Position numbers and translations under genes: made by a program. DNA of 64,000 bases from Algoriphagus limi (GTDB lineage: Bacteria > Bacteroidota > Bacteroidia > Cytophagales > Cyclobacteriaceae): the NCBI RefSeq assembly GCF_024919275.1, contig NZ_JANWGH010000001.1, positions 992,001-1,056,000 of the forward strand, in the 5' to 3' direction. Shown in pieces: positions 1-64,000 of the stretch. The notes under the pieces were generated by a model. It did no database searches. It was not told the DNA's origin and was given only the letters and a program-made list of their open reading frames with translations. Each line of letters starts with the position of its first letter. Position 1 is the stretch's first letter.

Positions 1-69
1 CGATTGAGAATATCCCGCGATTGAAATTGTCCAAAAAATAATCCCGATAATAATCACTTTGAATCGCAT
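1..69 (-). CDS. N-terminus of a secreted protein, cut by the window edge
   Basis: An ATG on the minus strand (complement of 67-69) opens a frame that stays open to base 1. Its 23 codons read as a classic Sec signal peptide: MRFK, then a hydrophobic run VIIIGIIFWTISIAGYS, then QS, where cleavage after the small residues would be expected. It lies divergent to the ThuA-like gene, with about 50 bp between the two starts. Only the export signal is visible, so the mature product cannot be named. A chance frame of this kind is possible, but the charge-hydrophobic-polar pattern is typical of real exported proteins in this phylum. Confidence 0.6.
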   Translation of the reverse strand, partial: MRFKVIIIGIIFWTISIAGYSQS

Positions 70-121
70 GGTATTTTATTGAAATTGGAAATCAGTTGAT
101 CTAAACAAAAGCTACTAAACT

Positions 122-1078
122 TTGAGAACTTTCAGAATTAATTCCCTCATAAGCTTCCAGATAATTCTAGGATTATCGATCCTGTTTAAATTCCAAAACT
201 CCTATTCCCAAGACCTACCCGAAGTTCCATTTGATGAAACATGGATTCAAAAAATTGAAGAACAAGCCCCTTCCAAGACAAGATTTCCTTTTTCAAAAAA
301 GAAAAGTGTTTTGGTTTTTTCGCTACATACTGGTTTCGAGCATTGGGTAATTCCGCATACAGAAGAAATAATCAAAATATTGGGTGAGAAATCTGGGGCT
401 TTTGAAGTGATGGGATCAAAAGATATCAGCCAATTTGAATTGGAAAATCTAAAGGGTTTCGATGCAATTGTCTTAAACAACACCTGCTCCAAGCCAGATC
501 ATCGAAATCTGTTTTGGGATCAATTGAGTAATGAATCCGACGAAGATTCAGTCATCTTGATGAAAAAGGCACTTCAACTAGAAAGAAACCTGATTGATTA
601 TGTGAAATCCGGCGGAGGATTAATGGTTCTTCACGGCGGAATTACGACACAAAATAAATCCATGGAGTTTAGTGATTTAGTGGGTGGTAGTTTTGATTAT
701 CATCCACCTCAGCAAGTCATTGAAGTACGGGTAGAAGATCCAAAACATCCATTGACCCAAGCTTTTTCTTCTGGAAGCTTCACTCATGTAGATGAACCAT
801 ATTTCTACATGAATGCCTATGAAAAGAAGGATTTTCGCCCTCTCCTATACTTCAACAATCAGGAAATCAAAAATCAGCGGAAAGGACAAGAGAAAATTAA
901 CGGCAAAACTTATGCTGCCTGGATTCGATCAGAAGGAAAAGGAAAGGTATTCTATGCAGCACCTTCCCATAATGCCCAAAGTTTTGAAAACCCCAAGTTG
1001 CTTCAGTTTTTCTTAGATGGACTTCAATATTTGGTCGGAGATGTAGCTTGCGATGATTCTCCTATTCAAACTCAATAA
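122..1078 (+). CDS. ThuA-like domain protein, secreted
   Basis: The product is 318 residues. It begins with a signal peptide (to about residue 29, ending SYSQ) followed by a ThuA-like, glutamine-amidotransferase-fold domain (about 60-305). Family-typical segments include VLVFSLHTGFEHW near the start and GGGLMVLHGG around residue 170. ThuA-like proteins are common in Bacteroidota and Planctomycetes, often near sugar or glycoside catabolism, and their reaction is poorly defined. The start is uncertain. TTG at 122 is the only conventional start downstream of an in-frame stop at 116-118, and it sits inside a sequence resembling the phylum -7 promoter box. Domain call firm, exact role unknown. Confidence 0.8.
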   Translation: MRTFRINSLISFQIILGLSILFKFQNSYSQDLPEVPFDETWIQKIEEQAPSKTRFPFSKKKSVLVFSLHTGFEHWVIPHTEEIIKILGEKSGAFEVMGSKDISQFELENLKGFDAIVLNNTCSKPDHRNLFWDQLSNESDEDSVILMKKALQLERNLIDYVKSGGGLMVLHGGITTQNKSMEFSDLVGGSFDYHPPQQVIEVRVEDPKHPLTQAFSSGSFTHVDEPYFYMNAYEKKDFRPLLYFNNQEIKNQRKGQEKINGKTYAAWIRSEGKGKVFYAAPSHNAQSFENPKLLQFFLDGLQYLVGDVACDDSPIQTQ

Positions 1079-1079
1079 A

Positions 1080-2327
1080 TCAATGAGTAGGCATGTAAGA
1101 ATGAATTACGGCCTCAGCAGCTATCCTTCCTGAAGTCATAGCAGCATTTATCGATCCATTCAGCAAATAGTCACCAGCCAAATAAACCTGATCTGAAATT
1201 TTAGACTGGGTAAATGGAATGGAGTTCTTCAAATCATTCACATGAGGCAAAGCATAATTGATTTGATAGCTTTTGATAAACTTAAAGAAATCAGCTTTGA
1301 TCCCTGAAATTCTACTCAATTCCTTCTGAACTTCTCGAATCAATTCTTTCTCATCCAAATCCGATTCTAATACAGTCACAGAAAGAAGCGCTTTTCCTTC
1401 TTTACTATATGCTGGTGAAACATCATCCATAAACACAATATTATTGACGAGGTGATCACCCGGAACTAAGCCGATCATAGGGCGAGCCAAAAAGGATTTT
1501 TGAAGGGAAAAGTACAGGTTAATCACCGATTGAGGAGGAGCAAATTGACCTTGAAGCTGCTTCATCACTTTATCTGGCTGCACTGCAATAATGATTCGAT
1601 CCGCTTCTAACTTCTCCCCATTCTTAAGGAAAATCGTTGACCCCTGAACTTCTTCTACAGGATGATTGAAATAAATCTGAGTTGAACTCAATTGCTCTCG
1701 GATCATAGCGGGGATTTCACCCATTCCTTTTTCTGGAATGGCAGCATGCCCAATTGCAAACATTTTGAAAACAAACTCAAACATTCGGGAGGAGGTATTC
1801 ATATGCTTTTCCAAGAAAATCCCTCTAAAAAACGGCTTAAAAAAATTTTCTATGATCTGATCAGAAAACCCATAATCCTTTAAATACTGATGGGTAGGTT
1901 TATTCTTTGAATTAAAAATATCATCAACACTCTTTTGCTTCAGATCTTGAGTCAGGGTAAACATTTTCACCTTGTCCATAAAGGTTCCCACTTTTGAAAA
2001 AGCCATACTAACCACTTTCAATGGATTCCTCATGGGATCTGAGATGATGTAGGATTCATTTTCGCCTAAAATGACGGCTCCCGGATCAAATTTCTTGAGA
2101 TGAAGCGCCTGGAAATCCAAGTATTTCTTGGCTTCTGGATATGCGGTATTCAAAACCTGAAACCCATGATCCAACAAAAACCCATCTACTTCATCAGTTT
2201 TCATTCGGCCACCAATCCGGTCTGTAGCCTCTAAAATAATAGGTTGGAATCCGGATCTTTCTAATTCCAATGCAGCAATCAAACCGGACAAGCCAGCTCC
2301 GATAATGTAAATTTTTTCTTCTCTCAT
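1080..2327 (-). CDS. FAD-dependent amine oxidase/desaturase-like oxidoreductase
   Basis: The product is 415 residues with an N-terminal dinucleotide-binding motif GAGLSGL (G10, G12, G15). A conserved acidic residue follows in the IILEATDRIGGRM segment, where the GG-R motif is typical of the amine oxidase/protoporphyrinogen oxidase/phytoene desaturase superfamily. The C-terminal VYLAGDYLLNGSINAAMTSG is the second FAD-contact motif. No signal peptide is present, so it is probably cytosolic. The stop lies one base past the stop of the convergent ThuA-like gene. The substrate cannot be read from sequence; plant and bacterial relatives are often annotated simply as NAD(P)/FAD-dependent oxidoreductases. 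Confidence 0.85.
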   Translation of the reverse strand: MREEKIYIIGAGLSGLIAALELERSGFQPIILEATDRIGGRMKTDEVDGFLLDHGFQVLNTAYPEAKKYLDFQALHLKKFDPGAVILGENESYIISDPMRNPLKVVSMAFSKVGTFMDKVKMFTLTQDLKQKSVDDIFNSKNKPTHQYLKDYGFSDQIIENFFKPFFRGIFLEKHMNTSSRMFEFVFKMFAIGHAAIPEKGMGEIPAMIREQLSSTQIYFNHPVEEVQGSTIFLKNGEKLEADRIIIAVQPDKVMKQLQGQFAPPQSVINLYFSLQKSFLARPMIGLVPGDHLVNNIVFMDDVSPAYSKEGKALLSVTVLESDLDEKELIREVQKELSRISGIKADFFKFIKSYQINYALPHVNDLKNSIPFTQSKISDQVYLAGDYLLNGSINAAMTSGRIAAEAVIHSYMPTH

Positions 2328-2490
2328 AGTTTACTGGGTAAAATTGCACAAAACAATTTTGTCTAGAAAGTGCTAATTTCTATTCATCAATAACTGAGGA
2401 CAGGTCAAAGAGTTTGGCTTATGTTGAACAAATCCATCAATGGTTTCAGCCAATTCAAAGGTTTTTCTTAAAATCACAAAAAAATCCAAA

Positions 2491-3705
2491 ATGAAGAATT
2501 TACTCCTACTTGCTTTCATCCTATTAGTTGGTTTCTCTCAAGTCAATGCCCAAATCTACTTTCCTGAAAAAGCGAATTGGGAGAAAAAATCTCCTGAAGA
2601 GCTTAATCTAAACCCAGATAAAATTCAGGAAGCAATCGATTTTGCTATTTCTCACGAAAGTGATGCAAATCCAAATTTAAAAATCGCGCATTATGAAAGT
2701 GCCTTTGGAAGGGAACCTTTTGGGTATCCTATTGGACCAATGAAAACCCGTGGGCCAGCTACTGGATTAATCATTTATAAAGGATATGTGGTGGGTCAAT
2801 GGGGTGATCCTAATCGAGTGGATTTGACTTTTTCAGTAGCGAAAAGTTTCTTATCGACTACAGCAGGGCTTGCCGTAGAAGAAGGACTGATTCGTAGCGA
2901 GCATGATTTGGTTTATCCTTACATGGCTCCTATTTATCCTTATCAGCCTGAGCGTCTAGCCATGAACAAGGCCGATCATTTTGAAGAAGAAGATGTTTTT
3001 GAACTTTTTGACACAGAGCATAACCGAAAAATAACCTGGGATCATCTCTTAAGGCAAACTTCTGATTGGGAAGGAAGTCTTTGGGGAAAACCTGATTGGG
3101 CGGATCGTCCAGCAGAAGGTGTAGCACAAAAGCGTGCCAGACCTCAAAATGAACCAGGAAGCAAGTATGAATACAATGATACTCGAGTAAATGTCTTAGC
3201 TCTTGCGCTTTTGAATATTTGGCGAAAGCCACTTCCAATCGTACTGAAAGAAAAAATCATGGACCCAATTGGAGCAAGTGATACTTGGAGATGGACAGGT
3301 TATGAAAACTCCTTTATTGTTTTGGATGGACAAATCGTCCAATCAGTTAGTGGAGGTTCCCACTGGGGAGGTGGTATGATGCTTTCAGCTTGGGACCAAG
3401 CCAGATTTGGGTATTTGACCCTTAGAAATGGTAATTGGAATGGAAAACAATTAATCCCTGAAGAATGGATCAAAAAGTCTAAAACCCCAACACCTGCAAA
3501 TCCGGGTTATGGTTTCATGAACTATTTCTTGAATCAAGATAAGCAACAAGTACCTGCCGCTCCTGAAACTGCCTTTTTGCATATTGGTGCAGGAACCAAC
3601 ATGATTTATGTTGATCCTGAAAATGATTTGGTGATTGTGGCAAGATGGATTCCAAATGGAGACAAAGCTGAATTGGTCCGATTAGTTTTAGAAAGTATCC
3701 AATAA
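2491..3705 (+). CDS. Serine hydrolase, beta-lactamase/class C-like family, exported
   Basis: The chosen start gives 404 residues opening with MKNLLLLAFILLVGFSQVNAQ, a good signal peptide. The longer frame from 2440 would bury this signal behind 17 polar residues and is not preferred. The nucleophile motif SVAK (Ser115, Lys118) is the SxxK of penicillin-binding protein/beta-lactamase-fold hydrolases. A YEYND segment mid-protein can supply the tyrosine, and HIG near residue 365 matches the third motif (HxG). These families include esterases, D-aminopeptidases and 6-aminohexanoate-dimer hydrolases; the sequence does not decide which. It is probably periplasmic. The ABM-like gene follows 11 bp later and may be co-transcribed. 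Confidence 0.85.
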   Translation: MKNLLLLAFILLVGFSQVNAQIYFPEKANWEKKSPEELNLNPDKIQEAIDFAISHESDANPNLKIAHYESAFGREPFGYPIGPMKTRGPATGLIIYKGYVVGQWGDPNRVDLTFSVAKSFLSTTAGLAVEEGLIRSEHDLVYPYMAPIYPYQPERLAMNKADHFEEEDVFELFDTEHNRKITWDHLLRQTSDWEGSLWGKPDWADRPAEGVAQKRARPQNEPGSKYEYNDTRVNVLALALLNIWRKPLPIVLKEKIMDPIGASDTWRWTGYENSFIVLDGQIVQSVSGGSHWGGGMMLSAWDQARFGYLTLRNGNWNGKQLIPEEWIKKSKTPTPANPGYGFMNYFLNQDKQQVPAAPETAFLHIGAGTNMIYVDPENDLVIVARWIPNGDKAELVRLVLESIQ

Positions 3706-3716
3706 TTGCGCTTCAA

Positions 3717-4034
3717 ATGATTGCTTCTACTCCAAATCCGCCCTATTACGCGGTGATTTTCACAAATTATTTAACTGAAAATCAAGATGGATACCATGAA
3801 ATGGCTGAACACATGGTGGAATTGGCAAAGGAGCAATCGGGCTATTTAGGACATGAAAGTGTGCGAGACCAAATGGGAATTACGATTAGCTATTGGAAAG
3901 ACTTAGAGTCCATCAAAAAGTGGAAAGAAGTAGCTGAACATCAATTAGCCCAGAAACTAGGCAAAGAAAAATGGTATCAATCCTTCAAAACGAGAATCTG
4001 CTTGGTGGAAAAGGATTATGGATTTGAGCGGTAA
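3717..4034 (+). CDS. Antibiotic biosynthesis monooxygenase (ABM) family protein
   Basis: This 105-residue protein fits the dimeric alpha/beta-barrel ABM family. Features are an N-terminal strand YYAVIFTNYL, a helix containing MAEHMVELAKEQSGYLGHESVRD, and then ISYWKDLESIKKWK, the usual W-x-D/S-x3-W pattern of YqjZ-like members. Members range from quinol monooxygenases to haem-degrading enzymes and proteins of unknown role, so no substrate is assigned. There is no export signal. It lies directly behind the serine hydrolase, and its stop is 5 bp from the convergent membrane-protein gene. Confidence 0.8.
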   Translation: MIASTPNPPYYAVIFTNYLTENQDGYHEMAEHMVELAKEQSGYLGHESVRDQMGITISYWKDLESIKKWKEVAEHQLAQKLGKEKWYQSFKTRICLVEKDYGFER

Positions 4035-4039
4035 GCTAT

Positions 4040-4543
4040 TTAAAAAGCATACCCAAAACTGATTCCTACAGATAGTGGCCAAAAGAATTCACTTGTGAAT
4101 ACAGGAGTTAAAGAAGCTCTGAATAAAAACCCACCATCCACAGGTTCTCGACGATAGCCAAAAACCATTGTTCCCACGAAACCATCACCCACAGTTCGGG
4201 AATCTCCGACAGTAAAATTATTGTTTTTATCGGCTCCCCTGAGATAGGTACCTCCCATTCCTACTTCGAAATATTTCCCTTCCTTCCCTAATAAGTAATT
4301 CAATCCTAAAGGAATGGTGGCTAATGAACTTCCGTCTATAGCGAAATAAGAAACGCCTGCTTTAAAACCTAATCCATCAAATCGGTTTGAAAATCGCTGA
4401 TCATAATTGAAAGAGTACATGATCCCGTTTCCAAATAATTCCACATAGACTCCTCTACTTTTTTCCCTTTCGGAGGATTGTGCTTGAGCAAAGAATTGAA
4501 ATCCTAGCAAAACCAGGAATACTAAAATGTATTTTTTCATCAA
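4040..4543 (-). CDS. Small outer-membrane beta-barrel-like protein (paralogue 1)
   Basis: This 167-residue protein has a signal peptide (to about residue 21, QAQ) and then short amphipathic strands rich in G, Y and F. It ends VGISFGYAF, and an aromatic C-terminus is typical of outer-membrane barrels. Recurring segments such as YSFNYDQRF, KYFEVGMGGTY and GFLFRASLTPVF also occur, in the same order, in the gene immediately upstream, so the two are tandem paralogues. No enzymatic motif is seen. A role as a small barrel of unknown function is an inference from composition. Confidence 0.6.
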   Translation of the reverse strand: MMKKYILVFLVLLGFQFFAQAQSSEREKSRGVYVELFGNGIMYSFNYDQRFSNRFDGLGFKAGVSYFAIDGSSLATIPLGLNYLLGKEGKYFEVGMGGTYLRGADKNNNFTVGDSRTVGDGFVGTMVFGYRREPVDGGFLFRASLTPVFTSEFFWPLSVGISFGYAF

Positions 4544-4549
4544 TCCACC

Positions 4550-5125
4550 TTAAAAAGCATACCCCAAACCTACACCTGCATACAAAGGCCAAAATCCATT
4601 GTTGTTGAAGATGGGATTTAAACTGATCTTCCACATAAACCCACCATCCACGGGGATTCTACGATACCCAAAATTCATGGTTCCCATCAAACTTGGAGAA
4701 CCGTCCACATCTAGAATAAAATTGTAATCATTTCCACCATAATTGGTGCAAACATATTGCCCTGTGTTTTGATCATAATACCCATCTAGACAATAGTAAT
4801 CTTCGCTTTGATTATCAAAGGCAAAAAAAGTTAAGCCAAAACCCATCTCAAAATAGTGAGGCCCCTTTCCATAAAGACGATTTGCCATCATGGGTAAAGA
4901 AAAAAAGGACTCTCCTCCAGAGAACGCATATCCACTTGCTCCAACACGAAGCCCCCAGGAATCCATTTTTTCCTTGTTGAATCGAAAATCATAATTGAAG
5001 CTGTAAGGCAATCCCGGACCACCCAATTCTACAAAAATAGATTGATAAGGTAAGCGAGTTGACTCTTGTGCTTGAATAGATCCTGCGAAAACAAGGATCG
5101 AAAGAATTAGAAGAAGTTTTTTCAT
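4550..5125 (-). CDS. Small outer-membrane beta-barrel-like protein (paralogue 2)
   Basis: This 191-residue protein has a signal peptide (MKKLLLILSILVFAGSIQAQ) and the same block order as its downstream neighbour: LPYSFNYDFRFN, HYFEMGFGLTFF, GYRRIPVDGGFMWKISLNPIF and the terminal GVGLGYAF. It carries an extra insert at about residues 110-137 rich in Tyr, Asp and Asn with two Cys, absent from the shorter copy. The pair is separated by 6 bp and is probably co-transcribed. A CGAAGGTA at 5190-5197, a near match to a -7 box on the minus strand, may mark its promoter. Function unknown. Confidence 0.6.
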   Translation of the reverse strand: MKKLLLILSILVFAGSIQAQESTRLPYQSIFVELGGPGLPYSFNYDFRFNKEKMDSWGLRVGASGYAFSGGESFFSLPMMANRLYGKGPHYFEMGFGLTFFAFDNQSEDYYCLDGYYDQNTGQYVCTNYGGNDYNFILDVDGSPSLMGTMNFGYRRIPVDGGFMWKISLNPIFNNNGFWPLYAGVGLGYAF

Positions 5126-5270
5126 AGGGATTAAAATCGTATCGTATTCAGGGTGGTGAACGTAATTGGGGATTTAAAGGATACTAAAACGAAGGTAATT
5201 TCTAATTAATGTTAAAGAAATAGCATTTTCTGAAAGCTCGTAATATTTCCATTATTTTAGTACTAAGTGA

Positions 5271-5864
5271 ATGAAAATGAGTCAGAAAAAAATCATATCT
5301 CTCTTTTCCATTTTCATGGGCTATTTGGCTCTTATGATTGGGCAGGCTTGTGTTCAAGAGCAGCTTCCTGATTTGTATGGCCGTTGTCCAGATCCACGAA
5401 ATGCGACAGCAACAGATTTAGAGGTAAAATATCTTCCCTACAGGAATGATCGATTTTCCACTTCATCAGATGTGGTTCCTTTGCAGGATTTTGAATTGGT
5501 CATTGAATTAGATTTTGAATTACTCAGCGAAAATTATGATACGGTATCAGGATTTGGTTTCGCCTATGCCCTTACATGTATCCCTCTTTACAATTTTCAA
5601 AACATCTCAAACATTACCATAACCCTAACTCAACCACTTGGCAACATTCAAGCAGGTTCAGATATTTCCTATCTTTTCAAAAACAGGGAAGACACTCCAC
5701 TTTCAGAAATTCGGGATTTCAGAAAGTTTGAAACCACCTTTGGACTAAAGTTCACCGGGGATTTAGCAAATAATTCTCAATTGCATACGAGAACCTACTT
5801 ATTTTTGAGAGATGGAAGACAGCTGATTTTTGATTCAACTTCTCCAATAATCACAACCAACTAG
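5271..5864 (+). CDS. Uncharacterised lipoprotein
   Basis: This 197-residue product has a lipoprotein-type signal with the lipobox ending GQAC (Cys27). The mature part opens with four closely placed features (QEQLPDLYGRCPDP) and is mostly beta-strand-like with alternating hydrophobics. It resembles Bacteroidota hypothetical lipoproteins known only from genome annotation; I do not recognise a catalytic motif. The next gene starts 3 bp after its stop, so the two are probably one transcript and the lipoprotein may act at the same membrane as that hydrolase. Confidence 0.6.
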   Translation: MKMSQKKIISLFSIFMGYLALMIGQACVQEQLPDLYGRCPDPRNATATDLEVKYLPYRNDRFSTSSDVVPLQDFELVIELDFELLSENYDTVSGFGFAYALTCIPLYNFQNISNITITLTQPLGNIQAGSDISYLFKNREDTPLSEIRDFRKFETTFGLKFTGDLANNSQLHTRTYLFLRDGRQLIFDSTSPIITTN

Positions 5865-5867
5865 ACT

Positions 5868-6929
5868 ATGATCCGGAAAATATTTCTTGTGTTTTTTTCT
5901 TTAGCAATGGTCATTGCTATCGTCTATATGCTTGGCCCTAAAGTGGAAAAGCAAGAGCTAATTGTTCATTATCCCGAAGTTCCCACTCGGGTCAATGAAC
6001 TGATTGACTATGTAAAAACACGAGAAGATACCGTCATCGGTCTCAAGGAAGGGAATGAAGCCTATATACAATGGGCAGATGAAAGTAATCCAAGAAAGAC
6101 CCCCTATTCTATTGTTTATATCCATGGATTTGGAGCAAGCCCTATGGAAGGTGACCCTGTGCATCGGTTTTTAGCGGAGCATTTTGGGGCAAATCTTTAC
6201 GTGACCCGACTTCCCGAACATGGAATTAGGCGAGAAAATGGAATGGAATATCTTTCTGCCCAAGCCTTGGTGGATGCAGCAGGAGAAGCTTATCAAATCG
6301 GAAAAAGCTTGGGAGATGAAGTCATTGTAGTGGGAACCTCAATGGGTGGAGCACTTACTTTGGTTCTAGCATCTCAGCAGCCTGACATCAAAGCTGTGGT
6401 GCTTTACTCTCCGGCAATCCGAGATAATGGGGAGAGATTGGAAGGCTTTTTCAGTCCATGGGCACAATGGATTATGGAAAAAACAATGATGGAAAATAAG
6501 GTTATTCATCAAAATCGAGAGGGTGAAAAAGCAGCCTATTGGTCCGAAGATTATCATATGAACGCCTACGAAAGTCTCGCTGTGCTACTTTACAGCATGA
6601 TGAACCAAAACACCTTTGAAAAAATTAACCAGCCCCTTTTCCTAGGCTACTATTACAAAAGTGATGAAGAGCAGGATCCGGTCGTTTCTGTACCAAAAAT
6701 GCTAGAAATGTATCAACAAATAGGAACGCCTGAAGAATTGAAAAGAGAAAGAGCTTTTCCTAAATCAGGAGATCACGTAATCGGTAGTTCCATCACCTCT
6801 GACGACTGGGAAGGTGTTTTATTTGAGACGATTGACTTTTTGGAAAATGTGGTGGGAATTCCTCCAAGTCCAAAATATCAACAAGAAGTGGAAGAATTGA
6901 TTGAAGCTAATTCCATGATGGAGAAATAA
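5868..6929 (+). CDS. Alpha/beta hydrolase, membrane-anchored esterase-like
   Basis: The product is 353 residues. Residues 7-23 form a signal anchor or signal peptide. The oxyanion-hole segment YIHGFGASP lies at 84-92, the nucleophile elbow GTSMGG (Ser158) follows, and GDHVIGSS near residue 304 provides the catalytic His. This is the layout of carboxylesterase/monoacylglycerol-lipase-like hydrolases. The substrate is unknown. The catalytic domain probably faces the periplasm if the N-terminal segment is an uncleaved anchor. It follows the lipoprotein gene by 3 bp and ends just ahead of a bidirectional terminator shared with xylA. Confidence 0.85.
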   Translation: MIRKIFLVFFSLAMVIAIVYMLGPKVEKQELIVHYPEVPTRVNELIDYVKTREDTVIGLKEGNEAYIQWADESNPRKTPYSIVYIHGFGASPMEGDPVHRFLAEHFGANLYVTRLPEHGIRRENGMEYLSAQALVDAAGEAYQIGKSLGDEVIVVGTSMGGALTLVLASQQPDIKAVVLYSPAIRDNGERLEGFFSPWAQWIMEKTMMENKVIHQNREGEKAAYWSEDYHMNAYESLAVLLYSMMNQNTFEKINQPLFLGYYYKSDEEQDPVVSVPKMLEMYQQIGTPEELKRERAFPKSGDHVIGSSITSDDWEGVLFETIDFLENVVGIPPSPKYQQEVEELIEANSMMEK

Positions 6930-6933
6930 AAAA

Positions 6934-6966
6934 AGCCCGCTGAAAAGTAATTCTGCGGGCTGATTT
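6934..6966. terminator. Bidirectional terminator between hydrolase gene and xylA
   Basis: AGCCCGC (6934-6940) pairs with GCGGGCT (6955-6961). It is flanked by an A-run on the left and a T-run on the right, so it can end transcription from both directions. Confidence 0.85.
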
Positions 6967-6979
6967 TTTGAATATTTAA

Positions 6980-8293
6980 TTAAATAAAGCGATTCAATAA
7001 ATTTTCATAGTACTCTTGCTTTCCACTTATTTGAGTAGGCTCACCTACTTCAGCTGCATAATTCCGAAGATCTTCCAAGGTTAATTTTCCTTCTTCGAAA
7101 TCTTTGCCTTTTCCAGCATCAAAACTTGAATAGCGCTGTTTTCTTCGCTCGAGATAATCAGATTTTTCCAAAATGTCATTTGCAATCAGCATTCCTCTTG
7201 CAAAGGCATCCATACTTCCGATATGAGCCAAAAACAAATCATCAGGATCGGTAGAGTTTCTTCTTATTTTTGCATCAAAATTCACTCCGCCACCTTTTAA
7301 GCCTCCGGAAGTTAATAACACCAACATAGCCTCAGTTAATTCTTGAAGATTCAAAGCAAATTGATCGGTATCCCAACCATTCTGATAGTCTCCTCGATTG
7401 GCATCAATACTTCCCAAAAGACCTGCATCCGCCGCTACCTGCAATTCATGTTGAAAGGTATGTCCTGCCAAAGTCGCGTGATTAACTTCGATATTTAATT
7501 TGAAATCCTTATCCAAACCATAATGTCTCAGGAATCCTATAACGGTTGCTGAATCGTAATCATATTGATGTTTTGTAGGCTCCATTGGTTTAGGCTCGAT
7601 GAAGAAAGTACCTTTAAACCCATTTTTTCGTGCATAATCGCGAGCAATGGAAAGGAATTTCGCCAAATGCTCTACCTCCCGATTCATGTCTGTATTGAGA
7701 AGAGACATGTATCCTTCTCTTCCTCCCCAGAACACATAATTCTCTCCTCCTAACTTGATGGTAGCATCCAGTGCATTTTTCACTTGAGCACCCGCCCAAG
7801 CAACCACATCAAAATTTGGATTGGTAGAAGCACCGTTCATGTAGCGGGGATTACTGAAAACATTGGCAGTACCCCAAAGCAATTTCACTCCTGTTTCCTT
7901 TTGCTTTTGAAGCGCATAATCTGTGATGATTTCCATCCGCTTTTCATATTCAGCTAAGGAACCTCCCTCATCAATCAAATCCACATCGTGAAAACAATAA
8001 TAAGGTGCTCCAATCTTAGTGATGAATTCAAAAGCGGCATCCATTTTATCTTTTGCTCGCTGAATCGCATCAGGGTTTTCATCCCAAGGATGTCTGATCG
8101 TACCAGGACCGAAAGGATCAGCACCTGTACCACAGAAGGAGTGCCAGTAAGCGATAGCAAACTTGAAGTGCTCCTTCATCGTTTTTCCACCAATCACTCG
8201 ATTTTCATCGTAATATCGAAAAGCAAGTGGATTGTCACTCTGAGGGCCTTCATACCCGATTTTTCCAATTTCCGGAAAATACAATTTTGACAT
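6980..8293 (-). CDS. xylA: Xylose isomerase
   Basis: XylA interconverts D-xylose and D-xylulose in the cytosol. The 437-residue length matches the longer class II enzymes. Signature segments are CFHDVDLID (catalytic His and Asp), FWGGREGY, a metal-ligand IEPKP segment and [17 protein letters not shown], followed by [13 protein letters not shown]. It is the last gene of a three-gene minus-strand operon, with xylulokinase 34 bp upstream, so transporter, isomerase and kinase together take xylose into the pentose phosphate pathway. No xylose-specific regulator gene is adjacent. Confidence 0.98.
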
Positions 8294-8327
8294 ATTGGTT
8301 ATTTTTAGGTTTGAGTTTATTGATCAA

Positions 8328-9830
8328 TTATAGATTCATTTTTTGAATTTCCTGAAGGCAATTTTTCCAACGGGAAAATAATTCCTCATAGGGCTCAAAG
8401 AAATTTTCGTTGGGTTCATATGTCTCCAAGAGTTGTAATCCTTCAAATGCCTCTGTTTCATTGGAGAAAATTCCAGCACCTATTCCAGCGCCTCTTGCAG
8501 CTCCTTGGGCTCCATCTGTATCGTATAATTTCAACTCCACACGATTCATATGGATAAAGGTTTTTCTAAAAATCGGACTTAGAAACATATTAGCTCTACC
8601 TGCTTTCACGGTCTGTAGGTCCAAACCCATTTCCTTCATGATTTGGAAACCATAGGTCAAAGCAGCTACGATTCCTTCCTGAGCAGCACGAATCATATGT
8701 CCTTTATCATGCTTCAGTAAATCCAAGCCAATCATGTGAGCGCCCACTTGCTTATTCTGCAAAATTCGCTCAGCCCCATTGCCAAATGGAATAAAAAGCA
8801 ATCCATCTGCACCAATTCCAGCTGAGGCTGCGAAATTGTTCATTTCATCATATTCAATTTTGCCAGCACCCATCAACCGCTTGATCCAGCTATTCAAAAT
8901 CCCCGTTCCGTTCACACAAAGCAATACTCCATAGGAAGGCCTATCTTTTTGATGATTGACATGAACGAAGGTATTAACCCTAGAAAGTGGATCAAACAAA
9001 GGGGTATCACAGACTCCATAGACCGTACCAGAAGTACCTGCAGTGGTAGCAAGTTCGCCTGGTTTTAGTACCTGTAGCGAAAATGCATTATTAGGTTGAT
9101 CACCTGCGCGATAGGAAACCGGAACGCCCTCCTCTATTCCAGTGAGTTTAGAGGCTTGGGATGTTACTTTTCCTTGAATCGAAAAAGAAGGAACAACCTC
9201 TGGAATCCATTCTTCCAAAATTTGGTAATCCTCCAATAGCTTTTCTGAAATTCCATTCTTTTGGAAGTCCCAAAAAATCCCTTCAGAAAGACCTGTTTCA
9301 GAAGTCAAAATCTCCCCCGTCAGTTTCATCGCAATGAAATCTCCAGGTAGCATGATTTTATGGATTCTAGAAACTAGATCCGGTTCATTTTCAATAATCC
9401 ACCGTAATTTGGAAGCCGTAAAATTCCCAGGGGAATTCAAGAGATTATTCAAGCAATATTCCTCTCCCAAGCGCTCGAAAGCTTTTTCTCCAATCTCTAC
9501 TGCTCTACTATCACACCAAATAATGGAAGATCGAAGGACTTGCTGATTTTCATCCACCAATACCAATCCATGCATTTGGTAGGCAATTCCAATACCTTTC
9601 AATTCACCCTTTTTTACCTGAGCTTTATTGAGAACGTATTTAGAAGCTTGCTGAACATATTTCCACCACATTTCAGGATCTTGTTCAGCCCAACCGGACT
9701 TTGGAGAAGAAATCGGCATTTCTTCACTGGGAAATGCCTTGGCAACAAGGGCCGTTCCCGAGTCAGCATCCAGCAAGGATGCTTTGACTGAGGAACTCCC
9801 AATATCTAATCCAAGCAACAATTTCCTCAT
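8328..9830 (-). CDS. xylB: Xylulokinase (FGGY family)
   Basis: XylB phosphorylates D-xylulose to xylulose 5-phosphate with ATP. The 500-residue protein has the FGGY N-terminal phosphate-binding motif LGLDIGSSSVKASL, the substrate-region motif GIAYQMHGLVLVD, and AGDQPNNAFS plus TTAGTSGTVYG in the hinge and C-terminal nucleotide domain. Conserved AGRANMFLSPIF and GAQGAARGAG segments near the C-terminus also fit the family. The gene is separated from the upstream transporter gene by only 3 bp, which supports co-transcription and hence the xylose assignment over other FGGY kinases. Confidence 0.96.
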   Translation of the reverse strand: MRKLLLGLDIGSSSVKASLLDADSGTALVAKAFPSEEMPISSPKSGWAEQDPEMWWKYVQQASKYVLNKAQVKKGELKGIGIAYQMHGLVLVDENQQVLRSSIIWCDSRAVEIGEKAFERLGEEYCLNNLLNSPGNFTASKLRWIIENEPDLVSRIHKIMLPGDFIAMKLTGEILTSETGLSEGIFWDFQKNGISEKLLEDYQILEEWIPEVVPSFSIQGKVTSQASKLTGIEEGVPVSYRAGDQPNNAFSLQVLKPGELATTAGTSGTVYGVCDTPLFDPLSRVNTFVHVNHQKDRPSYGVLLCVNGTGILNSWIKRLMGAGKIEYDEMNNFAASAGIGADGLLFIPFGNGAERILQNKQVGAHMIGLDLLKHDKGHMIRAAQEGIVAALTYGFQIMKEMGLDLQTVKAGRANMFLSPIFRKTFIHMNRVELKLYDTDGAQGAARGAGIGAGIFSNETEAFEGLQLLETYEPNENFFEPYEELFSRWKNCLQEIQKMNL

Positions 9831-9833
9831 GGC

Positions 9834-11477
9834 TTACCAGAATATGATATACAATGCGGCAATGATTCCGGAAATCAGGAAGGCACCAACTTTAAATCCA
9901 GTACTGGTACGGAAAAGATCCCGATTGATATCAATGCTATTTGGATGATCTTTTCCTTTTCCTTCTATTAAACTGATACTGATCATCAACACTGCCAAAA
10001 TCAAAAAGACAATTCCCATTCTATCGATGAATGGAAGATCAGGCAAACCAAACTTAAGAACCACAGAAAGTGGAATACTCAATGCGGCTCCCACTAAAGC
10101 GGCATTGGAAGTGGTTTTTTTCCAGAATACACCAAAGAAGAAAATAGCAAATACTCCTGGGCTAATGAAGCCTGTATATTCTTGAATAAACTGGAATGCT
10201 TGATCCAATTGACCTAAGGCAGGAGCTACAAAAGATGCAATGATAAAGGCGACAATAGCAGTAATTCTACCTACTCGGACCTGCTGTGTTTCAGTTGCAT
10301 TTTTACCAAAATACTTGCTATAAATATCCATGGTAAAAATGGTTGAAGTACTATTAGCCATAGAAGCTAAGGAAGATACAATCGCAGCTGTCAAGGCAGC
10401 AAAAGCCAAACCTTTCAAGCCAACAGGAAGCAATTGAAGCAATGTTGGATATGCTCTATCGGACTTAACCAAGCCTGTCATCGGATCTTGCATGGAAGCA
10501 AGAAAACTTGAATCCATTCCTTTATTGACGATAACCAAAGCAGCGATTCCTGGAATTACCACGATCAATGGCATCAAAATCTTCAGGAAACCAGCGAAAA
10601 TCATCCCTTTCTGAGCCTCATCCAAACTTTTTGCAGCCAATGCTCGCTGGGTGATATATTGATTGAAACCCCAATAACTGAGGTTTACTATCCACATCCC
10701 GCCAACCAAGACACTCAAACCGGGAAGATCCAAATAAGCATCATATTCCCCACCTTTTCCATCAGGAATCATCATTTCACCTTTTGAAAGAATCATGGAG
10801 AAGTGATTCGGAACTTCCTGACGAAGAAGGCTGATTCCTTGCCAAACGTCTCCCTCACCGACCATTTGAAGTGCGATATATGTAGTTGCCAAACCACCAG
10901 CTATCAAGAAAAAGACTTGAACTACATCCGTCCAAGCAACTGCTTTCAAGCCACCATAAATGGAATAAATCATGGCGAATAAGGCCAAACCGATGATTCC
11001 GTATGTAAGAGGAATATCAAGAATCGTATTCAAACTCAATGCTCCCAAATAGAGAACTGAGGTTAGGTTTACGAAAACATAAAGCAATAACCAGAAGACC
11101 GCCATGGTCGTTCTTACCCTTGTATCATAGCGATCAAGCAAGAAGCCAGGCATGGTATAAATACCTTTTTTGATGTAAACAGGCAGGAAGAAAATTGCCA
11201 CTACTAATAAGGTAGCGGCGGCCATCCATTCATAAGTGGAAATTGCCAAACCGAGTGCAAAACCAGAACCGGACATCCCGATAAACTGCTCGGCAGAGAT
11301 ATTAGATGCGATCAAGGAAGCACCTACTGCCCACCAAGGAAGTGCTTTCGATGCTAAAAAATAATCTGATGAATTTTTTACGTGGCCTTTTTTTTCACGG
11401 GAGACAAATATTCCCATGCCAACAATTAACAAGCAGTATCCAATGAATACTACGAGGTCTAAGGGTTCTAAGAGCAT
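9834..11477 (-). CDS. Sodium:solute symporter (SSS family), probably xylose uptake
   Basis: This 547-residue integral membrane protein has about 14 hydrophobic segments and SSS/SGLT hallmarks: ASLIASNISAEQFIGMSGSGFALG in the first helices (read here as several overlapping short motifs), YSIYGGLKAVAWTDVVQ, and SYWGFNQYITQRALAAKS. These resemble sodium/glucose cotransporters such as vSGLT. As the first gene of an operon with xylB and xylA it is most likely a Na+-coupled xylose transporter of the inner membrane; the sugar specificity is inferred from context only. Its start is followed upstream by a 419-bp regulatory gap. Confidence 0.92.
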   Translation of the reverse strand: MLLEPLDLVVFIGYCLLIVGMGIFVSREKKGHVKNSSDYFLASKALPWWAVGASLIASNISAEQFIGMSGSGFALGLAISTYEWMAAATLLVVAIFFLPVYIKKGIYTMPGFLLDRYDTRVRTTMAVFWLLLYVFVNLTSVLYLGALSLNTILDIPLTYGIIGLALFAMIYSIYGGLKAVAWTDVVQVFFLIAGGLATTYIALQMVGEGDVWQGISLLRQEVPNHFSMILSKGEMMIPDGKGGEYDAYLDLPGLSVLVGGMWIVNLSYWGFNQYITQRALAAKSLDEAQKGMIFAGFLKILMPLIVVIPGIAALVIVNKGMDSSFLASMQDPMTGLVKSDRAYPTLLQLLPVGLKGLAFAALTAAIVSSLASMANSTSTIFTMDIYSKYFGKNATETQQVRVGRITAIVAFIIASFVAPALGQLDQAFQFIQEYTGFISPGVFAIFFFGVFWKKTTSNAALVGAALSIPLSVVLKFGLPDLPFIDRMGIVFLILAVLMISISLIEGKGKDHPNSIDINRDLFRTSTGFKVGAFLISGIIAALYIIFW

Positions 11478-11896
11478 AGATTTTGGGGTTATTGGGCTTA
11501 GTAATAAGTTTATAGGTTAAAGACTAATAGCTAAATAAGCCACTAAATATAAAACTTTCAGATAAAGGTCAGCATCCACTACTGTCAATTTTATATGTAA
11601 AATATACTTAGCCTTATCAATGGTCAAAAAACTTCCCTATTTCCAAAAAATTAGATTACATCAAAACCGACTACCAATACACTTATATTTAATAGCGAGG
11701 TTTTACTGAATTAGCGTGTTCAAAATCGCGCATAAAAACGTTCGATTATGAACAGAATTTAAATTTGAATTATTTAAACCGTATTTAAATTTGACTATTG
11801 GTCCAAAATAATTCTGTAAAATCCTCAAATATTTTCATTTTTGAGCTGAATATTAATTCAAGCGATTATTAGCATAATAATTGGTCATTTGGTGCC
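11478..11896. other. Divergent intergenic region between the xyl operon and sdaAB
   Basis: This 419-bp, very A+T-rich stretch holds no credible reading frame. The right part has the repeated promoter-like element described separately. In the left part, nearest the xyl transporter start, I find no convincing minus-strand -7 box (CAAAnnTA on this strand) and no riboswitch-like structure. Regulation of the xyl genes therefore cannot be read from the sequence. Confidence 0.6.
11764..11793 (+). promoter_or_regulatory. Candidate sdaAB promoter within a repeated ATTTAAATTTGA element
   Basis: The 12-mer ATTTAAATTTGA occurs at 11757-11768 and again at 11783-11794, 26 bp apart. The TTTG of the first copy (11764-11767) and TAAATTTG of the second (11786-11793) are 18 bp apart. 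This matches the known Bacteroidota vegetative promoter pattern TTTG/TAnnTTTG. The start site would lie about 100 bp before sdaAB. Confidence 0.5.
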
Positions 11897-12574
11897 ATGG
11901 CAGGAAAAAGCAGTGTATTTGACATGATCGGTCCCGTGATGATTGGACCATCCTCCTCGCATACGGCGGGAGTGGTTCGGATAGCACGAGCTGCCATCCG
12001 AGTTTTAGGAGGTATTCCAGAAGAGGCAAATATTGTCTTCTATAATTCTTTCGCTAGAACGTATGAAGGACATGGAAGCGACAGAGCAATTATCGGTGGC
12101 CTAATGGATTACAAAACAGATGATGAGCGAATCCGGGAAGCTTTGGTACTGGCTAAAGAAAAGGGGCTTGTTTATCATTTTAAATCAATAGGAAACTCTT
12201 CAGTTCATCATCCAAACACTATCAAGCTCAATCTTCGAAAAGGAGAAAAAAAGGTGGAGGTCGTAGGAGAAAGTTTAGGTGGTGGATTAATTAATATTGC
12301 AGAAGTTGATGGATTTGTTGCCAACTTTTCCGCTCAGCTTCATACGCTGATTATTAAAGCGCAGGATGTTTCTGGGGCAATCGCTTTCATTTCATCCGTA
12401 ATTGCCCAGGAAAAAACCAACATTGCAACCATGTCCGTTTCCCGAAAAGGAAAAAACGACTTAGCTTGTCATGTCATTGAGATGGATTCAGGCATACGGC
12501 CTATTACCATCGATTATTTGAAATCATTACCTTGGATTAAAGAATTAATTTACATACCAGATATAGATCTATAA
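11897..12574 (+). CDS. sdaAB: L-serine dehydratase, iron-sulfur type, beta subunit
   Basis: The 225-residue protein has the SDH beta segment at its start (SSVFDMIGPVMIGPSSSHTAG), followed by SFARTYEGHGSDRAIIGGLMDY. An ACT domain in the C-terminal 75 residues (LIIKAQDVSGAIAFISSVIAQ) is the usual serine-sensing module. With an alpha subunit that carries the [4Fe-4S] cluster it deaminates L-serine to pyruvate. In many genomes sdaAA is adjacent, but here the next genes are tolC-like (9 bp later) and hlyD-like. Either the alpha subunit is encoded elsewhere or this subunit works alone. Function as beta subunit firm, partner not in the window. Confidence 0.93.
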   Translation: MAGKSSVFDMIGPVMIGPSSSHTAGVVRIARAAIRVLGGIPEEANIVFYNSFARTYEGHGSDRAIIGGLMDYKTDDERIREALVLAKEKGLVYHFKSIGNSSVHHPNTIKLNLRKGEKKVEVVGESLGGGLINIAEVDGFVANFSAQLHTLIIKAQDVSGAIAFISSVIAQEKTNIATMSVSRKGKNDLACHVIEMDSGIRPITIDYLKSLPWIKELIYIPDIDL

Positions 12575-12583
12575 GCTACCACA

Positions 12584-13927
12584 ATGAAAAAGCTTTTTGT
12601 AAGCTTCGCTTTGATCTGCGGATTGTTTTTTGAGACTAAAGCACAGGAAATCACAGGTCCAATTGACCTGGAAACTGCTGTAGAAATCGCACTTGAAAAC
12701 AATTTGACACTCAAACGAAGTCAACTCAACCAAATTGGCAACGAAGCAAATTTGTTGCAAAGAAAAGGAAGTAGATTCCCTACCCTATCCACAGGCGCAA
12801 GCAGTGGTTACCGTTGGGGTCGTTCGATTAACCCTGTAACCAACCTCTTTGAAACGGAGCGAATCGGAAACATCAACCTTTCGATGAACTCCAACATGAC
12901 CATTTTTGGTGCTGGGAGAATAAATAATTCAGTCAATCAGGCAAAGTCTGATTTGGAAGCTGGACTATATAATATTGAGGCCACCGAAAACACAATTACT
13001 CTGAATATCATCAATTTATTCATCAATGTTGTGTTTAATCGCGAGCAAGTGAAAATCGCAGAAAATCAGCTTAAAACCACCAAAGAGCAGCTGGAAAGAA
13101 CTACCAAACTGGTGGAGGCTGGTTCCTTGCCTTATTCCGACCAGTTGGATTTGGAGGCTCAAAATGCTACCAATGAATCAGAAGTAATCAATGCTCAAAA
13201 TGCTTTGCGGATAGCTAAATTAAATTTAGCGCAAGCCATGCAAATACCATTCACAGAGGATTTTGAAGTTGTAGAACCTGCTTTAGAATTTAATGAATCC
13301 CTGATGGCAACTGAAAATCCAACGATGATTTACAATACAGCGGTGGAAATCATGCCTGAGATTTTGGCGGCACAAAAAAATATTGAAAGTGCAGAATATG
13401 GGGTTAAATCCGCTAAAGGGGCGTTCTATCCTTCCTTAGGTGTTGGAGCAAATATTTTCTCAAACTATGTGGATAGAGCTGCTCCAGGACAGGAGCCTGA
13501 TCCATTCAGAACACAGATCGAAAACAACCTCTCTCAATCTGTCAACCTTTCTTTGAATATTCCGATCTTTACACAGTTCAATAATAAATCGAATTTGCAG
13601 AGAGCAAGGGTTCAGCGTCAATTAGCAGAAGTAGCAGAGCTAGAAGCCAAAAACCAATTACGTCAGGACATTGAGACAGCATACAACCAAGCTTTGGCAG
13701 CAGAACGATCTTACCAAGCATCCTTAACCCGAGTGGAAAGCTTGGAAGAATCCCTTCGGATAGCTCAGCAACGATTTGATTTAGGAGCAATCAACTCTGT
13801 GGACTTTCAAGTAGCACAGGTGAATTACTTCAATGCGCAATCTGATCTTTTGAACGCTAAATACACCTACATTTTCAGAGTTAAAGTCCTTGATTTCTAT
13901 TTAGGAAACCCCATCAACCTTAACTAA
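12584..13927 (+). CDS. TolC family outer-membrane efflux channel
   Basis: The 447-residue protein has a signal peptide (to about residue 20, KAQ) and two repeated OEP halves. Each has a long amphipathic helix pair, for example NQLKTTKEQLERTTKLVEAG near residue 160 and ELEAKNQLRQDIETAYNQAL near 355. The ARxxFxxG-type turn appears as AQQRFDLGAINSVDFQ in the second half. It should form the trimeric outer-membrane tunnel of a type I or tripartite efflux system. The adaptor gene starts 3 bp after its stop. No pump subunit is nearby. Confidence 0.93.
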   Translation: MKKLFVSFALICGLFFETKAQEITGPIDLETAVEIALENNLTLKRSQLNQIGNEANLLQRKGSRFPTLSTGASSGYRWGRSINPVTNLFETERIGNINLSMNSNMTIFGAGRINNSVNQAKSDLEAGLYNIEATENTITLNIINLFINVVFNREQVKIAENQLKTTKEQLERTTKLVEAGSLPYSDQLDLEAQNATNESEVINAQNALRIAKLNLAQAMQIPFTEDFEVVEPALEFNESLMATENPTMIYNTAVEIMPEILAAQKNIESAEYGVKSAKGAFYPSLGVGANIFSNYVDRAAPGQEPDPFRTQIENNLSQSVNLSLNIPIFTQFNNKSNLQRARVQRQLAEVAELEAKNQLRQDIETAYNQALAAERSYQASLTRVESLEESLRIAQQRFDLGAINSVDFQVAQVNYFNAQSDLLNAKYTYIFRVKVLDFYLGNPINLN

Positions 13928-13930
13928 ACC

Positions 13931-15244
13931 ATGACAACGAAAAAATCAAATAAATCTCTTTACTACCTCCTGGGAGTTGTTGGATTAATTATCCTATTCG
14001 CAATTATTGGAAAATCTGCAGGTTGGATTGGGGGAGAAAAAGTAACCCAAGTTCAAACAGCGAAAGTTTCCAAAACAAAAATCATTGAAAAGGTTTCTGC
14101 ATCCGGAGAAATTCAACCTGAAATTGAAGTAAATCTTAGCCCTGACGTAGCTGGTGAAATCATCGAATTGAATGTTGAGGAAGGTGATTCTGTAGAGGTT
14201 GGTAAACTGTTAGTGAAGATTCGACCTGACAACTTTATATCAGCTTTGGATCGTGCCCGTGCAAACTTGAATCAGCAAGAAGCTAACTTAGCTCAGGCTA
14301 GAGCAAGCCTTCAAAGAGCAGAAGCTCAATTCACTCAAAGCGAATTGAATTACAAGCGTCAGAAGGTACTTTATGAACAAAAGGCTATTTCTGATGCAGA
14401 TTTTGAGCAAGCTGAAGCTTCCTATATTTCTGCACAAAAGGATTTAGAAGCTGCTAAGCAAAATGTGGTAGCTGCAGAATTTATTGTAAAAAGTTCACAG
14501 GCGACAGTTAACGAGGCAGCTGAAAACCTTCGACTAACCAATGTTTATTCTCCTGTTTCCGGTATCGTATCCAACCTACTGGTTGAAAAAGGGGAACGTG
14601 TGGTAGGAACTCAGCAAATGGCGGGTACTGAAATGTTGACTATTGCAGACCTTTCCTTGATGGAGGTTCGGGTAGATGTGAATGAAAACGACATCGTTCG
14701 TCTTAGCAAAGGAGATACTACTATCATCGATGTAGATGCATACTCCTACTCTGGTAAGAAGTTCAAAGGAGTTGTTACCAGCATCGCTAATACTGCCAAT
14801 ACGAAAGCTTCTGCTGATGCTGTTACGGAATTTAAGGTGAAAATCAGAATCCTTAACTCTTCTTATGAGGACTTGGTAAAAGAAGGAAACAGATATCCTT
14901 TCCGTCCGGGAATGACAGCTTCCGTTGAAATCATCACTACCGAAAAATCAGATGTACTTTCTATTCCTCTTTCCTCTGTAACGACGAGAGAAAATGAAGT
15001 AGACACCTTAGAAGGTGGAACAACCACACAATTGAAGGAATTGGTATTCGTAGTAGAAAATGGAAGTGCAGCGATGCGTCAAATCAAAACCGGAATTTCT
15101 GATTATCAGAATATCGAAGTTTTGGAAGGTTTGAAAGAAGGTGAAGAAGTAATTTCAGGTCCTTATTTCATCGTAAGTAAAGAGCTAAAAGACGGTGATA
15201 AAATCGAAGTTACAAAAGCTCCTGAAGGTGTACCTGGCAACTAA
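13931..15244 (+). CDS. HlyD/RND-type periplasmic adaptor subunit
   Basis: The 437-residue protein has an N-terminal membrane anchor (about 10-28) and a split biotinyl-lipoyl domain (VSASGEIQPEIEVNLSPDVAG and VYSPVSGIVSNLLVEKGERVVG). Between these halves lies a long alanine- and glutamine-rich coiled-coil hairpin (about 98-192), followed by beta-barrel and membrane-proximal domains. This is the MacA-like adaptor architecture that couples an inner-membrane ABC permease or RND pump to a TolC channel. It directly follows the channel gene, but a terminator follows it rather than an ATPase or permease gene, so the pump partner must be encoded elsewhere. Confidence 0.93.
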   Translation: MTTKKSNKSLYYLLGVVGLIILFAIIGKSAGWIGGEKVTQVQTAKVSKTKIIEKVSASGEIQPEIEVNLSPDVAGEIIELNVEEGDSVEVGKLLVKIRPDNFISALDRARANLNQQEANLAQARASLQRAEAQFTQSELNYKRQKVLYEQKAISDADFEQAEASYISAQKDLEAAKQNVVAAEFIVKSSQATVNEAAENLRLTNVYSPVSGIVSNLLVEKGERVVGTQQMAGTEMLTIADLSLMEVRVDVNENDIVRLSKGDTTIIDVDAYSYSGKKFKGVVTSIANTANTKASADAVTEFKVKIRILNSSYEDLVKEGNRYPFRPGMTASVEIITTEKSDVLSIPLSSVTTRENEVDTLEGGTTTQLKELVFVVENGSAAMRQIKTGISDYQNIEVLEGLKEGEEVISGPYFIVSKELKDGDKIEVTKAPEGVPGN

Positions 15245-15263
15245 TTTAAGAAGCCATATTTCG

Positions 15264-15294
15264 AGCCCTGAAATCAAATTCAGGGCTTTTTTTT
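15264..15294 (+). terminator. Rho-independent terminator after the adaptor gene
   Basis: AGCCCTGAA (15264-15272) pairs with TTCAGGGCT (15279-15287) around a 6-nt loop and is followed by a run of T. It closes the sdaAB-tolC-hlyD unit and separates it from the copper ATPase gene. Confidence 0.9.
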
Positions 15295-15383
15295 GATCTT
15301 TAAATTAATTCACAAAGTGAACTATTTACCATTACATTCAATTTTTAGACTATACGCAAGCTTTGTTTTCAGAATAATTACCA

Positions 15384-17624
15384 ATGGAATCTTCAACAGC
15401 AACTAAAGGCACTCACACACAGACTTTTCCAGTGACGGGTATGACCTGTGCTGCATGCGCCTCTAGTGTGGAAACTATTTTATCCTACACAGATGGAGTC
15501 AAATCTGCATCCGTAAATTTTGCCAACAATACCGTCCAAGTAGAATATGAGGATGGAATTACTCCTCAAGCATTAAATGACGCCCTTCAAGACGTAGGAT
15601 ATGGGTTGATTATTTCTGATAAAAGTATTCAGGAGAGTGTAGAAGAAGAGCAGGAAAGGCATTACCAAGAAGTAAAAAAGCAAACCATTGGAGCTGCAAT
15701 TTTGACTATTCCTGTTTTTGTATTGGGAATGTTCTTTATGGACTGGACACCAGGAAGATGGATAAGTTTGGTTTTGACTATTCCTGTTCTATTCTATTTT
15801 GGACAGCACTTTTTTATCAATGCCTGGAAAAAAGCAAAAAACAGAAAAGCCAATATGGATACCTTAGTGGCTTTATCAACAGGAATTGCCTTTTTATTCA
15901 GTGCATTCAATACAATTTTTCCCCAATTTCTAATTCAACAAGGGATAGAGCCGCATGTCTATTTTGAAGCGGCTACTGTTATTATCACCTTTATATCATT
16001 TGGAAAATTACTGGAGGAAAAAGCTAAATCAAGCACATCCTCCTCTCTTAAAAAATTGATAGGACTTCAACCCAAAACCTTAACGAGAATCGGGGATGAA
16101 AAAAATGAAGAAATCCCGATAGAAGAGGTTCAATTAGGAGACAGAATTTTGGTAAAACCTGGTGAAAAAATCCCTGTTGACGGTAAAGTAATCAGTGGTT
16201 CCTCTTTTGTGGATGAAAGCATGATTTCAGGCGAACCTATCCCCGTTCAAAAAGAGACCGGGGAAAAATTATTTGCCGGCACTATCAATCAACAAGGAAG
16301 CCTTCAGATGCAAGCTACTGCAGTGGGAGCTTCCACGATTTTAGCTCAAATCATCCAACGAGTACAAGAGGCTCAAGGCAGTAAGGCTCCTGTCCAAAAA
16401 TTGGTCGATAAGATTGCAGGAATTTTTGTCCCAACTGTCATTCTTATATCAATTTCCACTTTTGCGATTTGGATGATGGTAGGATCCGAAAATGGACTTA
16501 CCCATGCCCTACTTGCCTCTATTGCGGTGTTAGTGATTGCTTGTCCATGTGCTCTAGGCTTGGCAACGCCTACAGCTGTGATGGTAGGAATGGGAAAAGG
16601 TGCTGAAAACAATATTTTGATTCGGGATGCTGAAAGCCTAGAGCTGGCCCAAAAAATAGATACCATCATTCTCGACAAAACAGGGACAATCACAGAAGGA
16701 AAACCCAAGGTTGAGAATATCCTATGGAGTGATGATTTGGATAATGATGAAATTCAAAAATTATCAGCCAATCTTCTGGGTATAGAATCCCAATCAGAAC
16801 ACCCACTTGCAAAAGCTATTTGCTTGGAACTTGAACAAAAAAGTCATAAGACTAATGCTCCCAATCACTTTGAGAGCGTTACGGGGAAAGGAGTTGAAGC
16901 GAGCTATAAGGATGATTCCTATTTTGTTGGAAATCAAAAGCTACTTGAAGAGAATCAGATTGATATTCCCCAAGCCTTCCAAGTTTTTGCTGAAGAAAGA
17001 GCCAACCAAGGAAAAACGCTCGTCTTTTTCGCTCAAAAAAATAAGGCTCTTGCCATTATTTCAATCTCCGACCAAATAAAAGAAGGTTCAAAAGAAGCTA
17101 TAAAATCCCTTCAGGATTCAGGAATTGAGGTTCACATGCTTACTGGTGACCAAAAAAATGCAGCACTTCACATCGCAAAAGAAGCAGGGATCCAACATAT
17201 AAAAGCAGGCGTTTTGCCTTCTGAAAAAGGCAATTATGTAAAAACTCTTCAAGAGCAAGGAAAAATAGTTGCCATGGTTGGAGATGGAATTAATGATTCA
17301 GAGGCATTAGCTATGGCTGACGTAAGTATTGCTATGGGGCATGGTTCAGATATAGCAATGGATGTCGCCAAAATTACCCTGATCACATCCGATCTCCGCA
17401 AAATCCCACAAGCAATACGACTTTCGAAATTGACTGTTAGGGGAATCAAACAAAACCTATTTTGGGCTTTTATTTACAATGTAATTGGAATTCCGATAGC
17501 AGCTGGGGTTCTCTATCCTATCAATGGATTTCTATTGGATCCCATGATTGCAGGAGCGGCAATGGCATTTAGTTCAGTATCGGTAGTAAGCAACAGTCTC
17601 TTGCTTAAAAGAAAAAGAATCTAA
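15384..17624 (+). CDS. copA: Copper-translocating P-type ATPase
   Basis: This 746-residue P1B-type ATPase has one N-terminal heavy-metal-associated domain with GMTCAAC (Cys22, Cys25). The transmembrane metal site is CPC (387-389), the class signature for Cu+ and Ag+. The phosphorylation motif DKTGT has Asp431, the SEHPLAKA (HP) motif sits in the nucleotide domain, and GDGINDSEAL lies in the hinge. It exports Cu+ from the cytosol using ATP. It stands alone between terminators, with no CsoR/CueR-type regulator or chaperone gene beside it. Confidence 0.96.
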   Translation: MESSTATKGTHTQTFPVTGMTCAACASSVETILSYTDGVKSASVNFANNTVQVEYEDGITPQALNDALQDVGYGLIISDKSIQESVEEEQERHYQEVKKQTIGAAILTIPVFVLGMFFMDWTPGRWISLVLTIPVLFYFGQHFFINAWKKAKNRKANMDTLVALSTGIAFLFSAFNTIFPQFLIQQGIEPHVYFEAATVIITFISFGKLLEEKAKSSTSSSLKKLIGLQPKTLTRIGDEKNEEIPIEEVQLGDRILVKPGEKIPVDGKVISGSSFVDESMISGEPIPVQKETGEKLFAGTINQQGSLQMQATAVGASTILAQIIQRVQEAQGSKAPVQKLVDKIAGIFVPTVILISISTFAIWMMVGSENGLTHALLASIAVLVIACPCALGLATPTAVMVGMGKGAENNILIRDAESLELAQKIDTIILDKTGTITEGKPKVENILWSDDLDNDEIQKLSANLLGIESQSEHPLAKAICLELEQKSHKTNAPNHFESVTGKGVEASYKDDSYFVGNQKLLEENQIDIPQAFQVFAEERANQGKTLVFFAQKNKALAIISISDQIKEGSKEAIKSLQDSGIEVHMLTGDQKNAALHIAKEAGIQHIKAGVLPSEKGNYVKTLQEQGKIVAMVGDGINDSEALAMADVSIAMGHGSDIAMDVAKITLITSDLRKIPQAIRLSKLTVRGIKQNLFWAFIYNVIGIPIAAGVLYPINGFLLDPMIAGAAMAFSSVSVVSNSLLLKRKRI

Positions 17625-17735
17625 ACCAAAACCGGAAAGAGTCCTAAATCCTGTTAAAATTCAGTAATTTTTGTAGCCCTTAGCTAGTTTGAGCTGTCTA
17701 GTTCCTGACTTAATTTTCAATTAAATCCTAATCAA

Positions 17736-18422
17736 ATGAAAAATTCTATCGTCACCCTATTTTTGGTATTTGCTTTTTCTGTCTTGGCTTTTGGACAAGA
17801 AAACAATGCCATCCCGCTTATTGAAGTGCAGGGAAATGCCTCTCGAAAAATCGCTCCAGATCAGGCTTCTTTTAACATTTATCTTTCAGAAAAAGCTATG
17901 AATGTGGCTACTGCGACAAGTGTATTGAACACCAAAACGGAAAGCCTAGCAAGTGCTTTGAAAAAAGCCAAAATCAAAGATTACAAACTGATTGCGGATA
18001 ATTTTTCTGTAAATATCAACCGGGTTCAGAGAGGGAATAATTGGGTTGACAGTGGCTATGTTGCTCGTCAAAATCTACAAATTGTGACCACAAGTCAAAC
18101 AGAAGAACTTCAGAAAATAGTAGAAGCAATCCAATCTGCTGGCGATATGGTTTTCAATCTTCAATTTACGGTTTCAGATGAGCAGCAGAAAGCTATTGAA
18201 AAGACCCTGATTACAGAAGCTCTATTAGATGCTCAAAATCAAGCTCAATTGATAGCGGAAACATTGGGAATCCGTAGTATTCGAGTTCATCATGTTACTT
18301 TTGAAGGAGGATTTATGCCTGTAGCAAAATTCAGGGTGAATGCAGAAGCTGCCGATGCTCCTTTAATTGCCCCAGATGGACAGGAAATCAGCAAACGAGT
18401 TTTTGTCAAATACACATACTAA
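17736..18422 (+). CDS. SIMPL domain (DUF541) protein, exported
   Basis: The 228-residue protein has a signal peptide (to about residue 20, AFGQ) followed by the SIMPL domain. It opens with the usual IEVQGNASRKIAPDQASF (V-x-G-x-A/G pattern) and contains the family's SGYVARQNLQIVTT segment. SIMPL proteins are envelope proteins; some are linked to oxidative-stress resistance or outer-membrane organisation, but no shared reaction is established. It is a single gene ending at a bidirectional terminator shared with the arginine decarboxylase gene. Confidence 0.88.
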   Translation: MKNSIVTLFLVFAFSVLAFGQENNAIPLIEVQGNASRKIAPDQASFNIYLSEKAMNVATATSVLNTKTESLASALKKAKIKDYKLIADNFSVNINRVQRGNNWVDSGYVARQNLQIVTTSQTEELQKIVEAIQSAGDMVFNLQFTVSDEQQKAIEKTLITEALLDAQNQAQLIAETLGIRSIRVHHVTFEGGFMPVAKFRVNAEAADAPLIAPDGQEISKRVFVKYTY

Positions 18423-18429
18423 AAACAAA

Positions 18430-18462
18430 AAAGGTACTGGGTTTTAATATCCCAGTACCTTT
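18430..18462. terminator. Bidirectional terminator between SIMPL gene and speA
   Basis: AAAGGTACTGGG (18430-18441) and CCCAGTACCTTT (18451-18462) form a perfect 12-bp stem around a 9-nt loop. The right arm lies within the last codons of the arginine decarboxylase gene (LKVLGY then stop), so coding and terminator sequence overlap on that side. Confidence 0.8.
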
Positions 18463-19832
18463 AGCATGCTTTCCTCTGTTTGATCATCTGCAAACAATCG
18501 ATGGGTCACTTTTCCATTTTCATCCCGATCGATCAACACATGTTTAGGAGCAGGAATCAGACAATGCTGAATTCCTCCATATCCTCCCAATGATTCTTGA
18601 TAAGCCCCAGTATGGAAGAATCCGATGTATTGAGGTTTTCCCTCCTTAATTTTTGGCAGGTAAATATTGAACTGGTGTGCTTCTGAGTTATAATAATCCA
18701 TGCTATCACAAGTCAAACCACCCAGTGAAATATTGTGGTATTCCTCATCCCAATTGTTGACAGCAAGCATTATGTATTTTTGATTGAGTCCCCAACTATC
18801 CGGTAGTTGAGTAATGAACGAACCATCAATCATATACCAAAGCTCTTTGTCATTTTGAAGTTTTTGATTCAAAACTGAATAGAGCACGGCTCCACTTTCT
18901 CCTACTGTGTAGCTTCCAAATTCAGTAAAAATATTTGGTTCCTTCGTATTGTTTTTAGCACACATCCACTTAATGTTTTTCACGATTTGCTCTGCCATAT
19001 ATTGGTAATCGTAATCGAAAAACACGTTTGTCTTGATTGGACAACCACCTCCAATATCCATTGTGTCTAATGTCGGCGCGATCTTCTTCAAATCCACATA
19101 CTTCTGAATAAAACGGGTCAATTCTGACCAATAATAAGCGGTATCCCGAATGCCTGAATTGATGAAAAAATGCAACATTTTCAGGCTCACCAAAGGATGG
19201 TCTTTAATTTTCTCCTCATAAAGTTTGATGATATCTGCATAGCGAACACCAAGTCTAGAGGTATAAAAACCGAATTTTGGTTCTTCGTCTGCAGCGATTC
19301 GAATCCCAACCTGGAAAGGCACCTTGACATGCTCTAGGTAATAATCGATTTCACTCAGATTATCTAGGATAGGAATACAGTTTTTGAACCCATCATTTAG
19401 CAATTCGGTAATGTATTGAAGATATTTTTCACGCTTAAAGCCATTACAAACGATGTAAGTGTCTTTTGTGATTTTACCTTTTTCAAAAAGCGTACGAACC
19501 AAAGGAATATCAAAAGTAGAGGAGGTTTCAATATGAATGTCATTTTTCAAAGCCTCATCTAGCACAAAGCTGAAGTGAGAAGACTTAGTACAATAGCAAT
19601 ATGTATATTTCCCTTGATAATCATGGGTTTTCATTGCATTGTGAAAATAGGTCTTCGCATTTTGGATATTCTCCGAAATCTTAGGTAAGTAAGTAAGCTT
19701 CAGAGGAGTACCATAGGTTTTAATGATATCCATCAAATTAACCCCATTGAAAAAAAGCTCATTATTCTCAACATGAAACTCTTTAGTGGGAAAGTCAAAA
19801 GTTTGTTGGATCAGATCGATGTATCTATTCAT
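18444..19832 (-). CDS. speA: Arginine decarboxylase (PLP fold type III)
   Basis: The 462-residue protein belongs to the alanine racemase/ornithine decarboxylase fold. YCTKSSH holds the likely Schiff-base lysine (Lys83), DIGGGCPI is the phosphate-binding glycine loop, and GLTCDSMDYY carries the C-D-x-x-D catalytic signature. It matches the short arginine decarboxylase form common in Bacteroidota, making agmatine and CO2 for polyamine synthesis; it lacks the long N- and C-terminal extensions of the E. coli SpeA type. It is divergent from an arginase-type gene. Diaminopimelate or ornithine decarboxylase is a less likely alternative. Confidence 0.85.
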   Translation of the reverse strand: MNRYIDLIQQTFDFPTKEFHVENNELFFNGVNLMDIIKTYGTPLKLTYLPKISENIQNAKTYFHNAMKTHDYQGKYTYCYCTKSSHFSFVLDEALKNDIHIETSSTFDIPLVRTLFEKGKITKDTYIVCNGFKREKYLQYITELLNDGFKNCIPILDNLSEIDYYLEHVKVPFQVGIRIAADEEPKFGFYTSRLGVRYADIIKLYEEKIKDHPLVSLKMLHFFINSGIRDTAYYWSELTRFIQKYVDLKKIAPTLDTMDIGGGCPIKTNVFFDYDYQYMAEQIVKNIKWMCAKNNTKEPNIFTEFGSYTVGESGAVLYSVLNQKLQNDKELWYMIDGSFITQLPDSWGLNQKYIMLAVNNWDEEYHNISLGGLTCDSMDYYNSEAHQFNIYLPKIKEGKPQYIGFFHTGAYQESLGGYGGIQHCLIPAPKHVLIDRDENGKVTHRLFADDQTEESMLKVLGY

Positions 19833-20017
19833 GGGGCAATTGCTTTTGGATTACAAGGTCGCAAAATTTGAACAATAAGATGGATTTTCAAACCAATCGG
19901 ATGGAATATCTAATCAGAAATCGCTAATGACTTTCAATTTAAAAATCATTTGCCGGAATTACGGGTAAGAATAGCTTTAAAGAAATTATTCAGGCTGGAT
20001 TCCTAGACCAATTTGAG

Positions 20018-20025
20018 TACTTTTG
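20018..20025 (+). promoter_or_regulatory. Candidate -7 box for the ureohydrolase gene
   Basis: TACTTTTG is a full match to TAnnTTTG, 31 bp before the start codon. I do not find a clear TTTG at the expected upstream spacing, so this is a half-supported promoter. Confidence 0.35.
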
Positions 20026-20056
20026 CAAGCTGAATGTAAACCCGAACTACTAATTC

Positions 20057-21007
20057 ATGAGAAATATCAAGCTAGTAGAAGTAAGATCAGAAATCGCAGC
20101 AGGAACCCGCGGAGCAAGCTTGGGAATTGATGCATTGAAAATCGCTTCGCTTGACAAGAAATCCGACTTTTTCACCAAGTTTGATCCTATAAATGTTCCA
20201 GATGCGAATAATTACCTCTGGAAAGGAAATAAGTTTCCGCACGCCAAATACATCGATGGGGTTTACCAGGTTTTGAAAAACGTTTACAGCACTATTGAAT
20301 CCCTTCGACTAGAAAAAATCTTTCCTATTGTATTGGCGGGAGATCACAGTACCGCGGCAGGTACCATCATGGGTATCAAGGCAGCAGATCCTGAAAAACG
20401 CCTGGGTGTGATTTGGATTGACGCACATGCCGATCTTCACACGCCCTACACCACTCCTTCTAGCAATATGCACGGTATGCCTTTGGCAATGACCGCTCAG
20501 CTTGATAATAGAGACTGCCAGGTCAATGAACCAACGGAAGAAACGATCCATTTCTGGGAAAGAATCAAGAGAATCGGTGGAGACTTCCCGAAAATTGATC
20601 CCCAAGACATCGTATTTATTTCAGTTAGAGATACCGAAAAACCCGAAGATTACTTAATCGACAAATATGGAATCCGAAATTTCAAAACAGAGGAAGTTAG
20701 GAAGTTAGGAATCCAAAAAGTGGCAGAGCAAACTCTTGAGATTCTAAAAGACTGCGATCAAATCTATATCTCTTTTGACGTGGACAGTTTGGATTCTTCC
20801 ATTTCAGTAGGAACAGGAACTCCGGTGCCAAATGGGTTAACGGTAGAAGAGGCTATCACCTTAAATGCTGAATTGATCAAAGATAAGCGTGTTTGTTGTT
20901 GGGAAATCGTAGAGGTAAACCCAACTTTGGACACTGAAAACACGATGGCAGAAAACGCCTTTGAAATCCTTGAAATTACCACCAATTCCTTGGTTGAACA
21001 TTTTTAA
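20057..21007 (+). CDS. Ureohydrolase, arginase type
   Basis: The 316-residue protein has all manganese-binding motifs of the family: GDHS (95-98), DAHADLH (122-128) and SFDVDSLD in the C-terminal third. The segment SSNMHGMP (135-142) resembles the SGNxHGMP loop that arginases use to hold the amino-acid end of arginine. Agmatinases carry a different loop here, so arginine hydrolysis to ornithine and urea is favoured. The alternative is agmatinase working with the divergent arginine decarboxylase. The gene is followed 32 bp later by argS, so the neighbourhood is centred on arginine. Confidence 0.85.
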   Translation: MRNIKLVEVRSEIAAGTRGASLGIDALKIASLDKKSDFFTKFDPINVPDANNYLWKGNKFPHAKYIDGVYQVLKNVYSTIESLRLEKIFPIVLAGDHSTAAGTIMGIKAADPEKRLGVIWIDAHADLHTPYTTPSSNMHGMPLAMTAQLDNRDCQVNEPTEETIHFWERIKRIGGDFPKIDPQDIVFISVRDTEKPEDYLIDKYGIRNFKTEEVRKLGIQKVAEQTLEILKDCDQIYISFDVDSLDSSISVGTGTPVPNGLTVEEAITLNAELIKDKRVCCWEIVEVNPTLDTENTMAENAFEILEITTNSLVEHF

Positions 21008-21039
21008 TTCCCCCACCTTTGTGTTAGAAAATTAAAACC

Positions 21040-22830
21040 ATGACCATACAAGAAAACATCCTTAAAGGAATCCAAGAGGCTTTCCAATCCCTTTTCGATC
21101 ATTCGGTGGACTTGGAGCAACTATCCTTGGCTCCTACTCGAAAGGAATTTGAAGGCACATACACCTTTGTGGTGTTTCCTTATTTGAAGGTTTCCAAAAC
21201 CTCTCCAGAAAATACTGCTAAGCAAATTGGAGATTATTTGGTAGCCAATGTTGATCAGGTAGCTGATTTCAATGTGGTCAAAGGCTTTTTGAACCTAGTT
21301 CTCAATCAGCGATCTTGGTTGGATATTTTTAGCAAAATCTATCAAAAGCCTCATTGGGGTCAATTGCCTTCCAATGGACAAAAGGTTATGGTGGAGTATT
21401 CTTCCCCTAATACCAATAAGCCCCTACACCTCGGGCACCTTCGAAATAATTTCTTGGGCTATTCAGTTGCTGAGATCCTAAAGGCGAATGGTTATGAGGT
21501 TATCAAAGCTAATTTAGTAAATGATCGAGGGATCCATATCTGTAAGTCCATGGTGGCATATCTTCATTTTGGAAATGGAGAAACTCCCGAATCTTCAGGA
21601 TTGAAAGGAGATCATTTGGCCGGTAAATATTATGTCATTTTTGACAAGGAATACAAAAAACAAATTGAACAGCTGAAGGATGAGGGACAGACTGAGGAGG
21701 AGGCGAAAAAGAATGCGCCAATTCTACTAGAAGCTCAGGAAATGCTTCGAAAATGGGAAGCCGGAGATAAGGAGGTTGTTGCCCTTTGGAAGCAAATGAA
21801 CGAGTGGGTATATGCTGGATTTGATGAAACCTACCGAAAAATGGGGGTTGATTTTGATAAATTCTACTATGAATCAGACACCTATTTACTAGGAAAAGAT
21901 ATCGTCGAAGAAGGACTGAAAAAAGGCGTTTTCTTCAAAAAGGAAAATGGATCCGTTTGGGTCGATTTGACGGCTGAAGGATTGGATGAAAAGCTGGTTC
22001 TTCGTGGAGATGGAACTTCCGTTTACATCACCCAAGATATGGGGACGGCTGATTTGAAATACAAGGATTTCCATATCGATAAATCTGTGTATGTAGTTGG
22101 AAACGAACAGGATTATCACTTCGACGTCCTTTTCAAAATCATGCAAAAGCTTGGTAGACCTTATGGACCAGGCTTATATCACCTCTCCTATGGCATGGTC
22201 GATCTTCCAACTGGAAAAATGAAATCCAGAGAAGGAACAGTTGTAGATGCTGATGACTTAATCCAAGAAATGGTTGAAACAGCTGAAAGGCATACCAAAG
22301 AACTAGGAAAAATTGAAGGTTTTTCAGAAAAACAAGCCGCTGAGTTATATGAAATCTTAGGTCTTGGAGCCTTGAAATATTTCCTTTTGAAGGTAGATCC
22401 TAAAAAACGAATGCTTTTCAATCCTCAGGAATCTATTGAATTCCAGGGATTCACCGGTCCATTTGTTCAATACTCTCATGCACGTATTGCCTCAATTCTT
22501 CGCAAGGCAGATCAAATTGGAGTAGAGTATAAAAACTTGGATTTCTCAAGCATCAAAAATGTAGAGGATTCGGAAAGCAGTTTGATTTTCTTATTGAATG
22601 ATTTTGAGAAAAAAATTAAAATAGCCGGAGAGGAATATTCACCTTCTGTTATTGCCCAATATTTGTTTGATTTGGCTAAAGAATACAACAGATTCTATGC
22701 AGACCTCCCGATTTTCAGTGAGGAAAATCCGAATGTAGTAGCATTTAGAGTTGCACTTTCTCAGCTCACTGCTCAAACAATCAAAAAAGGGATGAGTTTG
22801 CTAGGTATACAAGTACCCGAAAGAATGTAA
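21040..22830 (+). CDS. argS: Arginyl-tRNA synthetase
   Basis: The 596-residue class I synthetase has the HIGH-type motif HLGH (130-133) within KPLHLGHLRNN. An ArgRS N-terminal additional domain precedes it, and a C-terminal DALR anticodon-binding domain contains FVQYSHARIASILRKA. The KMSKS position is occupied by KMKSREGT, a variant seen in other ArgRS enzymes. It charges tRNA-Arg in the cytosol. A CACCTTTG just upstream (21014-21021) is a one-mismatch -7 box, so it may have its own promoter in addition to readthrough from the ureohydrolase gene. The next gene starts 2 bp after its stop. Confidence 0.97.
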   Translation: MTIQENILKGIQEAFQSLFDHSVDLEQLSLAPTRKEFEGTYTFVVFPYLKVSKTSPENTAKQIGDYLVANVDQVADFNVVKGFLNLVLNQRSWLDIFSKIYQKPHWGQLPSNGQKVMVEYSSPNTNKPLHLGHLRNNFLGYSVAEILKANGYEVIKANLVNDRGIHICKSMVAYLHFGNGETPESSGLKGDHLAGKYYVIFDKEYKKQIEQLKDEGQTEEEAKKNAPILLEAQEMLRKWEAGDKEVVALWKQMNEWVYAGFDETYRKMGVDFDKFYYESDTYLLGKDIVEEGLKKGVFFKKENGSVWVDLTAEGLDEKLVLRGDGTSVYITQDMGTADLKYKDFHIDKSVYVVGNEQDYHFDVLFKIMQKLGRPYGPGLYHLSYGMVDLPTGKMKSREGTVVDADDLIQEMVETAERHTKELGKIEGFSEKQAAELYEILGLGALKYFLLKVDPKKRMLFNPQESIEFQGFTGPFVQYSHARIASILRKADQIGVEYKNLDFSSIKNVEDSESSLIFLLNDFEKKIKIAGEEYSPSVIAQYLFDLAKEYNRFYADLPIFSEENPNVVAFRVALSQLTAQTIKKGMSLLGIQVPERM

Positions 22831-22832
22831 TT

Positions 22833-23423
22833 ATGAAGAAATTATCCATCATCCTATTTAGTGTATTACTAATTGCCTGTGGCAAAACGCTTGAGCGTCC
22901 CGAGCACATTCAGGCAAGTATGATTCCTGTAAGTTCAAATACCATGGAAAGCGAATTCTATAATTTCAAAATGAAAGACTTGGACGGAAATGAAGTTGAC
23001 TTCAACCAGTTCAAAGGAAAAAAAGTATTGATCGTAAATGTGGCCTCCAAGTGCGGTTATACACCACAATATGCAGCCCTTCAGGAATTGCATGAGAATT
23101 ATGGAGACAAAATCCAAATCCTCGCCTTCCCTGCAAATAATTTTGGTGGTCAGGAGCCAGGTTCTAATGAGGAAATCAAAGAATTCTGTACTGCTAATTA
23201 TGGGGTAACTTTCCCGGTATTTGAAAAAATTTCCGTGAAAGGATTCGATAAGCATCCGCTTTACAGATGGTTATCAGATGAAAAACTAAATGGATGGAAC
23301 AGTCAGGAGCCAACTTGGAATTTCTGCAAGTACTACATCAACGAAAATGGAGAATTGATGAAGTTTTTCCCCTCTGCTGTAGCTCCTTTGGACGAGGAAA
23401 TCTTGGCACTAGTTGAAGCTTAA
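22833..23423 (+). CDS. Glutathione peroxidase family thiol peroxidase, lipoprotein
   Basis: The 196-residue protein begins with a lipoprotein signal (lipobox LIAC, Cys16), which is unusual for this normally cytosolic family. The catalytic tetrad is complete: Cys74 in ASKCGYTPQ, Gln107 in GGQEPG, Trp162 and Asn163 in TWNF. Cys119 in KEFC fits the resolving cysteine of thioredoxin-dependent members. It should reduce peroxides at the envelope with a thiol-disulfide partner rather than glutathione. It follows argS by 2 bp and precedes menA by 12 bp. Confidence 0.9.
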   Translation: MKKLSIILFSVLLIACGKTLERPEHIQASMIPVSSNTMESEFYNFKMKDLDGNEVDFNQFKGKKVLIVNVASKCGYTPQYAALQELHENYGDKIQILAFPANNFGGQEPGSNEEIKEFCTANYGVTFPVFEKISVKGFDKHPLYRWLSDEKLNGWNSQEPTWNFCKYYINENGELMKFFPSAVAPLDEEILALVEA

Positions 23424-23435
23424 GCATTTCTCTTA

Positions 23436-24347
23436 GTGAAAAAAACAATTACTAATAAAAAAGAGGCCTGGCTGCACGCAGTCAGGCTTCGTACTTTACC
23501 CCTAGCACTTGCTAGCATTTTTGCAGGATCTATAGTTGCTGCTTTTGAGGGCATATTTCGATGGGAAATCTTTGTTCTTGCATCACTGACTACCATTTTT
23601 TTACAGATCCTTTCCAACCTATCCAATGATTATGGAGACAGCGTTCACGGTGCCGATTCTGAGGATCGCTCAGGACCAGTGAGAGCTGTTCAATCCGGAG
23701 TAATTACACTAGCAGAAATGAAAAAAGCTATGTATTTATTCGGAATGCTTTCTTTTATTTCTGGGATAAGTTTGGTCTACCTTGCCCTGAATGATTGGCT
23801 ACTTTTTTCTCTATTTATGGTTTTGGGACTATTGGCAATTTGGGCTGCTATCTCTTACACATCAGGCTCAAATCCATATGGTTACGTTGGGTTAGGAGAT
23901 ATTTCGGTATTTATATTTTTCGGAATTTTGGGAGTAGTAGGCACCTATTTTTTACATGGTTTACAATTTCATTGGGAAGTCCTTCTAATTGGAGGCTCTT
24001 TGGGATGCTTCAGTACAGCTGTATTAAACATCAATAATATTCGAGATATAGAATCCGATGAAAAAGCAGGAAAACGATCTATACCTGTTCGAATTGGGAG
24101 AAATGCAGCAGTGCTATACAATTGGATTTTGATCTTTGGTGGCTATCTCTTTTTAGTCGGATATGCTCTTCTGATTCAATCTTCCAAACCACTTTTTGCA
24201 TTTGTCGCTTTACCCCTAATGTTTCTTATCGGCCTTGGTGTACAAAAAGCAAAAGATGCACATTCCACAGATCCTTTCCTTAAAAAAATGGCTTTGAGCA
24301 CTTTGCTTTGGGTGATTCTATTTGGAATCGGGCTTTTACTTTTTTGA
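23436..24347 (+). CDS. menA: 1,4-dihydroxy-2-naphthoate polyprenyltransferase
   Basis: The 303-residue UbiA-family membrane protein has about nine hydrophobic segments. The first aspartate-rich motif is NDYGDSVHGADSEDR and the second is DIESDEKAGKRSIPVRIG, both with the MenA-type spacing. It joins a polyprenyl chain to 1,4-dihydroxy-2-naphthoate, giving demethylmenaquinone for the respiratory chain. The start is GTG at 23436; no ATG exists before the conserved region WLHAVRLRTLPLA. It closely follows the peroxidase gene, so co-transcription is likely although the functions differ. Confidence 0.93.
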   Translation: MKKTITNKKEAWLHAVRLRTLPLALASIFAGSIVAAFEGIFRWEIFVLASLTTIFLQILSNLSNDYGDSVHGADSEDRSGPVRAVQSGVITLAEMKKAMYLFGMLSFISGISLVYLALNDWLLFSLFMVLGLLAIWAAISYTSGSNPYGYVGLGDISVFIFFGILGVVGTYFLHGLQFHWEVLLIGGSLGCFSTAVLNINNIRDIESDEKAGKRSIPVRIGRNAAVLYNWILIFGGYLFLVGYALLIQSSKPLFAFVALPLMFLIGLGVQKAKDAHSTDPFLKKMALSTLLWVILFGIGLLLF

Positions 24348-24417
24348 AACCTGACCAAAGTCCTTTTTTCCTCTAATTTTTATGCTAATTTGGCATAATA
24401 CATTAACAAACCATGCC

Positions 24418-25269
24418 ATGACCAAAGTACTTGTACCTTATGATTTTTCGGAAGAGGCACAAAATGCCCTTGATTTCACCACTGCCTTAGCCAGTAGACT
24501 CGATAATGTTCAGATAGAAGTATTACACGTTTTGGAGGTTCCGAGCAATACAGGCTTTGGAACCATGGGCGGAGGGGAAATGATGCCTGAAATCGAAAAT
24601 CAAATATTTTTCGTGGAGCTAGCAGAGCGAAGAAAGCAACAAATGGAGGAATTAGCTGAATCTCATCGCGGTAAAAACTATTCCCTAAAAACCAAAATCG
24701 AGTTGGGAAATGCCTTCAAAGGCATCACCAAATCTATTTTAAATGAGAATCCTGATTTAGTTGTAATGGGCTCCAAAGGCTCCTCTGGCTTAGAAGAGGT
24801 TTTGATCGGTTCGAATACTGAAAAGATTGTTCGAACTGCTAAGTGTCCCGTGGTAACCATCAAAACAGCAGTAAACCCTAAGGATCTCAAAAAGATTGTT
24901 TTTGCAAGTGATTTCCGTCAAAATTCAGCAGAAATAGCGGCTAGATTAAAAAGACTTCAACATCTTTTTGATGCTGAGGTTTATCTGGTGATTATAAATA
25001 CTCCTAGCAATTTTGAAGAGACCCGAGAATCTCTATCCCGTATCAAACGATTTGTGAAAGAGTTTGATTTGAAAAATGTGAAAGCGGAAATTTATAATTC
25101 AACTTCCGAAGAGTCCGGAATCATCCAATTTGCAGAAGATATTGATGCAGATTTAATTGCAATGGCTACAAATGGTCGTACAGGTTTCCTTCATCTAATC
25201 ACCGGTAGTATTGCTGAAGATGTCGTCAATCATGCTAAGAGGCCGGTCTGGACACTAAGAGTTGAATAA
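24418..25269 (+). CDS. Universal stress protein, tandem UspA domains
   Basis: With the ATG at 24418 the product is 283 residues and starts MTKVLVPYDFSEEAQNAL, the normal UspA N-terminus. An ATG at 24382 in the same frame would add 12 unrelated residues and is not preferred. Two UspA domains are present (about 1-140 and 150-283). Each ends with the nucleotide-binding pattern: MGSKGSSGLEEVLIGSNTEK in the first and MATNGRTGFLHLITGSIAED in the second. Such proteins bind ATP or other small ligands and accumulate under stress; the specific role is unknown. A terminator follows. Confidence 0.92.
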   Translation: MTKVLVPYDFSEEAQNALDFTTALASRLDNVQIEVLHVLEVPSNTGFGTMGGGEMMPEIENQIFFVELAERRKQQMEELAESHRGKNYSLKTKIELGNAFKGITKSILNENPDLVVMGSKGSSGLEEVLIGSNTEKIVRTAKCPVVTIKTAVNPKDLKKIVFASDFRQNSAEIAARLKRLQHLFDAEVYLVIINTPSNFEETRESLSRIKRFVKEFDLKNVKAEIYNSTSEESGIIQFAEDIDADLIAMATNGRTGFLHLITGSIAEDVVNHAKRPVWTLRVE

Positions 25270-25288
25270 TCACTTATCATCACCAAGA

Positions 25289-25314
25289 AAGCCTGCAAAT
25301 CCGCAGGCTTTTTT
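25289..25314 (+). terminator. Rho-independent terminator after the usp gene
   Basis: AAGCCTGC (25289-25296) pairs with GCAGGCTT (25303-25310), with a T-run to 25314. Confidence 0.88.
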
Positions 25315-25325
25315 AATTTTACAGC

Positions 25326-25679
25326 ATGGGTAGAAAAAACAACGATTGGAAAAAAAGAGATGGGGTGGTTTACTCTACTTCCTCGGACTTTGAATATAAT
25401 TACGATTCTGAAGAAAGTGCTGAAACCTTACCTCCTGCGCAGCAAAACCTGAAGGTAATGCTGGACAAAAAAGCCCGAGGTGGAAAACAAGTGACGCTAG
25501 TGAGTGGATTTGTAGGTACAGAAGATGATCTGAAGGATCTTGGAAAGCTCTTAAAATCGAAATGCGGTGTGGGTGGATCTGCAAAAGATGGAGAAATTTT
25601 GATTCAAGGCGACCATCGTGATAAAATCCTTCAAATTCTTTTAAATGAAGGATATAAAGCCAAAAAATCCGGAGGATAA
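25326..25679 (+). CDS. SUI1/YciH-like translation initiation factor
   Basis: The 117-residue protein has the eIF1/SUI1 core in its second half: KARGGKQVTLVSGFVG, a helix DDLKDLGKLLKSKCGVGG, then DGEILIQGDHRDKILQILLNEGY. This matches bacterial YciH, a factor that affects fidelity of translation initiation. The N-terminal 40 residues are polar and probably disordered. The next gene starts immediately after its stop, preceded by GGAGGATAA, one of the few clear Shine-Dalgarno-like sequences in the window. Confidence 0.9.
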   Translation: MGRKNNDWKKRDGVVYSTSSDFEYNYDSEESAETLPPAQQNLKVMLDKKARGGKQVTLVSGFVGTEDDLKDLGKLLKSKCGVGGSAKDGEILIQGDHRDKILQILLNEGYKAKKSGG

Positions 25680-26411
25680 ATGAAGGGCTATTGGTGGTTT
25701 CAAACGCAACTATATCCAATGTTGCCCTACCTCATTTATCAGGCAAAAACAGTTCGTAAAAACAATCCTCTCCCGCCAGCCAATAGCAATCATTTAATCC
25801 TTGGAAATTCTCAAAAGCGAATCCTTATCCTTGGAGAATCAACGGCAGCTGGAATGGGTGCTTCTCAACCTGAAACAACCTTAGCAGGAAATATTTTCAG
25901 ACTTTTTCAGGAAAAATATCAAGTCATTAATCTTGGTAAAAATGGACTTCGGGCAAAAGAGTTGATCCCGACATTTAAAGAAGATTTGGAAATAAACCCT
26001 TCCAAGGTTGAAGGGGTATTTTTATTTATTGGAGCTAATGACTGCTTTCGACTCACTAAACCTTTGAATTATAAATCAGAACTTGAAAATATCATTTCTT
26101 GGTTGAAGAAGAATTTTTCTCCGAATTGGATTTATTTATCCGCAATACCTCCTGTTCATATTTTTCCTGCATTTACACCCCAATTAAAATATTTCCTTTT
26201 GAGACAGCGAAAGTTCCTTTCCTCAGAAATGGAGCAAATAGCGTCGCAAGATTCCAATGTTATATATCAGGAAATCAGGTTCGATTTAACCCCAGAATTT
26301 TTCGCTGATGATGGTATCCATCCATCTGACAAGGGGTATCAAGGTATTGCTCAATTTGCCTTTGATGGAATAAAAAGATGGTCAAAAAGATCTAAAGAAG
26401 ATATTTTTTAA
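25680..26411 (+). CDS. SGNH/GDSL-type esterase
   Basis: The 243-residue protein has the SGNH hydrolase blocks. Block I is ILILGESTAAGMGAS with the catalytic Ser. Block II has the glycine in GKNGLRAKEL, block III is GANDC with the Asn, and block V is DGIHPSDKGYQ with catalytic Asp and His. There is no cleavable signal, but residues 5-20 are moderately hydrophobic. It lies directly against the SUI1-like gene with a shared boundary, so translation is probably coupled. The ester substrate (lipid, acetylated glycan or other) cannot be inferred. Confidence 0.88.
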   Translation: MKGYWWFQTQLYPMLPYLIYQAKTVRKNNPLPPANSNHLILGNSQKRILILGESTAAGMGASQPETTLAGNIFRLFQEKYQVINLGKNGLRAKELIPTFKEDLEINPSKVEGVFLFIGANDCFRLTKPLNYKSELENIISWLKKNFSPNWIYLSAIPPVHIFPAFTPQLKYFLLRQRKFLSSEMEQIASQDSNVIYQEIRFDLTPEFFADDGIHPSDKGYQGIAQFAFDGIKRWSKRSKEDIF

Positions 26412-26438
26412 TTTTCCATTCCGATAACCTTTCAGAAA

Positions 26439-27707
26439 ATGAGATACGCCTTTTGGACAATTATCCTGTTTCAGCTCCTTTTCATTGCTTGTTCAAGTCC
26501 AACAGAAACTTCCACACTCCTTTTTGATAATGCTGCCAGAAACCGAGTAGACAGTACTTTAAATGCTTTTGTGCAAGCTGGAAAAGTGGCTGGTATTTCT
26601 GCTTTGATTTATGAAAAGGGAGAAGAAAGATATTTTCAGGCTTTTGGCTATGCTGATCGTGAGCAACAAAAACCTATGACTCGTGAAACCATGGTTCAGA
26701 TTTATTCCATGACAAAACCGATTACTGGGACAGCATTAATGAAGCTTTATGAAAGGGGAATATTTGAACTGGATGATCCGCTTGAAAAACATCTGCCCGA
26801 ATTCTCTAACATGAAGGTGTATCAAGGGGTGGATGAAAATGGAGAAATGATACTTTCTGAAGCAGATCGATCAATTACAGTTAGGGATATCACAAGACAT
26901 ACTGCAGGCTTTCCTAACAGGGATAATATTCCCGGTTTGAGTGAAGTCATGAGAGAAAAAGATGCTCGGAATTATAACAACACATTGGCGAGCATGGCAG
27001 AAAAAATCGGGAGCACTCCCCTATGGTTTCAGCCGGGAACCCAATGGGAATATGGTTTATGCGTGGATGTTCAGGCCTATTTGGTAGAAAAGCTTTCAGG
27101 AATGCCCTATGGAGAATTCTTACAAAAGGAAGTTTTGGATCCGCTCGAGATGAATGAAACCATGTATTTCGTCCCAGAGGAATATCGGGATCGAATGGCC
27201 GCTGTTTACGAAAGGCAAACTGATGGAACATTGGCACGCCAAAATGATTCTATCGCTTATCGATTCAGCTATAATCATTGGCCATTAACCCCCGGAGGAT
27301 TTGGATTGAGTAGTACCATCGATGATTACCTGAAATTTACCAAAATGCTATTGAATGAAGGAAAGCATGGAGATCAAATAATACTTGAGCCTTCCACGGT
27401 TGAATTAATGCGGACAAATCACCTTCCAGATTCAATAAAGGAAAGATCTTGGTTACCACATCGAGGACAGGTCGGTTTTGGGATTGATTTTGCAGTACGA
27501 ATTGCACCGCCTCAAGATGCACAGGAAAATCAAGGGAACGTAGGAGAATTCTTTTGGGACGGGGCTTTGAGTACTCTTTTCTTTATTGATCCGGAGAATG
27601 AGTTGATTGCCATCATGTTTGTCCAACTTACCCCCTACGATGGTATTGGCCTTCACAAAGCATTCCGAGATGCGGTTTACGGTCCTTGGAAACCCGCCGC
27701 TAATTAA
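26439..27707 (+). CDS. Serine hydrolase, beta-lactamase family, lipoprotein
   Basis: The 422-residue protein starts with a lipoprotein signal (lipobox FIAC, Cys18). The nucleophile motif SMTK (Ser90, Lys93) appears as IYSMTKPITG, the form found in EstB-type carboxylesterases of the class C beta-lactamase fold. The tyrosine motif is probably in WEYGLCVDVQ (near 206), and the C-terminal part holds FFWDGALSTLFF in place of the usual HxG/KTG motif. It is anchored at the cell envelope and is more likely an esterase or peptidase than a true beta-lactamase. It is not closely similar to the serine hydrolase at the left end of the window. Confidence 0.87.
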   Translation: MRYAFWTIILFQLLFIACSSPTETSTLLFDNAARNRVDSTLNAFVQAGKVAGISALIYEKGEERYFQAFGYADREQQKPMTRETMVQIYSMTKPITGTALMKLYERGIFELDDPLEKHLPEFSNMKVYQGVDENGEMILSEADRSITVRDITRHTAGFPNRDNIPGLSEVMREKDARNYNNTLASMAEKIGSTPLWFQPGTQWEYGLCVDVQAYLVEKLSGMPYGEFLQKEVLDPLEMNETMYFVPEEYRDRMAAVYERQTDGTLARQNDSIAYRFSYNHWPLTPGGFGLSSTIDDYLKFTKMLLNEGKHGDQIILEPSTVELMRTNHLPDSIKERSWLPHRGQVGFGIDFAVRIAPPQDAQENQGNVGEFFWDGALSTLFFIDPENELIAIMFVQLTPYDGIGLHKAFRDAVYGPWKPAAN

Positions 27708-27728
27708 ATTCTAAAACCTTCTACAAGA

Positions 27729-27759
27729 TTTGCATGTTACGATGCTGTAGTTAACTTTG
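27729..27759 (+). promoter_or_regulatory. Promoter of the his leader and operon
   Basis: TTTG (27729-27732), a 19-bp spacer and TAACTTTG (27752-27759) match the published Bacteroidota pattern (TTTG at -33, TAnnTTTG at -7) exactly. The transcript would start within about 5 bp of the leader ATG at 27769, leaving almost no 5' untranslated region. Confidence 0.7.
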
Positions 27760-27768
27760 TCGGAACGA

Positions 27769-27852
27769 ATGAACGCTCAGGCTAAAAATATCGCCATTTT
27801 TTGCTCACATCACCATCAGGTGCATGTGCACCATTTCCATCATTCCTCTTGA
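27769..27852 (+). CDS. hisL: Histidine-rich leader peptide of the his operon
   Basis: A 27-codon frame reads MNAQAKNIAIFC followed by SHHHQVHVHHFHHSS. Eight of its last fourteen residues are histidine (14-16, 19, 21, 22, 24, 25). It ends in TGA 102 bp before hisG, the first gene of histidine biosynthesis. A promoter match lies just upstream and a terminator-like hairpin just downstream. This is the arrangement of ribosome-mediated attenuation, in which lack of charged tRNA-His stalls the ribosome on the His codons and changes RNA folding. The peptide itself probably has no function. Sequence similarity to the enterobacterial HisL is limited to the His run. Confidence 0.85.
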   Translation: MNAQAKNIAIFCSHHHQVHVHHFHHSS

Positions 27853-27907
27853 GGAGGAATAAGATTACACCCAAGCCGGTGACGTCACAATCCAGGATTG
27901 GACTTTT
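27842..27907 (+). promoter_or_regulatory. his operon attenuator region
   Basis: Just past the His codons ATTCCTC (27842-27848) can pair with GAGGAAT (27854-27860), enclosing the leader stop codon. Further on, GTCACAATCC (27884-27893) pairs with GGATTGGAC (27895-27903) with one bulged A, followed by TTTT (27904-27907), a weak terminator-like structure. GGTGA (27878-27882) and TCACC (27907-27911) can extend the stem. Within the His codons GGTGC/GCACC (27819-27823, 27828-27832) also forms a hairpin. Which pairings act as terminator and antiterminator needs folding calculations. Confidence 0.55.
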
Positions 27908-27954
27908 CACCAAAAATCATTCATCAAGTTTATTTCTTAGCGTAATTTAGACTC

Positions 27955-28815
27955 ATGGAAAAAATAATCCGTATCGCTGTCCAAAAAAGCGGACGTTTAT
28001 CCGATGATTCTTTGAAATTGATCAAAGAATGCGGGATCAAATTTTATAATGGAACAGGAAAGCTAAAATCAACCTCTACGAATTTTCCTATTGAATTTTT
28101 GTTTCTCCGAGACGATGATATACCTGGCTATGTAGCTGATGGTGTAGCTGATCTCGGAATTGTGGGAGAAAACGAATTGGTCGAAAAAGACAAAAAAGTA
28201 AAAACCCTCAAAAAACTTGGCTTCTCAAAATGTCGCCTATCACTAGCTATTCCAAAAGGTCAAACCTATTCCGGCCTATCTTATTTTGAAGGAAAAAATA
28301 TAGCGACATCCTACCCAAAGATTTTGGGAGATTACCTTGAAAAAGAGGGAATCAATGCTGAAATCCATGAAATCAGTGGATCTGTAGAAATCGCACCTAG
28401 TATTGGTTTGGCTGAAGGAATCTGTGACATCGTCAGCTCGGGATCAACCTTGATGATGAACGGGCTCAAGGAAGTGGAAGAAATCTTTACCTCAGAAGCA
28501 GTCCTCATTGCCAATGAAAACCTAGAAAATTGGAAACAGGAGATTGTTGAAAAACTCTTATTCCGAATCAATGCCGTACAGAAGGGAAAAAGCAACAAAT
28601 ACGTCCTTTTAAACGCCCCAAATCATGCCTTAGATAAAATCATAAACTTGATCCCAGGGATGCGTAGCCCTACCATTTTGCCTTTGGCTCAAGAAGGTTG
28701 GTCTTCTGTTCATTCAGTTTTGAATGAGGATCAGTTTTGGGAAAATATAGAGGAATTACGGGCAGCAGGTGCTGAAGGCATCTTGGTGGTTCCAATTGAA
28801 AAAATGGTGATATAA
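27955..28815 (+). CDS. hisG: ATP phosphoribosyltransferase, long form
   Basis: HisG joins ATP and PRPP in the first step of histidine synthesis. The 286-residue length is that of the long (HisG_L) form with a C-terminal regulatory domain. The N-terminal motif IRIAVQKSGRLSDDSLKL, DLGIVGENELVE and the PRPP-binding segment ICDIVSSGSTLMMNGL are characteristic. The C-terminal 75 residues (NHALDKIINLIPGMRSPTILPL onward, read in parts) form the histidine-feedback domain. So both enzyme feedback and a His leader appear to control this pathway. hisD follows 33 bp later. Confidence 0.97.
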   Translation: MEKIIRIAVQKSGRLSDDSLKLIKECGIKFYNGTGKLKSTSTNFPIEFLFLRDDDIPGYVADGVADLGIVGENELVEKDKKVKTLKKLGFSKCRLSLAIPKGQTYSGLSYFEGKNIATSYPKILGDYLEKEGINAEIHEISGSVEIAPSIGLAEGICDIVSSGSTLMMNGLKEVEEIFTSEAVLIANENLENWKQEIVEKLLFRINAVQKGKSNKYVLLNAPNHALDKIINLIPGMRSPTILPLAQEGWSSVHSVLNEDQFWENIEELRAAGAEGILVVPIEKMVI

Positions 28816-28848
28816 ATTCAAATAAACTCCAACGTAAAAAATTGACGG

Positions 28849-30141
28849 ATGAAAATTCTCCTCAACCCAGATAGTTCTACTTGGAAAGAAGAATTGGCAA
28901 GGCCAGTTTTTAAAACCAAAAAAATAAATCGTATCGTCAAACCAATTCTTCGAAAAGTTAGAAGAAATGGGGACAAGGCTTTGATCAAATATGCCTATGA
29001 ATTTGATCATGTCGAATTGGACAATTTACAAGTAGATCAAACTGAAATTAAAGAAGCTACAGCCGCTCTTCCAAGCGATTTGAAGGAGGCAATTTTGGTG
29101 GCTAAGAAAAATATAAAGCGATTTCATGCTGCCCAAGCTCAACCTGAATTGGTTGAGGAACTTATGCCTGGTGTGGTTTGCAGAAGAAAAAGTGTGCCTA
29201 TTCAGCGAGTTGGGCTATATATCCCAGGCGGAACAGCTCCCCTTTTTAGTACGGTCTTGATGCTTGGAATCCCAGCTAAACTCGCTGGATGCAAGGAAAT
29301 TGTGCTTTGTACGCCACCAAATGAAGAGGGTAAAATTCATCCGGCTATTTTATTTACAGCAGACCTAATCGGAATCCATAAAATCATCAAATCCGGAGGA
29401 GCTCAGGCAATTGCTGCTATGACTTTTGGGACAGAATCCGTTCCACAAGTGGATAAGATTTTTGGACCTGGAAATCAATTTGTGACAGCAGCTAAGCAAC
29501 TAGCCACCAACTTCGGGGTAGCAATTGATATGCCTGCAGGACCTTCTGAGGTTTTGGTTTATGCCGATGATACGGCTATTCCCGCATTCGTGGCGGCTGA
29601 CTTACTCTCTCAAGCAGAACATGGAGTGGATTCCCAAGTCGTGTTAGTGACGCATAGCCAGAAGTTTGCGAAAAAGGTTACAAAGGAAATAGAAGAGCAA
29701 CTAAAGCAGCTTCCAAGAAAGGATATCGCTAAAAAATCACTGGAAAATTCAGTAGCGATAGTTTTGGATGATTTAGAAACAGCTCTTGATTTGATTAATT
29801 TCTATGCACCGGAGCACCTTATTATCAGCGTGGAACAAGAGGAAGAAGCTGTACAGGGAATCGTGAATGCAGGCTCAGTATTTATTGGAAAATATACACC
29901 TGAATCTGTGGGAGATTATGCCTCAGGAACAAATCATACGCTTCCCACCTACGGTTATGCCAGAAACTATAGCGGTGTTTCCTTAGACAGTTTTGTTAAG
30001 AAAATCACCTATCAAAAATTGAGTCCTGAGGGACTAAAAAATCTTGGACCAACTGTAGAAGTGATGGCTCGAGAAGAATTATTGGAAGCACATAAAAATG
30101 CTGTCACAATTCGACTTAACTACCTGAAAAAGAATTCCTAA
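28849..30141 (+). CDS. hisD: Histidinol dehydrogenase
   Basis: HisD oxidises L-histidinol to L-histidine in two NAD-dependent steps using zinc. The 430-residue protein has VGLYIPGGTAPLFSTVLML, the family signature region QAIAAMTFGTESVPQVDKIFGPGN, DMPAGPSEVLV, the zinc/catalytic segments LLSQAEHGVDSQ and NFYAPEHLII, and GDYASGTNHTLPT. Its TAA stop shares its last base with the ATG of hisC (30141), so translation is probably coupled. Confidence 0.98.
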   Translation: MKILLNPDSSTWKEELARPVFKTKKINRIVKPILRKVRRNGDKALIKYAYEFDHVELDNLQVDQTEIKEATAALPSDLKEAILVAKKNIKRFHAAQAQPELVEELMPGVVCRRKSVPIQRVGLYIPGGTAPLFSTVLMLGIPAKLAGCKEIVLCTPPNEEGKIHPAILFTADLIGIHKIIKSGGAQAIAAMTFGTESVPQVDKIFGPGNQFVTAAKQLATNFGVAIDMPAGPSEVLVYADDTAIPAFVAADLLSQAEHGVDSQVVLVTHSQKFAKKVTKEIEEQLKQLPRKDIAKKSLENSVAIVLDDLETALDLINFYAPEHLIISVEQEEEAVQGIVNAGSVFIGKYTPESVGDYASGTNHTLPTYGYARNYSGVSLDSFVKKITYQKLSPEGLKNLGPTVEVMAREELLEAHKNAVTIRLNYLKKNS

Positions 30142-31211
30142 TGGTATTTGATCTAAATTCTTTACTTAGGCCTCATATTGCTTCTTTGAAGCCCTACACT
30201 TCTGCAAGGGATGAATACACCGGCAAGGAAGGAATCTTCTTGGATGCCAATGAAAACCCATTAGGATCGGCTACAGATGAAGACTTCAATCGCTACCCAG
30301 ATCCGTATCAATGGGAGATCAAAAATCAGCTCTCAAAAATCAAGAATGTTCGACCTGAACAGATCTTTTTGGGGAATGGATCCGATGAGGCGATTGATCT
30401 TTTGTTTCGGGCGTTTTGCAACCCAGGAAAGGATAATGTAATTCTTCTGCCTCCTACCTACGGAATGTATGAGGTCAGCGCATCTATCAATGATGTGGAT
30501 ACCAACAAGGTTTCTCTGACAGAAGATTTTCAGTTAGATTCTGAAAAGGTTCTTAAAGAGGTAGACGAACATACCAAAATCATCTTTATCTGCTCTCCCA
30601 ATAATCCAAGCGGAAATAAAATTGATCGGAATTCGATATACAAAATCCTAGATCAATTCCAGGGCTTGGTGGTTATTGATGAGGCTTACATTGATTTCAA
30701 TGATGAGCCAAGCTTTACTCAAGATTTGGATATCTATCCCAATCTTTTGGTGATGCAGACACTTTCAAAAGCCTGGGGATTAGCTTCACTTCGCCTAGGA
30801 ATGGCTTTCGCCTCGGAAGAATTGATTCGAATTCTTAACCGAATCAAGCCTCCATACAATATATCCGGACTAACTCAGGAATATGTCCTCAAAGCGCTTC
30901 AGAACGAAAAGAAAGTGCGATCCATGATTCAGACCATCCTTGATGAAAAGGAAAGACTGGAAAAGGAATTGGAAAAGCTGGATTTTGTTCAAAAAGTATA
31001 TCCATCCAATGCCAATTTCTTCTTGGTGAAAGTTCCTCAGGCAACTGATTTCTATAATCATTTGATCAATCACAAAATCATTGTGCGAAACCGGTCCAAA
31101 GTTCAGCTTTGTGAGGATTGCTTAAGAATTACCATTGGGACAAAAGATGAAAACCAAGCCTTGATAAATGCTATGAAAAAAGTGTCTAAGGAAATCGGGA
31201 TTCAGAATTAA
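30141..31211 (+). CDS. hisC: Histidinol-phosphate aminotransferase
   Basis: The 356-residue fold type I PLP enzyme carries FLDANENPLG near the N-terminus, FLGNGSDEAIDLL, CSPNNPSGN, VIDEAYIDF and the PLP-lysine segment TLSKAWGLASLRLGMA. It transfers an amino group from glutamate to imidazole acetol phosphate. It starts on the last base of the hisD stop codon and is followed 16 bp later by hisB. The position between hisD and hisB excludes the other class II aminotransferase roles this fold can have. Confidence 0.97.
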   Translation: MVFDLNSLLRPHIASLKPYTSARDEYTGKEGIFLDANENPLGSATDEDFNRYPDPYQWEIKNQLSKIKNVRPEQIFLGNGSDEAIDLLFRAFCNPGKDNVILLPPTYGMYEVSASINDVDTNKVSLTEDFQLDSEKVLKEVDEHTKIIFICSPNNPSGNKIDRNSIYKILDQFQGLVVIDEAYIDFNDEPSFTQDLDIYPNLLVMQTLSKAWGLASLRLGMAFASEELIRILNRIKPPYNISGLTQEYVLKALQNEKKVRSMIQTILDEKERLEKELEKLDFVQKVYPSNANFFLVKVPQATDFYNHLINHKIIVRNRSKVQLCEDCLRITIGTKDENQALINAMKKVSKEIGIQN

Positions 31212-31227
31212 ATAAAAAAGGATTTTG

Positions 31228-32325
31228 ATGAAAAAGAAAGTATTGTTTATAGATCGGGATGGGACTATTATCAAAGAGCCCCCAACTGACCATCAGGTGG
31301 ACAGCCTAGAAAAGTTGGAATTCATCCCAAAGGCCATATCCAATCTTCGAAAAATTGCCGAGGAGACGGATTACCATTTAGTTATGGTTACAAATCAAGA
31401 TGGTTTGGGAACTGATTCTTTTCCGGAACAGGACTTTTGGCCCGCTCAATACAAAATGTTAAAAACCCTGGAACAGGAAAATGTTTTATTCAAAGCTATC
31501 CATGTGGACCGCTCTTTCGAACATGAAAATGCACCCACTCGCAAACCACGAACAGGAATGCTGGAAGAGTATTTTTCTGATGAATATGATTTGGCAAATT
31601 CCTTTGTTATCGGAGATCGGGTAACTGACATTCAGTTGGCTCAAAATTTGGGTTCTCAGGCCATATTTTTGGGAGAATCACACGAAGATGCTGCACTTTC
31701 AACCTATGATTGGGACGAAATCTACCAGTTTCTGAAAATGCCTCCGCGCAAAGCCTCGGTGATAAGGACGACTTCAGAAACTGACATTCGAATAAATCTC
31801 AATTTGGACGGAAGTGGAAAATGCAAAATCAACACAGGCTTGAGCTTTTTTGATCACATGCTTGAGCAGCTTGGAAAACATGGGGCTACCGATTTGGAGA
31901 TTGAAGTGAATGGTGACCTCCACATCGATGAGCATCATACGATAGAAGATACTGCTTTGGCTCTGGGAGAAGCCTATTTAAAGGCTTTAGGGGACAAAAA
32001 AGGCATTTATCGATATGGTTTCTTATTGCCGATGGATGATGCGCTCGCACAGGTGGCTATTGACTTTGGGGGAAGACCTTGGTTGGTTTGGGATGCAGAA
32101 TTTAAGCGAGAAAAAATCGGGGACATGCCTACGGAGATGTTTTACCATTTCTTCAAATCATTCTCAGATACAGCTAAATGTAACCTCAATATCAAAGTCG
32201 AAGGAAATAATGAACACCATAAAATTGAGGCAATATTCAAAGGCTTGGCTAGAGCTATCAAAATGGCAGTGAAAAGAGATCCTCAAACTATAAATCAACT
32301 CCCAAGTACAAAAGGAATTCTTTGA
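31228..32325 (+). CDS. hisB: Bifunctional histidinol phosphatase / imidazoleglycerol-phosphate dehydratase
   Basis: The 365-residue protein fuses a HAD-family phosphatase (residues 1-165, motif FIDRDGTI, later [13 protein letters not shown]) to an IGPD dehydratase (about 175-365, with [29 protein letters not shown] and the manganese-binding [14 protein letters not shown]). Together they catalyse two non-adjacent steps of the pathway. ATG at 31228 is preferred to the TTG directly before it. This is the last his gene here; downstream is an unrelated TPR lipoprotein gene, so hisH, hisA, hisF and hisI must lie elsewhere. Confidence 0.97.
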
Positions 32326-32392
32326 TTGGTAGTCGGGTTTGAAAAATTGTTAAATGACTTTTTTTCAAACCCATTTTTTTGTTTCTTTCGTT

Positions 32393-33190
32393 ATGCTACG
32401 AAAAATTAATATATCAGCCTTTATTTTTCTGTTCCTGGTATTTACATCTTGTCGATCAGAGCTTTATGAGGCCGAGCAATTATTTTTGGACAAACAATAC
32501 GAAAGGGCGATCAGCAATTTAAATACCTACCTATTTTTTAATGTAACGGATATTAAGGCATTTCACCTTCGAGCACGCTCTTATGAAGAGATGGGAAGAA
32601 TTCAGGACGCATTAGAAGATTATGAACGAATTATTTCCCTGAATCCAGAATATGCGCAAGCTCATGCCGGCATCGGGAAAATCCTTTTTAATCAAAAACA
32701 ATACAAAGAAGCAGAGCTTCGCTTATTACGGGCTGCAAAATATGATCCAGCGGATTTCGATATTCTGTACCTCTTGGGAAGAGCTTTGCTCCAAAATAAA
32801 AATTACTCCCTAGCGGAGGAGTTTTTCCAAAAAGCAAAGGAATTGAATGATCAGCATGCACGACTTCATTTTTATCTAGGAATGGCAAGGGCTTACCGCG
32901 GAGATGTTTTGGGCTGTGCAGCTTCTTTTAATCAATACGTCAAACTAGAACCAGATAACTTGGTTGGTCGGTACAATCGAGGTTTTGCCTTGATGAAAGT
33001 AGGTTACTTGGAATGGGCTTTGGAAGATTTTGAAGCCGTTTTGAAGAAATATCCAGACCACTTGGAGGCACTGGCAAAAAAAGGAATTTGCTTAGCTCAA
33101 ATGGGAAATACCGAAGGTTGCCAATATATCCAAGAAGCAGCTTCTCAAGGTTCTGATTACGCTTTAAATCATTTAGATCTCTGTTCTTAA
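32393..33190 (+). CDS. TPR-repeat lipoprotein
   Basis: The start at 32393 gives 265 residues opening MLRKINISAFIFLFLVFTSC, a lipoprotein signal with lipobox FTSC (Cys20). The 13 residues from an upstream ATG at 32354 would spoil it. At least five tetratricopeptide repeats follow, for example AFHLRARSYEEMGRIQDALEDYERI (read in parts), AQAHAGIGKILFNQKQYKEAE and GRYNRGFALMKVGYLEWALEDF. TPR lipoproteins act as protein-binding scaffolds in the envelope; the partner is unknown. Its TAA stop overlaps the stop of the convergent ATP-grasp gene by three bases. Confidence 0.85.
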   Translation: MLRKINISAFIFLFLVFTSCRSELYEAEQLFLDKQYERAISNLNTYLFFNVTDIKAFHLRARSYEEMGRIQDALEDYERIISLNPEYAQAHAGIGKILFNQKQYKEAELRLLRAAKYDPADFDILYLLGRALLQNKNYSLAEEFFQKAKELNDQHARLHFYLGMARAYRGDVLGCAASFNQYVKLEPDNLVGRYNRGFALMKVGYLEWALEDFEAVLKKYPDHLEALAKKGICLAQMGNTEGCQYIQEAASQGSDYALNHLDLCS

Positions 33191-34065
33191 GAAAGCCTTT
33201 GGTTTATTGCAGCTCTATAATTTGGAATAGCTTCGCCTGTTAATCCCAGAAACAGATAAGGCTCAATCAGTTCCAATTCCATTAAATAGAACTCCCCAGC
33301 TATTTCCACACCATCAACTCTAGCATAAAGGGAATTTGATGCAAATTGCTCCACGAAGCGCTGAGCGATTTGAAGAATTTTGTTGCTTGGCTGAATCACT
33401 TGGATCGTTCCCCCGAAGTAATGCTGAACTCGGAAATCCTCCTTTTTTGGAGTTTTCAAAACCGCATGAGAAAATTTCCCATTAAAGAAAATCAAGGAAT
33501 ACTCCCCTATTTCAGCTACTTCCTTTACAAATGGCTGAACGATGAAAGCTTCTTCTTTTAAAAGCTCCTCAAGCTTTCCTGCGTACTCTTTCCAATTTTC
33601 TTCAGAAATTTTAAAAGTATTTTTCGCTCCACCACTGACCAAAGGTTTAACTACAGTCCAACCTGATTTCATTTCTTTTTTGATTTGGGAAAAGTCTGGT
33701 TTTGATCCTTTTTCCAAGACAAATCCTGAAATAACCGGAAAACCTTTCTCCGCCATTTCAATCAAATAGCGTTTATTACTATTCCATCGAATGGTTTTAA
33801 TATCATTTAGGACTGGAATTTTTAGCGATTCAATTCGGTCCAACCAATCCAAAAATTCAGGATAGTAATCGAAATAATCCCAAACAGATTTAATTAAAAG
33901 AGCATCAAATTCTTCCCATTGAACCTTAGGATCAGACCATGGTAGAATTTCATTTTCAAAACCTAAATCCTTTAAAATCCCAGAAAGAATTTGATCCTCA
34001 TCGATGGTATTTGCATCGTATGCACCTGTAGAAATGTAGCTAACTATTCCAATCTTCTTTTTCAT
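33187..34065 (-). CDS. ATP-grasp ligase-like protein (RimK/DcsG type)
   Basis: The 292-residue product from the ATG complementary to 34063-34065 (MKKKIGIVSYIS) has an ATP-grasp layout. An N-terminal pre-grasp domain contains LIKSVWDYFDYY. The central domain has GWTVVKPLVSGGAKNTF (P-loop-like glycine segment and lysine) and EAFIVQPFVKEV, and the metal and ATP ligands fall in ARVDGVEIAGEFYLMELELIEPYL. Such proteins join a carboxylate to an amine or hydroxyl group using ATP. The closest named relatives I recall are the cycloserine cyclo-ligase DcsG and glutathione-synthetase-like enzymes. Substrate unknown, and no biosynthetic cluster surrounds it. Confidence 0.75.
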   Translation of the reverse strand: MKKKIGIVSYISTGAYDANTIDEDQILSGILKDLGFENEILPWSDPKVQWEEFDALLIKSVWDYFDYYPEFLDWLDRIESLKIPVLNDIKTIRWNSNKRYLIEMAEKGFPVISGFVLEKGSKPDFSQIKKEMKSGWTVVKPLVSGGAKNTFKISEENWKEYAGKLEELLKEEAFIVQPFVKEVAEIGEYSLIFFNGKFSHAVLKTPKKEDFRVQHYFGGTIQVIQPSNKILQIAQRFVEQFASNSLYARVDGVEIAGEFYLMELELIEPYLFLGLTGEAIPNYRAAINQRLS

Positions 34066-34080
34066 ATTCCTATTTTGCCC

Positions 34081-34088
34081 CAAAAATA
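34081..34088 (-). promoter_or_regulatory. Candidate -7 box for the ATP-grasp gene
   Basis: The minus strand reads TATTTTTG here, matching TAnnTTTG. It lies about 15 bp before the preferred start codon. An inverted repeat CTATTTT/AAAATAG (34070-34076, 34083-34089) overlaps it. No convincing -33 element at normal spacing. Confidence 0.3.
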
Positions 34089-34140
34089 GCCTTTAACCAA
34101 TTTTTGTATAGACCATTCTTCAAAAACCGAGACGAAGGTT

Positions 34141-34148
34141 TACTTTTG
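34141..34148 (+). promoter_or_regulatory. Candidate -7 box for the GT2 gene
   Basis: TACTTTTG matches TAnnTTTG 15 bp before the ATG at 34164. It supports that ATG over an upstream TTG at 34104, which would lie ahead of the transcript start. Confidence 0.35.
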
Positions 34149-34163
34149 AGCACTGCAAAAAAT

Positions 34164-34910
34164 ATGGAACATCGAAAGCTAGTCATTATCCCTACCTTCA
34201 ATGAAAAAGAAAACATTGTAGACATGATTCAGACAGTCATGGGATTGTCTGGGGATTTTGAACTATTGGTGATTGATGATGCATCTCCGGATGGCACAGC
34301 CGAATTGGTAAAAGAGCAGCAGAAAAGCTTTGCTTACCGTCTGCATTTAATTCACCGGAAAGGAAAATTAGGACTTGGAACAGCCTATATCACTGGATTT
34401 AAATGGGCTTTGAACCATGGCTATGATTATATTTTTGAAATGGATGCTGATTTTTCACATGATCCAAAAGACCTCGTGAGACTTTATGAGGCTTGTGCAC
34501 AGGAAGGTTTTGATATGGCTATTGGTAGTCGCTATATCACCGGGGTCAATGTGGTCAACTGGCCTATGGGTAGAGTTTTAATGTCCTATTTTGCTTCGGT
34601 CTATGTCCGGTTTATCACTGGCTTGCCTATCAATGATGCTACTGCAGGTTTTAAATGCTACCATCGTTCTGTTTTAGCAGGGATTAAACTTGATGAGATT
34701 AAGTTTATTGGCTACGCTTTTCAAATCGAAATGAAATTCACCGCCTGGAAATTGGGATTCAAAATCAAAGAGGTACCCATCATTTTTACAGACCGAACGA
34801 AAGGCACCTCAAAAATGAGTAAAGGGATTTTTAAAGAGGCCGTGTTCGGAGTGATTTGGATGAAGATTAAAAGTATTTTCTCACCCTATAAGCTTAATCA
34901 AAGCGTATAG
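34164..34910 (+). CDS. Polyprenol-monophosphomannose synthase-like glycosyltransferase (GT2)
   Basis: From ATG 34164 the protein has 248 residues and opens MEHRKLVIIPTFNEKENI, the normal start of DPM1-like GT2 enzymes. VIDDASPDGT, EMDADFSHDPKDL (D-x-D metal site) and a SRYITG segment follow. The C-terminal PIIFTDRTKGTSKMS is the family-typical R-x-x-G-x-S-K motif. Such enzymes transfer mannose or a related sugar from a nucleotide donor to polyprenyl phosphate at the inner membrane. There is no transmembrane extension, so it is the soluble, single-domain form. Its 3' end overlaps the convergent permease gene by 17 bp. Confidence 0.9.
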   Translation: MEHRKLVIIPTFNEKENIVDMIQTVMGLSGDFELLVIDDASPDGTAELVKEQQKSFAYRLHLIHRKGKLGLGTAYITGFKWALNHGYDYIFEMDADFSHDPKDLVRLYEACAQEGFDMAIGSRYITGVNVVNWPMGRVLMSYFASVYVRFITGLPINDATAGFKCYHRSVLAGIKLDEIKFIGYAFQIEMKFTAWKLGFKIKEVPIIFTDRTKGTSKMSKGIFKEAVFGVIWMKIKSIFSPYKLNQSV

Positions 34911-36108
34911 ACTGAATCGGGTTCACTCTGGAAATCACAATTACAGGAATCCATAAAACCAGGGCAGTCAAAACCGTGATTCCAAGATTAATAGCCACGA
35001 ATACAGGCCAATTCCATTCAATCGGAACATAGCTCATATAATAGCTTTGAGGATTTAGCGGGATAATTCGAAACATATCCTGAATCAATCCAAAACCAAG
35101 TCCAATTGCATTTCCAATCAAAAGTCCTCTACCTAAAATCCGCATTCCGTTCCAGAAAAATATTCGACGGATTTGAAAATCTTGAGTCCCTAATGCTTTC
35201 AATAAACCGATCATTTGGGTGCGCTCCATGATTAAGATGAACAAGATTGCACCCATATTGAAAATAGCTACAAAACCAATTAAACTGATAAACACATAAA
35301 CATTGGTATCCAATAACTTAAGCCAATCAAAAATCTCTAAATATTTATCTTCAGAATTGATCAACTTGAGATCCAAATCCAGAATATCTTCAATAGATCG
35401 ACTCAATTCTTGGCTCGGTTTATCCTTGATAAAAACCTCCAATCCACCCACTTCATCATCCTGCCACCCATTGAGATTTCGGATAGTTTGAAGCTCTCCT
35501 AAAACGATCTTTTGATCAAAATTTTCCAGCAAGGTTTCATAGATCCCAACTACTTCTACTCGACGGTATCGAGGAGGATTTTGGACAAAATACAGGATGA
35601 TCCTATCTCCAACTTCCAATAAAAGCCGGTTAGCCAAATAGCGACTTATCACCACCTCGTTGGAAGTCCCCTCATCAGGAAAATTAATGAAACGACCTTC
35701 CACTAGGTATTGTTGAAAATTGAGGGTATCAAAATCATTGGACAAGCCCTTCATTAAGACACCCTCTACCTCTTGCTCGCCCTTAATCAAAGCAGCTTTG
35801 TGCGCAAAAGACTGTACCCTTTCAATCTCTGGAATGGAAGAATAATTCTTCAAAAAATCAGCTTTCAGAGAAAAAGGATTTTCCTCAAAGGAATTGCTCA
35901 TGGTAAAGCGCTGAACCTGATATTGCCCGGTAAAATCATAGACTTTTTCGGAAACAGTCTTTTGGAATCCACCCAAAACCATGAATGCAATGATGGAAAC
36001 CGCTACCCCTATTGCCAAACTTCCAACAGCAATCCGATGGATGATAGCTGAAAACCCACCAACTCGACTAAAACTGATTCTTTTGGCAATGAAATAGGAA
36101 AGGTTCAA
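34894..36108 (-). CDS. ABC transporter permease, LolC/E (FtsX-like) family
   Basis: The 404-residue protein has an N-terminal helix (about 23-47), a large periplasmic MacB-like domain (about 48-265), and three C-terminal helices in the FtsX domain (MGAILFILIMERTQMIGLLKALGTQDFQIRRIFFWNG, read in parts). The segment ERTQMIGLLKALG is characteristic of lipoprotein-releasing LolC/LolE permeases. It most likely extracts or moves lipoproteins across the envelope with a LolD-type ATPase, but no ATPase gene is adjacent. It starts 39 bp from the divergent NamZ-like gene. Confidence 0.87.
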   Translation of the reverse strand: MNLSYFIAKRISFSRVGGFSAIIHRIAVGSLAIGVAVSIIAFMVLGGFQKTVSEKVYDFTGQYQVQRFTMSNSFEENPFSLKADFLKNYSSIPEIERVQSFAHKAALIKGEQEVEGVLMKGLSNDFDTLNFQQYLVEGRFINFPDEGTSNEVVISRYLANRLLLEVGDRIILYFVQNPPRYRRVEVVGIYETLLENFDQKIVLGELQTIRNLNGWQDDEVGGLEVFIKDKPSQELSRSIEDILDLDLKLINSEDKYLEIFDWLKLLDTNVYVFISLIGFVAIFNMGAILFILIMERTQMIGLLKALGTQDFQIRRIFFWNGMRILGRGLLIGNAIGLGFGLIQDMFRIIPLNPQSYYMSYVPIEWNWPVFVAINLGITVLTALVLWIPVIVISRVNPIQSIRFD

Positions 36109-36147
36109 CGGAGTGATTTAATTTGTCCTAATGCATCGCAAAATAGC

Positions 36148-37329
36148 ATGAACCACATGAAAAAATTAATCTCAACTTGTTTTTTGTCACTTCTTCTTTT
36201 TTTGACCCTTGTTCAATCCAATTCAGCTTGGTCACAAGTTCTAACAGGCTCTGAAAGATCTGACTTATACTTACCGCTTTTGGAAGGAAAGAGAGTGGGA
36301 ATTGTTGCCAATCAAACTTCCATCATGCCACAGAGCGAAAATAAGCATGTGGTTGATTTTTTATTAGAAAAAGGAGTTGCCTTGAAAAAAGTATTTGTTC
36401 CAGAACATGGATTTAGAGGTACGGCAGATGCAGGTGAAAAAGTAGATAACTCTGTCGATCAAAAGACAGGTTTGCCTATTGTCTCTCTTTATGGAAACAA
36501 CAAAAAACCATCTTCCAGCCAAATTCAGGATTTGGATATATTGATTTTTGACTTGCAAGATGTCGGCGTTCGATTTTTCACCTATATCTCAACCATGCAC
36601 TATGTGATGGAGGCTGCGGCAGAAAATGGAAAGCAGGTGATTATATTTGATCGCCCCAACCCATTGGGAGATTACGTGGATGGCCCAATTCGAAAAGAGG
36701 GCTTTCAAAGTTTTGTAGGAATGCATCCTATTCCCATTGTACACGGGCTAACTGTAGGTGAGTTAGCTCAAATGATCAATGGAGAAAAATGGCTAAAAGG
36801 AGGCTTAGAGGTAGATCTAAAAGTCATTCCTGTAGAAAATTGGGTGCATGATCAAGAATATCACCTACCAATCAAACCTTCTCCAAACCTACCTAACGAT
36901 TTAGCCATTCGCCTTTATCCTAGTACCTGCTTTTTTGAAGGAACAGTTGTATCGTTAGGAAGAGGCACTTTATTCCCTTTTCAGGTTTATGGCTATCCAG
37001 ATCCAAAATTTGGGGATTTCACCTTTACACCAATAAGTATTGATGGAATGTCAAAAAATCCACCGCATCAGGATAAAATGTGCTATGGGTATGATTTGAG
37101 AACTCAATCCCTCGATCACCGATTCACATTAAGGTTCCTATTGCAAGCCTACCATGACTCCGAAATGGGCGAAAAGTTCTTCAATAATTATTTCAACACA
37201 TTAAGCGGAACAGATGAATTGAAGAAACAAATCTTAGAAGGGAAAAGCGAAGAAGAGATTAGAGCAACCTGGAAAGGAGGATTAGAAAATTATAAAGAAA
37301 TAAGAAATAAATATCTGATTTACATTTGA
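36148..37329 (+). CDS. Exo-beta-N-acetylmuramidase NamZ-like (DUF1343)
   Basis: The 393-residue protein has a signal peptide (to about residue 30, AWSQ) and the DUF1343 domain. KRVGIVANQTSIMP, FVPEHGFRGTADAGE, LPIVSLYGNNKKPS, DLQDVGVRFFTYISTMHYVMEAA and RPNPLG are all family hallmarks. Characterised members (NamZ of Bacillus and Tannerella) remove terminal N-acetylmuramic acid from muropeptide glycans. It should therefore act in the periplasm in peptidoglycan recycling or salvage. The start could also be the ATG at 36157 (MKKLIS), which gives an equally good signal. No MurNAc transporter or etherase gene is beside it. Confidence 0.88.
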   Translation: MNHMKKLISTCFLSLLLFLTLVQSNSAWSQVLTGSERSDLYLPLLEGKRVGIVANQTSIMPQSENKHVVDFLLEKGVALKKVFVPEHGFRGTADAGEKVDNSVDQKTGLPIVSLYGNNKKPSSSQIQDLDILIFDLQDVGVRFFTYISTMHYVMEAAAENGKQVIIFDRPNPLGDYVDGPIRKEGFQSFVGMHPIPIVHGLTVGELAQMINGEKWLKGGLEVDLKVIPVENWVHDQEYHLPIKPSPNLPNDLAIRLYPSTCFFEGTVVSLGRGTLFPFQVYGYPDPKFGDFTFTPISIDGMSKNPPHQDKMCYGYDLRTQSLDHRFTLRFLLQAYHDSEMGEKFFNNYFNTLSGTDELKKQILEGKSEEEIRATWKGGLENYKEIRNKYLIYI

Positions 37330-37381
37330 TTAAATTATTTAATATAAATCGATTATTTCAATTAAATAGAGTAAAAATTTT

Positions 37382-38320
37382 ATGACGAATTCAGCTCAAT
37401 CTAAAGATTTGAGAATTGTATATATGGGTACGCCTGAGTTTGCAGTACCGGCACTGGAGCAATTGGTAGAAGCGGGTTGGAACATAGTTGGAGTAATTAC
37501 TGCACCGGACAAACCCAGAGGTAGAGGACAAAAACTTATTCCATCACCAGTTAAAGAGGCTGCGTTGAAATATGGGTTGAATGTATTACAGCCAACCAAT
37601 TTGAAAAGTCCTGAATTCTTAGAAGAGCTAAAAAATTTAAAGGCCGACTTACAAATTGTAGTTGCTTTCAGAATGCTCCCTGAAGTAGTTTGGAATATGC
37701 CTCCTTTGGGCACTTTCAATCTACATGCTTCCCTCCTCCCAGATTATCGTGGGGCAGCTCCAATCAACTGGGCGATTATCAATGGCGAAAGGGAGACTGG
37801 GGTAACAACATTTTTTCTTAAACATGAGATCGATACTGGATCTATCATTTTCCAAGAGAGAGTTCCAATTTTACCAGAAGAGGATTTAGGAGACGTTTAT
37901 ACCAAACTAATGAACCTCGGCGCAAACTTGGTTTTAAGAACGGTGGAAGCAATTGCGAAAGATGAAGTAAGACCAATTCCCCAGGACGAAAGCAAAGCTC
38001 TTCATCACGCTCCGAAGATTTTCAAGGAAACTTGTGAAATTGATTGGAATCAAAGTGCTAGCAAAGTCAATAATCTAATTCGAGGACTTTCCCCCTATCC
38101 AGCGGCATGGACACTTTTACAAGGCAAGATTTGCAAAATTTTTAAAGCAAAACCTCATTCTCAAGATTTATCAGGGAAGGAACCGGGCGATTGGGAAAGT
38201 GACGGAAAAAATTACCTAAAATTCCAATGTGGAAATGGTCACTTGGAAGTTCTCGAAATCCAACTAGAAGGTAAAAAACGAATGAGTATCAAGGACTTCC
38301 TTCGAGGAAATACTCTTTAA
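37382..38320 (+). CDS. fmt: Methionyl-tRNA formyltransferase
   Basis: The 312-residue protein opens near IVYMGTPEFAVPALEQL and holds the formyl-folate catalytic region with FNLHASLLPDYRGAAPINWAI, including the SLLPxYRGAAP signature and its His and Asp neighbours. The C-terminal OB-like domain begins around NNLIRGLSPYPAAW. It formylates initiator Met-tRNA. It is not beside def, its frequent partner; neighbours are NamZ-like and DUF4412 genes. Confidence 0.97.
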   Translation: MTNSAQSKDLRIVYMGTPEFAVPALEQLVEAGWNIVGVITAPDKPRGRGQKLIPSPVKEAALKYGLNVLQPTNLKSPEFLEELKNLKADLQIVVAFRMLPEVVWNMPPLGTFNLHASLLPDYRGAAPINWAIINGERETGVTTFFLKHEIDTGSIIFQERVPILPEEDLGDVYTKLMNLGANLVLRTVEAIAKDEVRPIPQDESKALHHAPKIFKETCEIDWNQSASKVNNLIRGLSPYPAAWTLLQGKICKIFKAKPHSQDLSGKEPGDWESDGKNYLKFQCGNGHLEVLEIQLEGKKRMSIKDFLRGNTL

Positions 38321-38388
38321 AATCCTCTATTCTTTTTCCTTTTGAGCATAATTTTTCCAAACTTTATAGGAATCAAAATTTTTATATC

Positions 38389-39231
38389 ATGAGAAATTTC
38401 AAATTTATTTTCAGCTTATTCTTTTTGATTTCGATTGGATTTTCTGCCAATTCCCAAGTCCTCAAAAAACTCAAAAAAGCAGTCGAAGAAAGTGTAAGCA
38501 AATCCGCCAATGATAAAACAGAGGAGGAAACAAACAAAATGCTTGAGGGCATGATGGGCGCTTTGGGAGAACCTGCTGATGTGGAAGAATCGTATGCATT
38601 TAAAGGTTTTATGATTTTGGAAATCACATCCACTAATAGCCGAGGAAAGTCCGAAGATCCGGTAAGGATGAAATCGTATTTGTCTGAAAACCCTGATTTT
38701 TCAGGAATAGAAATCCAAGATCCTGATCAGGAAAACATGAAAACTCTTTTGATCATGGACCTTAAAAATCAAGCTACAGTATTGCTAATGGATGATGGCG
38801 AAAGAAAATCATCCATGGCAATTGGATCTGATTTTGATAAAATACAAGAACAGGTGGACTTGAATTCTGAAGATGAATCCAGCCCTGATCAAATTAAAAT
38901 CACCAAAACTGGAAATACCAAAGAAATCTTGGGTTACCGCTGTGAGGAGTATGAGATTGAGCAAGCAGATGGAAAAGGAACCTATTGGGTATCAGAAGAA
39001 CCAATTGAAGGCTTTTCCCTTTTTTCTCCAGGATCTAGCCCCATGGTATCCAATTCTGCTATGGAACGATACCAAGAATTATTTTCCTCAATGCCAAAAG
39101 GAAGTATCCTAGAGATGCATTACCAAGATAAGGACGGTTCGACTGCCGACATGAAAACTATTGATATTCAAAGCTCCTCTCCAAGCCTCTTTAATTTGCA
39201 GGAATATCCAAGTGTCTTTGCAGGAAATTAG
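38389..39231 (+). CDS. DUF4412 domain protein, exported
   Basis: The 280-residue protein has a signal peptide ending SANSQ (about residue 23) and a lysine- and glutamate-rich helical stretch (26-50). A DUF4412-like beta domain follows, whose recognisable part is KTGNTKEILGYRCEEYEIE near 170-188. It probably sits in the periplasm; Bacteroidota encode many such proteins with no known reaction. A weak terminator lies 22 bp beyond its stop. Confidence 0.75.
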   Translation: MRNFKFIFSLFFLISIGFSANSQVLKKLKKAVEESVSKSANDKTEEETNKMLEGMMGALGEPADVEESYAFKGFMILEITSTNSRGKSEDPVRMKSYLSENPDFSGIEIQDPDQENMKTLLIMDLKNQATVLLMDDGERKSSMAIGSDFDKIQEQVDLNSEDESSPDQIKITKTGNTKEILGYRCEEYEIEQADGKGTYWVSEEPIEGFSLFSPGSSPMVSNSAMERYQELFSSMPKGSILEMHYQDKDGSTADMKTIDIQSSSPSLFNLQEYPSVFAGN

Positions 39232-39252
39232 CATCAAAAATTATTCAACTCG

Positions 39253-39277
39253 AAAGGGGCCCAATGGTCCCTTTTTC
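39253..39277 (+). terminator. Terminator after the DUF4412 gene
   Basis: AAAGGGGCC (39253-39261) pairs with GGTCCCTTT (39266-39274), with one G-T pair, around a CAAT loop, followed by further T residues. Confidence 0.75.
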
Positions 39278-39327
39278 CTTTTTTAAGCAAAATATCTCCG
39301 GTATCTTCAAGCCTTATTTTATCAATC

Positions 39328-39831
39328 ATGGAGATTCTAATCATTGCTGCCAAGGCAAAAAACAATGTTATTGGAAAAAATAATGAACTGGTGTGGAGAT
39401 TACCTGCGGACTTTAAGCGATTTAAAGCTCTGACCACCGGTCATTACCTTTTGATGGGAAGAAAAACTTTTGAATCATTGGGAAGCCCACTTCCAAACCG
39501 CACTCATTTAGTCATCTCAAGGGACGAGAATTATCAGGTTCCTGAAGGACATTTTGTCTTCCAAAATATTGAGGATGCCTTTACTTTTTGTAACAAATTG
39601 AATGTAGATAAGCTTTTTGTAATTGGAGGTGGCGAAATCTATAAGCAGACGCTTCCACTAGCTGATAAAATGATTCTAACAGAAGTTGAAGCTAGCCCTG
39701 AAGGGGATACTTACTTTCCTGAATTTGATCCTCAAAATTGGAAGGAAGTCTTTCGGGAACACCATCCCGCCGATAGCAAGCATCGCTACGCCTTCTCTTT
39801 TGTAGATTATGAAAAAGTGAATGAAGCATGA
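39328..39831 (+). CDS. folA: Dihydrofolate reductase
   Basis: The 167-residue protein has the DHFR pattern: IIAAKAKNNVIGKNNELVWRLPADF (read as two parts, with the catalytic acidic residue in LPAD), LLMGRKTFESLG, and VIGGGEIYKQTLPLADKMILTEVE. It reduces dihydrofolate to tetrahydrofolate with NADPH. No thyA gene is adjacent. Its ATGA stop/start overlap with the SDR gene (39828-39831) indicates coupling to the two downstream genes. Confidence 0.97.
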   Translation: MEILIIAAKAKNNVIGKNNELVWRLPADFKRFKALTTGHYLLMGRKTFESLGSPLPNRTHLVISRDENYQVPEGHFVFQNIEDAFTFCNKLNVDKLFVIGGGEIYKQTLPLADKMILTEVEASPEGDTYFPEFDPQNWKEVFREHHPADSKHRYAFSFVDYEKVNEA

Positions 39832-40613
39832 ATGAACCCGTGATTTGGATTACCGGAGCCTCTTCAGGAATTGGTGAGGCTTGTGCCAAAAAGTTTTCTC
39901 AGGAGGGTTATCAGGTCATTATTTCCTCCCGAAAAGAAGCTGAACTCGAGCTAGTTAAAAATGCCTGTTCAAATCCGGAAAATGTCAAAATACTAAAACT
40001 AGATCTAGCTGATCAATCCGATTTCGAAAACATCGTTAAGAAGGCAATTTCGCTTTTTGGAAAAGTTGATATCCTCTTACACAATGGAGGCATAAGTCAG
40101 CGTTCACTGATCAAGGAAACAGATCTAGAAGTGGACCGGAAATTAATGGAAGTCAATTTCTTTGGAACTGTCGCTTTAACCAAAGCAATTCTGCCTTATT
40201 TCATGGAAAGAAAATCCGGCCATTTTGCTGTTGTAACAAGCTTGGTTGGGAAATTCGCCTCTCCCTACCGATCCGCTTATGCGGCTTCCAAACATGCTCT
40301 ACATGGCTTTTTTGATACGTTACGAGCGGAACATTATCAAGACAATATCGCAGTGACATTGATTTGTCCTGGCTTTATTAAGACACAGGTTTCAGTGAAT
40401 GCACTTACTGGCGACGGGTCTTCTTTGGGAAAAATGGACGATGCCCAAGCCAAGGGAATGAGTCCCGAAGATTGTGCAAATGCAATTTTCAAAGCCATAA
40501 CAGGAAAAAAGGAAGAAGTCTTGATCGGAGGAAAAGAAACCTACGCTGTATACCTGAAGCGCTTTTTCCCACGTATTTTTTCAAAAATCCTAAGAAAAGC
40601 CAAAGTCAGATAA
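39828..40613 (+). CDS. Short-chain dehydrogenase/reductase
   Basis: The 261-residue SDR has the N-terminal NAD(P) motif TGASSGIG (10-17), LLHNGGIS in place of NNAG, the catalytic Ser in VVTSLVGKF and the YxxxK motif YAASK. The C-terminal 50 residues include a basic segment that may touch the membrane. It resembles the classical SDR group with DHRS7-like members; the substrate is unknown. It lies between folA (4-bp overlap) and cinA (1-bp gap). A role in pteridine reduction is possible from the folA linkage but is only a guess. Confidence 0.9.
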   Translation: MNEPVIWITGASSGIGEACAKKFSQEGYQVIISSRKEAELELVKNACSNPENVKILKLDLADQSDFENIVKKAISLFGKVDILLHNGGISQRSLIKETDLEVDRKLMEVNFFGTVALTKAILPYFMERKSGHFAVVTSLVGKFASPYRSAYAASKHALHGFFDTLRAEHYQDNIAVTLICPGFIKTQVSVNALTGDGSSLGKMDDAQAKGMSPEDCANAIFKAITGKKEEVLIGGKETYAVYLKRFFPRIFSKILRKAKVR

Positions 40614-40614
40614 T

Positions 40615-41871
40615 ATGAAACTGGTAAAAGCTGAAATCATTGCCATTGGAGATGAGCTTCTTTATGGACAAATCATGGATACCAATAGTCATTGGATATC
40701 TCAGGAATTGGATTTGGTTGGAGTGAAAGTGGTCCGAAAAACGACTGTTGGAGATAACCGAAAGGATATCTTGGATGCTTTTAGTGAAGCTGATAAAAGA
40801 GCTGATCTTATTCTTATTACAGGAGGCCTAGGCCCCACTCAGGATGATTTGACTAAGCCACTTTTGGCAGAATATTTTGGATGCCCTATTCAGGAAGTTC
40901 CCGAAGCAGTAGAAGCAATCACGGAATTTTTCAAAAGAAGAGGGCGTGAAATGACTCCATTAAACATTCTTCAGGGACATTTGCCATCTTGTTGTGAATA
41001 TGTGCACAATGAAGTGGGAACAGCACCAGGTATGTGGTTTGAACGAAACGGAACTTATTGGATGTCAATGCCGGGGGTCCCTCATGAGATGAAAAAACTC
41101 ATGAAGGACTTAGTCTTGCCTAAACTTCCCCAAATTTTTGAATTGCCAGTTATATATCACAAAGTCATCAAGACTGCTGGCATTGGGGAAAGCTGGTTAG
41201 CCGACCTTATCAAAGATTGGGAAAATGCTCTTCCTGAACATATCAAACTTGCATACTTACCTTCTTTGGGTCATGTCAAATTACGCCTAACAGGATTTGG
41301 AACAAATCTGGAACAAATTCAGGCTGATATTGAAGAACAGATCAGCTTGGTTTTCCCTAGGATTCAAAAATATGTGTATGGCTATAATGAGGAGAGTCTA
41401 GAAACAGCTATCGGCAAACTTTTGAAGGAAAAAGGGAAAACCTTAGCTTTGGCTGAAAGCTGCTCAGGAGGCTACATTACTCATTTGATCACTACTGTTC
41501 CTGGAAGTAGCGATTACTTACAAGGTACAGTTGTGCCCTATCACAATCAGTTCAAGGAAAAAATCTTAGGAGTCAAAAAGGAAACCTTGGAAACGGTAGG
41601 AGCTGTGAGTGAAGAAACGGTGGAGCAAATGAGCCAAGGAGTCCGAAAGCTTTTTGGAGCGGACTTTGGATTAGCGAGTAGCGGAATAGCTGGACCTGAC
41701 GGAGGAACTCCTGAAAAACCAGTAGGAACCGTTTGGATTGCCTGTGCAGGAGAAGGGTTTACAGAGACAAAAAAACTACAGCTGACCCAGGACCGAATGT
41801 TAAATATTCAATTGACAGGGGTTGCTGTTTTAAACTTGTTAAGAATTTGCATTCAGAAATACGACAAATAA
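40615..41871 (+). CDS. cinA: CinA family NMN deamidase/ADP-ribose pyrophosphatase-like protein
   Basis: The 418-residue protein joins an N-terminal MoCF-like domain (AEIIAIGDELLYGQIMDTNS, ITGGLGPTQDDLTKPLLAEY) to a C-terminal PncC/CinA domain (ALAESCSGGYITHLITTVPGSS and ASSGIAGPDGGTPEKPVGTVWIA, read in parts). CinA enzymes deamidate nicotinamide mononucleotide to recycle NAD breakdown products and can hydrolyse ADP-ribose. The two-domain form here is the full-length one. It is the last gene in the folA-SDR-cinA cluster. Confidence 0.95.
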   Translation: MKLVKAEIIAIGDELLYGQIMDTNSHWISQELDLVGVKVVRKTTVGDNRKDILDAFSEADKRADLILITGGLGPTQDDLTKPLLAEYFGCPIQEVPEAVEAITEFFKRRGREMTPLNILQGHLPSCCEYVHNEVGTAPGMWFERNGTYWMSMPGVPHEMKKLMKDLVLPKLPQIFELPVIYHKVIKTAGIGESWLADLIKDWENALPEHIKLAYLPSLGHVKLRLTGFGTNLEQIQADIEEQISLVFPRIQKYVYGYNEESLETAIGKLLKEKGKTLALAESCSGGYITHLITTVPGSSDYLQGTVVPYHNQFKEKILGVKKETLETVGAVSEETVEQMSQGVRKLFGADFGLASSGIAGPDGGTPEKPVGTVWIACAGEGFTETKKLQLTQDRMLNIQLTGVAVLNLLRICIQKYDK

Positions 41872-41956
41872 AATTTTATACGATCGGTTTTGATGGATCA
41901 TATTTAAAATTTAATTTTAAAACTTGAATATATACCCAATTAAATATTAAAAAAGA

Positions 41957-43252
41957 ATGGCTAGTGTAGAAATGCTCATGCCCAAGATGGGTGAAAGTAT
42001 CATAGAGGGAACTATCCTAACTTGGTTAAAAAGTGAGGGTGATGTGATTGAGCAGGATGAGTCTGTATTGGAAGTAGCTACCGATAAGGTAGATACAGAG
42101 GTTCCAGCAACTCATGGAGGGATCTTGAAAAAAATATTGGTAAAGGAAGGTGATATTGTAGCCGTTGGTGCTCCGATTGCCATTATTGAAACTTCTGGCG
42201 AAGTAGCCGATGCTCCAACACCAGCTGTTGAAAAAGAAGAGAGCAAAGAAGAGCTTGTAGCTGCTGCTCCTGCAAATACTGATACGATATTACATCAACC
42301 AGAACCAATTGCCTCTTCCACCGGAGAAGATGGAAGATTTTATTCCCCTCTGGTTAGAAGCATAGCTAAAGAGGAAGGCATTTCTGCCGCTGAACTAGCC
42401 AAAATCCCAGGTACTGGAAAAGACGGTAGAGTAACGAAGCAGGATATGCTTTCTTATCTTAAAAACAGAACTTCAGGGAATATACAAACTACTCAAGCTG
42501 CTCCTTCTATCGCAGAACCTAAGGTTCATGTTAGTGTATCTGCAAGTGATGAGATCATTGAGATGGATAGAATGCGCAAAATGATTGCCCAACGAATGGT
42601 CGAATCAAAACGCATTTCTCCTCACGTGACCTCATTCGTAGAAGCTGATATGACCAATATTGTCCTCTGGAGAGAAAAGAATAAAAACGCCTATAAGGAA
42701 AAGTATGGTGAACCAATCACTTATACTCCATTCTTCATCGAGGCGGTAGCAAAGGCAATCCGTGATTTCCCAATGATCAACATCTCTGTAGACGGAGATC
42801 GAATCATTAAGAAAAAAGACATTAATGTTGGAATGGCAGTAGCACTTCCAAGTGGCAATTTGATTGTTCCTATTATCAAGAATGCAGATCAGTTGAACCT
42901 CGTTGGGATATCCAAGAAGGTAAATGACCTCGCTAATCGAGCTCGAAGCAATAAATTGAATGCTGATGATTTAGCCGGTGGCACCTACACAGTTTCCAAT
43001 GTAGGTTCATTTGGTAATGTAATGGGCACTCCTATCATCCCTCAACCTCAAGTCGCTATCATGGCAGTGGGCGCCATAGTTAAAAAGCCGGCTGTAGTAG
43101 AAACCCCTACTGGAGATGTGATTGCCATCCGTCACAAGATGTTCCTCTCTCACTCCTATGATCACAGAGTGGTCGATGGGTCTTTAGGAGGTATGTTTGT
43201 GAGAAGAGTAGCCGATTACCTGGAGGCATTTGATATGAATTCAACCTTTTAA
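41957..43252 (+). CDS. 2-oxo acid dehydrogenase E2 acyltransferase
   Basis: The 431-residue protein carries an N-terminal lipoyl domain with Lys44 in ATDKVDTEV, then a proline/alanine/glutamate linker. A peripheral subunit-binding domain (about 132-168, SPLVRSIAKEEGIS then GTGKDGRVTKQDML) and the catalytic domain with SHSYDHRVVDGSLGG near the C-terminus follow. It moves acyl groups to CoA within a large complex. The DKVDTEVPA lipoyl motif and single lipoyl domain fit the branched-chain or a generic 2-oxo acid E2 better than the pyruvate type, but E1 and E3 genes are absent, so the substrate is open. Confidence 0.93.
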   Translation: MASVEMLMPKMGESIIEGTILTWLKSEGDVIEQDESVLEVATDKVDTEVPATHGGILKKILVKEGDIVAVGAPIAIIETSGEVADAPTPAVEKEESKEELVAAAPANTDTILHQPEPIASSTGEDGRFYSPLVRSIAKEEGISAAELAKIPGTGKDGRVTKQDMLSYLKNRTSGNIQTTQAAPSIAEPKVHVSVSASDEIIEMDRMRKMIAQRMVESKRISPHVTSFVEADMTNIVLWREKNKNAYKEKYGEPITYTPFFIEAVAKAIRDFPMINISVDGDRIIKKKDINVGMAVALPSGNLIVPIIKNADQLNLVGISKKVNDLANRARSNKLNADDLAGGTYTVSNVGSFGNVMGTPIIPQPQVAIMAVGAIVKKPAVVETPTGDVIAIRHKMFLSHSYDHRVVDGSLGGMFVRRVADYLEAFDMNSTF

Positions 43253-43259
43253 AAAAATT

Positions 43260-43285
43260 AGCCCCGACTAAATCTGGGCTTTTTT
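43260..43285. terminator. Terminator between E2 gene and hybrid kinase gene
   Basis: AGCCC (43260-43264) pairs with GGGCT (43276-43280), with A-rich sequence before and T-run after. It can serve both converging genes; the T-run overlaps the kinase stop codon. Confidence 0.7.
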
Positions 43286-46115
43286 ATTTAATTTTTTGAA
43301 AATGATGTTCAAGCCTTTCCGCTAAAATCCCTAAGCGAATGGGCTTCGTCAGGTAATCATCCATCCCTGATTCAATTGCTGCTAATTTATCATCATCAAA
43401 GACGTTGGCAGATAAACCAATTATGATAGGCTGCTTGGATAGATCCATTTTTCGAATAATTCGCGTGGCTTCCAAACCATTCATTACTGGCATCTGAACA
43501 TCCATCAATAGAATATCAAAATTCCCAGTTTTAACCTTTTCAAGAGACTCTTCTCCGTTTCTAGCCACTTCGTAAGTGAATCCCAGTTGATCCAACATCA
43601 TCCCCATTAATTGTAAGTTCAGGTCGTTATCCTCTATCAAAAGAACCTTAAAAGGATATTTACCGGATGACTTTCTGATATCTGCCCAACTGATGTCTTT
43701 GGAAGTCTCAGAATCCTCTCTGCTTGATACCTTTTTAACCAACACAGAAAATTCAAACTTAGACCCCTTACCTAATTCACTCGTGACTTCAAACTCCCCT
43801 CCCATCAATTCTGTGAGTTTTTTGGCAATAGCCAATCCTAAACCTGTTCCTTGATGACTTCTGGTATTTGAGCTATCAATTTGATAGAAAGGATCGCTAA
43901 GGTGCTGCAAATGATCCTCCGAGATTCCAATCCCTGTATCTTCTACACTACACTCCAAAAATCCTGTTTCCTCACTTATTGGCGAGAAATTAACCTCAAC
44001 CTTCACAGAACCACCTTCAGGAGTGAACTTCACCGCATTACCAACTAGGTTCAAAAACACTTGATTGATTTTAAATTTATCCGCTTCAATTAGCAAGGAT
44101 TCATCAAACCCTTTTTGAAATGAAAACTGAATATTTTTCTTTGAAGCTAATCCCAAAAATATCTTACACTGATTCTCCAATTCTTCAAAAGGATCAAATA
44201 CCTCAGGCAGTATTTCCACCTTTCCTGCTTCGATTTTAGAATAGTCCAGAATATCCTTAATTATTCCCAAAAGGGTATTACCACTATTCTTGATAATATC
44301 TACATACTGTTTTTGAATTTTGTCCAGTTTGGTCTGCTCTAGAAGGTCAATGATACCCAACAAACCATTCATTGGAGTGCGAATTTCGTGACTCATATTC
44401 GCTAAAAATTCGGACTTGGCCCTACTTGCTTTATCGGCTGCAGCAATTGCTTCCATGAGTCCTTTTTCCCAGATTTTTTGACCAGTGATATCACGCGAAA
44501 TAGACATCATCTGATTTTCATCCAACGGAAAGTAGCGATTCTCGAAAAACCGATCTTTTCCAAAGTCTTTTAAGGCAACCTCCACAGAATGAATCTTTCT
44601 GGATTTCAAGGCATTCTCAAAAGCACTCTTAACGTCCGCTCTTTGATCCTTCGGGAAAATTTCAGCATAATTTTTCCCTATTGCTTTTTGCAATTCAGGT
44701 AATTCTTTGGCCTCCTCAGGAAGATGAATATCCAGGATTGCACCTTGATTATTGTATATAAAAATGATATCAGGAATACTTCTAATCAGGTTTCTTAATC
44801 TATTTTCACTTTCCTGAAGCTTGACCTGGGATTGATACTGTTCGGTGATATCGGTACAAATACCCATTCCCCCTAAAAAATTCCCATCAGAATCGTAGAC
44901 AAATTTTTCAAAAATCCGAACCCGAAGCTTTCTTCCATCTCGACGGAAAAAATCGTACTCCAGGTCCATTACGTCCAGTTTTTGACTGATTTTCTCTAAA
45001 ACAATCTCTCGTATGCGATTAGCTTCTTCATGGGTAGAATTGCTTTGAAAAGCATTGGTAAATTCCTCCTGATTGTATCCAAGAACCCCCTCCACTTCTT
45101 CACTTACCCGGATAATTTCGCCTCGCTGATTATGGAAATAAACAAAGCCTCGAAGTTCCTGAAGCAGCAAAATCTGTTGCTCAAAAAGGTCTCGGATCTC
45201 CTTGATATTCCTTTCTTGAGTCCGTTGAAACTCGAGGCTATTTTTCAATGAAACCACAAAAAACCCGACAGTACCCACCAACAGAATCATGAATCCAAGA
45301 AAAAGGAAAAAGTAAGTCCTGTAAATACCCGAAGAAAGACTCTCTATAGGAACCACAAAGACAAAAGCACCTGTCTTATTCGAAATATTGAAACGGAATG
45401 GATATTGAGAAACGACGCCAGAAAAATCCTCCCCATCTATACTCCAATTCACATCATACATTCCTTTGAGTCCCAATGCTAAGTCTTCCTTTACTTGCCT
45501 TAGCGCCTCTTCAGACAGTTGAATTTGACTCCGATTCAAAGGAGTAATTTGATCCTCAAAAAACAGAAATTTGGCCCCCGTTGGGTTCAAATAATAATTC
45601 TCCGAAAAGTCAGTGACATATTCCAGAAAATCAAGAGAGTATAAAATTCTAAAACCCTTTCGTCCTATGACCAAAGTGGAATATTTTTTAGAACTGGATT
45701 CAGGAAAACCAGTATCAACAGCTTTTCGGAAAAAGTCATTTCGCTCATTAAACGTAAAAGTCAAAACCGAATCCTGCATATCCACCCAAGCCGAATCAAT
45801 CAAGCTGGGAAAGGCATTGAAAAGTCTTCGGGCTGCAGAGGTGAATTCCTCATCATAATCATCCAATTCATGGCCTGGATCTTCCAAATACCCGATCAAA
45901 GCTCTTGACTCTTCCTCGAATCTTCTAATTTCCATTTCCAAGCCTCTGGCAGCCAATTCTGATTGCTTACTTAAAAACTCCCTTCTGGAATCGATTTGGG
46001 TATTATAAATGGCGTTGAAAAAGGAAAGCCCCAAAACCAAAATCAAAAAAACGAGTAAAGAGCCAATCAAAAAATTGACCCAAAACTCTCCAAACATTGG
46101 GAATTTGATTTTCAT
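43284..46115 (-). CDS. Hybrid sensor histidine kinase/response regulator
   Basis: The 943-residue protein has a membrane helix at about 11-37, an extracytoplasmic sensor region (38-265), and a second helix at about 267-290. Two PAS domains follow (about 305-430 and 435-550). The HisKA domain has phospho-acceptor His576 in NMSHEIRTPMNG, the HATPase has FLNLVGNAVKFTPEGG and GTGLGLAIAKKL, and a C-terminal receiver has Asp872 in LMDVQMPVMNG. The final output regulator is not fused. Its start overlaps the end of the Cache-like lipoprotein gene by 4 bp, so that protein is a likely sensing partner. Confidence 0.93.
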   Translation of the reverse strand: MKIKFPMFGEFWVNFLIGSLLVFLILVLGLSFFNAIYNTQIDSRREFLSKQSELAARGLEMEIRRFEEESRALIGYLEDPGHELDDYDEEFTSAARRLFNAFPSLIDSAWVDMQDSVLTFTFNERNDFFRKAVDTGFPESSSKKYSTLVIGRKGFRILYSLDFLEYVTDFSENYYLNPTGAKFLFFEDQITPLNRSQIQLSEEALRQVKEDLALGLKGMYDVNWSIDGEDFSGVVSQYPFRFNISNKTGAFVFVVPIESLSSGIYRTYFFLFLGFMILLVGTVGFFVVSLKNSLEFQRTQERNIKEIRDLFEQQILLLQELRGFVYFHNQRGEIIRVSEEVEGVLGYNQEEFTNAFQSNSTHEEANRIREIVLEKISQKLDVMDLEYDFFRRDGRKLRVRIFEKFVYDSDGNFLGGMGICTDITEQYQSQVKLQESENRLRNLIRSIPDIIFIYNNQGAILDIHLPEEAKELPELQKAIGKNYAEIFPKDQRADVKSAFENALKSRKIHSVEVALKDFGKDRFFENRYFPLDENQMMSISRDITGQKIWEKGLMEAIAAADKASRAKSEFLANMSHEIRTPMNGLLGIIDLLEQTKLDKIQKQYVDIIKNSGNTLLGIIKDILDYSKIEAGKVEILPEVFDPFEELENQCKIFLGLASKKNIQFSFQKGFDESLLIEADKFKINQVFLNLVGNAVKFTPEGGSVKVEVNFSPISEETGFLECSVEDTGIGISEDHLQHLSDPFYQIDSSNTRSHQGTGLGLAIAKKLTELMGGEFEVTSELGKGSKFEFSVLVKKVSSREDSETSKDISWADIRKSSGKYPFKVLLIEDNDLNLQLMGMMLDQLGFTYEVARNGEESLEKVKTGNFDILLMDVQMPVMNGLEATRIIRKMDLSKQPIIIGLSANVFDDDKLAAIESGMDDYLTKPIRLGILAERLEHHFQKIK

Positions 46116-47119
46116 TTGATTCGTGGGTTTATTTTTAACATAAACCAGTCAATATCCTCGAAGCGTTGACATACTGCATTTTGCAAATAGGACTCTTCCA
46201 CAAAAGGAAATAGATCCTGCCCTTCTATCAAAAAGCGACTCGCCATTTTACGAACCTCTCTACTTTTACTATTGAATAGATTGAAGTCTGTAATTCGGAA
46301 ATAATCAGCATTAATGGTCTCCCTGTAAACGTGATTCTTGAGAGGGGGCATACTGAGAGATTCAATCGCTGATGAAGTTCCAGCTACGATATCTCCTTTC
46401 CGATTCACTATCAGGAAACTTCCCTCATAATTATCAAAGAAGTTTTGAATAATCTCATCGACAGTCACGTCAATTCCAATCACTGCAAAGAGCTCATCCC
46501 CATCGTAAACCGGGTGAACTAAAGACAAAATCCAACCTTTTCCTGCAGGATCCACATAAGGTTCCTGAATCCAAACAGGTCCTTTCTCCGGGTTATGCTC
46601 TTCATCTGCTTCATAATAAAAATTGAAACCTGTCACATCGATATTCGGATCAACCATATTGACCACATCGTAGGATGGATACACCCTGGATACTTGATTG
46701 GCAGAATTAAAATATACTTGAGCAATATTCACATAGTTTGAATAGAGATTTGCAAAAACACTGTCCATGGAATTGGTCAGCTTAATTTCTTTCAATCCTG
46801 CTTCGTAATCATCGGTAGAATTAAGTAAAATGACTGTACTTCTTGCTGTATCTCCTAAAGTTGGAATGGAGGAAAAGGGACCTTTCATTAGATACGGATC
46901 CGACAAATCTTGGGAAAGTATGGCCTCCTTATTTCTAACTAAGGAATCCATATAATCTGCAAGAACCACAATTTCCCTTGTCAGAGTTGCTGCTTGTTCC
47001 TCCAAAACGGATACCATTTGCCCAAGCAACAATTTATCAGATCGATAGCCTTCTTGAATGGAATCACTACAGGCAATCAAAATAAAAAATAAGGAAAAGA
47101 GACTTCGTACTTTATTCAT
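46112..47119 (-). CDS. Stand-alone Cache-type sensor lipoprotein
   Basis: The 335-residue protein starts with a lipoprotein signal (lipobox LIAC, Cys17). A long helix (about 30-65) leads into segments resembling a double-Cache/PDC sensor: VNIAQVYFNSANQVSRVYPSYD, then WIQEPYVDPAGKGWILSLVHPVY and ELFAVIGIDVTVDEIIQNF, the last being a well-known Cache pattern usually found in the ectodomains of kinases and chemoreceptors. Here it has no membrane-spanning signalling part. It overlaps the hybrid kinase gene by 4 bp, which suggests that it binds a ligand in the periplasm and passes the signal to the kinase. The ligand is unknown. Confidence 0.8.
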   Translation of the reverse strand: MNKVRSLFSLFFILIACSDSIQEGYRSDKLLLGQMVSVLEEQAATLTREIVVLADYMDSLVRNKEAILSQDLSDPYLMKGPFSSIPTLGDTARSTVILLNSTDDYEAGLKEIKLTNSMDSVFANLYSNYVNIAQVYFNSANQVSRVYPSYDVVNMVDPNIDVTGFNFYYEADEEHNPEKGPVWIQEPYVDPAGKGWILSLVHPVYDGDELFAVIGIDVTVDEIIQNFFDNYEGSFLIVNRKGDIVAGTSSAIESLSMPPLKNHVYRETINADYFRITDFNLFNSKSREVRKMASRFLIEGQDLFPFVEESYLQNAVCQRFEDIDWFMLKINPRIK

Positions 47120-47140
47120 TTCCTGACGATTTCAGGAAAA

Positions 47141-47380
47141 TTAAAGATTTTCGAGCTGCTTACGCAATGATTTTCCCATTTCTTCAAATCGATTCTTCAC
47201 AGAATCAAAAAAATCTCCTTGGAAAAAGACCTCCAAATCCTCCTCTGAAAACACATCCAATTCGTTCACTTTGAAGGTCTGTTCCATAGGCCCAAATTCA
47301 AATTTGATCAGGTATTTATTGTTCCAGGAAAAAATACTGATTCGAATGTCTTCCTGAACCAACTCTTTTACCACTCTCAT
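47141..47380 (-). CDS. Small conserved-looking protein of unknown function
   Basis: The 79-residue acidic protein has no signal peptide. Predicted strands (DIRISIFSWNNKYLIKFEFG) are followed by two helical stretches (EEDLEVFFQGDFFDSVKNRF and MGKSLRKQL). It overlaps the end of the osmC-like gene by 4 bp, ATGA style, and starts 21 bp from the lipoprotein gene, so it is a real part of this transcript. I do not recognise the family and see no catalytic motif. Confidence 0.7.
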   Translation of the reverse strand: MRVVKELVQEDIRISIFSWNNKYLIKFEFGPMEQTFKVNELDVFSEEDLEVFFQGDFFDSVKNRFEEMGKSLRKQLENL

Positions 47381-47796
47381 AGAACTCGTTTTACGGATGA
47401 GCTGTAAGAAATCCGTGATTTTAAGGAAGAGGCAACAGAGCAGTATTTATCTACGGAAAGAGCAACTACTTTCGCAAACTCTTCTTCTTTGGCATCAGGC
47501 GAGACCAATACAAAGTGAAGATGAATATCTGTGTAAAAAGAAGGAACACCTTCATTTCGATCTCCAGTGACTTCCACATAAAAATCAACCACCTCTTTTC
47601 GCTTCTTTTTCATCATCAGCACCGCGTCCACAGAAGCACAGCCTCCCAGTGAACTCAACAACAAATCCATTGGAGATTGGGCTTTTTTCTCCGGTGCATC
47701 ATACATATCAATCTGCACCGTATTTCCTTGCTGATTTACAGCTTCGTATTCAAAATCCGCCTTCATTCGGACGGTTACATTTCTAGTATGTGCCAT
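47377..47796 (-). CDS. OsmC/Ohr family protein
   Basis: The 139-residue protein fits the OsmC fold: an N-terminal beta region (ADFEYEAVNQQGNTVQIDMYDAPEKKAQSPMDLLLSSLGGCASVDAV, read in parts) with the helix-borne GGCAS cysteine, and a C-terminal helix with VDKYCSVASSL, the second conserved cysteine. These two cysteines are the peroxidatic pair of OsmC-type hydroperoxide reductases. Some members of this YhfA-like branch have no proven peroxidase activity. It lies 18 bp downstream of icmF. Confidence 0.9.
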   Translation of the reverse strand: MAHTRNVTVRMKADFEYEAVNQQGNTVQIDMYDAPEKKAQSPMDLLLSSLGGCASVDAVLMMKKKRKEVVDFYVEVTGDRNEGVPSFYTDIHLHFVLVSPDAKEEEFAKVVALSVDKYCSVASSLKSRISYSSSVKRVL

Positions 47797-47813
47797 GAAT
47801 TCTATTGAATGGA

Positions 47814-50800
47814 TTACATATTTCTTCTATACTGCCCTCCTACTTGGTAAAGGGCTTGAGTAATTTGTCCCAAAGAACAATATTTTGTAGCCTCCATCAA
47901 ACGCTCGAAAACATTTTGATTGGAAACTGCCGCTTTTTTCAACGCTTGTAGCTCTTCCTCGGCCTTTCCGGCATAATGCTTATGAAGGTTTTGAAGCGTA
48001 TGAATTTGGTTTTCTTTTTCGTCTTTTGTAGCACGAATGACTTCTCCAGGAACAATTGTAGGAGAACCCTCTGATGAAAGGAAGGTATTTACTCCAATGA
48101 TTGGATATTCACCAGTATGCTTCAACATTTCATAATGCATACTTTCCTCCTGAATTTTTCCACGCTGATACATGGTCTCCATCGCACCTAAAACTCCCCC
48201 TCGCTCAGTAATGCGGTCAAACTCCATATAAACAGCTTCCTCAACCAAATCAGTCAATTCTTCGATAATGAAGGAGCCTTGTAGTGGGTTTTCGTTTTTC
48301 GCTAAGCCTAACTCTTTATTAATAATCAACTGAATGGCCATCGCTCTACGAACGGAAGCTTCTGTTGGAGTGGTTATTGCCTCATCATAAGCATTTGTAT
48401 GTAGGGAATTACAATTGTCATAAATCGCATACAAAGCCTGCAGCGTAGTTCGGATATCGTTGAAATCAATCTCCTGAGCATGAAGGGATCTACCGGAAGT
48501 CTGAATGTGATACTTGAGCATCTGTGAACGCTCATTGGCTCCGTACTTCAACTTCATCGCTTTTGCCCAAATTCTTCTAGCAACCCGGCCAATTACCGCA
48601 TATTCCGGATCAATTCCATTAGAGAAAAAGAAAGATAGATTTGGAGCAAAATCATTTACATTCATCCCACGGGAAACATAATACTCCACGTAGGTGAATC
48701 CATTGGAAAGCGTTAAGGCCAATTGGGTAATAGGATTGGCACCTGCCTCTGCAATATGGTATCCGGAAATAGAAACAGAATAGAAGTTTCGGATTTTATG
48801 ATCGATGAAATACTGCTGAACATCCCCCATCAATCGAAGCGAAAATTCAGTAGAGAAAATGCAGGTATTTTGAGCCTGATCTTCTTTTAGTATATCTGCC
48901 TGTACAGTTCCTCTTACTTTCGAAATAGTATCTGCCTTGATTTGCTCATATATTTCGGCAGGAAGAACCTGATCCCCACTGACTCCCAAAAGCCTCAATC
49001 CCAATCCATCATTTCCATCCGGTATCGGGGCATTGTATTGAGGTCTTGCTATTCCTTTTTCCTTGTAAAGAGCTTCTATTTTTTGATTAACCTCTTCTTC
49101 CAAGCCATTGGCCTTGATATAGAGTTCGCACTGTTGATCGATAGCCGCATTCATAAAAAATGCAGTCATGGTAGCCGCAGGTCCATTGATAGTCATGGAT
49201 ACCGAAGTCATCGGATCAACTAGATTAAAGCCGGAATACAACTTCTTAGCATCATCTAGGCAACAAACATTCACACCGGAGTTTCCAATTTTACCGTAGA
49301 TATCAGGTCTATAATCCGGATCCTCACCATACAAGGTCACTGAATCAAAGGCTGTGGAAAGCCGCTTTGCCGGCATATCCTTGGAAACATAGTGGAAGCG
49401 CTTATTAGTACGCTCAGGTCCGCCTTCCCCTGCAAACATCCGAGTTGGATCCTCTCCTTCTCGTTTGAAAGGAAATACACCTGCTGTGTATGGGAATTTA
49501 CCAGGAACATTTTCTCTTAATCCCCACTTCAAAAGTTCACCCCAAGCCTCATACTTCGGCAAAGCCACTTTTGGAATTCTAGTATCAGCTAAGGAGCTGT
49601 GGTAGGTTTTTACTTTTATCTCTTTATCCCGAACCTTGAAAACATAGAAATCCTCAGAATATCGGGCAGCCTCCTCCGGCCATTCTTCCAACCACTTTTT
49701 GTTTTTGGGATCAAGATTAAGTTCTACCTGAGCATAAACCTCCTGAAGCTCTTTCAGCAATCGGTCTTTATCATCAACCTTGATAGCAGAAATTGCCTCC
49801 ATGGATTTTTTGATCGAATAAAGCTGTTGAGCAATTTCCTTTTGCTCCTCTACCCATTTATCATAATTGCGGTTGGTTTCCGTGATTTCGCTCAAGTAGC
49901 GTGTTCGTGCAGGAGGAATGATATAAATCTTCTCAGAATTCCCACCGGTCAATTCAAAACCGCTTTGGAAATCTCCAAACTTTTCACTTATCCGTTCAAT
50001 TAATGACCGATAAAGTTGATTCATTCCCGGGTCATTAAACTGAGAAGCAATTGTTCCAAATACCGGAATCTCCTCATCTGAAGCATCCCAGAGATTATGG
50101 TTTCGTTTGTATTGCTTTTTGACATCACGAATCGCATCCAAAGCACCCCGCTTATCAAATTTGTTAAGCGCAATCACATCTGCGAAGTCCAGCATGTCAA
50201 TTTTCTCCAATTGAGATGCCGCTCCATACTCAGGAGTCATTACATAAAGTGAAAGGTCAGAGTGCTCAATAATCTCTGTATCGGATTGTCCAATTCCGGA
50301 AGTTTCCAAAATCACCAAATCAAAGCCTGCTGCCTTCACAGTATCAACAGCATCCTGAACATATTTTGAAAGGGCCAGATTGGATTGTCTTGTAGCCAAT
50401 GAGCGCATAAAGACTCGCGGATGATTGATAGAATTCATACGAATTCGATCGCCCAACAAGGCTCCACCAGTTTTTCTTTTTGAAGGATCTACAGAAATAA
50501 TGGCTAAGGATTTATCCTCAAAATCCATCAAGAAACGACGAACCAATTCATCAACCAAAGATGATTTTCCGGCTCCTCCGGTACCGGTAATTCCCAAAAC
50601 AGGAGTTTTGCTCGCCTTACTCTTTTGACGAACTCTTTCCAGCAATTGAGCAGAATCCTCTGGGTAATTTTCAAAAGCAGAAACAATCCGCGCCAACTTA
50701 CCCTTATTCTTTGTATCGAATTCAATATCTGAAGGGACATCCTTTCCGATCGGGAAATCACATTTCTGAACCAAATCATTGATCATTCCCTGCAAACCCA

Positions 50801-51191
50801 TGGCTCGACCGTCATCAGGAGAGTAGATTCGGCTAATTCCATATTCATGCAATTCCTTAATCTCCTCAGGAAGAATAGTTCCTCCCCCACCTCCAAAAAT
50901 CTTGATATGTCCGGATCCTTTTTCATGAAGTAGGTCATACATGTATTTAAAAAATTCCATGTGACCACCCTGATAGGAAGTAATCGCAATCGCCTGAACA
51001 TCCTCCTGAATGGCACAATCCACAATTTCTTGAACGGACCGGTTATGCCCTAAATGAATTACCTCACAACCTGTAGACTGAATGATTCTTCGCATGATAT
51101 TAATAGCAGCATCATGGCCATCAAAAAGGGAAGCTGCCGTAACGATCCGAATGTGATTTTGCGGTTTGTAAACAGTTGTTGCTTGAGTCAT
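47814..51191 (-). CDS. icmF: Fused isobutyryl-CoA mutase IcmF
   Basis: The 1125-residue protein carries a B12-binding domain first (about 10-145, with FDGHDAAIN holding the lower-ligand His and [12 protein letters not shown]). A MeaB-like G-protein chaperone domain with P-loop GTGGAGKSS comes next (about 200-430), then a linker and the acyl-CoA mutase barrel. Segments [20 protein letters not shown] and GEGGPERTN distinguish IcmF from methylmalonyl-CoA mutase, which reads differently there. It interconverts isobutyryl- and n-butyryl-CoA using adenosylcobalamin, and GTPase activity guards the cofactor. Some IcmF proteins also accept isovaleryl/pivalyl-CoA. No cobalamin riboswitch is visible upstream. 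Confidence 0.95.
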
Positions 51192-51531
51192 GGATTTGGG
51201 TTTATACTTCTCTAAACTTCCTAAGCCTTAAAAAGGATTCTACAGGCTAAATTTAATGTGTGCGAATATAGGAAATTTATAATGTCAGAAGGACAAATTT
51301 TACATCAGAATCGAAATAATATTTTGATTTTTAGCAGAAAAAATATTTTTTAAATGGATTAACCTACTCAAACCTAAAAATTGAAAAATATTCCATCTGC
51401 CGAAGAAAATTCCTAGATCATGAATATTTATGAAATAAATACTTCCCAATAGAAAAATATTACATATTCCTTTCAGGAGTTTTGAAAATTTAGCGTTCTC
51501 TGTAGTTTCGTAAAACATTGCCCTTATCAAT
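51192..51531. other. Divergent A+T-rich region between icmF and the sugar porter gene
   Basis: This 340-bp stretch has no convincing gene; a 79-codon minus-strand frame across it is low-complexity and reaches into the porter start. On the minus strand TATATTCG (complement of 51263-51270) is a one-mismatch -7 box for icmF, with CAAA (51294-51297) 23 bp away as a loose -33 element. Confidence 0.5.
51481..51510 (+). promoter_or_regulatory. Candidate promoter of the sugar porter-kinase operon
   Basis: TTTG (51481-51484) and TAGTTTCG (51503-51510, one mismatch to TAnnTTTG) are separated by 18 bp, 21 bp before the porter ATG. Confidence 0.45.
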
Positions 51532-52878
51532 ATGTCCAATAACCGCTACGTTTTTTTTATCTCAATCACTGCTGCCTTAGGAGGCTTTTTATTTGGTTTC
51601 GATACAGCCGTCATCTCTGGAGCGGAGCGAGCTATTCAAGACATCTGGAAATTGGATGACTGGACGCATGGCTTAGCTATCGCCTCTGCTCTTTACGGAA
51701 CAGTCATAGGAGCCTTGTTTGGAGGTATTCCTGCTGATCGTTTTGGAAGGAAGAAATCCCTGCTTTGGATCGGACTGTTTTATTTTATTTCAGCCTTAGG
51801 CTCAGCAATCGCTTGGGATGTGGGCAGTTTCACCGCATTCCGTTTCTTGGGAGGTTTGGGAGTTGGTGCTTCATCTGTAGTTGCCCCCATGTACATATCG
51901 GAAATAGCTCCCGCTAAAAACAGGGGACTATTGGTAGCTCTTTATCAGTTCAACATCGTTTTTGGAATCGTCATCGCCTACATTTCAAATTTCTTGATTG
52001 GGACAGCTGAATTGCCAGAGGACTGGAGATGGATGCTTGGTGTAGAAGCAATTCCGGCCTTGATCTACAGCGTGATGATATTCAGAATTCCTGAAAGTCC
52101 ACGTTGGCTCATTTCCAAATTCAACAATCAACAGGAAGCAAGAGCTATCCTAACCAGAACAGACCCTGAGGGTGTAGAAGAAGCTATTCGCTTGGCAATA
52201 GAGGAAGAAAATCAAGTCAAATCCAAGGGAAGCTTTGGTATCCTATTTAGTAAAAAATACCTTTCCAGCACTTTTTTAGCGATACTAATCGCCTTCTTTA
52301 ATCAAGTCTCCGGGATCAATGCGATCATCTATTTTGCTCCACGGGTATTTGAAATGGCTGGGATTTCTACCGAATCAGCCCTAATATCAACCATTGGAAT
52401 CGGGGTAATAAACTTGATTGGAACATTTCTGGGTTTGTATTTAATTGATCGGGTGGGAAGAAAAATTTTAATGTACATCGGATCTTTCGGATACATCATC
52501 TCCTTAAGCCTGATGGCCTATAATTTTTTGGGTCCCGGTATTCCCACATTTTGGTTACCTATTTTCGTTTTCGGCTTTATTCTTTCTCACGCAATAGGGC
52601 AAGGCTCTGTAATTTGGGTTTTCATTTCAGAAATGTTTCCTAATGAATTCCGGGCCTATGGTCAATCCATCGGGTCCTTCACCCACTGGATTATGGCAGC
52701 AGTGATTGCGAATGTATTTCCCTTTTTCGCTAACTCATTCGGACCGGGATACATATTCACCTTCTTTGCTATCATGATGTTCATCCAATTGCTTTGGGTA
52801 CGATTCAAAATGCCAGAAACAAAAGGGCGATCTCTAGAAGAAATTCAAAAAGACTTACATAAAAACTATGTCCAATAA
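51532..52878 (+). CDS. Sugar porter, major facilitator superfamily
   Basis: The 448-residue protein has twelve hydrophobic segments and the sugar-porter signatures: GGFLFGFDTAVISGA in helix 1, DRFGRKKSLL after helix 2, RIPESPRWL before the central loop, DRVGRKIL after helix 8 and MPETKGRSLEEI at the end. It is a proton-coupled hexose or pentose transporter of the inner membrane. Its last 11 bp overlap the start of the PfkB kinase gene, so the transported sugar is probably that kinase's substrate, fructose being the first candidate. Confidence 0.94.
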   Translation: MSNNRYVFFISITAALGGFLFGFDTAVISGAERAIQDIWKLDDWTHGLAIASALYGTVIGALFGGIPADRFGRKKSLLWIGLFYFISALGSAIAWDVGSFTAFRFLGGLGVGASSVVAPMYISEIAPAKNRGLLVALYQFNIVFGIVIAYISNFLIGTAELPEDWRWMLGVEAIPALIYSVMIFRIPESPRWLISKFNNQQEARAILTRTDPEGVEEAIRLAIEEENQVKSKGSFGILFSKKYLSSTFLAILIAFFNQVSGINAIIYFAPRVFEMAGISTESALISTIGIGVINLIGTFLGLYLIDRVGRKILMYIGSFGYIISLSLMAYNFLGPGIPTFWLPIFVFGFILSHAIGQGSVIWVFISEMFPNEFRAYGQSIGSFTHWIMAAVIANVFPFFANSFGPGYIFTFFAIMMFIQLLWVRFKMPETKGRSLEEIQKDLHKNYVQ

Positions 52879-53746
52879 AGTACTTGTATTCGGTGAAATG
52901 CTATGGGATTGTCTGCCTCAGGGAGACGTACCCGGTGGAGCAAGCATGAATGTTGCCTTGCACTTGCATATCATGGGTTTTGAAAGCCGACTGATCTCTG
53001 CAGTGGGAAAGGATAATTTGGGAAAAAAGCTGCTGAAGTATTTTAAGAGCTACGGAGCTTCGGATGAGCTAATCCAAATAAATGAGCATGAAACTTCCCG
53101 GGTATTGGTCGACAACAGTGATATTGAAAATGTAAAGTATAATATCATTTCTCCGGTAGCCTGGGATTTTATTGAGAACAATCCCCTGCTCACAGAGTCC
53201 GCAAAAAATTGCGACGCATTTGTATTTGGCACACTTGGCGTAAGAAACCACCAAAGTCTACAGACCTTGTTGGAATTATTGCACCACGCCGAATTACGAA
53301 TATTTGACGCCAACTTACGCCCTCCCTACTACGACTTTGAAGTCATTGAAACCTTATTGGGATTCACAGAAATCCTGAAAATCAACGAAGATGAGCTGGT
53401 GGCATTTGGTGATTATTTCAACATTGAAGCCAAGCCAGAACCAATTTGTGAATTTTTGGATAAGCATTTCCCTATTGAAACCATTTGCATCACATTAGGG
53501 TCAAAAGGAGCTCTTATTTATCAAGATGGAAAATTCTATTCTCATCCCGGTTATTCAGTGAAAGTAGTAGATACGATTGGAGCTGGCGATGCTTTTTTGA
53601 GTGGCTTTGTAAAAAGTCACCTAGATAAAAGCAGCCCAGAAAAAACCTTGGATTTTGCCTGCAAAGTAGGGGCCTATGTAGCTTCCAAGCAAGGAGGTTC
53701 TCCAAAGTATAAACTCTCGGATTTGGATAATCTTAAAAGGAAATAG
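52868..53746 (+). CDS. PfkB-family carbohydrate kinase, fructokinase-like
   Basis: The 292-residue ribokinase-fold protein starts VLVFGEMLWDCLPQGDVPGGASMNVA, the usual fructokinase opening (read in parts, with the GGAxxNVA sugar-binding motif). TLGSKGALIY and the C-terminal PfkB signature DTIGAGDAFLSGF with the catalytic Asp also fit. It phosphorylates a sugar using ATP in the cytosol. The 11-bp overlap with the porter gene signals tight coupling. Fructokinase is favoured by the GEMLWDCLP opening; other PfkB sugars remain possible. Confidence 0.88.
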   Translation: MSNKVLVFGEMLWDCLPQGDVPGGASMNVALHLHIMGFESRLISAVGKDNLGKKLLKYFKSYGASDELIQINEHETSRVLVDNSDIENVKYNIISPVAWDFIENNPLLTESAKNCDAFVFGTLGVRNHQSLQTLLELLHHAELRIFDANLRPPYYDFEVIETLLGFTEILKINEDELVAFGDYFNIEAKPEPICEFLDKHFPIETICITLGSKGALIYQDGKFYSHPGYSVKVVDTIGAGDAFLSGFVKSHLDKSSPEKTLDFACKVGAYVASKQGGSPKYKLSDLDNLKRK

Positions 53747-53833
53747 GCTATCCCCGAATTTCTCAGGAATAAACCATTTATCCCTTTTTGCAACTTTGTT
53801 TCATTTTTTCTGGTTTAAAGATGGAAAGCCCAC

Positions 53834-53841
53834 TATTTTTG
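53834..53841 (+). promoter_or_regulatory. -7 box directly before the TonB-dependent receptor start
   Basis: TATTTTTG matches TAnnTTTG and ends 4 bp before the GTG start at 53846. Transcription would begin at or beside the start codon. No TTTG at normal spacing upstream (closest is TTTA at 53814-53817). Confidence 0.35.
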
Positions 53842-53845
53842 GACC

Positions 53846-56152
53846 GTGAAACAAGTTTTGTCCATTTTATTTCTCTCGATACTTACTGCTAGCTTGAGTT
53901 TTCAGGCGAATGGGCAAGACTGTCGTTTAGTTATCCGAGGGAAAGTAATCCACTTAGAAAACAACGAATCCATTCCAGGAGCATACGTATGGATTGATGA
54001 AATCCATAATGGAACCGTCACGGATGATTCTGGGAATTTTCAATTTAGAAACCTCTGCCCTGGTGAATACACGTTAAAGATTCAATTTTTAGGACACCAG
54101 GAAATCATCGAAAAGATCATACTTGGAAATAACTCTTTCAACAAAACTTTCCGGTTACAGGAGGAAGCCACTGATTTAGGAGGAGTTGAAATCCACGGTC
54201 ACCGAGATGCAGTCCAAACTACTACAGCTATCTCTGCACTTTACGGGGAAAGACTTTTAGAAGCAAGAGGAGAAAACCTGGGTGAAAGTTTAAAACGAAT
54301 AGCTGGTGTCACCACCTTTTCGACTGGAAACAGTATCGCAAAACCTGTCATTCACGGATTACATTCCAATAGAATCATGATTCTTAATAATGGAATCAGA
54401 TTAGAAGGACAGCAATGGGGAGCAGAACATGCACCTGAAATTGATCCATTTCTTGCAAATGAAATCACCGTAATCAAAGGAGCTGAGACAGTACGTTTTG
54501 GTCCTGAAGCTATGGGTGGAGTGATTTTGGTAAATCCGGGTGAAATTCCAACCGGAAAAAATCATCAAACAGATCTTTATTTGGTTGGGGGAACCAATGG
54601 CAGAACAGGAAACCTATCCATTTCACATGCCAGCGGTTTTGAAAAGATTGCAGGGCTAGGTTATCGTGTGCAGGGCTCTGTAAAAAGAGGTGGAAATGTC
54701 AAATCCCCTGAGTATTTCCAAGGCAATACCGGAATGAGCGAAATGAACTTTTCGGGTGCATTGAATTATACCAGTTCAAAAATCGGTACAGAGCTCTATT
54801 ACAGTTTTTTCAATACCGAACTGGGAATCTTACGGGATGCACACACTGGTAATTTATCTGATTTGGAAGAGATCATTGAAAATGGTCGTCCATTTACCAA
54901 TGCAGATTTCACCTATGAAATCAACAATCCAAAACAGATTGTTTCTCACCACCTGGCGAAATTAAAAGCCCACTACCATTTGAATGACAGGTGGAAAGCA
55001 AATATTCAATATGGATTCCAACTTAATCAGCGGCAAGAATACGATCGACGCCGAGGCGATTTGAATAGTAGGGCAAGTTTAGATTTGGAACTTTTCACAA
55101 ATACGCTTGATCTTTTTGTGGACCACACTCATGAAAATGCACTGAGCGGAACTTGGGGAATTAACGTCATCCAACAAGCTAACTCTAATGTCCCAGGCAC
55201 AGGGGTCACTCCATTAATTCCCAACTATGACATGGTCAATTTTGGACTTTATTTAATGGAGAAATACTCCAAAGGACCTTTAGAATTGGAAGGCGGACTT
55301 CGATATGACTATCGTACGGTAAATACAGCCCGTTATATTGGAAATGAGTTGGAAGAAGCTGATCTGAGCTATAATAATGTGACAGCTTTTTTGGGAGCTT
55401 ATTATCAAATCAGCCCAACAGTATCCTTCAGATCAAATCTAGGTTCGGCATGGAGACCACCTAATGTGAACGAGCTTTTCTCCCAAGGCTTGCATCATGG
55501 AGCAGCTGCCGTAGAAATCGGAGATGCTGATTTGCAGTCAGAAAAATCGCTGAAGTGGGTAAACTCATTGGAGTTTGAAGGCAAAAGATCAAGTGGAGAG
55601 ATTACGCTTTATGCTAATCAAATTCAGGATTACATCTATCTGAATCCAACAGGAGAAACTTTCGTGAGTTTGAGAGGGACTTTTAATGTCTACGAATACT
55701 TACAGGCCAATGCATTCTTCTGGGGATTTGATTTCTCGGGAAGCTATGAAATCAATGATGGTTTTCAAGCTTATGCCAAAGGCTCAATCATCCGGGCAAG
55801 AAATACAGAAACGGATGAGTTTTTCCCTTTTATACCATCAGATCGAATGGATTGGGGAATTATGTACAGCATTGGCAATGAGGAAAAAAGTCACAACATC
55901 ACCTTATCCAATATTTTGGTCGCCCAACAAAAAAGAGAGCCATCCTTTGATTTAGCCCCTGCCCCACCGGCCTATGCTTTATTCAATTTAGCATATCGCT
56001 ATCAGGTTCCTTTTCAGGGTAATCGCTTAAACCTTGGATTCCAAGCACAAAACCTATTCAATACCGAATACAAAGAATACATGAATAGATTCCGCTACTT
56101 CACTGCGGATATGGGAAGAAATATCTTACTAAAAATCAATTACCAATTCTAA
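53846..56152 (+). CDS. TonB-dependent receptor with carboxypeptidase-like domain
   Basis: The 768-residue outer-membrane receptor has a signal peptide (to about residue 24, NGQ) and a carboxypeptidase-regulatory-like domain (about 28-110). The plug domain (about 120-230) has KPVIHGLHSNRIMILNNGIR and GAETVRFGPEAMGGVILV, and the beta-barrel ends RNILLKINYQF with an aromatic terminus. The plug sequence, with HGL and AEHAPEIDP segments, resembles ZnuD-like metal receptors more than SusC; no SusD follows. The substrate is therefore more likely a metal or chelate than a glycan, by inference. Start is GTG, as no ATG precedes the signal. The lipoprotein gene is 20 bp downstream. Confidence 0.9.
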   Translation: MKQVLSILFLSILTASLSFQANGQDCRLVIRGKVIHLENNESIPGAYVWIDEIHNGTVTDDSGNFQFRNLCPGEYTLKIQFLGHQEIIEKIILGNNSFNKTFRLQEEATDLGGVEIHGHRDAVQTTTAISALYGERLLEARGENLGESLKRIAGVTTFSTGNSIAKPVIHGLHSNRIMILNNGIRLEGQQWGAEHAPEIDPFLANEITVIKGAETVRFGPEAMGGVILVNPGEIPTGKNHQTDLYLVGGTNGRTGNLSISHASGFEKIAGLGYRVQGSVKRGGNVKSPEYFQGNTGMSEMNFSGALNYTSSKIGTELYYSFFNTELGILRDAHTGNLSDLEEIIENGRPFTNADFTYEINNPKQIVSHHLAKLKAHYHLNDRWKANIQYGFQLNQRQEYDRRRGDLNSRASLDLELFTNTLDLFVDHTHENALSGTWGINVIQQANSNVPGTGVTPLIPNYDMVNFGLYLMEKYSKGPLELEGGLRYDYRTVNTARYIGNELEEADLSYNNVTAFLGAYYQISPTVSFRSNLGSAWRPPNVNELFSQGLHHGAAAVEIGDADLQSEKSLKWVNSLEFEGKRSSGEITLYANQIQDYIYLNPTGETFVSLRGTFNVYEYLQANAFFWGFDFSGSYEINDGFQAYAKGSIIRARNTETDEFFPFIPSDRMDWGIMYSIGNEEKSHNITLSNILVAQQKREPSFDLAPAPPAYALFNLAYRYQVPFQGNRLNLGFQAQNLFNTEYKEYMNRFRYFTADMGRNILLKINYQF

Positions 56153-56172
56153 TTATTTACTGCTTACTTATT

Positions 56173-56775
56173 ATGAAAAACCTACAAAAACTACCTATCT
56201 ATTTGCTTGCAGCAGGATTGTTTGTCTTTGCATCGTGTGAGAGTGATGATCCAATTCAGGAAAATGAAGGAGAAGTAATTACTGATGTAACGCTTTTATT
56301 CACAGAGCTTGATAATGCCGGAAATCCAGTTGGTCTTACCTTCTCTTTTGATGCTACTGACCCTGAAGGAATCGAAGTAGGAGGAGCTCCAACAATTGAA
56401 ACTGTTACATTAGAGGCAGGTAAAACCTACCGCATGCAGATTGAAGTACGCAATAGTATCGAGAATGAAGATATAACAGAAGAAATCCTAGAAGAGGCAG
56501 ATGAGCATCAGTTCTTCTTCCTAGGTTCTGCCTTCTCTGGTTCTTCAGCTCCTTTGACTTATGTGTATGCTGATGAATCTGGAGAATTAATTGGTGTAAG
56601 AGGAACAGTAACTGTAGCTGCTAACCCTTCCTTCAACAATGCTCAAATGCGTGTGGTACTTCGTCACGATTTGGATAAAAATTATCCGGGTGCAGACAGC
56701 CCTAATTTTGAAAACTTTGTTCAAGCTGGAGGAGAAACTGACTTAGACATCACTTTCCCATTGGTGTTGAATTAA
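56173..56775 (+). CDS. Receptor-associated lipoprotein of unknown fold
   Basis: The 200-residue protein has a lipoprotein signal with lipobox FASC (Cys22), followed by an acidic linker. Beta-rich segments VTLLFTELDNAGNPVGLTFSF and YRMQIEVRNSIENEDITEEI lead to EEADEHQFFF, an acidic-plus-His patch of the kind that could bind a metal ion. Proteins of this type are common next to TonB-dependent receptors of this class in Bacteroidota and are otherwise uncharacterised. With the adjacent receptor it probably forms a surface or periplasmic capture unit. A bidirectional terminator follows. Confidence 0.75.
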   Translation: MKNLQKLPIYLLAAGLFVFASCESDDPIQENEGEVITDVTLLFTELDNAGNPVGLTFSFDATDPEGIEVGGAPTIETVTLEAGKTYRMQIEVRNSIENEDITEEILEEADEHQFFFLGSAFSGSSAPLTYVYADESGELIGVRGTVTVAANPSFNNAQMRVVLRHDLDKNYPGADSPNFENFVQAGGETDLDITFPLVLN

Positions 56776-56791
56776 TTCCTATTCATTTCTA

Positions 56792-56829
56792 AAAAAATGC
56801 CAGCCTTTATCGGACTGGCATTTTTTGTT
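56792..56829. terminator. Bidirectional terminator between the lipoprotein and the repeat-protein gene
   Basis: AAAAAATGCCAG (56792-56803) pairs perfectly with CTGGCATTTTTT (56815-56826), with A-tract on one side and T-tract on the other, so it can stop transcripts from both genes. Confidence 0.9.
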
Positions 56830-56859
56830 TTAGAAAGAATTAAACTAGTCGAAACTCTC

Positions 56860-59800
56860 CTATTGGTTCTTGATAAGACGCTTGGTAATAACCTCAAATC
56901 CAATTTGAACCTGAACTTGGTACATACCCGGACTTAAACCTTTCAAATCCAATTTCTGAACGAAGGATTTTTCTCTGAGGCTACTTTCCTCAAGAACCAG
57001 CTTTCCTGTGGCATCAAATACTCGAATTGTCACTTGATCACCATAGGATAGATCTACTTTCAGATTGGTTTCTTCATAAGCAGGGTTTGGATATAGAATC
57101 ACCTCATTTGCTCCAATTTCCCTTCTCAAGGTAATTTCCCTATTGATTGCCTGACCTGCTCGATCCAAACTGATCACTTTCAGAATATATTCCTGAACTT
57201 TTTCATGAGAACCTTTCCAAATTACCCGATCACCATCCAATTCAAAATTAGGATGAGGTTCCATTGAGTAAAGATGGATGGAATCAACTGGATCTACGGT
57301 TGAAAGGATTCCAATTACATTTCCTTCTGAAGAAGCTTTGGAAATAAGATCCTCGCTAATCGTAATATCCAGGGCCTTTGGTTTATCAAGAACCAAGACA
57401 TTCATGACTACCCGATCTGTCAGGAATCTGGATGAATAGATAGTCGATTTAATCTGACCTTCTATCGGTTGCAGACCAGGAGTAAGAGGATCATACTTTG
57501 CCTCATCCCAGTCTACTTCCATTTCTAGCAATTCCTCACCAGTGTCAATGGACCAAGTATAGGTCTTCAATTCTTCAAAAGGCGTATTCCAATCAACAGT
57601 CACCAAGGAGTTCGAATCAATGGATTTGTTTTTGCCTTTCGCAGGCATGTGGATTACGATATTACCTCCTGAAATTTCGGTGGAAGCATCCGTAAAATCA
57701 GAACTTCCCAACTGATTGTCATAAACCGTATTCCCACTGATAGTTTCCCAAATCTTTATTCTAAACTTATCTGATTCAGTTGATTCTTTGAGAGCTCCAT
57801 CGATAGCAGACACCATAAATGAGTAGCCTTCTACACCATTAATCTTACCAGTTCCCTTATATATTCCTTTTGCCCCTGCAATTACCAAAGACATATCTTC
57901 ATGAGAAGAACTGTTAAAATTCAAGTCTCCATTTTTAAACTGGAACTCTGTATTTCCATCTACCCGATTGCTTCCTTTTCTGTATTTGGCTACAAATCCA
58001 AAATTGGCTCGTCCTTCTAAATCAGAATCATTTAGATACGCACCTTTTGGAGACCAAATCCATCCACCTCCAGTGATAAATCCTCCATTAGGATCAAAGA
58101 TTACAGCAAGGTCTGTTAAAGCTGTCCACTCATTACCGCATACATCTACAAGTACCAATTGGATCTGATACACACCTGCCTGTGAATAGGTATATTCTGC
58201 TGCAAAATTCTCAAATGGAGCCGTTAAAATGGTTTCATCTCCATTATCCCACACCCATTTTGCTTCTACAATTTCACCAGAAATAGATGCATCCACTTGA
58301 AGAGGATTGTTGATTTGAATTGGATCAAGTGGACCTGAAATACTTGCTACAGGAGAGGCATCAAGACAAGGATTAACAGAGCAAGACTCTGGTGCTCCCG
58401 GATTTTTATTAGGATCCTGGTCATCACAATCCAAATTATTATCGGCATAGCCAATTTGAGCTAAGCAGAAATATTCAGGTTCCGCATTTTCACTTCCATA
58501 ACCATCTCCATCCGCATCGATATAGAAGGCAGTTTGCAAACCTTCGTCAATCGCTCCATCACAGTTGTTGTCCTTACCATCACAAACCTCAGGCGCACCA
58601 GGATAAATCGTGTCGTCGGTGTCGTCGCAATCCAAATTATCAGTCACGTAGCCCTCTGGAGCGGCACAAGCAAATACTGCCTCAGCATTTACATCTCCAT
58701 AGCCATCTCCGTCCGCATCGATATAGAAGGCAGTTTGTACACCTTCGTCGATCGTTCCATCACAGTTGTTATCCTTACCATCACAAAGCTCAGAAGCACC
58801 AGGATAAACCGTTTCGTCGGAGTCATCACAATCACCTTCATTTGGAGTAAATCCATCATTATCTGAATCTAAATCTCCAGGATCTATAGCGTTAATACTT
58901 ATTGTGACAATAGCAGTAGCTGAACCCTGATTTCCGTTTACATCAGTTAAGGTCAAAGTGACGATATTCTCTCCTTCATCTGCAACGATGAAATCAGTTT
59001 GACTTAATTGGTAACTCAAGATTCCACAATTATCGGTAGAGCCGTTATCCACATCTAATGGATTCAGAACAAGAGTTTGATCCGCATCAATTTCAAATGC
59101 TCGATTACGGGTCAAAACCACTGGAGCTTCATCGTCGGTAACAGTTACATCGAAGCTGCAAGTAGATTGATTACCTGCTTCATCGGTGGCAGTATAAGTT
59201 ACTCTTGTTGTACCAATTGGGAAAACTGAACCAGGTTCAATGTTGCTTATTAAGTTTACAACTACACTATTATCTGTTGCAAATGGTTGACTCCAAGAAA
59301 CTGTAGCTCCGCAGATTCCGGGATCATTTGAAACTGAAATATTTGTAGGGCAATCATTAATTATTGGATCAATATTGTCTTCACTTTCTGCAATACTTAC
59401 TGTAAAACTGCATTCTGCAGAATTTCCAGAAACATCAGTAACCCGATAAGTAACAATAGTTTCTCCCAATGGGAACTCCGTTCCACTTGCAAAGCCTTCA
59501 ATCAACTCAACCGAAGAAATACCACAATTATCTGTGGCAACTGGTGCATCATATATGATAACTTTTCCAGTAGCTCCAAATTCAACTGTAGTACTTATAT
59601 CGGAAGGACATGTAATCACCGGAGCCTGGGTATCGTTCACCGTCACCGTGAAGCTCGCTGCCTGGGTATTGCCATGGATGTCCGTAGCCGTGTAGGTGAC
59701 CGTGGTCGTTCCTACCGGGAACTGATCTCCTGAAGCATAGTCAGCAGTGAAACTTTCTATGCCACAGTTGTCCGCTGCTTGCGGCTCGGTCCAGCTTACC

Positions 59801-62800
59801 AATGCTCCGCAAGTGTTCAGATCATTGTCAATAATGATATCCGATGGAACATTTGTGATTGATGGCTTCTCGGTATCATTGACCGTTACCGTGAAGCTCG
59901 CTGTTTCAATGTTGCCATGGATATCCGTAGCCGTGTAGGTGACCGTGGTTGTTCCTACCGGGAAGGTTGATCCGTTCACCTTGTCAGCAGCAAAGCTTTC
60001 TATTCCGCAGTTGTCCGCTGCTTGAGGCTCTGCCCAGCTAACCAATGCTTCGCAAGTATTCAGATCATTGTCAATAATGATATCCGATGGAACATTTGTG
60101 ATTGATGGCTTCTCGGTATCATTGACCGTTACCGTGAAGCTCGCTGTTTCAATGTTGCCATGGATATCCGTAGCCGTGTAGGTGACCGTGGTTGTTCCTA
60201 CCGGGAAGGTTGATCCGTTCACCTTGTCAGCAGCAAAGCTTTCTATTCCGCAGTTGTCCGCTGCTTGAGGCTCTGCCCAGCTCACCACTGCTTCGCAAAC
60301 GCCTCCATCATTACTGATTTCGATGTTTTCTGGCATGCCCGTGATTACCGGTTTCTCGGTATCGTTCACCGTCACCGTGAAGCTCGCTGTTTCAATGTTG
60401 CCATGGATGTCCGTTGCCGTATAGGTGACCGTCGTGGTGCCTACCGGGAAGGTTGATCCGTTCGCCTGGTCAGCAACAAAGCTTTCTATTCCGCAGTTGT
60501 CTGCTGCTTGCGGCTCGGTCCAAGTCACCACAGCCCCGCAAGTATTCAGATCATTGTCAATAATGATATCCGATGGAACATTTGTGATGGTTGGCTTCTC
60601 GGTATCATTGACCGTCACCGTGAAGCTCGCTGTCTCGGTATTACCGTGGGTGTCCGTAGCCGTGTAGGTTACCGTCGTGGTGCCTACCGGGAAGGTTGAT
60701 CCGTTCACCTGGTCAGCCGCAAAGCTTGCTATTCCGCAGTTGTCCGCCGCTTGCGGCTCTGCCCAGCTCACCACTGCTTCGCAAACGCCTGCATCATTAC
60801 TGATTTCGATGTTTTCTGGCATGCCCGTGATTTCCGGTTTCTCGCTATCGTTCACCGTCACCGTGAAGCTCGCTGTTTCAATGTTGCCATGGATGTCCGT
60901 TGCCGTGTAGGTTACAGTAGTCGTTCCTACTGGGAAGGTTGATCCGTTCACCTGGTCAGCAGCAAAGCTTTCTATTCCGCAGTTGTCCGCTGCATTCGGC
61001 TCGGTCCAGGTCACCACCGCTCCGCAGACTCCCGCATCGTTGTTCACCGTGATGTTGGCCGGAACATTTGTAATGACCGGAAGCTCATTGTCCGTAACAG
61101 TCACCGTGAAGCTCGCCGTCTCGGAATTGCCGTGGATGTCGGTTGCCGTGTAGGTGACCGTGGTCGTTCCTAGCGGGAACACTGATCCGTTCACCTGGTC
61201 AGAAGAGAAGCTTTCTATTCCGCAGTTATCCGCTGATTGCGGCTCGGTCCAAGTCACCACAGCCCCGCAGATTCCTGGATCGTTGTTCACCGTGATGTTG
61301 GCCGGAACATTTGTAATGACCGGAAGCTCATTGTCCGTAACGGTTACCGTAAAGCTCGCCGTCTCGGTATTGCCGTGAATATCGGTTGCCGTGTAAGTGA
61401 CCGTGGTCGTGCCTACCGGGAAGGTTGATCCGTTCACCTTGTCAGCCGCAAAGCTTTCTATTCCGCAGTTGTCCGCTGCATTCGGTTCAGTCCAGCTCAC
61501 CACTGCTCCGCAAGTATTCAGATCATTGTCAATAATGATATCTGATGGAACATTTGTGATCACTGGCTTCTCGCTATCGTTCACCTTCACCGTGAAGCTC
61601 GCTGTTTCAATGTTGCCATGGATGTCCGTTGCCGTGTAGGTTACCGTCGTCGTGCCTACCGGGAACAGATCTCCCGAAGCATAGTCCGAAGTCAAGCTGG
61701 CAATTTCACAGTTGTCTGCAGCACTCGGTGCCGTCCAGGTTGCCACTGCTCCGCAAAGACCTGCATCATTACTGATTTCGATGTTTTCTGGCATGCCTGT
61801 GATTACCGGTTTCTCGCTATCGTTCACCGTCACCGTGAAGCTCGCTGTCTCGGTATTACCGTGGGTGTCCGTAGCCGTGTAGGTTACCGTCGTGGTGCCT
61901 ACCGGGAAGGTTGATCCGTTCACCTGGTCAGCCGCAAAGCTTTCTATTCCGCAGTTGTCCGCTGCATTCGGTTCAGTCCAGCTTACCAATGCTCCGCAAG
62001 TATTCAGATCATTGTCAATAATGATATCCGATGGAACATTTGTGATTGATGGCTTCTCGGTATCATTGACCGTTACCGTGAAGCTCGCTGTTTCAATGTT
62101 GCCATGGATGTCCGTTGCCGTGTAGGTTACCGTCGTCGTGCCTACCGGGAACAGATCTCCCGAAGCATAGTCCGAAGTCAAGCTGGCAATTTCACAGTTG
62201 TCTGCAGCACTCGGTGCCGTCCAGGTTGCCACTGCTCCGCAAAGACCTGCATCATTACTGATTTCGATGTTTTCTGGCATGCCTGTGATTACCGGTTTCT
62301 CGCTATCGTTCACCGTCACCGTGAAGCTCGCTGTCTCGGTATTACCGTGGGTGTCCGTAGCCGTGTAGGTTACCGTCGTGGTGCCTACCGGGAAGGTTGA
62401 TCCGTTCACCTGGTCAGCCGCAAAGCTTTCTATTCCGCAGTTGTCCGCTGCATTCGGTTCAGTCCAGCTCACCACTGCTCCGCAAGTATTCAGATCATTG
62501 TCAATAATGATATCTGATGGAACATTTGTGATCACTGGCTTCTCGCTATCGTTCACCGTCACCGTGAAGCTTGCTGTTTCAATGTTGCCATGGATGTCTG
62601 TAGCCGTGTAGGTGACCGTGGTTGTTCCTACAGGGAAGGTTGATCCGTTCGCCTGGTCAGCAGCAAAGCTTTCTATTCCGCAGTTGTCTGCTGCTTGCGG
62701 CTCGGTCCAAGTCACCACAGCCCCGCAAGTATTCAGATCATTGTCAATAATGATATCCGATGGAACATTTGTGATGGTTGGCTTCTCGTTATCATTGACC

Positions 62801-64000
62801 GTCACCGTGAAGCTCGCTGTCTCGGTATTACCGTGGGTGTCCGTAGCCGTGTAGGTTACCGTCGTGGTGCCTACCGGGAAGGTTGATCCGTTCACCTGGT
62901 CAGCCGCAAAGCTTTCTATTCCGCAGTTGTCCGCTGCATTCGGTTCAGTCCAGCTTACCAATGCTCTGCAAGTATTCAGATCATTGTCAATAATGATATC
63001 CGATGGAACATTTGTGATTGATGGCTTCTCGGTATCATTGACCGTTACCGTGAAGCTCGCTGTTTCAATGTTGCCATGGATATCCGTAGCCGTGTAGGTG
63101 ACCGTGGTTGTTCCTACCGGGAAGGTTGATCCGTTCACCTGGTCAGCAGCAAAGCTTTCTATTCCACAGTTGTCCGCTGCATTCGGTTCAGTCCAGCTCA
63201 CCACTGCTCCGCAAGTATTCAGATCATTGTCAATAATGATATCTGATGGAACATTTGTGATCACTGGCTTCTCGCTATCGTTCACCTTCACCGTGAAGCT
63301 CGCTGTTTCAATGTTGCCATGGATGTCCGTTGCCGTGTAGGTTACCGTCGTCGTGCCTACCGGGAACAGATCTCCCGAAGCATAGTCCGAAGTCAAGCTG
63401 GCAATTTCACAGTTGTCTGCAGCACTCGGTGCCGTCCAGGTTGCCACTGCTCCGCAAAGACCTGCATCATTACTGATTTCGATGTTTTCTGGCATACCCG
63501 TGATTACCGGTTTCTCGCTATCGTTCACCGTCACCGTGAAGCTCGCTGTTTCAATGTTGCCATGGATGTCCGTTGCCGTGTAGGTTACCGTCGTCGTGCC
63601 TACCGGGAACAGATCTCCCGAAGCATAGTCCGAAGTCAAGCTGGCAATTTCACAGTTGTCCGCTGCATTTGGTGCCGTCCAGGTTGCCACTGCTCCGCAA
63701 AGACCTGCATCATTACTGATTTCGATGTTTTCTGGCATGCCCGTGATTACCGGTTTCTCGCTATCGTTCACCGTCACCGTGAAGCTCGCTGTTTTAATGT
63801 TGCCATGGATGTCCGTAGCCGTGTAGGTTACCGTCGTGGTGCCTACCGGGAACAGATCTCCCGAAGCATAGTCCGAAGTCAAGCTGGCAATTTCACAGTT
63901 GTCCGCTGCATTTGGTGCCGTCCAGGTTGCCACTGCTCCGCAAAGACCTGCATCATTACTGATTTCGATGTTTTCTGGCATGCCCATAATTACCGGTTTC
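56860..64000 (-). CDS. Giant secreted HYR-repeat protein with T9SS tail, 5' end outside window
   Basis: At least 2375 residues are visible and the frame stays open to base 64000. The ATG at 63987 is not a start: it is a Thr-to-Met change inside a repeat. From the visible N-side there are eighteen 81-residue HYR (hyalin-like) repeats, two divergent ones, and a further Ig-like stretch. Then come three MopE-like, Asp-rich calcium-type motifs (DGDGYG, DCDD, DGKDNNCDG), a PKD-like domain and a C-terminal T9SS type A sorting domain (YPNPAYEETNLKV, LSPGMYQVQVQ). It should be exported by the type IX system to the surface or medium, probably as an adhesin or matrix protein. Confidence 0.93.
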   Translation of the reverse strand, partial: KPVIMGMPENIEISNDAGLCGAVATWTAPNAADNCEIASLTSDYASGDLFPVGTTTVTYTATDIHGNIKTASFTVTVNDSEKPVITGMPENIEISNDAGLCGAVATWTAPNAADNCEIASLTSDYASGDLFPVGTTTVTYTATDIHGNIETASFTVTVNDSEKPVITGMPENIEISNDAGLCGAVATWTAPSAADNCEIASLTSDYASGDLFPVGTTTVTYTATDIHGNIETASFTVKVNDSEKPVITNVPSDIIIDNDLNTCGAVVSWTEPNAADNCGIESFAADQVNGSTFPVGTTTVTYTATDIHGNIETASFTVTVNDTEKPSITNVPSDIIIDNDLNTCRALVSWTEPNAADNCGIESFAADQVNGSTFPVGTTTVTYTATDTHGNTETASFTVTVNDNEKPTITNVPSDIIIDNDLNTCGAVVTWTEPQAADNCGIESFAADQANGSTFPVGTTTVTYTATDIHGNIETASFTVTVNDSEKPVITNVPSDIIIDNDLNTCGAVVSWTEPNAADNCGIESFAADQVNGSTFPVGTTTVTYTATDTHGNTETASFTVTVNDSEKPVITGMPENIEISNDAGLCGAVATWTAPSAADNCEIASLTSDYASGDLFPVGTTTVTYTATDIHGNIETASFTVTVNDTEKPSITNVPSDIIIDNDLNTCGALVSWTEPNAADNCGIESFAADQVNGSTFPVGTTTVTYTATDTHGNTETASFTVTVNDSEKPVITGMPENIEISNDAGLCGAVATWTAPSAADNCEIASLTSDYASGDLFPVGTTTVTYTATDIHGNIETASFTVKVNDSEKPVITNVPSDIIIDNDLNTCGAVVSWTEPNAADNCGIESFAADKVNGSTFPVGTTTVTYTATDIHGNTETASFTVTVTDNELPVITNVPANITVNNDPGICGAVVTWTEPQSADNCGIESFSSDQVNGSVFPLGTTTVTYTATDIHGNSETASFTVTVTDNELPVITNVPANITVNNDAGVCGAVVTWTEPNAADNCGIESFAADQVNGSTFPVGTTTVTYTATDIHGNIETASFTVTVNDSEKPEITGMPENIEISNDAGVCEAVVSWAEPQAADNCGIASFAADQVNGSTFPVGTTTVTYTATDTHGNTETASFTVTVNDTEKPTITNVPSDIIIDNDLNTCGAVVTWTEPQAADNCGIESFVADQANGSTFPVGTTTVTYTATDIHGNIETASFTVTVNDTEKPVITGMPENIEISNDGGVCEAVVSWAEPQAADNCGIESFAADKVNGSTFPVGTTTVTYTATDIHGNIETASFTVTVNDTEKPSITNVPSDIIIDNDLNTCEALVSWAEPQAADNCGIESFAADKVNGSTFPVGTTTVTYTATDIHGNIETASFTVTVNDTEKPSITNVPSDIIIDNDLNTCGALVSWTEPQAADNCGIESFTADYASGDQFPVGTTTVTYTATDIHGNTQAASFTVTVNDTQAPVITCPSDISTTVEFGATGKVIIYDAPVATDNCGISSVELIEGFASGTEFPLGETIVTYRVTDVSGNSAECSFTVSIAESEDNIDPIINDCPTNISVSNDPGICGATVSWSQPFATDNSVVVNLISNIEPGSVFPIGTTRVTYTATDEAGNQSTCSFDVTVTDDEAPVVLTRNRAFEIDADQTLVLNPLDVDNGSTDNCGILSYQLSQTDFIVADEGENIVTLTLTDVNGNQGSATAIVTISINAIDPGDLDSDNDGFTPNEGDCDDSDETVYPGASELCDGKDNNCDGTIDEGVQTAFYIDADGDGYGDVNAEAVFACAAPEGYVTDNLDCDDTDDTIYPGAPEVCDGKDNNCDGAIDEGLQTAFYIDADGDGYGSENAEPEYFCLAQIGYADNNLDCDDQDPNKNPGAPESCSVNPCLDASPVASISGPLDPIQINNPLQVDASISGEIVEAKWVWDNGDETILTAPFENFAAEYTYSQAGVYQIQLVLVDVCGNEWTALTDLAVIFDPNGGFITGGGWIWSPKGAYLNDSDLEGRANFGFVAKYRKGSNRVDGNTEFQFKNGDLNFNSSSHEDMSLVIAGAKGIYKGTGKINGVEGYSFMVSAIDGALKESTESDKFRIKIWETISGNTVYDNQLGSSDFTDASTEISGGNIVIHMPAKGKNKSIDSNSLVTVDWNTPFEELKTYTWSIDTGEELLEMEVDWDEAKYDPLTPGLQPIEGQIKSTIYSSRFLTDRVVMNVLVLDKPKALDITISEDLISKASSEGNVIGILSTVDPVDSIHLYSMEPHPNFELDGDRVIWKGSHEKVQEYILKVISLDRAGQAINREITLRREIGANEVILYPNPAYEETNLKVDLSYGDQVTIRVFDATGKLVLEESSLREKSFVQKLDLKGLSPGMYQVQVQIGFEVITKRLIKNQ
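59614..64000 (-). repeat. Tandem 243-bp HYR repeats, at least 18 copies
   Basis: Each unit codes for 81 residues. Two main sequence types occur: A (starts TGMPENIEISNDAG) and B (starts TNVPSDIIIDNDLNT), plus two C units (NVPANITVNND). In protein order the types run A A A B B B B A B A B C C A B A B B. Adjacent A-B pairs are almost identical to others 486 bp away (for example 61618-61914 versus 62104-62400), pointing to recent duplication or conversion. The array continues past the window edge, so the copy number is a minimum. Confidence 0.95.

Follow-up and report, generated by a model that had tools for sequence, protein, structure and literature searches.

The histidine operon of Algoriphagus limi is preceded by a conserved His-rich leader ORF, which very probably acts as a starvation sensor, and the clade is predicted to be without either half of the classical attenuation switch, terminator or antiterminator, at this operon. 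The ORF, its conservation and the missing switch elements emerged from comparison with the loci of relatives, as did three leader hairpins, which are likely although one comparative test went against them.

The his locus and its promoter

The window, the 64,000 nt stretch of DNA analyzed here, carries hisG encoding ATP phosphoribosyltransferase (27955..28815; TIGR00070), hisD (28849..30141; TIGR00069), hisC (30141..31211; TIGR01141) and a bifunctional hisB (31225..32325; NF003937) consecutively on the plus strand from 27955. An earlier note on this DNA had placed a fully matching promoter, TTTG-N19-TAACTTTG, and a leader directly upstream of hisG, and both placements hold. Promoter P1 (27729..27759, plus strand) is an exact Bacteroidota-type promoter consisting of TTTG (-33) at 27729-27732, a 19-nt spacer and TAACTTTG (-7) at 27752-27759, and the leader ORF (27769..27852, plus strand) ends with a stop codon at 27850-27852, followed by the hisG start at 27955. 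The leader ATG at 27769 begins 9 nt past the TAACTTTG box. The -7 box is located at -12 to -5 relative to the start site in Flavobacterium psychrophilum, according to a passage of PMC9723704; with the same spacing, transcription is predicted to start at about 27764 and the leader 5′UTR to be about 5 nt. 5′UTRs of <10 nt are infrequent in the phylum, amounting to ~3.7% in Bacteroides thetaiotaomicron in an excerpt of PMC7366714, and leaderless transcripts make up 5.5% in F. psychrophilum (PMC9723704, in part). The upstream neighbor at 26439-27707, whose end lies 21 nt upstream of the P1 TTTG, appears to be a serine hydrolase of the beta-lactamase/esterase kind; its best model, AcmB, gives 185 bits against a cut-off of 550, and the protein stays under the cut-off of every family shown. 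On the minus strand, 33187-34083 encodes an ATP-grasp protein distantly like the D-cycloserine synthetase DcsG (153 bits, cut-off 360).

Leader features were counted in a diverged set drawn from 135 entries with a leader, including 17 manual additions; listed loci with a terminator were left out, and thinning at 85% identity left 89 entries. They correspond to 88 distinct loci, since L192 occurs twice with two different ORFs, and include the locus of the window; the set is not a random sample, and its figures describe leaders rather than how frequent leaders are. A TAnnTTTG box lies 10-30 nt 5′ of the leader ATG in 82/89 entries (own locus counted) and 12-18 nt 5′ in 77, and TTG is found exactly 19 nt upstream of 61 of the 82 boxes.

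A His-rich leader ORF is widespread in the class

The leader ORF encodes MNAQAKNIAIFCSHHHQVHVHHFHHSS, a 27-codon frame in which all eight His codons fall within the last 14, as had been described from the sequence. The His density, which had been judged far above chance, is unique among the 1154 ATG-initiated frames of 8-60 codons, counting every ATG on either strand of the window, the next best being one frame with five and one with four His in 14 codons. Among named Algoriphagus and Cyclobacteriaceae records, identity to the HisG protein of the window reaches 97%. Across the genus, the leader retains the ending HHFHHS, after which comes S, F or a different residue, and its first half is variable.

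We searched for ATG-initiated ORFs with at least three His in 14 codons, no more than 300 nt upstream of hisG and without prior selection. Such an ORF was present at 21/21 genus loci, 78/78 named loci, 101/108 family loci and 4/8 loci from other families of the order, compared with 0, 1, 5 and 0 loci, respectively, on the antisense strand and 5-7% in shuffled controls. These frequencies exclude three loci whose upstream DNA was too short, and the genome sets behind the genus, named and family samples partly overlap. A class-wide sample of 149 genomes, 66 of which have hisG, yielded 59 loci for examination, where 50/59 carry a His-rich ORF versus 5/59 on the antisense strand; hisG genomes left aside comprise five of the genus or family, one of the order and one with a split gene, seven in all, and the hisG start was not resolved to an ATG in 8/59 loci. 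Conservation of the frame in relatives, the main check proposed in the earlier note, thus extends far outside the genus, and a conserved ORF with a run of cognate codons stands right before the operon.

His-rich leader ORFs are therefore common ahead of hisG throughout the class, yet none of 4227 Rfam families matched the window at gathering score, including RF00514, the His_leader family of enterobacteria. In a search for leader copies at other sites of the genomes, a covariance model built from many his leader loci (R1) found a strong match in 18/20 genus genomes, and the two that it missed (G007 and G011) also gave no hisG match. Each matching genome has one strong R1 site except G008, with two sites on two contigs; three further matches are weak (E 0.08-0.97).

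In Algoriphagus, intrinsic terminators are missing at his but kept at trp and ilv

The leader had also been credited with a terminator-like hairpin. Hairpins are indeed predicted, but no T-run follows any of them, and a terminator scan of 27700-28200 returned a sole site on the minus strand and none on the plus strand. By a strict rule (a stem with at least four G-C pairs, a score of at least 13 and a T-run, within the 180 nt before hisG), terminators were absent from all 21 genus loci, all 78 named loci and all 44 family loci whose HisG is at least 80% identical. The same rule identified a terminator in 1/41 family loci with HisG of 66-79% identity, in 20/23 with at most 65% identity, and in 43/59 class loci, 40 of the 59 having both leader and terminator. 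Shuffled sequences passed at 0-0.5%. The family groups were first cut partly after the terminator scan, and strict regrouping by HisG identity, with ~20 codons of hisG fetched for most family loci, gave equal counts. As the terminator-bearing his leaders are spread over the class, we infer that they represent the older state. Distant genomes of the class sample (L302-L305) have His-rich ORFs, e.g. MNGYKQHHLSLHHHHHVVIR, with no terminator found and the hisG start not resolved, and these are possibly another terminator loss.

A loose rule (at least 6 bp including three G-C) gave 0/21 genus and 17/78 named loci, 19/44, 3/41 and 21/23 family loci in the order of decreasing HisG identity, and 44/59 class loci, with shuffles passing at 2-8% overall and 5-8% for the named and near family loci. 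Most matches in the near family loci are hairpin H2 (see below) with a partial U-stretch. Some sister genera may therefore keep a weak terminator signal at H2; the genus is clean under both rules and in this respect lacks the intrinsic terminator of a classical transcription attenuator.

The strict rule recognized terminators at 12/12 trp and 11/11 ilv leaders of Algoriphagus genomes. In the genome of the window, the trp leader is MKTTTNKYWWWHLNSFPGKVQQALA (L222, C3; about -201..-123 before the trpE match) and the leader of the branched-chain operon ilv is MNRSVFLLSIIILLGF (L236, C2; about -188..-137 before the ilvD match), both accompanied by a strong intrinsic terminator. A WW-containing trp leader occurs in 12/12 genus loci, where its ATG lies 17-19 nt past TAnnTTTG, so that it is nearly leaderless.

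Three hairpins are predicted in the his leader

Folding of the plus strand predicted hairpin H1 within the ORF immediately upstream of the HHFHHSS codons (27806..27828), H2 across the leader stop codon (27842..27860; AUUCCUCU-UGA-GGAGGAAU), an unpaired stretch AAGATTACACCCAAGCC (27861..27877), and H3 (27878..27911), which has an outer stem GGUGA..UUCACC and an inner stem and is followed by AAAAAUCA, not by U. The whole leader fold of the window has a z score of -2.25. When 30-nt windows of the 89 diverged entries were compared with dinucleotide shuffles, with positions counted from the end of the leader stop codon, structure peaked at H2 most strongly (-12..+17, mean z -2.2), at H1 (-51..-22, mean z -1.1) and at H3 (about +30..+59, mean z -0.9). 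The stretch between H1 and H2, which holds the His codons, and the last stretch ahead of hisG were at background.

In a 47-row genus alignment, all seven H1 pairs change on both sides in some row with 73% of cells paired, the pairing in the window being in a register shifted from the genus-common one. For H3, the paired fraction is 95% in one stem and 88% in the other, with a few double changes; H2 hardly varies. Double-change cells numbered 60, versus 28 in shuffles and 11-39 in slid controls. In the diverged set, an H2 stem of at least 5 bp was found in 72/89 entries with differing arm sequences, for example ATTCCTC/GAGGAAT, ATTGCT/AGCAAT, ATCTCTC/GAGAGAT and ACCTCC/GGAGGT across genera. Tree-based covariation gave no significant helix pair: clade A (57 rows) had none, and clade B (34 rows) had one pair at E 0.3 that is only 24% pairable. 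The register of H1 shifts between species and the covariation test punishes such shifts, but the negative result still stands. RNAalifold on alignment A1 returned only four pairs and did not recover the three hairpins. Taken together, H1, H2 and H3 are likely to be real hairpins.

Three further pairings were considered and dropped by eye, as each showed no supporting variation or would regulate with the wrong sign: the H3 loop AGGGAU with AUUCCU of the leader, the 3′ arm of H2 with H3, and the 5′ arm of H3 with TTAGCGTAAC ahead of hisG. The 3′ arm of H2 (27853-27858 in the window, and in relatives) often carries GGAGGA, which resembles a Shine-Dalgarno sequence and touches the leader stop codon. 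The absence of Shine-Dalgarno sequences is noted in a passage of PMC9723704, and GGAGGA is thus odd in a phylum with little use of them. In alignment A2 (27 rows from Belliella, Echinicola, Cecembia and others), a near-invariant and apparently unpaired ACATATCGCCC lies ~17 nt past the leader stop codon between H2 and H3 and is possibly a binding site. ATATCGC follows the leader stop codon in 28/89 diverged entries.

Ribosome position is not predicted to refold the leader on average

Pairing of the leader end with the 5′ arm of the downstream hairpin exceeded shuffles in 4/79 terminator-less his leaders, a subset of the diverged set for which about 4 were expected. The same test scored 18/51 terminator-bearing his leaders, a set chosen by eye, and 6/12 trp and 10/10 ilv leaders, so that it is not fully sensitive even on these positives; the antiterminator of a classical transcription attenuator is thus not seen above chance at the terminator-less loci. 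Partition-function folding of the 89 entries was compared between two ribosome positions, the last His run and the stop codon. Pairing of the hisG start region remained unchanged (mean difference -0.006; >0.1 in 1/89 and <-0.1 in 3/89), and H3 was barely altered (mean -0.3 pairs; >+1 in 10/89 and <-1 in 17/89). With so little change at the hisG start and at H3, folding does not in general predict masking of the start site or a terminator switch. The comparison of terminator and antiterminator folds that the earlier note had asked for therefore yielded no mean ribosome-dependent change, and of its attenuator the conserved His-rich leader survives, not the terminator in the genus, an above-chance antiterminator or mean refolding.

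It is nevertheless conceivable, if unlikely, that the leader is a transcription attenuator after all, in which H3 or H2 terminates without a good U-run, e.g. with NusA/NusG, and ribosome position decides. Three tandem hairpins ahead of the first gene recall the plan of the his attenuator, and the position of H3 is roughly that of the terminator in relatives. Outside Algoriphagus, H2 often comes with a partial U-stretch, as reflected in the loose-rule counts for the named and nearest family loci; when H2 is considered, four loci reach a score of 12 and L164 reaches 13, and L187 has a plausible H3 terminator that the strict rule missed. However, the H3 zone contains a mean of 2.77 T in 8 nt (n=77, a subset of the diverged set; at least five in 7 entries), against 5.17 in terminator-bearing his, 4.25 in trp and 6.09 in ilv leaders, and its hairpins are weaker (-8.0 versus -14.9 to -19.5 kcal/mol). 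The chance-level antiterminator, the missing refolding and the clean genus, whose trp and ilv leaders keep ordinary terminators, argue in the same direction.

Translational attenuation, in which leader translation would open or close the hisG start, with or without later Rho polarity in hisG, we likewise consider improbable. It would be consistent with terminator loss, and the design is known from toiL-topAI, where an excerpt of PMC12121999 describes translation control followed by Rho. The hisG start is, however, about equally unpaired whichever site the ribosome occupies, and 30-nt windows from +36 to +86 have no structure above chance; sequestration of the start region was thus not found by secondary-structure prediction, which leaves out pseudoknots and proteins.

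There is also a slim chance that ribosome position sets mRNA decay or processing rather than transcription. In Salmonella speF, a structure resistant to RNase G is selected when the ribosome pauses at Arg codons, according to a part of PMC6386406, and no other role for H1-H3 is evident.

A second box precedes hisG

The sequence TAATTTAG (27943..27950, plus strand), at -12 to -5 of the hisG ATG, is a degenerate TAnnTTGY. An exact TAnnTTGY occurs at -12 of hisG in 29/89 diverged entries (e.g. L004 and L095), versus 0.12 expected from shuffles, and is identical to the SM5 box, an alternative promoter class of F. psychrophilum described in a section of PMC9723704. Its placement would fit a leaderless hisG mRNA starting at the AUG from an alternative-sigma promoter. 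As an ordinary promoter (P2) the box was rejected: it is precisely placed, but a -33 TTG, sought 16-23 nt upstream, is missing for 64 of 78 boxes (redundant loci included). That the leader is a relic, regulation having moved to this second hisG promoter or to a DNA-binding protein, is very unlikely despite the recurrent box: the box of the window is degenerate, most boxes have no TTG at the expected distance upstream, and the His codons are retained in other genera together with the structure peaks at H1 and H2.

A stalled ribosome may shield a Rho loading site

Short of even confidence, we lean toward a His sensor in which the stalled ribosome exerts control although no intrinsic terminator is present, possibly by covering a site where Rho loads. 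It is highly probable that ribosomes stall on the His codons, with the sign of control given here. A ribosome would initiate on the almost leaderless 27-codon ORF while the RNA emerges. With ample His-tRNA, it would pass the His codons, reach the stop codon and depart, and H1 and H2 would fold. With scarce His-tRNA, it would stall in the HHFHH run, and the stalled ribosome itself would be the switch, its likeliest target being Rho. The putative loading site would consist of the His-codon stretch and a second C-rich stretch past H2, split by the hairpin; a stalled ribosome would cover the first stretch, and RNA polymerase would reach hisGDCB.

Rho as the output step is a tentative assignment. 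Rho loads on YC-rich, G-poor single-stranded RNA, and the first YC stretch would be hidden under a ribosome halted at the His codons, which gives the right sign: starvation turns the operon on. The Rho gene is present in the genome. Over the final 27 nt of the ORF, YC density is 0.252 and G content 0.10 in the 89 diverged entries, versus 0.093 and 0.23 in the 51 terminator-bearing relatives, p-values of these comparisons ignoring ancestry. At +12..+40, which reaches into H3, YC density is 0.154 in the clade and 0.073 in terminator-bearing relatives, with 0.185 in the window. The window leader has a YC density of 0.269, compared with 0.128 for Algoriphagus trp, 0.158 for ilv and 0.118 for the window background. 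Against Rho, YC of the whole leader reaches only the 76th percentile of the window, and the YC richness may come from codon choice (HHFHHSS) and shared ancestry, the compared sets being clades. The gap from leader stop codon to hisG is short, with a median of 98 and a minimum of 39 nt, which is the main difficulty for Rho loading and catch-up. Composition is only suggestive of a Rho site.

Relation to known leader systems

The his, trp and ilv attenuators of enterobacteria are of the ribosome-mediated type. The his leader of A. limi shares with them a short ORF rich in cognate codons between promoter and first gene, with hairpins after it, and the same plan is found in the terminator-bearing his leaders of relatives and in the trp and ilv leaders of Algoriphagus. 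Unlike these attenuators, the his leaders of Algoriphagus and near genera have no strict terminator or above-chance antiterminator, and two of their hairpins lie within the ORF and over its stop codon, respectively. At tnaC, leader translation opposes Rho. The same opposition is described for speF/orf34, where pausing at cognate codons matters in speF (PMC6386406, in part). In contrast to tnaC and speF/orf34, the role of Rho is a proposal here and the operon is biosynthetic, presumably on in starvation.

The remark in the earlier note that such leaders are rarely annotated in Bacteroidota is fair, with the qualification that leader-peptide attenuation of amino-acid operons is already reported for Flavobacteriaceae, together with a structured 5′ element at hisG, in parts of PMC9723704. 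That element resembles ours in phylum and gene and in the concept of attenuation by a leader peptide; it belongs to another family, and the likeness is one of description. The Bacteroid-trp RNA motif RF01692, tabulated in a portion of PMC2864571, is likewise a predicted cis-regulatory RNA in Bacteroidetes, with a tie to trp taken from its name; unlike RF01692, the A. limi leader belongs to no Rfam family at gathering score. sORFs reminiscent of leader peptides are mentioned in an excerpt of PMC7366714. Leader-peptide attenuation in the phylum is thus already published, and for the terminator-less his leader in Bacteroidota there was no description among the matches listed in the open-access literature.

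It is possible, if rather doubtful, that one clade has rebuilt its his attenuator, with terminator and antiterminator gone and a stalled ribosome shielding a hairpin-split Rho site, while trp and ilv stay textbook. The his leader is a natural experiment on attenuator evolution, as his is without a terminator and two sister operons keep theirs, with the sensing leader retained. Terminator-free control by a starvation-stalled ribosome becomes testable, in a phylum with non-textbook promoters and translation initiation.
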